IMG/VR virus record: IMGVR_UViG_3300043540_000022
Coordinates: 1-20,325 of that record
Length of the DNA stretch: 20,325 nucleotides
From: a virus
Reading direction: 5' to 3' (one strand)
Part shown: piece by piece, positions 1-20,325 of the stretch
How the letters are laid out: every line of letters starts with the position of its first letter
How positions within the stretch are numbered: position 1 is the first letter of the stretch
Notes under the pieces: model-generated
Databases searched by the model: none
What the model was told of the DNA's origin: nothing
Seen by the model: only the letters and a program-made list of their open reading frames with translations
Program-made: the position numbers and the translations under genes

Positions 1-728
1 GAGATAATAGGCGTCTCTCTGCACAACATTCGGGCCTTCCAAAGCGCCTCCCTGGCACACCCCTGAATGAGACTCCCGGACACCCCGCCGACCAGTCCTT
101 CTTTCGCAAGAGGGGACGGTTGGGAAGGATTGAGGGTGTGCCAGGGAACGGCGTTTATGAGGTCAAAAGCAGCCACTAAGCCGTCCAAGGAGGCACAAAC
201 GGGTAGGTATGGGTCCGAAAAACCGAGCTTTACTATAACGGGATGCCTGGTTGACACCGCCGTTGCTAAAACGAGGTTGCATATGCGTTCTACGCCCCAC
301 ATTTCGCCCGTATTCGGGCAACTGGCGTTTATCTCGATGCCCTTGATGTTGGGCAAACGATCCAGAATTCGGGCCATTATAACGGCCTCCCGGATCGTAT
401 TGGGACGGACGGAGACGATTACAGAATAGCGTGACGTAGCTCTGGCGTAGCAGTTCTCGACCCACCAGTCGATACCGGGATTGGTCAATCCCACGGCATT
501 TACGACGCCCCCAGGCACCCATTTAACGCACTTCCAGGGCCGCAGGGGATCGAGGTTGCCTGCTGTAGCCAGGTAGGTGAGGGTCTTGGTGATAACTGTC
601 AGTTTTGTGGGGTCAATGAGGCCCAACCAACGCAGCGGTTGCTCCCACCAATAGCCGTCGCCGGTGAATCCGAGTGCCCCGGAGGCACAGCAGAACTCCA
701 TGCGATGGCCATTGTGGAATTCAATCAC
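1..728 (-). CDS. pyrD: Dihydroorotate dehydrogenase (PyrD-like), 3' end outside window
   Basis: FMN flavoenzyme that oxidises dihydroorotate to orotate, the fourth step of de novo pyrimidine synthesis. The frame is open for 242 codons from a GTG at 728 to the window edge. Family landmarks are in order: an ASG segment near residues 15-17, VITKTLTY near 45-52, GN at 57-58, NAVGLTNPGIDWW at 77-89, EINASCPNT at 132-140, VKL at 166-168, INAVPW at 191-196, GGVSG at 214-218 and PII at 240-242. Cys137 sits where class 1 enzymes have the catalytic cysteine (class 2 enzymes have serine there). The C-terminal phosphate-binding part lies outside the window. The GTG is preceded by AAGGGG at a 6-nt spacing; an overlapping ATG hits TGA at once, and Met10 is the next option. 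It lies 12 nt after the upstream leftward gene, so the two are probably co-transcribed. The family call is strong; class and activity are inferred. Confidence 0.9.
   Translation of the reverse strand, partial: MIEFHNGHRMEFCCASGALGFTGDGYWWEQPLRWLGLIDPTKLTVITKTLTYLATAGNLDPLRPWKCVKWVPGGVVNAVGLTNPGIDWWVENCYARATSRYSVIVSVRPNTIREAVIMARILDRLPNIKGIEINASCPNTGEMWGVERICNLVLATAVSTRHPVIVKLGFSDPYLPVCASLDGLVAAFDLINAVPWHTLNPSQPSPLAKEGLVGGVSGSLIQGCAREALWKARMLCRETPII
49..147. repeat. 14-bp inverted repeat inside the PyrD-like gene
   Basis: TCCCTGGCACACCC at 49-62 and its exact reverse complement at 134-147, separated by 71 bp. Both arms are coding (segments with VPWHTL and IQGCAREAL). A smaller hairpin with a TCGC-like loop lies between them near 93-115. 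A function is not evident. Confidence 0.6.
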
Positions 729-734
729 ATTGGA

Positions 735-740
735 CCCCTT
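735..740 (-). promoter_or_regulatory. Ribosome binding site for the PyrD-like gene
   Basis: AAGGGG on the minus strand lies 6 nt before the GTG at 728. It supports GTG as the start rather than the in-frame ATG nine codons downstream. Confidence 0.55.
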
Positions 741-1133
741 TTATGGTTTGATGCCCGTCTTGAATACGATATAGGCGACAGCGATGCCGACGATCACCTT
801 CCAGGCGGCATCAATGATGTGGTTCCACCGATTTTCGGTCCCACTCTTAAAGACGTTCAGAACTTCGTTCTTCATCTCAAGGTCGTGAACCCGCTTTTCC
901 AGTTCCTCGACCTGTTCCTTCAAATCTTCGTTCGACTTCGATTCCACGATGGAAACACGAGTTGACAATGAACTCAATCCATCCATGATGCGCTGGAAGT
1001 TTCGGTCGAGTTCATTTTGTTTTTCCATGAGAATCTTAACCCGTTCATCAATCCTTGAAGTGAGGTCGAATACCAGTTTAACCGATTCAGACAGTTGGAC
1101 GTAGAACTGATCTGTGTTTTTTTCGATTGGCAT
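741..1133 (-). CDS. Small coiled-coil protein with C-terminal membrane anchor (XhlA-like layout)
   Basis: 130 residues if started at the ATG at 1133, which has a GGGGGA just upstream. A longer reading would need a TTG at 1163. The body is charged and heptad-like: a segment with TSRIDERVKILMEKQNELD, then LSSLSTRVSIVESK, then EQVEELEKRVHDLEMK, which predicts a long coiled coil. The last ~20 residues (about 108-126, AAWKVIVGIAVAYIVF) form one membrane helix with a short tail. This layout recalls small phage proteins of the XhlA/holin-accessory type, which are often described as helping lysis or anchoring to the membrane. That functional link is by resemblance only. It is the first gene of the leftward pair ending in the PyrD-like gene, 12 nt apart. 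It could equally be an early membrane-associated factor. Confidence 0.75.
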   Translation of the reverse strand: MPIEKNTDQFYVQLSESVKLVFDLTSRIDERVKILMEKQNELDRNFQRIMDGLSSLSTRVSIVESKSNEDLKEQVEELEKRVHDLEMKNEVLNVFKSGTENRWNHIIDAAWKVIVGIAVAYIVFKTGIKP

Positions 1134-1164
1134 TGTCCCCCGTGTCTGATTTATGGAATTCAAC

Positions 1165-1174
1165 CCTATATAGG
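1165..1174. promoter_or_regulatory. Candidate divergent promoter element, palindromic CCTATATAGG
   Basis: A perfect 10-bp palindrome lies between the leftward gene (start 1133) and the rightward gene (start 1178). The core TATATA (1167-1172) is followed by GGA and sits 5 nt before the ATG. A near copy lies at the other divergent junction (5327-5337). If it acts as a -10 box for the rightward genes, the transcript would be almost leaderless. No clear -35 box is visible. Being symmetric, it could also serve the leftward pair. Confidence 0.4.
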
Positions 1175-1177
1175 ACT

Positions 1178-1663
1178 ATGGAAAAGGAAAAAGACGAAGT
1201 GACGCCAGAGAGTGCCGATATAGTTGAGACTGAACTTGACGACCTACTGCCGACGATGAACGTCAATGCCGGAGGCCCGGTCGATCGGCGCCAGCCGGCA
1301 CTCATCGAGGACGAGCAGTTGCTCGGCGTCTATCAGGAGATTATGGACGACCTGCGTGAAGATAGGAAGGAAGTCGATCAACTCCTGGCCAACTTCGTTG
1401 ACATGGTTTTTAACGACGGCGACCCTTCGACGGCCTCCAAGGAAGCCGTAGTCAACCTCGCCAAGATCAAATCCGACCTTGCCGACAAGAAGGCCAAGGT
1501 CGCTGACCTGATGACCCGCATCAAGCTCAAGGAGCGGTGGGACCAACTGCCCCGCTACCTGGCAGCCAAGCAAGAAAACAACGTCTACCTGGGCGGCGAG
1601 TTCAACAAACGGAAACTCATAGGCGAAATCAACAAGGCTAAGAAGAGGAACAAATCACAATGA
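1178..1663 (+). CDS. Uncharacterised helical protein, possible small terminase subunit
   Basis: 161 residues from the ATG at 1178. An upstream in-frame TTG at 1127 would overlap the divergent gene, so the ATG is preferred. The N-terminus is acidic (to about residue 30). A helical core follows with LREDRKEVDQLLANF, a DGDP turn, SKEAVVNLAKIKSDLADKK and VADLMTRIKLK. The end is basic, after NNVYLGGEF. An acidic start, central helical hairpin and short beta-like tail recall the layout of T4 gp16 small terminases, which recognise DNA ends and stimulate the packaging motor. The next gene is not a large terminase (no Walker A seen), so context does not confirm this. It overlaps the next gene by 4 nt (ATGA), implying translational coupling. 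It opens the rightward six-gene run. Confidence 0.85.
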   Translation: MEKEKDEVTPESADIVETELDDLLPTMNVNAGGPVDRRQPALIEDEQLLGVYQEIMDDLREDRKEVDQLLANFVDMVFNDGDPSTASKEAVVNLAKIKSDLADKKAKVADLMTRIKLKERWDQLPRYLAAKQENNVYLGGEFNKRKLIGEINKAKKRNKSQ

Positions 1664-2991
1664 GTAATATCATCATCGAGGACTGGCTCATCAAAGAAGC
1701 TACCCCAGGCCAGTTCGGCGCCGACCCTTACGCCGGTGGTCCAGGTGCGGGCGCCGGCCAACCCGGTATGCCTGGCGCCGGTGCCGGTGGCCCGCCGCCC
1801 GGTGATCCCAACGTCTCCGGCCCGGCCCCGACCCAGATGAACCCGCCGGCCAAAGAGCAGGGTGGTGACAAGCCCGGCAAGCAGCCCGATGTCACCAACG
1901 ACCCGCAGGCCCCCGACATGCCGGCCGACCGGGACTCCCCGGACTTCGAGCAGTGGAAGAATCTGTACTTCAAGGAGTCCATCAAGGGCGACACCCAGAA
2001 GCTCATCGACCTCATCAATCAGGTCCGTGACCTGGACCTCGACTCTTACCCACGCAAGTTCGTGGAAGACAACCTCCAGGTACAGTTCCTCCGGCAGCAC
2101 GCCAATATCGACAAAGCCTCGAAAGAAATAAGGAAGCTACTCCGGGAAGAACTCGACCAGAACAACCCGTCTGTCTCCGTAGTCAACCACATTTCTGACA
2201 CGCTCCAGCAGATGCCGGAGTTGAACAACATCTTCATCAAGCTCGGCGGCACGCTGGGCATGAAGGGCGACCTCCACCGCAAGTTTATCGCCGCCCTGGT
2301 CGGCGGCGTCCAGGTGGGTTCGGGCGGCAACAACGAGGACGTGATCTATAACGAAAAGGAATACTCGATCCGCATCTCCACCCGCTTCAACGCCAAGTTC
2401 GGCAAACTGGATATTGGCAAGTGGGCCATGCGTGAGGACGACCCCGAGCGTTATCTCTCCGAGCCGGAACTGCGTCGTCTGGAAGAAGGCTCCCCCGAAG
2501 AGAAGGACGTGCTGCGCCGCCGTGTCGTCATGGAGAGCATAGCCGAAACCTTCAAGACCCGAGCCTTCATCGCCAACGTCGTCGGCTCGGACGGCACCAT
2601 TTATACCCTTGGCTGGGATTTGAGCAACTCACTGCGCTCGGCTTATACCGATGGCAAATTGGTGGTGCGGACAGTCGAAAGCGACCGGGCCGAAGCCATG
2701 ATTGACGACAACGGCGCCATTATCCCGTTCGTGGAGATCAAGATTCTCTACGCCAAGGAGACGGGCAACACGGACGAGAACGGAAAGCCGGAAACGGAAG
2801 AGCATCCTTTCATGGTGCGAGAGGATGGTATGTTATTTTTGACGGCCGATTTGAACATCATGCGGGAAGCGGCGTCGTCGTTCTCGGGCATCGTGATGAA
2901 GGAACTTCCTTATCCGGGCAACCCGAGCGACCTGAAGATTCTGTCCCGCTGCGTGCCTTCGGCACCTGAGATTATCATGAGGAATTGCTAA
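1660..2991 (+). CDS. Uncharacterised protein with Gly/Pro/Ala-rich N-terminus
   Basis: 443 residues, not recognised. Residues 1-14 look helical. Residues about 15-90 are low-complexity, rich in Gly, Pro and Ala, with repeats such as GGPGAGAGQPG. A charged helical part follows (about 90-195, including KLIDLINQVRDLDLDSYPRKF), then an alpha/beta C-terminal half from about 215 with EYSIRISTRFNAKFGKLDIGK and an acidic DDPERYLSEPELRRLEE. No signal peptide, membrane segment, Walker motif or protease triad was seen. The disordered head and position among coupled phage genes would suit a virion or morphogenesis protein, but that is inference. It overlaps the upstream gene by 4 nt and the downstream gene by 1 nt (TAATG). 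The N-terminal GC-rich low-complexity stretch differs from its neighbours. Confidence 0.85.
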   Translation: MSNIIIEDWLIKEATPGQFGADPYAGGPGAGAGQPGMPGAGAGGPPPGDPNVSGPAPTQMNPPAKEQGGDKPGKQPDVTNDPQAPDMPADRDSPDFEQWKNLYFKESIKGDTQKLIDLINQVRDLDLDSYPRKFVEDNLQVQFLRQHANIDKASKEIRKLLREELDQNNPSVSVVNHISDTLQQMPELNNIFIKLGGTLGMKGDLHRKFIAALVGGVQVGSGGNNEDVIYNEKEYSIRISTRFNAKFGKLDIGKWAMREDDPERYLSEPELRRLEEGSPEEKDVLRRRVVMESIAETFKTRAFIANVVGSDGTIYTLGWDLSNSLRSAYTDGKLVVRTVESDRAEAMIDDNGAIIPFVEIKILYAKETGNTDENGKPETEEHPFMVREDGMLFLTADLNIMREAASSFSGIVMKELPYPGNPSDLKILSRCVPSAPEIIMRNC

Positions 2992-3482
2992 TGGATACAT
3001 TCCTTGAATTCATCGACAAGAAGCAACGTGAGGGCAAGCGTCACCTGGGCCTCATGAAGAAGCTCCTGGAACGCAACGGCATCAACGTCACCGACCACCG
3101 GGAGGACGACGACCCCTACCTCTTCGTCCGCAACCCGAACAGCCAGGTGTCCTTCGACGGCATTCGGGTTTACCAGATCGGCAGCCAGATCGCCTACCGG
3201 GTCCAAAAGCAGGAAGACACCCACCCTTATGGTAAAGCCTATCTGCTCGACCTGGACGAAATGTATAGCGATTACCTCTCTGATAATATCGAGCAGGAGC
3301 GGGCTACCCATATGGTCATAAAGACCGTCACGGATGAGGTCAAGAAGTTCTTCGTCAAGAGTGCCGAGGCCGAGACTGAGATACGCAACGCCCAAATGGA
3401 CGGCGGCGACGACGGCATGGGCAAGATCATGATCCGTACCACGGGCACAGACTATAGCAACCAAGTGTTTAGCAAGGGTTAA
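2991..3482 (+). CDS. Uncharacterised 163-residue protein
   Basis: Starts at the ATG at 2991, sharing its A with the previous stop (TAATG). The TTG two codons earlier is unlikely. A GAGGAA lies just upstream. The N-terminus is a basic helix (MDTFLEFIDKKQREGKR). The middle looks beta-rich (residues about 45-70, FDGIRVYQIGSQIAYRVQK), followed by an acidic helical part with LDLDEMYSDYLSDNI and a flexible Gly/Asp-rich stretch near residue 140. No family was recognised. Overlapping start and stop codons on both sides place it in the same coupled run as its neighbours, so it probably works with them. Confidence 0.82.
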   Translation: MDTFLEFIDKKQREGKRHLGLMKKLLERNGINVTDHREDDDPYLFVRNPNSQVSFDGIRVYQIGSQIAYRVQKQEDTHPYGKAYLLDLDEMYSDYLSDNIEQERATHMVIKTVTDEVKKFFVKSAEAETEIRNAQMDGGDDGMGKIMIRTTGTDYSNQVFSKG

Positions 3483-3781
3483 TGAAGAGTTTTCATCAGT
3501 TTTGGGATAAGATCAACGGTAAAATGTATGAGGACGTACCACCGCCGGTGAAGTACGACCTGGCCGACTATACGAAGGCCATTAGCAACGGCAGTCCGAT
3601 GGCCAACACCGAGGAGGGTGATTGGAAACTAAGACCGATCAGCCACGAGGACACAGCCAGCTATGCTGCGGACGACGTGACGGATTGGTATGCGAAGCAC
3701 GGCACCAACACAACGAGGTTGGGGCCGGAGATGACGGACGCCGAGTTCAAGAAACACTACGGACACACCTGGGAGGGATAA
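3482..3781 (+). CDS. Uncharacterised 99-residue protein
   Basis: Starts at the ATG at 3482, which shares one base with the previous TAA, and ends at a TAA that shares one base with the next ATG. AAGGG upstream gives a usable ribosome site. The protein is hydrophilic, with no cysteine, no membrane segment and no recognised motif. The C-terminal third carries aromatic and acidic residues (DVTDWYAKHG, MTDAEFKKHYGHTWEG). The tight coupling on both sides is the main argument that it is real. Confidence 0.75.
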   Translation: MKSFHQFWDKINGKMYEDVPPPVKYDLADYTKAISNGSPMANTEEGDWKLRPISHEDTASYAADDVTDWYAKHGTNTTRLGPEMTDAEFKKHYGHTWEG

Positions 3782-3969
3782 TGGACTTATTTCAATGGTC
3801 TTTTTATGCTGCCATCTTTTTCACGATCATTGGCGGCATCATGGGTTTGCTGGGCGTATGGTTTGCCGATTTCTGGAAGAATGATATAGCCTGGAAGTTG
3901 ATCCTGACGGACATCATCCTGGCCGTCACGAGTATCATTGTCGCTACCATCACAAAGTTTCTACATTAA
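3781..3969 (+). CDS. Small protein with two membrane segments, possible holin
   Basis: 62 residues starting at the ATG at 3781, with a strong GGGAGGG just upstream and a 1-nt overlap with the previous stop. Two hydrophobic helices are evident: about residues 8-28 (FYAAIFFTIIGGIMGLLGVWF) and about 41-58 (LILTDIILAVTSIIVATI), joined by a short polar loop with FWKND. The protein ends in a short basic tail. Two helices in about 60 residues fits the size range of small phage holins, which open the inner membrane at lysis. No endolysin gene is nearby, so this stays a guess; a virion or host-membrane role is also possible. Confidence 0.78.
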   Translation: MDLFQWSFYAAIFFTIIGGIMGLLGVWFADFWKNDIAWKLILTDIILAVTSIIVATITKFLH

Positions 3970-3970
3970 C

Positions 3971-4267
3971 ATGGCGTTTACCGATTGGCTCCGAGAGAAA
4001 GACGATAAGTTCGCCGGCCTGGAGAAGCTCCAGGAACCGCCGGGGTACGTCGCCTTCCGAGAGGCTTACGCCAAGTACGGTAAGTGGGGTGAAGTGCTAA
4101 AGGCCGCATCGTGGCCGGAGGGCGGGGAACTCAAGAAGATGTTGACGGAGATCGAGAATCGGTTCTATCGGAATGAGGAACTGAAAGTCCCCGAATGGCA
4201 CATGCGGCTGATTCACAAGGCTACCAAGAAAATCATCCCGAAGCACGGGAAGAAGAAACGAGACTGA
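3971..4267 (+). CDS. Uncharacterised basic 98-residue protein
   Basis: Starts at the ATG at 3971, two bases after the stop of the membrane protein gene; an in-frame TTG at 3938 would overlap that gene. It is mostly helical and charged, with WLREKDDKFAGLEKLQEPPG near the start, a YAKYGKWGEVLKAASWPEGG segment near residues 34-53, and a very basic end (KKIIPKHGKKKRD) that could bind nucleic acid. No family was recognised. It is the last gene of the rightward run. Its 3' end overlaps the converging zinc-ribbon gene by 35 bp, so no separate terminator fits between them. Confidence 0.75.
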   Translation: MAFTDWLREKDDKFAGLEKLQEPPGYVAFREAYAKYGKWGEVLKAASWPEGGELKKMLTEIENRFYRNEELKVPEWHMRLIHKATKKIIPKHGKKKRD

Positions 4268-4457
4268 TCCAGTCATCATCAATGCTGCGGTATTTCGGCC
4301 TTTCTTGCAAAATTTGACGCAAGGATGAAGGAATCTGGCCGAGGCATTCGTCGCAGACGTACTGGTCGATACCGACCCTCTTCAGTGTCTCGCCATGACC
4401 AGTTTCCGGCTCAAAATTAACGACTTTTTGGCACCAGTCGCAAGTATCAACTAACAT
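4233..4457 (-). CDS. Small zinc-ribbon protein, last gene of leftward island
   Basis: 74 residues from the ATG at 4457. Two CxxC knuckles are visible: C6-D-W-C9 and C35-D-E-C38, about 25 residues apart, as in a single zinc ribbon. The C-terminal part holds RPKYRSIDDDW, of which KYRSID is encoded by a 19-bp sequence that recurs at the end of the next gene upstream. Its start overlaps that gene's 3' end by 11 nt, and its own 3' end overlaps the converging rightward gene by 35 bp. Such small zinc proteins in phages are often host-takeover or regulatory factors, but the sequence gives no specific target. Confidence 0.8.
   Translation of the reverse strand: MLVDTCDWCQKVVNFEPETGHGETLKRVGIDQYVCDECLGQIPSSLRQILQERPKYRSIDDDWISLVSSSRASG
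4277..4295. repeat. 19-bp direct repeat, copy 1
   Basis: CATCAATGCTGCGGTATTT on the plus strand, identical at 4465-4483. On the minus strand this copy encodes KYRSID in the zinc-ribbon gene 4233-4457. Confidence 0.9.
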
Positions 4458-4686
4458 TACTCGGCATCAATGCTGCGGTATTTAGGGATTCCTTGAATTT
4501 CTGCTCGGGGACCAGATGCATCAAGTGCCAGGCGATGGCCTTCAGTTCTTCTTTGGAATAGGTCGCCCGTTCTACGAACCGATTTTCCAGTTCGCCACAT
4601 TCTGAGCAGATGGGCGTTTTGTTGTCGAGCCGGGAAGTGGCTGGGTATTTACCGTTAAACTCCTTCGAGCAGCAGGGACAGATCAC
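4447..4686 (-). CDS. Zinc-ribbon protein with GTG start, possible C-terminal frameshift
   Basis: 79 residues if started at the GTG at 4686, which overlaps the preceding gene's stop as GTGA and has GGAGG 8 nt upstream. The reading frame extends further upstream, but that part lies inside the cREC gene. The zinc ribbon uses C3-P-C5-C6 and C27-S-E-C30. Between them sits GKYPATSRLDNKTPICSEC, a pattern I recall from short phage zinc-finger proteins. The last 12 residues are suspect. A 19-bp repeat there is read out of frame relative to the neighbouring gene. In the other frame it would give IPKYRSIDAE, ending in a TAA that overlaps the next ATG as TAATG. The main frame instead ends at the TGA at 4447-4449. 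The gene is solid; its true C-terminus is uncertain. Confidence 0.78.
   Translation of the reverse strand: MICPCCSKEFNGKYPATSRLDNKTPICSECGELENRFVERATYSKEELKAIAWHLMHLVPEQKFKESLNTAALMPSNVS
4465..4483. repeat. 19-bp direct repeat, copy 2
   Basis: Identical to 4277-4295. It lies at the 3' end of the zinc-ribbon gene 4447-4686 but is read there in a different frame from copy 1. Confidence 0.9.
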
Positions 4687-4997
4687 TGCAAGTTCCTCCA
4701 GTAGCGGTGGGCGTTGCGCAGAGCCAGCTTCATCTTCTGCTTGGCCGCTGGGTTCTGTGTGTGGATATGGACACGGGTAAAAGGAATGCCACCTTCGCCC
4801 TGGGAGTGCTTGAAGGCGGCTTCTTCGATCCACTTCGCTACATCATAGCCTTCCCGGAGGCCCGTGCCCAGGTCGTTGTCCAGTGAAATCTCGGAGACAT
4901 CGCCCTTTTCGAGAACGGCAATGGCCTCCTCTACTGTACGGACATGCAGGTCGTAGTCGGCCGGCATGGGTCGTTCGTCGTCAAGCCAGATTCGCAT
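4683..4997 (-). CDS. Cyclic-phosphate-processing receiver-like domain protein (cREC)
   Basis: 104 residues from the ATG at 4997. The whole protein is one receiver-like domain: MRIWLDDERP at residues 1-10 (acidic D6, D7), VRTVEEAIAVL at 19-29, EISLDNDLG at 36-44, YDVAKWIEE at 51-59 and RVHIHTQNP at 75-83 before a final amphipathic helix. This matches the family named in Pfam, as I recall, as cyclic-phosphate processing receiver domain. Its members keep the acidic receiver pocket and an H-x-x-NP motif, and have been proposed to act on cyclic phosphates in conflict or RNA-repair settings. Catalysis is not demonstrated as far as I know. It lies 9 nt after the zinc-ribbon gene 5007-5276 and shares a GTGA overlap with the next one, so all four island genes look co-expressed. 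The family call is confident; the role is not. Confidence 0.88.
   Translation of the reverse strand: MRIWLDDERPMPADYDLHVRTVEEAIAVLEKGDVSEISLDNDLGTGLREGYDVAKWIEEAAFKHSQGEGGIPFTRVHIHTQNPAAKQKMKLALRNAHRYWRNLQ
4695..4699 (-). promoter_or_regulatory. Ribosome binding site setting the GTG start at 4686
   Basis: GGAGG on the minus strand, inside the 3' end of the cREC gene, 8 nt before the GTG. It fixes the start of the zinc-ribbon gene 4447-4686 immediately before its first CxxC. Confidence 0.6.
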
Positions 4998-5006
4998 TTT
5001 AAGAAC

Positions 5007-5276
5007 TCACCATCCCCCAAGCGCCCAATGCAGCCGCCGCAGCGTGCCGGCCAGGCTGATCGAGTCAATCGTGACCTGCCACATCTTGCCGCAACTGCAT
5101 TCCAGTTCACGAGTACCGGCTTCGATGAGATACAGGTCGCCGCAGTAAGGGCACTGCCAGGGCCGGCGAAGGACGCCACAATAACGGCACTGGTAAACTT
5201 CTCGACCGCTCGTGTCGAGCGCCGAGTCGTTGACCTGGCCACCGCACTTGCAATGACACTGCATTTGTTCGGACAT
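5007..5276 (-). CDS. Double zinc-ribbon protein, first gene of leftward island
   Basis: 89 residues from the ATG at 5276, preceded by AGGAGG at a 7-nt spacing, the best ribosome site on this strand. Cysteines fall in four groups: C7-H-C9-K-C11, C30-R-Y-C33, C42-P-Y-C45 and C60-S-C62. These can form two zinc ribbons in tandem (residues about 7-33 and 42-62). The C-terminal 25 residues after the second ribbon are helical and end LHWALGGW. Tandem ribbons of this kind are seen in nucleic-acid-binding and protein-interaction adaptors; the specific function is unknown. It leads an operon of four small genes with the cREC protein and two further zinc ribbons. Confidence 0.82.
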   Translation of the reverse strand: MSEQMQCHCKCGGQVNDSALDTSGREVYQCRYCGVLRRPWQCPYCGDLYLIEAGTRELECSCGKMWQVTIDSISLAGTLRRLHWALGGW

Positions 5277-5283
5277 CGGCTTA

Positions 5284-5289
5284 CCTCCT
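5284..5289 (-). promoter_or_regulatory. Strong ribosome binding site for the leftward island
   Basis: AGGAGG on the minus strand, 7 nt before the ATG at 5276; it supports that start codon. Confidence 0.7.
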
Positions 5290-5294
5290 GCCGA

Positions 5295-5323
5295 ATCCTA
5301 CTTCTTAAATTCGAGTTTGTAAA
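5295..5323 (-). promoter_or_regulatory. Candidate sigma70-type promoter for the leftward island
   Basis: On the minus strand TTTACA (5323-5318; one mismatch to TTGACA) is followed after exactly 17 nt by TAGGAT (5300-5295; two mismatches to TATAAT). The start site would fall near 5288, very close to the AGGAGG, leaving little leader. The spacing is good but the match is modest. A host-type promoter here would suit early or independent expression of the island. Confidence 0.35.
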
Positions 5324-5326
5324 GGG

Positions 5327-5337
5327 CTATATACGGA
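5327..5337 (+). promoter_or_regulatory. Candidate phage promoter CTATATACGGA before the tail module
   Basis: CTATATA followed by CGGA, 3 nt before the ATG at 5341. It matches the element at 1166-1175 (CTATATAGGA), also at a divergent junction and just before a first rightward gene. T4-type late promoters rely on a TATAAATA -10 box without a -35; this may be an analogous late element. The GGA may instead simply be the ribosome site. Confidence 0.4.
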
Positions 5338-5340
5338 ATA

Positions 5341-5892
5341 ATGGCGATATTGCAATATGGAAACTTGTTCAGTGCCCTCCAGGAAGCGCAGACGAAAGGG
5401 CAGTTGCCGAACCAGACCCGAGTAGCGACCAACCAGTACGGGCCGGTCCTGGGCGGCACGAGGCCGGGCACCCTGGTCCATTTCCGCTACACCTTCGCCA
5501 AGCCTGGCCACCCCCAGATGCCGCTCGTTATTGTCACGGATATTTACCGGGACCGGCAGGGCAGACAGTTCATTCGTGGCCTGAACGTCCAGTATCTTAC
5601 GTTTCCGACCATCCGAACTCTATTACAACAGAACTGCAACAATCCTAACTTTTCTTATCAGACAAACATTAAGGGGAACGCATATATAACCAGTGCCTTC
5701 CGTCAGTACAAGCGAGAGGGCATCCGGCAGTTCCGGCAGATGGACTGTGCATTTCTCCTCAACGTACTCGCCTCGATACGCACCTTTGATCCGGGCGAAG
5801 TTGAAAATATCCGCAAAGCAGTTAGGGAACAGATCAACCGGCAGGTAAATCCGGTTGCACAGCCATCGGGTGAGCAGCCATTTAAGGTATAA
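5341..5892 (+). CDS. Uncharacterised putative virion protein upstream of tape measure
   Basis: 183 residues from the ATG at 5341 with CGGA just upstream. The N-terminal half looks beta-rich: GTLVHFRYTFAKPG near residues 43-56, then PLVIVTDIY, then FIRGLNVQYL near 77-86. The second half is helical, with ITSAFRQYKREGIRQFRQM, SIRTFDPGEVENI and a Gln/Asn-rich tail. A pattern of a hydrophobic strand followed by GLN-x-x-YL recalls short structural proteins of other large myoviruses, whose role I cannot name. It stands directly before the tape measure (2 nt apart) and opens the tail module, so a part in tail assembly is likely. It does not look like the usual tail-assembly chaperone pair. Confidence 0.8.
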   Translation: MAILQYGNLFSALQEAQTKGQLPNQTRVATNQYGPVLGGTRPGTLVHFRYTFAKPGHPQMPLVIVTDIYRDRQGRQFIRGLNVQYLTFPTIRTLLQQNCNNPNFSYQTNIKGNAYITSAFRQYKREGIRQFRQMDCAFLLNVLASIRTFDPGEVENIRKAVREQINRQVNPVAQPSGEQPFKV

Positions 5893-5894
5893 GT

Positions 5895-8800
5895 ATGGCC
5901 AACATTGTAGAAGACGCATTTGGTAGACAAGTCGCAGGCGACCTCAACGCCATCAAAGGACTGCTGCAATCATTGACGCAGGGCAAGATGGGTCCGGCCA
6001 CCAAGCACGGCGACGGCGACAAGGACATGAGCAAGGTCGCCAATATCGTCAAGCAACTTGGTGATCTCACCAAGGAAATGAAGCAGGCCCAGAAATATGT
6101 CGAAGCCGCAATCGGAGCCAATAAACCCACCGGCGGCGGTCGAAACAAAACCCAGGAAAAGAGTCAGGAAACCGTCCTCGATAAAACCAACAAGGTACTG
6201 GTCAAAAGCCTGAGTGATAACAAGCAGATCGGCGGCAGTCTGGTCGAGATGGCCAAGAATATCAAGGTCTTCACCAATCTCGGCAAGTCGAAGCACAGTC
6301 TCGGTGTCGCTGATACCGTCACCCACGAATTACTGAAGGACATTATCCGGTCCCTTGGCAAGACGGTTGACGAGGCCAAGTATACCGAGATGCTGAAGCC
6401 CAAGGCCGAAGCCGACAAACCCCACATCGGCGGTGGGGGCGGGGGTGGTGCGAAAGGCGGTCGGCTCAAGGACATCGAAGAGCAGACCGAGAAATACTAC
6501 TGGATGAGCCTGTTGCACGAGGTCGAGCGGCACCTGCACGACTTCCAGAAGGCTTTGCTCGGTCTGGAAAAGGGTGACATCCGGGAGCAGTTGTTCGGCG
6601 GCATGATAAAAGATGAGCAGAAAAGCATCAAGCAGCTTCGTGCCATCGCCTACGAAACCGCCGGTGTGACCGCCGAGACGCACAGCCTCCAGCGTGCCTA
6701 TGAGGATATCGGCAAAACGGTTGCCGTGACGGGCTTTGACCGCTCGAAATTCCAGGCGCAATATGCCAAGAATCTGACCAAGGGCGTCAAGGACGCCAAG
6801 ATGGTCCAGCGGATCACCGCCACCCAACTCAACACCGAGAAGCAGCTTGGTTTAGAAGCCGGCGCCCTGGGCGAAGAGTTCATGAACTGGCACCAGGCCG
6901 GCAGAATGACCGCTATGCAACTGGCCGACATGGGCCGGGGTATGCGTGACGTAGCCCGCAACACCGGCTTGACCCAGGAAGGCTTGAAACAGGCCGTTCA
7001 GTCCAGCGAAGGCTTCATCACCAACCTGCGTAATGCCGCCAACCTGACCACGACCGCCGCCAAGAACGTCCTGGAGATTGCCGCCAACTCCCAGAAGTTG
7101 GGCGTCAAGCAGGAGATGGAACCGCTGTTGAAGGCCATGACCTCCAGCGTCAACCTGCTCAACGAAGCCCCCAAGGAAACGCAGACCTTGCTCTTCAACG
7201 CCGCTTCGAGCGTCGGCCGTGTCAAGGAGTTGATGCAGGGCACCATCTTGCAGAACAAGCAGGCGATGGCGGACATGGCCCGAGGTTTCGAGAACATCCT
7301 GAAGCGGTTCGGCGTCGAGAGTACCGAGCAGATCGACAATCTGACGGCCGAACGCAAGATGGTCTTGAACATGCAGATCAAGTCCATGACCGGCATGGAG
7401 CTTGGTGCCTTCCGCAACGTCATCGACACGATGAAAGAAGGCTCCAAGACAATGGCGATGCGTCTGGACGACATCCACAAGAAGCTCCAGGCCAATCTCA
7501 CCATCGAAGAGAAGCTGGCTCTCAAGGAAGAAGAGCGCCGGATGAAGACGAGCAAGGCCCTGGAAGTGATGACCGCCCTGGACGAAGCCGCCAAGGGCGC
7601 CAAGAACATGGACGAGGCCCTGGCCAAGTTCGGTCAGCGTCGGCAGGAGTTCGAGAAAGACCTCAACGCAATGGGCGTCTCCTGGACGAGCAACGCCGAT
7701 GTCATGCGTCAGGCCATCAATAAAGCCATCGAAGGCGTCAACACGTCACTCAAGGCGTCGGGCAAGCAGACTCTCAAGATCGACCCATCGAGCATCGAGC
7801 AGGCTCTCCGTGATCCGGTAGCGTTCCGTGAGCTTTCGGCCCAACTGTCTAAAGCCGAACAGCAGGCGGCAACCGCACAGAAGGCCGCACTGGACCCGAT
7901 GAGCAAGATCGAACAGCGGATGAGCGAGGTCAACGACACGCTCCGCAACTTTAGCAACAAAGCCCTGGGCGCTTTGAGAGGCATCAGTGGCGAACTGACC
8001 GTCATCGCCCTGTTGCTGACGACTGAAGCTGCCCGTGTTTACACGGATATTCAGCGGTGGAAGAACTTGCTGAAGGGCGCAATGGGCGAAATGTTTGGTC
8101 GCAAAACCCCCGCAGCAGCCGCCGGTGCTGCGGGCCACGAAATCGCCAAGAGTGCCAAAGAAATAAAGATCGAAAACGCAACCGCCCGTGACCTTGCACT
8201 ATCGCACAAGGCGAACGTAGCCCAAGTAATGCAGGGCAAGGTCGCAAAACAAGAACTAGCCAAGCACGCCGCTCCCGTGGGAGCCGCCGCAGCAGGTGCC
8301 GCTCCTGCCGGTCCAGCTACCGGCTTAATGGGCAGCATTGATGTCAAAGTTCTCGAAAAGGAACTTGAAAGTCTGAAGCAACTCGGTCCTGTTCTCAGGA
8401 AGGCTGCCTTCGCCATCGGCAAGGCGATGGTCGGCGTCCTGGCCCTGGCCTTCGCCATTATCGCCATCAGTAAAGGTTTGTCGCAGATCACGGGCATTGA
8501 CGCCAAGGTCGCTATCGAAACCGGGGCCACCGTCGCCGCTGTTATCACTACGGCCGGCTTGATCGCCGCCGCCACCGTGGGCGCCATGTACGCCCTGAAA
8601 GCATTCAACAAGTTCAGCCAGCAGAGCCTCAACCTGGAACTGATGAAGGCCGCTGCCAAGCTGGTCAGCATCTCGGTGGGCCTCGTCGCCCTGTCTCTGG
8701 CAGTCCTCTTGATCTCCAGGGCCATGATGAAGGTGGCCGGCGGCATGGATATGAAGAAAGCCGCCCTGATCGCCGCCGACGTTGCCGCCGTCATTGGCTC

Positions 8801-11800
8801 GGCCGCAGCCATCGCTGGCGCCGTTGTCGGCGCCCTCTATGCTCTCAAGGCCCTGAAGAAATCGGCCCAGATGAGCGGCGCCGCCGGAGCTATCTTCAAG
8901 GGCGGTCTGGCATTGATGCTGCTCACCCCGGCCATCGTCTTCCTGGCCAGTGCCGTCATCAAGATATCACAAGCCATCCTCGGCCTCTTCGGACTCGACG
9001 CCAAGAAAGCGGCCGAAGTCGCCTTCAACGTCGCCGGTATCATCCTGGCTGCGGCTGCTATTGCTCTGTCGGTCCTGGGAGCTTATGCCGCTATAGCAGG
9101 CTTGGGGGCCGCATCGAAGCTCATCCTCAAGGGTGTACCATTATTCCTGCAGGGCGTCTGGGCCTTAACGGTATTGACGCCAGTAATGGTCTTGTTGGCG
9201 ACGGCCGTTATCGGAATCACCAAAGCCATGATGGAAGGGATCGGCGCCAGCCCGAAGGAGGCGGTCCAGGTTGCCAAGGACATAGCGTCAATCATTCTGT
9301 CGGCGGGAGCTATCGCTCTGGCAATCATCGCAGCTTATGCGGCCATCGTTGGATTGGGTGCCGCAGCCCCGCTCATGTGGTCTGGGGCCAAGCTTGCACT
9401 TATAGGTGCCCTGGCACTCATGGCCCTAACTCCAGCGATGATACTGCTATCGGTGGCCGTTATCAAAATAGCTGACGCCGTGGCTACCGCCCTGGAAATT
9501 GACGCCGCACTGGCGAAGGAAATAGCCTCTAACGTGGCAGGCATCATCTGGGCCGGCGCCACCATTGCCGGTGGCGTACTCGGTGCCGCCACTGCCCTGG
9601 CAATCCTGGGCATGTTCGTCGCCAGCGGCCTGGGCCTGAAGGCTGCTCTGCTCATGGTGGCTGGCGCTGCCGCCCTAAGAGTCCTCACACCACGCATCAT
9701 TGACTTTGCCGTCACCATCATCAAGATCGCTGATGAGTTTCAGAAGAAGTCCAAGATGGACGCCGAACTCGCCAAGGACGTAGCCGAGCAGATCGCCGGC
9801 ATCATCAAGGGCGCCGGAACAATTGCCTTCTATGTTATGGCCTCGGCGGCGGCTCTCGCCATGCTAGGTTCAGCCATCGTTTGGATTCTACTCGCCGTTC
9901 CGCTCATGATGCTGGGTGCCAAGGCGCTCAAGGAACTAACGCCGGCTGTTATCGACATGGCCGTGGCCATTATAAACATGGCCGACGAATTGATGAACAA
10001 GGCCAACATGGACGCACAATTGGCCAAGGAAGTCGTATCAGACCTGCGTGCCATCATGGACGCCTCCTGGACCATCGCCAAGGAAATCATTGCCGGCGCC
10101 GCCAAGCTCGCCCTGCTCGGGGTACTAAGCAGTTTGGCCTCCCTGGTCGTCGGCTTCATGGAAGACGGCACGAAATTCTTCCGGGCCATCGCCACGCCGG
10201 TCATCGAGTTCATGAAGAGCGTCATCAACCTGGCATCGGGCGTCACCGAAGACATCGACCCCGCCACGCTCCAGAAAATTGTCTGCGGTTTCATGACCGT
10301 GGCAGACGTGGCGAGCAAAATCAGCGGCGTTATATTCGACAACTTCAGCAAGCTCATCAAGCTCGGCATTGCCGATATGATCGACAAGCTCTTCAGCGGC
10401 GGTATCGTCAAGACGCTCCAGCGTGGCGCTGAGTTCTTCCAGCAGATGGCTGGCCCGATTAAAGACTTCATGCGTGCCCTCATCGAGAGCGGCAAGCAGA
10501 TGAGCGGCCTGTTGGAAGGTAAAGCCGCCGAGGAAACGATCAAGGGCATGGAGAAAGTCTCCAAGGTCATCGAGATGGTCAACAACGTCATGAAGATGTT
10601 GATCGAGAACCTGATCCCACTGACCGAGCGGAAATGGTTCGGCCTGGTCAAGTCTCCTCTGGAGAAGCTGGAGAAGCAGATACCGGACTTCAAGGCGGCA
10701 TTCGGCCGGATCGCTCAATTCATCAATGAAGGCGTAATCGAACCTATTCGGAACAACTTCCGCAGTGTGAAGGATATTGCTCTGGCGGCACAGGCCCTAA
10801 AGGGCATCACGGTCATTCTGTGTCTGATAAAGACCATGATGGGTCAGTTAGGCGAACTCATTCTGGGCATCACTACTGATCCTAATGTATCTCGTTTCCG
10901 CAATCGGACCATGTATAAGCAAATCGCTGAGATGGTTCCTGATTTCCAGACTGCGTTCGAGACGATTGTTCTGTTCGTCAAGGACGGTGTAATAACACCC
11001 ATCCGCCGGGCCTTCCGGGATATTCGCCAGGTATACTTCGCCTCTCGGGCGACCAAGGCCGTTTCCGAAGCCATCGTCAACACGGCCCAGATGATTAAGA
11101 CCATCGGTGAGTCGCTGCTGCCGTTGTTGCAAGAACGTCGCTTCCTGAGAAACCGGCAGCGAATGAACCAACTGGACTTCCTGATAAACGAAGTGAAGCC
11201 GGCGGTTGAGCGGTCTTTTGAGGTTATCGTCCAGTTCGTCAAGGAGGGTATTGTGCGACCGATCTCCAGGGCGTTCCGTGACTTGAAGAAGCTACAGCAG
11301 GTTATGACTTCGGTGAAGCTGGTTGGTGAGATCATGGCCGGTCTGTCTACCACCCTGGATAACGTCTCGAAGACTTTGGACTATGCGATGCCGGCCCGGA
11401 GAGGCACGCACTCCTTGGGCCAGAAGTGGGCCATTGCCGGCCAAGCGACGATGGAGTTCATAGGCGAAGTGTTGACCGAGGTGAAGCAGCTTATCAAGAA
11501 GATTCCGAAGACTTCCAGCATCCAGGACAAGGTGGCCGGCGTCAAAGCCCTTGCTGAAGTCATGGTCAACATCATTCCGCTCTTGGACGGCCTGAACAAA
11601 TGGCTGGAAGTAGTGCCAGACTATACCCACTATAAGACAACCTGGCAGGAGAACAGCCGGGGCGAGCGTTTCAACGAGCGCACCGTGGTCACGGGCACCA
11701 CGAAAGGTCTGGCAAGCAAATGGGCCGAAGTTAGCTCGCAGATCAAGAGCTTCATTGAAAGCATCATCAACATGACCGCCGACATCGCCAAGAACTTTGG

Positions 11801-14660
11801 CCGTCAGTTCGCCCAGAAGGGTGATGCCCAGATGCTCCAGAGAAGTGTCCAGAACTTCCGCCTGGTCATGGAAGTCCTCAAAGGCATCATGGAATTCATG
11901 GAAGTCTTTGACAAGATGGTCAAGGCCGTCAGTCCGCACGAAGACGCCATGCGGCGCAACGGCGGTCAATCGTTCGAGATCATCAGCCGTATTCGTATTG
12001 GCCTGGAAAGGAGGAACGAGCAAGCTCGCAGCGAAGGCGGCTTCGTCGGTGTCATCAACGCCGTTATCGAAACCGGCAAACAAATCCTTGATCCCATCGT
12101 CAAGATGACCGGCAAGATGCAGCTTCGGGGCTATGAAGAAGCCTCCCGTGTCCTGACCTCCTTGGGCAATGTGTTCGAGGGCCTGCTCGAATTCTTCAAG
12201 CAAATGGATGAAGTCGTGAAGGCACTCAGCGACAACGAAAACCGCTGGTCGGGCACTGGTGAATACTCCTTCGAGGTCATCAGCCGTCTGCGCAACAGTT
12301 TGCGAGCCAGGAACGACGCCCACCAACGTGAAGGTGGCGTGGGTGGTGTCATCAAGAACCTCATGAACGAGGCCAAGAGGATGCTCGGCCCGGTTATGTC
12401 TCTGCGTGTAGATGTGAGTGGAATGCAGAAGGCTGCAAACATGATCCGGGCGATGGGCGGCATGATGACAGCCATGATCCAGTTCTTCGAGGAAATGGAC
12501 GAAATCGTTAAGTCCATTAGTCCGGCCGAGGACGCCGGCGATCAGTCCTTTGAGGTCATCAGCCGTGTCCGTATCGGCTTGGAAAGACGTAATGCCCGCT
12601 ATGCCCGTGAAGGTGGCGTCGGTGGCATCATGAAGAAGGTGTTTGAGGAAGCTCAGAAGATGGTCCAGCCGGTGGTGGACATGGGCGCCGACCGTGAGCT
12701 TATGAACAAGATGCGCCGGGGCTGGATGATCCTGAAGGCGTCGGTCGAAATCTTCAAGCTCCTGAACGAGTTCATGGAAGAGATGGGCGAACTGCTCACG
12801 GCTTCCAGCGTGCGGAGCGGAATGGGCCGTGACATGAACTGGTCGTCTCGGACGGGCGCCATCGAAGACATCCTCAAGCAGCTTGAGGCCCAGGAGGAAG
12901 GTGCTTTCGTCAGAAAACTAGGAATCATCTTCCATCTCGTGGACGGCATCATGGCTTCGATCATAGCGATGGAAGACACCCGAGAGAAACTACAGAAGAT
13001 AAGCATCGCCGCCTATGTGCTGCGGGGCTTGGGTCAGGTGTTCAAGATGCTACCCGAGTTCATGGATTCCATGAACGAAGTGACCAATATGCTGGGTTCC
13101 AATAGGTTCTGGAATATTGGTGGCGATAACGCCAAGGTCATGGACCAGATTCTTTTCCGCCTACGTCAACAGGCCAGCGGCGGCTACAAGGGCTTCGGCG
13201 GCTACATGCAGGAAATCTTCGATAATGTCAAGAAGATAATCGACCCGATAGCCAAGCTGGGCGAAGGCAAGGACAAGGTGAAGAAGATCACCACGGCCGC
13301 ACAGGTTATGCGGAGCGTGATGCAAGTCTTCGTGAATCTCCAGGCGTTCATGGAGAAGATGAATGAAGTGACCAACATGCTCGGCTCCCGAGAAGGATTC
13401 TGGGACAACGTGGGGCCGGACGCCAAGATCATGGACGTAATTATTGTAAGGTTGCGTAGGCAGGCAAGCGGAACCAACAAGGGCTTTGGCGCTTATATAG
13501 GTGAAATCTTTGATGCCGTCAAGAAGATGACGGACGGTATTGAGAAGGCCGGTTCGCCACGGGATATTGCGAAGTCTGCTCAGGTACTCAAGAGTGTCGC
13601 CACCATCGTCAAGTCCCTGCCGGATGTCCTCAAGAACGTGTCCACCCTCACCGACATGGTGAAGCCGGGCGAATTCGGAGAACTGCCGCCGGCCGAGAAC
13701 ATCCTGGCCAACAAGGATAAGTTCAAGGATTTCTTCGAGAAGACGACCCTGTTCCTCAAGGAAGGTATCGTTGAACCGATCTCCCGTATGGGCGTTGACC
13801 CACGGAAGGTAAACCAGACCGCTCAGATATTGACGGGCGTGGGTCGGACCATGAAGACCCTGCCGGAAATTATCCAGTCGGTCGGCCGGACGATTGAACT
13901 GTTCGACCCGAACGTCAACGTCGGCAACTTCCAGAACAACCTGGCGAACTTCATCAATCAGGTTGCAAACATGGCTGCCCTGAACGGCGCCGTAGATAAG
14001 CTGAAGGCCGCAAACGACCAGTTGGTCCAGATCGTCCGCACCTTGCAGGAAATGGCCCGGAACCTGACGACCATCAACGGCATCCGGCTCGACTTCCGCA
14101 CAATGGACCTGATCCGCCAGATCGGCGTGAACAACGCCCCGGTGACGGTCGGTGCCAGAGGCAACGGCGGGAACCCGGACGCCCAGGCGGCAGCCAACGC
14201 CATCACTCGCATGGGTCGGGACGCCACGACGGTTGGTAGTATTTATACCCATGATACGCACATGGAGAAAATAGGTGATGCGCTACTTACTAAGTTAGAT
14301 AGTCCGGCACAGACGGCGCTGGCCAATCCGAACATGATGACACCGGATGCCATCACGCAGGAACTTGAGAAGCGGCGTGCGGGCGAACAGCCCCAGAAGA
14401 CGGTGGTGCCGGGCGTGGACGACCTGAACGAGACAGCCAACAAGTCGTTGCTGTACGAGTATCAGGCCCTCAACGTCTTGAAAGACATCCACCGGGCCTT
14501 GCAGCCGCCGACGACTACTGGACATGATACGGAAGCGGCCGTCGCTTCGGCTCGTACTCGGGCCACGACCAATCGACCCCCACAGTTCTTCCGCTGGACA
14601 TCTGGCTTGACTAATCAGAGTGGTCCATTGGCGGCTATGAACCTACAGACTAATCTATAA
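5895..14660 (+). CDS. Giant repeat-built tail tape measure protein
   Basis: 2921 residues, the largest gene here. Tape measure proteins fill the tail tube, set its length, and pass into the host envelope at infection. Residues 1-830 are helical, Lys/Glu-rich and coiled-coil-like, interrupted by seven consecutive glycines at 179-185. From 836 to about 2685 the protein is a series of about 21 degenerate tandem repeats, the first seven hydrophobic. Repeat-like similarity fades over roughly the next 50 residues and a polar, disordered-looking tail follows. T4 gp29 has about 590 residues and lambda gpH about 850, so this one is very long; about 1.5 angstrom per residue gives roughly 440 nm. The ATG at 5895 follows the upstream stop by 2 nt, with AAGG upstream. 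Only two cysteines were seen. Baseplate genes follow directly. No peptidase or lysozyme motif was recognised. Confidence 0.93.
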   Translation: MANIVEDAFGRQVAGDLNAIKGLLQSLTQGKMGPATKHGDGDKDMSKVANIVKQLGDLTKEMKQAQKYVEAAIGANKPTGGGRNKTQEKSQETVLDKTNKVLVKSLSDNKQIGGSLVEMAKNIKVFTNLGKSKHSLGVADTVTHELLKDIIRSLGKTVDEAKYTEMLKPKAEADKPHIGGGGGGGAKGGRLKDIEEQTEKYYWMSLLHEVERHLHDFQKALLGLEKGDIREQLFGGMIKDEQKSIKQLRAIAYETAGVTAETHSLQRAYEDIGKTVAVTGFDRSKFQAQYAKNLTKGVKDAKMVQRITATQLNTEKQLGLEAGALGEEFMNWHQAGRMTAMQLADMGRGMRDVARNTGLTQEGLKQAVQSSEGFITNLRNAANLTTTAAKNVLEIAANSQKLGVKQEMEPLLKAMTSSVNLLNEAPKETQTLLFNAASSVGRVKELMQGTILQNKQAMADMARGFENILKRFGVESTEQIDNLTAERKMVLNMQIKSMTGMELGAFRNVIDTMKEGSKTMAMRLDDIHKKLQANLTIEEKLALKEEERRMKTSKALEVMTALDEAAKGAKNMDEALAKFGQRRQEFEKDLNAMGVSWTSNADVMRQAINKAIEGVNTSLKASGKQTLKIDPSSIEQALRDPVAFRELSAQLSKAEQQAATAQKAALDPMSKIEQRMSEVNDTLRNFSNKALGALRGISGELTVIALLLTTEAARVYTDIQRWKNLLKGAMGEMFGRKTPAAAAGAAGHEIAKSAKEIKIENATARDLALSHKANVAQVMQGKVAKQELAKHAAPVGAAAAGAAPAGPATGLMGSIDVKVLEKELESLKQLGPVLRKAAFAIGKAMVGVLALAFAIIAISKGLSQITGIDAKVAIETGATVAAVITTAGLIAAATVGAMYALKAFNKFSQQSLNLELMKAAAKLVSISVGLVALSLAVLLISRAMMKVAGGMDMKKAALIAADVAAVIGSAAAIAGAVVGALYALKALKKSAQMSGAAGAIFKGGLALMLLTPAIVFLASAVIKISQAILGLFGLDAKKAAEVAFNVAGIILAAAAIALSVLGAYAAIAGLGAASKLILKGVPLFLQGVWALTVLTPVMVLLATAVIGITKAMMEGIGASPKEAVQVAKDIASIILSAGAIALAIIAAYAAIVGLGAAAPLMWSGAKLALIGALALMALTPAMILLSVAVIKIADAVATALEIDAALAKEIASNVAGIIWAGATIAGGVLGAATALAILGMFVASGLGLKAALLMVAGAAALRVLTPRIIDFAVTIIKIADEFQKKSKMDAELAKDVAEQIAGIIKGAGTIAFYVMASAAALAMLGSAIVWILLAVPLMMLGAKALKELTPAVIDMAVAIINMADELMNKANMDAQLAKEVVSDLRAIMDASWTIAKEIIAGAAKLALLGVLSSLASLVVGFMEDGTKFFRAIATPVIEFMKSVINLASGVTEDIDPATLQKIVCGFMTVADVASKISGVIFDNFSKLIKLGIADMIDKLFSGGIVKTLQRGAEFFQQMAGPIKDFMRALIESGKQMSGLLEGKAAEETIKGMEKVSKVIEMVNNVMKMLIENLIPLTERKWFGLVKSPLEKLEKQIPDFKAAFGRIAQFINEGVIEPIRNNFRSVKDIALAAQALKGITVILCLIKTMMGQLGELILGITTDPNVSRFRNRTMYKQIAEMVPDFQTAFETIVLFVKDGVITPIRRAFRDIRQVYFASRATKAVSEAIVNTAQMIKTIGESLLPLLQERRFLRNRQRMNQLDFLINEVKPAVERSFEVIVQFVKEGIVRPISRAFRDLKKLQQVMTSVKLVGEIMAGLSTTLDNVSKTLDYAMPARRGTHSLGQKWAIAGQATMEFIGEVLTEVKQLIKKIPKTSSIQDKVAGVKALAEVMVNIIPLLDGLNKWLEVVPDYTHYKTTWQENSRGERFNERTVVTGTTKGLASKWAEVSSQIKSFIESIINMTADIAKNFGRQFAQKGDAQMLQRSVQNFRLVMEVLKGIMEFMEVFDKMVKAVSPHEDAMRRNGGQSFEIISRIRIGLERRNEQARSEGGFVGVINAVIETGKQILDPIVKMTGKMQLRGYEEASRVLTSLGNVFEGLLEFFKQMDEVVKALSDNENRWSGTGEYSFEVISRLRNSLRARNDAHQREGGVGGVIKNLMNEAKRMLGPVMSLRVDVSGMQKAANMIRAMGGMMTAMIQFFEEMDEIVKSISPAEDAGDQSFEVISRVRIGLERRNARYAREGGVGGIMKKVFEEAQKMVQPVVDMGADRELMNKMRRGWMILKASVEIFKLLNEFMEEMGELLTASSVRSGMGRDMNWSSRTGAIEDILKQLEAQEEGAFVRKLGIIFHLVDGIMASIIAMEDTREKLQKISIAAYVLRGLGQVFKMLPEFMDSMNEVTNMLGSNRFWNIGGDNAKVMDQILFRLRQQASGGYKGFGGYMQEIFDNVKKIIDPIAKLGEGKDKVKKITTAAQVMRSVMQVFVNLQAFMEKMNEVTNMLGSREGFWDNVGPDAKIMDVIIVRLRRQASGTNKGFGAYIGEIFDAVKKMTDGIEKAGSPRDIAKSAQVLKSVATIVKSLPDVLKNVSTLTDMVKPGEFGELPPAENILANKDKFKDFFEKTTLFLKEGIVEPISRMGVDPRKVNQTAQILTGVGRTMKTLPEIIQSVGRTIELFDPNVNVGNFQNNLANFINQVANMAALNGAVDKLKAANDQLVQIVRTLQEMARNLTTINGIRLDFRTMDLIRQIGVNNAPVTVGARGNGGNPDAQAAANAITRMGRDATTVGSIYTHDTHMEKIGDALLTKLDSPAQTALANPNMMTPDAITQELEKRRAGEQPQKTVVPGVDDLNETANKSLLYEYQALNVLKDIHRALQPPTTTGHDTEAAVASARTRATTNRPPQFFRWTSGLTNQSGPLAAMNLQTNL
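8400..10160 (+). repeat. Hydrophobic repeats 1-7 of the tape measure
   Basis: Residues 836-1422 hold seven tandem units of 82-86 residues. Anchors equivalent to the LTP motif fall at 845, 927, 1011, 1095, 1179, 1265 and 1349. A typical unit reads hydrophobic helix, LTPA, a second part of that helix ending VIKIADA, a polar link with (I/M)DA-x-x-AKE, then VAGIIxAxxxIA and a further hydrophobic helix. Charged residues become more common toward unit 7. Confidence 0.85.
10161..13949 (+). repeat. Amphipathic repeats 8-21 of the tape measure
   Basis: Residues 1423-2685 continue the same series with more charge. Anchors fall near 1434, 1520, 1605, 1690, 1777, 1852, 1950, 2050, 2149, 2242, 2338, 2434, 2531 and 2613, with a faint partial unit from 2686. 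Units near 1605, 1690 and 1777 share AF-x-x-I-x-x-F(V/I)K-x-G-x-x-x-PI-x-RAFRD. Units around 2050-2242 share SFEVISR-x-R and EGGVGG. Units at 2338 and 2434 share EVTNMLGS and RLR-x-QASG. Confidence 0.85.
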
Positions 14661-14662
14661 CT

Positions 14663-14668
14663 AGGAGG
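14663..14668 (+). promoter_or_regulatory. Strong ribosome binding site after the tape measure
   Basis: AGGAGG lies 2 nt after the tape measure stop and 3 nt before the ATG at 14672. It is one of the best matches in the window and would allow strong independent initiation of the baseplate genes. Confidence 0.6.
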
Positions 14669-14671
14669 AAA

Positions 14672-15193
14672 ATGCCATTAGCCACGGGCGCAGACGGCGA
14701 TTTAATGCCGATTGACGATTGTTTCATAGAAACATCCGGCGGGCAGATCGTTATGAAGATTCTGCCAGACATATCGGATACCAAAACCGCCCACTACCAG
14801 GACCAGGCCATCATCGGCCGATCATTTCCGCTGAAGACCTATTCCCACTCGGAAAACCGGGTCATCAACTGGACGATCCACTTGGTCGTGGTGACGGATG
14901 ACGACCTCACCACGAACCTTGAGACACTGCGCACTCTGGAAAGCATGGTATACCCGAGGACCGGCAACCCTTATAAACCTCCCGAAATAGCCACGCTGCA
15001 ATGTGGTAAATTACTGGCGACTAAACCCGTTTGTGCGGTCCTCAAAAGCTATAGCGTCAAATTCCCGACCGAGGTTGCCTGGGATGAAGGCTCGCTATGT
15101 CCTTATAAGTTTGATATCGACACAACCTGGGAGGTTGTGTACGACAGCGGCAGCCTACCGAACGCAGACATGATTGCACAGGACGGAACATAA
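14672..15193 (+). CDS. Putative tail tube initiator / hub-associated baseplate protein
   Basis: 173 residues from the ATG at 14672. Features seen: an N-terminal acidic stretch, QDQAIIGRSFPLKTYSHSEN near 43-62, a strand-rich INWTIHLVVVTDDDL, then LRTLESMVYPRTGNPYKPP near 86-104 and VCAVLKSYSVKFPTEVAWDE near 118-137. A core with a proline motif followed by a short strand, LKSYSVKF, and a final WEVVYD strand resembles the domain that precedes LysM in tail proteins of the XkdP/Pvc7 type, and could fill a T4 gp48/gp54-like role of joining hub to tube. Position between tape measure and gp53-like protein supports this. The exact homologue is not certain. Its stop overlaps the next start (TAATG). Confidence 0.8.
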   Translation: MPLATGADGDLMPIDDCFIETSGGQIVMKILPDISDTKTAHYQDQAIIGRSFPLKTYSHSENRVINWTIHLVVVTDDDLTTNLETLRTLESMVYPRTGNPYKPPEIATLQCGKLLATKPVCAVLKSYSVKFPTEVAWDEGSLCPYKFDIDTTWEVVYDSGSLPNADMIAQDGT

Positions 15194-15519
15194 TGGCCAA
15201 CCTGATAACAACTACCGATATACCTGGACGCCGATTTGTATCGGTCAGCAGTCGGTATTTCAAATCCCCCGTCATCTACTACGGGGAACTAAACCGTGTG
15301 ACTTTCACGACTTATAAGCGCCAGAAGCAGACCACCAGCACGTCGGACAAGTTCATGGTGGTAGGCAAAGGCTCGGAATACCGGCCCGACCTCGTGTCGA
15401 ACCAGTTCTTCGGCGTCCCAGACTTCTGGTGGCAGATCATGGAATACAACCAGATTTATGATATCTTTGACTTCAAGGCCGGAATAACAATCCGTATACC
15501 GGCAAGTCCGTTCAGATAA
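15193..15519 (+). CDS. gp53: Baseplate wedge protein, gp53-like with LysM-like end
   Basis: 108 residues from the ATG at 15193, which shares one base with the upstream stop. The C-terminal half carries the key signature: SEYRPDLVSNQFFGVPDFWW (about residues 57-76), EYNQIYDIFDFKAG and IRIP near the end. This matches T4 gp53, a wedge protein whose LysM-like domain helps hold adjacent wedges around the hub. The N-terminal half is a short beta-rich segment with SSRYFKSPVIYYG. Its length is about half that of T4 gp53, as is common in simpler contractile systems. A strong AGGAGGG at its 3' end serves the hub gene. Confidence 0.82.
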   Translation: MANLITTTDIPGRRFVSVSSRYFKSPVIYYGELNRVTFTTYKRQKQTTSTSDKFMVVGKGSEYRPDLVSNQFFGVPDFWWQIMEYNQIYDIFDFKAGITIRIPASPFR

Positions 15520-15527
15520 GGAGGGAT

Positions 15528-16997
15528 ATGGGATGTACAGTAGCCGGAAGTTGCGGCAAATTCCTTTGCAACAAGGGACCAGAAGCCCTGAATGAAACCA
15601 AGCTCATACCGGGTGCGGTTTACGCCCCTTGGGCAGAAGTGACCATCGGCGGACGCACCATTACCGTTGGCAACCAATCCTTTCCTCCCGGCAACACCGC
15701 CGTCATCAAATCCCTGGAATACGGCGGCAGCAACGGTAATGGTTGCACCATTGAGATCATAGACGAGGAGGGCGGGGCGATGGCCCAAGCCTTCCTTCAG
15801 ATCAATCACGACATCTGCAACTCTGACTATAAGATGCAGTTGGACTTCGGCTGGATTGTCGAATATTGCGAGGGTGCTGGTAAGGAAATCGACAAGGCGT
15901 CCGAATATGGCCACGGCGGCAAGCTGAATTTCATCATCGCCAAAATGGAAGCCGTCTTCGAGGAAGGTGTCATCAAGTTCACGATCCACGGCCGTGACCT
16001 TGTTGACGTGGTAGCCCAAAACAGGACCAACGAGGCCCAGGGCCAGGACGACCAGCAAATGCAGTTGAAGGATGCAGTGGAAGATCATCTCAAGGACAAC
16101 TGCCCACACATTGGGGACGTAAGATGGGTACGGGTCGAAGATAATGATTGGGTAGAGTTCGGTTTCCCGAATACCGCAGGCCGCAGAGGGCCTTCGGCCA
16201 CCTGGCCTGCCGATGGTCAGAGTGCCCTGGCCGATACGAGAAAATGGCTGAATACACAGACTACCGATAAGAACAAGGGCACACTGATGGTTTGGGATTG
16301 CCAGTTGACGCCGCCCACCATTATTTGCCTGGAAGACCCCCTGGAGGCTCCTGGCGAAGACCATAGTTGCGAAAACAACGTGGGAACATTTATCGTCAAC
16401 GGCGGCGACTGTTCGCCGGTCATTTCATTTACGCCCAAGGCGGAATGGGCCTGGGGAGCTAACTCGCATTCGGGTGGTGCCCCGACCGGCTCGGTGGCCA
16501 GCAATAACCCCGAGGCCGAAGGTAGGCGGGGAGCCAATCGGGATGAGGGTGGTATTCAGCAGGCCATCTCGGTGCCGCAGTTTATACCACAATTTATGCC
16601 CCTGGATGATGCGGGCGTTGACCTGCGGGACAACCTGGCGGCGAACGAAGATGCCGCCCGGACGGTGGAAGGAATTTCGACCATCAATGCCCAACTACGC
16701 ATTGTCGGCAATCCGAGATTCGCACCGCCTTTTGAATGGCTTGGCAAATTCGTGTCCATCATTGTCATCAACCCGTTCCACATAAAAGGGGGCGGTGGCG
16801 GCTGCGGTGACTGGCTGGCTCAGCCTCCCTGCAACCCGGTGTACAGCAACAAAGGTTGGTTCATCCGGGGAGTTTCGCACAGCATTCGAGAAGGCAGTTA
16901 TACCACTACTATAGACGTAGTGCTGCCGGCTCCCGGCACCGATCTCGATAAGGGTGACGATCTGGGAGACGATGGTGACGCTATTACATTTTCATAA
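15528..16997 (+). CDS. Baseplate hub protein, gp27/gpD-like
   Basis: 489 residues from the ATG at 15528, 8 nt after the gp53-like stop, with AGGAGGG upstream. Late-control-D/gp27 hub proteins form the trimeric ring that links the tube to the spike. Seen here: an early beta segment with WAEVTIGGRTITVG (about 34-47), strand and turn patterns with LDFGWIVEYCEG (about 104-115), VFEEGVIKFTIHGRDLVD (about 143-160), then a C-terminal domain with AQLRIVGNPRF, FVSIIVINPFHI, a GGGGG turn near 420, and WFIRGVSHSIREGSYTTTID before LPAPG. GNP followed later by W-x-x-x-G-x-x-H-x-x-x-x-G-x-Y-x-T is typical of the family. Thirteen cysteines is unusual. The middle (about 240-360) looks like an insertion relative to simple gpD. 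Confidence 0.85.
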   Translation: MGCTVAGSCGKFLCNKGPEALNETKLIPGAVYAPWAEVTIGGRTITVGNQSFPPGNTAVIKSLEYGGSNGNGCTIEIIDEEGGAMAQAFLQINHDICNSDYKMQLDFGWIVEYCEGAGKEIDKASEYGHGGKLNFIIAKMEAVFEEGVIKFTIHGRDLVDVVAQNRTNEAQGQDDQQMQLKDAVEDHLKDNCPHIGDVRWVRVEDNDWVEFGFPNTAGRRGPSATWPADGQSALADTRKWLNTQTTDKNKGTLMVWDCQLTPPTIICLEDPLEAPGEDHSCENNVGTFIVNGGDCSPVISFTPKAEWAWGANSHSGGAPTGSVASNNPEAEGRRGANRDEGGIQQAISVPQFIPQFMPLDDAGVDLRDNLAANEDAARTVEGISTINAQLRIVGNPRFAPPFEWLGKFVSIIVINPFHIKGGGGGCGDWLAQPPCNPVYSNKGWFIRGVSHSIREGSYTTTIDVVLPAPGTDLDKGDDLGDDGDAITFS

Positions 16998-17006
16998 CGG
17001 AGATAA

Positions 17007-19163
17007 ATGCCCAAGATACCAGTTCAGAATGAATTATCGAATCTTAGTCTGCCTCAGAAGGTTGAGGTTATCAACCTGAGACTGCAACAACTCGAAGAAA
17101 TGTTCGGTTCGTTGAATTACGACGTTCGGAGGGTGGCTCAGTCCGAGATCAACGACCGTCTGGTCTTCCTGTCGCAGTCGGAAAATATGTACGGGATTCA
17201 CACCGCCCTGTGCATCGAAACCATCGACATCTGGAAACAGGGCCGCATCCGCTACTTCTCCCCCGTCTTCCACGACCCGAAGCAGCCGATCAAGAAGCTC
17301 CCCTGGGCCTGGGCTGTATCGCCCTTTGGTGGCTTTGACGACTCGGGTGCCCCTTGGGTGCCGCCGGCTGGGTCCACGGTCTGCCTGCTCTTCGAGAATG
17401 GCGTCCGTGATTCGCCTTATTACATCGGCACGGCCTGGCACCGCAACCGAGGTCCGGGCGGCAGCAAATGGCCCATCGGTATTCAAGAATTCGATCAAGT
17501 CTCCAAAGGCCACCGCAAGGGATACCTCTGTGGTCCCAACGACGAATCCCAGGTTTTGCCTCCCTGGAATACCGAGAACTATAACGGCTTCGACATTCAC
17601 ACCCTGGCCGACTTCGACCAGAACCCGGATGCCCAGAAGCGGATCACCGTCCCGAACATCTACGGCTTCAAAACGCCCGAAAAGCACATGATGAAGTTGG
17701 TGGACGGCGACCCCCGCTGCAATCGGCGCTGGAAGCGTATCGAAATCCTCTCCGGCTGCGGCAACTGGATGATCTTCAAGGACGACCACCTGCACTATGC
17801 CGGGCAATGGGCACACCCTCGCTGCGGCGTAGACCCTGGTGATACTAGCTGCGTGAAAGGCGTTAGTGACCCGAATCCGTCTGAAGACATCACGCAATTC
17901 ACTGGCATCAATGCCACTGGCAGTGTAAGCGAGAACGAGTCCACAGCCAGCCCGATACCGGGCACGAAGAAGGAAGACGTTCCTTGCGACGGCCAGGTCA
18001 GCAACAAGACCATTATTGGCGGACACCCACGGACGCCGAGGATTCGGCGCTACCAGGACACGAAGTATTCCAAGTCCCAAAAGGGCGCCAATCCGTTCTT
18101 CAAGCACCAGAACGAGTGCCGGCCGTATAAGGGTCCGGGCACGCCGCAGAACAACAAGGCCGACCTGCCGCAGAGCGGCATCCAATTCTTGTCATTGAGC
18201 GGTCACACCTGGGTGATGGACGATTCGGTCGAGGAACCGTCTGGTGCCCCGACCTGGGAGCGGTCCCTCCAGGACTTCGACTTCGGTTGCAACGACAAGT
18301 ATTTGGGCCGCATTTACCTGAAGACGGCCACGGGCCACGGCGTCGAGATGAGTGATGTCGAGGACGACAATCAGGTTCGGGGTATGAACAACTATATCCG
18401 CATCCTGACGGCGACCGGCAACATGATCGAACTGAACGATCACACGATTGACAAGGGTGGCCAGGGAAGTTGCCCGCCGAACGAGGCCGGCAAGTACCGT
18501 GGTATCACGATGGAAACCACGAGTACCCACCTGTTCCAGATGATTGACGAGGGCAACAAGCAGTGCGGGCCGAAGCGCAAGGAGGGCGGCGTGCCGGACA
18601 ACCTGGCCAACAAGGCTTACATCATGATCCGCTCGGGCTACGGCCTGGAGTTCTACATGGGCGACGACGACAGCCAGCGGGAAACCAAGAAGCAGTATAT
18701 CCAGATATACTCGCCGCAGAAGGACAATACGGTTCGCAAGGCCCACATCATGCGGTTCCAGGAGCGGCCATCGGGTCCGGGCCAGATATTCCTGCGTGCC
18801 GGCGGCGACTATATCGTTGTCACCTACGACATGATGGTGGAAATGGTCGGTGACAAGGTTGCCAACCCGTCCGACAAGTTGGAAATCATCAGCCGAACGA
18901 AAATTGTTGACTGCGATAAGTTTTACATCAACCTGGCCGATACTCATCTATTCTTGGCGAAGAAAACGATATCGTTGCTGGCCGGTAGTTCGGTGGACGA
19001 CTGCTTGGAAATTGACGGTACGCATGGACCGTGTATCGGCGGGGTGTTGGTGGCGATGGGCGGCAAGATACGCATTAGCGACCGGGTGTTTGCCAGTGCG
19101 TCCCGAAAATCCCAGGTGGCTTCCATATTTAGTATGTCCACTGATCCATTACCATTGTTCTAA
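17007..19163 (+). CDS. gp5: Baseplate spike protein, gp5/gpV-like OB-fold and beta-helix
   Basis: 718 residues from the ATG at 17007 with GGAG upstream. After an N-terminal helix (about 1-50) an OB-fold follows: GRIRYFSPVF near 79-88, PWAWAVSPFGG near 99-109, PPAGSTVCLLFENG near 118-131, DSPYYIGTAWH near 134-144. This matches the gp5 N-terminal domain that sits on the hub. From about 395, short beta repeats of roughly 30 residues (such as GRIYLKTATGHGVEMSD, NYIRILTATGNMIELND, AYIMIRSGYGLEFYMGD) resemble the trimeric beta-helix needle of VgrG and gp5. No lysozyme domain like that of T4 gp5 was recognised; residues about 150-390 are a Cys-containing insertion. Fifteen cysteines in all. No separate PAAR tip gene is seen in the window. 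Confidence 0.87.
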   Translation: MPKIPVQNELSNLSLPQKVEVINLRLQQLEEMFGSLNYDVRRVAQSEINDRLVFLSQSENMYGIHTALCIETIDIWKQGRIRYFSPVFHDPKQPIKKLPWAWAVSPFGGFDDSGAPWVPPAGSTVCLLFENGVRDSPYYIGTAWHRNRGPGGSKWPIGIQEFDQVSKGHRKGYLCGPNDESQVLPPWNTENYNGFDIHTLADFDQNPDAQKRITVPNIYGFKTPEKHMMKLVDGDPRCNRRWKRIEILSGCGNWMIFKDDHLHYAGQWAHPRCGVDPGDTSCVKGVSDPNPSEDITQFTGINATGSVSENESTASPIPGTKKEDVPCDGQVSNKTIIGGHPRTPRIRRYQDTKYSKSQKGANPFFKHQNECRPYKGPGTPQNNKADLPQSGIQFLSLSGHTWVMDDSVEEPSGAPTWERSLQDFDFGCNDKYLGRIYLKTATGHGVEMSDVEDDNQVRGMNNYIRILTATGNMIELNDHTIDKGGQGSCPPNEAGKYRGITMETTSTHLFQMIDEGNKQCGPKRKEGGVPDNLANKAYIMIRSGYGLEFYMGDDDSQRETKKQYIQIYSPQKDNTVRKAHIMRFQERPSGPGQIFLRAGGDYIVVTYDMMVEMVGDKVANPSDKLEIISRTKIVDCDKFYINLADTHLFLAKKTISLLAGSSVDDCLEIDGTHGPCIGGVLVAMGGKIRISDRVFASASRKSQVASIFSMSTDPLPLF

Positions 19164-19166
19164 ACT

Positions 19167-19586
19167 ATGAAGTTTTTAGGCGCACCATATCCGATATTGC
19201 CGAACGCCCTGGGCCTGTTGCACACGACCAACGGCGTCGATCAGATCAAATCTGACATGCTCGTTCTCCTGTTAACCAATCCGGGAGAACGGGTCATGCT
19301 GCCGGCGTTCGGCACGCCGCTGAAAAAGCTCATATTCGAGCAGAACGACACCGTGGTCGCTGCCCAAGCCCGCCAGATGATAATCAACTCGATCAACCTC
19401 TGGGAGCCTCGGGTAGCCATACAGCAAATACAGGTCAGTAGTGTTATTGACCCGAAAGAATTGAACTCGGCGGACGATAAGACCGAGGTTGGCCACATCT
19501 TGAGTATTCGGATTCTCTTCATTGATCCCGATAACATCAAGGAGGTTCAGCAGTTGTCGCTAGAAGTACCGTTGTCTGGAGGCTAA
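19167..19586 (+). CDS. gp25: Baseplate wedge protein gp25
   Basis: 139 residues from the ATG at 19167, 3 nt after the spike stop and without a clear ribosome site, which suggests translational coupling. gp25 is the small sheath-initiating wedge protein at the baseplate rim of contractile tails. Seen: GVDQIKSDMLVLLLTNPGER near residues 23-42, LPAFGTPLKKLIFEQND, then the conserved LWEPRVAIQQIQV near 78-90 (the EPR motif, E-P-R) and a C-terminal ILSIRILFID strand. The length fits the family. It sits before gp6, as usual in these operons. Confidence 0.92.
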   Translation: MKFLGAPYPILPNALGLLHTTNGVDQIKSDMLVLLLTNPGERVMLPAFGTPLKKLIFEQNDTVVAAQARQMIINSINLWEPRVAIQQIQVSSVIDPKELNSADDKTEVGHILSIRILFIDPDNIKEVQQLSLEVPLSGG

Positions 19587-20325
19587 ATGGAAAATTGCCC
19601 GATTGCGCCACAACCGCTGGCACAGTCACAAATCATCAATACGCCGAACGTATTCAATCTGAACTACACGAACCAGGATTTCTGGTCGATGAAGTCCCGG
19701 TTGATCGACTTTATCCGGCAGAAGTTCGCAAACCAGTTCAACGACTTCGTGGAAGGCGATATCGCCATCATGTTGATCGAGAATTGGGCGTTCCTGGCAG
19801 ATACCCTGTCCTTCAAGATCGACCAGATCGCCAACGAAATCTTCATCGACACCGTGACGGAATTGGAGAACGCCTTCCGTCTAGCGAAACTGGTCGGCTT
19901 CAAGCCCCAGCCGCCCATCGCCGCCCGGTCCTTCTGGACGGCCCGGATCAATAATCCACTCACGACGGATATCGTTATACCGACGCCGTTTGTGGTCAAA
20001 CTCGTTTCGGGGAACGTGCCGATCACCGTGGAACTCTTCCCGATGGACTCGGCCCACCAGCCGATATTCAACCAGGACATCGTTATACCGGCCGGCAGTA
20101 TCGTGAACTCCAGTATCATCGGCCTGGAAGGCAGGACGTTCAACGACGTTCACACGGGCGACGGTACACAGAATCAGCAATATACCCTGAGCTTCTCCCC
20201 GGTCATCACGGATTCAATCAACGTGACGGTGGACGGCATCCTGTGGAATCAGGTGGACTTCTTTACCGATTCCCAACCACGGAGGGAGTATCGGGTTGAG
20301 TTTAATTCCACCTATCAAGGTTTTG
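19587..20325 (+). CDS. gp6: Baseplate wedge protein gp6 (J-like), 3' end outside window
   Basis: The first 246 codons from the ATG at 19587, directly after the gp25 stop, with GGAGG upstream. Seen: NYTNQDFWSMKSRLIDFIRQ near residues 26-45, GDIAIMLIENWAFLADTLSF near 57-76, QIANEIFIDTV near 80-90, then LAKLVGFKPQPP near 98-109 and beta-rich sequence with repeats such as DIVIPTPF and DIVIPAGS. This is the N-terminal half of a gp6/baseplate J protein, which forms the iris ring of the baseplate. The reading frame is open to the window edge, so the remaining part and the following wedge genes are outside. Confidence 0.9.
   Translation, partial: MENCPIAPQPLAQSQIINTPNVFNLNYTNQDFWSMKSRLIDFIRQKFANQFNDFVEGDIAIMLIENWAFLADTLSFKIDQIANEIFIDTVTELENAFRLAKLVGFKPQPPIAARSFWTARINNPLTTDIVIPTPFVVKLVSGNVPITVELFPMDSAHQPIFNQDIVIPAGSIVNSSIIGLEGRTFNDVHTGDGTQNQQYTLSFSPVITDSINVTVDGILWNQVDFFTDSQPRREYRVEFNSTYQGF

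Follow-up and report, generated by a model that had tools for sequence, protein, structure and literature searches.

A large-unit tandem repeat array in a putative phage tail tape measure protein, and whole-unit length differences among its relatives

Introduction

Tail-length evolution is usually argued from engineered deletions. A role for repeats was proposed by Belcaid 2011 (PMC3271669), in which tape measures were suggested to evolve by duplication and loss of units, in that case 11-residue W/F repeats, and deletions in the repeat region of the TP901-1 tape measure shorten the tails of the mutants (PMC5099701). In TP901-1, each residue of the protein accounts for about 0.145 nm, the value of an extended helix (PMC5099701). 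Phage G combines a 2893-residue tape measure with a 450-nm tail (PMC8570332).

The gene described here belongs to a natural series of homologous putative tape measures. They range from about 1250 residues to more than 4900, and whole units gained or lost can be recognised directly in them. The series includes a single-unit difference between two nearly identical phages (L106 and L124).

Periodicity and unit types

The window (the whole stretch of DNA analysed, 20,325 bases) is a virus record known as a metagenome contig. An earlier note had placed about 21 degenerate tandem repeats at 8400-13949, in what it took to be a tape measure gene. Those coordinates are right, corresponding to residues 836-2685 of a 2921-aa ORF (5895..14660, plus strand). 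BLOSUM62 autocorrelation gives a lag of 84 for residues 836-1360 (z=9.4), a lag of 85 for residues 1361-1800 (z=4.7), and lags of 192, 96, 97 and 93 for residues 1801-2685 (z=9.1, 7.2, 6.6 and 6.5, respectively). Lags of 84-97 dominate, and an 11-aa peak is not among the top lags. The helical lags of 4 and 7 are also strong, and composition-matched controls therefore matter. In the self-alignment proposed by the earlier note as a check, 30 of 43 overlapping 85-aa segments within residues 836-2685 score above the best result from any of the reversed or locally shuffled controls; the best offsets are mostly 82-86, 168-170, 254, 96-99 or 192-196 residues. Leave-one-out HMMs recover 17 of the 19 units that could be placed, at 28-82 bits, with the best decoys at 12-22 bits. 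Tandem periodicity in this protein is thereby confirmed, and it is stronger in the relatives than in the window. Tandem Repeats Finder detects nothing at the DNA level in the window, which indicates that the copies there are old.

The array opens with seven hydrophobic A units of 81-86 aa (residues 841-1429; 8415..10181, plus strand, as are all features of the gene), several of which carry LTP anchors; each is found by its leave-one-out HMM at 47-83 bits, the best decoys reaching 17-22. Two degenerate units follow (residues 1430-1513 and 1514-1592; together 10182..10670). These are the two missed by the leave-one-out HMMs; the window's own profile does not lift them above decoys, and they are found only with a profile built from relatives. 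Next come three Ap units of 85-86 aa (residues 1593-1848; 10671..11438), at 44-55 bits and with homologous arrays in relatives. No unit is found by profiles in residues 1849-1989 (11439..11861), a stretch long enough to hold one or two diverged units. Residues 1990-2569 (11862..13601) contain six B units of 93-99 aa, at 28-80 bits, with a profile that matches the window only, and a last Ap unit lies at residues 2603-2690 (13701..13964; 38.6 bits). The earlier count of about 21 is thus fair, with 19 units placed and room for one or two more, and its period of 84-87 residues for the first twelve units fits residues 841-1848, with 93-99 aa for the units after them.

The units are homologous within each type. 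Between types, profile comparison links Ap and B better (probability 79%) than A and Ap (42%), and gives no link between A and B. A common ancestor of all three types is therefore only suggested by these profiles. AlphaFold models of four A units and of three Ap units are helical but of low confidence (pLDDT 54 and 51, respectively); in the A-unit model there are about two helices of about 36-40 residues per unit, and each unit probably consists of two helices. Searches of PDB, Pfam and PHROG with the tape measure or the unit alignments returned nothing informative, the PDB matches of the Ap alignment being mainly designed coiled coils and other helical proteins.

Copy number among relatives

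With the whole tape measure as query, no relative was found among viral contigs, so the spike gene, the neighbouring 443-aa gene and an alignment of the N-terminal domain were used instead. These led to many IMG/VR contigs, some longer than 340 kb, from which about 40 tape measures, complete or cut, of 1249 to at least 4983 residues were read. Lag scans replaced whole-protein self-BLAST, in which off-diagonal matches were absent, probably because they were contained in the full-length match.

In the first set of relatives, HMMs of the window's A and Ap units pick up tandem arrays in ten, and they match nothing in reversed decoys. Iteration of the search reveals nearly contiguous arrays of 10-34 units in many relatives, with only single weak matches in decoys, and the array-bearing proteins recognised by profiles from the window's units are 1818 to over 4100 aa long. 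In these relatives, A units are spaced at 85.4 residues (sd 3.2) and Ap units at 81.3 residues (sd 4.8). Copy number in relatives, which the earlier note had proposed to compare, varies with protein length (r=0.90, 78 aa per unit) across 17 full-length proteins that have 7 or more units each, with one outlier excluded. This correlation is partly built in, as the units are part of the protein length. Short-read assemblies can collapse near-identical tandem copies, and the copy numbers given here, taken from metagenome contigs, may be underestimates.

Related complete proteins of 1250-1910 residues have no detected arrays, with the exception of one of 1818 aa with 10 units (L024). Another short protein (L011, from G005; 1912 aa) has no detectable units but 13 transmembrane-like segments, and belongs to a clade with 100/100 support that also contains array-bearing proteins of 4404, 4741 and at least 4983 residues. 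Its place among these indicates that arrays have been gained or lost on a large scale, or have diverged beyond recognition.

The two longest of these proteins are L090 (from G007), with 4741 aa, and L091 (from G008), with at least 4983 aa in an ORF cut at the contig end; alignment with G007 gives an estimated full length of about 5160 for the latter. Their C-terminal halves contain other repeats, with lags of 79, 98, 117 and 128, that the A and Ap profiles miss. A second repeat system is also present in L118 (residues about 3440-3640), with lags of 44, 66, 117, 139, 161 and 183, mostly 22 apart. In L098, from a 459-kb contig (G025), no A, Ap or B unit is found by profiles, and residues about 1685-2240 hold near-identical repeats at lags 78 and 172 (96% and 91% DNA identity), a separate expansion.

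Unit-sized steps between close relatives

One step separates L106 and L124. Where they can be aligned, the two tape measure genes share 99.8% identity, and the only gap between them is of 273 nt, exactly 91 codons; 16 and 15 units are detected in this pair. The step lies in the Ap region, and the stretch that L106 carries in duplicate has 96% DNA identity. The length difference could be an artefact of assembly collapse. Recent duplicates at the unit lag occur elsewhere among the relatives, at 91-97% DNA identity; in L086, an array with lag 86 keeps 97% DNA identity over 282 residues, and relatives at 71-74% identity are shorter at this position by 169 or 264 residues (roughly two and three units). 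Other steps between relatives that are 71-79% identical amount to +86, +91, +88, -76 and +79 residues.

Most steps agree with the local tandem lag. For two of them (+335 in G008 and +80 in G004), matching self-similarity was not found, and these may be of another origin. L118 and L120 differ by a step of 117 residues at a place where a lag-117 repeat occurs locally; this place belongs to a separate C-terminal repeat region, the second repeat system of L118 mentioned above. When a fixed period of 84 aa is assumed, 6 of 10 steps fit against 25% expected, a moderate enrichment; the period differs between arrays, and comparison with the local lag is thus more telling. Several smaller steps are of 41-43 aa, about half a unit (for example at residues about 837-881 in L088/L103 and about 2996-3074 in L086/L088), and single helices may be gained or lost as well. 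The earlier note had suggested that the protein grew as units were duplicated, about 85 residues at a time, and this is borne out by these whole-unit differences and by the recent DNA-level duplicates.

It may be asked whether such steps concern tail length at all. About 17 of the 20 transmembrane-like segments of the window's protein lie within residues 840-1462, A units are the most hydrophobic units in all relatives examined, and hydrophobic regions of other phages' tape measures are needed for infection (PMC5099701). These observations could be accommodated by a model in which the repeats, though real, are maintained for the sake of membrane insertion, with the A units forming a multi-pass channel through which DNA enters; tail length would change only as a side effect or be set by another part. 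We consider this unlikely, as the Ap and B units are not hydrophobic, make up more than half of the array in many members and also vary in number, and as the L106/L124 step falls among Ap units. In an array that we read instead as a ruler growing by whole units, the hydrophobic first part probably also supplies membrane-inserting segments for DNA entry.

Genomic setting and identity of the gene

The 2921-aa ORF is by far the largest gene in the window, and its product is predicted to be helical (AlphaFold models, low confidence). Baseplate and spike genes lie directly downstream of it, all on the plus strand: a baseplate wedge gene at 15193..15519 (PHROG 7145, E=7.5e-15), a spike/hub gene with a Phage_base_V domain at 17007..19163 (PF04717, E=2.6e-7), a gp25-like baseplate wedge gene at 19167..19586 (PHROG 261 and 43) and a gp6/J-like baseplate wedge gene at 19587..20324 (PHROG 10646 and 219), which is cut by the window end. 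In the spike-gene relatives with enough upstream sequence, one long homologous ORF is present at the corresponding place. Ahead of the array, the protein has a conserved N-terminal domain without repeats (residues 200-710; 6492..8024, plus strand), defined by an alignment of 13 homologues that are 25-59% identical to the window. From gene order, size and predicted helicity, we infer that this protein is the tail tape measure.

It would have to be a very improbable case for the gene to encode some other large virion or injected protein of the tail module. The 2921-aa protein has no match in Pfam or PHROG, and the link of its N-terminal domain to a tape-measure family is weak (PHROG 28, E=0.0012, matched by one of the 13 homologous domains). 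However, its position directly upstream of baseplate genes is that of the tape measure gene in phage G and many myophages (PMC8570332), and its size, its predicted helicity and the single long ORF at the same place in relatives all argue for a tape measure as well.

Still less probable is that the units of this tape measure arise from a generic helical composition, rich in Ala and Leu, together with heptad spacing, and never went through duplication: despite the strong helical lags and the very hydrophobic early region, this cause is ruled out by reversed and shuffled controls, which retain composition and amphipathic spacing yet fail, and by the near-identical duplicates in relatives (91-97% in DNA), and two other long helical tape measures (phage G and P23-45) are without comparable repeats.

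There is no tail sheath gene in the 20-kb window. The tails of the window's phage are nevertheless likely to be contractile, as a sheath gene is found in four relatives (G026, G037, G025 and G010). One of these, G026, also carries the window's gene at 1660-2991 in a 78% identical copy. In the G026 and G037 records, the sheath gene lies more than 100 kb from the tape measure gene, an arrangement unlike the compact tail modules of many myophages. At the other edge of the window, on the opposite strand, there is a partial gene with a dihydroorotate dehydrogenase domain (3-728, minus strand; PF01180, E=7.4e-13), which is unusual in adjoining a phage tail module.

Proposed mechanism and tail length

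We think it quite likely that the gene encodes the tape measure of a large contractile-tailed phage, consisting mostly of tandem helical units of 80-99 residues, and that whole units are gained and lost by recombination or slippage, so that the ruler changes in unit steps. In such a model, homologous neighbouring units would serve as substrates for unequal recombination or replication slippage, which would add or remove whole units while the reading frame and the helical pattern are kept. If the protein is extended inside the tail tube, each unit would add about 12-14 nm of tail, and the length of the ruler would change accordingly. By analogy with the per-residue ratio of TP901-1 and phage G, the tail of the window's phage should be about 0.44 micrometre long, and the value of about 13 nm per unit follows from the 0.145-0.15 nm per residue of other phages (PMC5099701), provided that the same ratio applies here.

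A more tentative suggestion, which we regard as doubtful, is that the unit is a quantum of length matched to the tail itself. At 0.15 nm per residue, 81-85 residues would correspond to 12.2-12.8 nm, or about three rings at a rise of 4.1-4.2 nm (4.15 nm in the phage G sheath), a fit that is arithmetic only; published non-contracted rises extend from 3.6 to 4.28 nm (PMC8570332). Gain or loss of a unit would then mean about three rings. The lengths of L090 and L091 would predict contractile tails of 0.7-0.77 micrometre, as compared with 0.45 for phage G. We know of no contractile tails as long as those predicted here. If confirmed on virions, the units would provide a discrete, countable measure of tail-length evolution and a set of natural length variants, and very long contractile tails would be expected.

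Comparison with known systems

Of 50,697 records in the phage collection, only that of an uncultured phage (LR756511.1, 595 kb) matches the tape measure (N-terminal domain, 32% identity), and it also matches the spike gene (38%). Unlike the window's protein, its tape measure is about 1640 aa long and has no detectable units, and no tandem arrays were found in annotated phages with the A and Ap arrays as queries. In the moraphages, another uncultured jumbo-phage lineage, the tape measure gene is reported not to be recognisable (PMC12619734).

Two long tape measures of described phages resemble the proteins studied here in size but not in repeat content. Bacillus phage G gp183 (2893 aa, 450-nm contractile tail; PMC8570332) shares the size class and the position upstream of baseplate genes, but in the self-alignment test only 2 of its 67 segments exceed the control and there are no tandem units. 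The tape measure of Thermus phage P23-45 (5002 aa) is similar in length to the longest relatives, but that phage is a siphophage, and none of 118 segments exceeds the control, again without tandem units.

The resemblance in principle is to the tape measures with 11-aa (or 11-11-18) W/F repeats, which, like those of the window's lineage, contain tandem units that can be duplicated and lost, with a corresponding change in their number. As in the Belcaid model, copy number varies among relatives, but the period is not the 11-residue W/F period: the unit here is 80-99 aa, and the W/F marker pattern is not noted (compare PMC3271669 and PMC5099701). There are up to 34 copies, in proteins of 1800-4700 aa that belong to large, probably contractile-tailed phages. 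In the open-access literature searched, no report was found of so large a unit, of copy numbers this high, or of large contractile-tailed phages that differ naturally by a single unit. The principle of repeat-driven tape measure evolution is thus already known from 11-aa units (Belcaid 2011), whereas the large unit, its copy number and the natural single-unit steps appear to be new.
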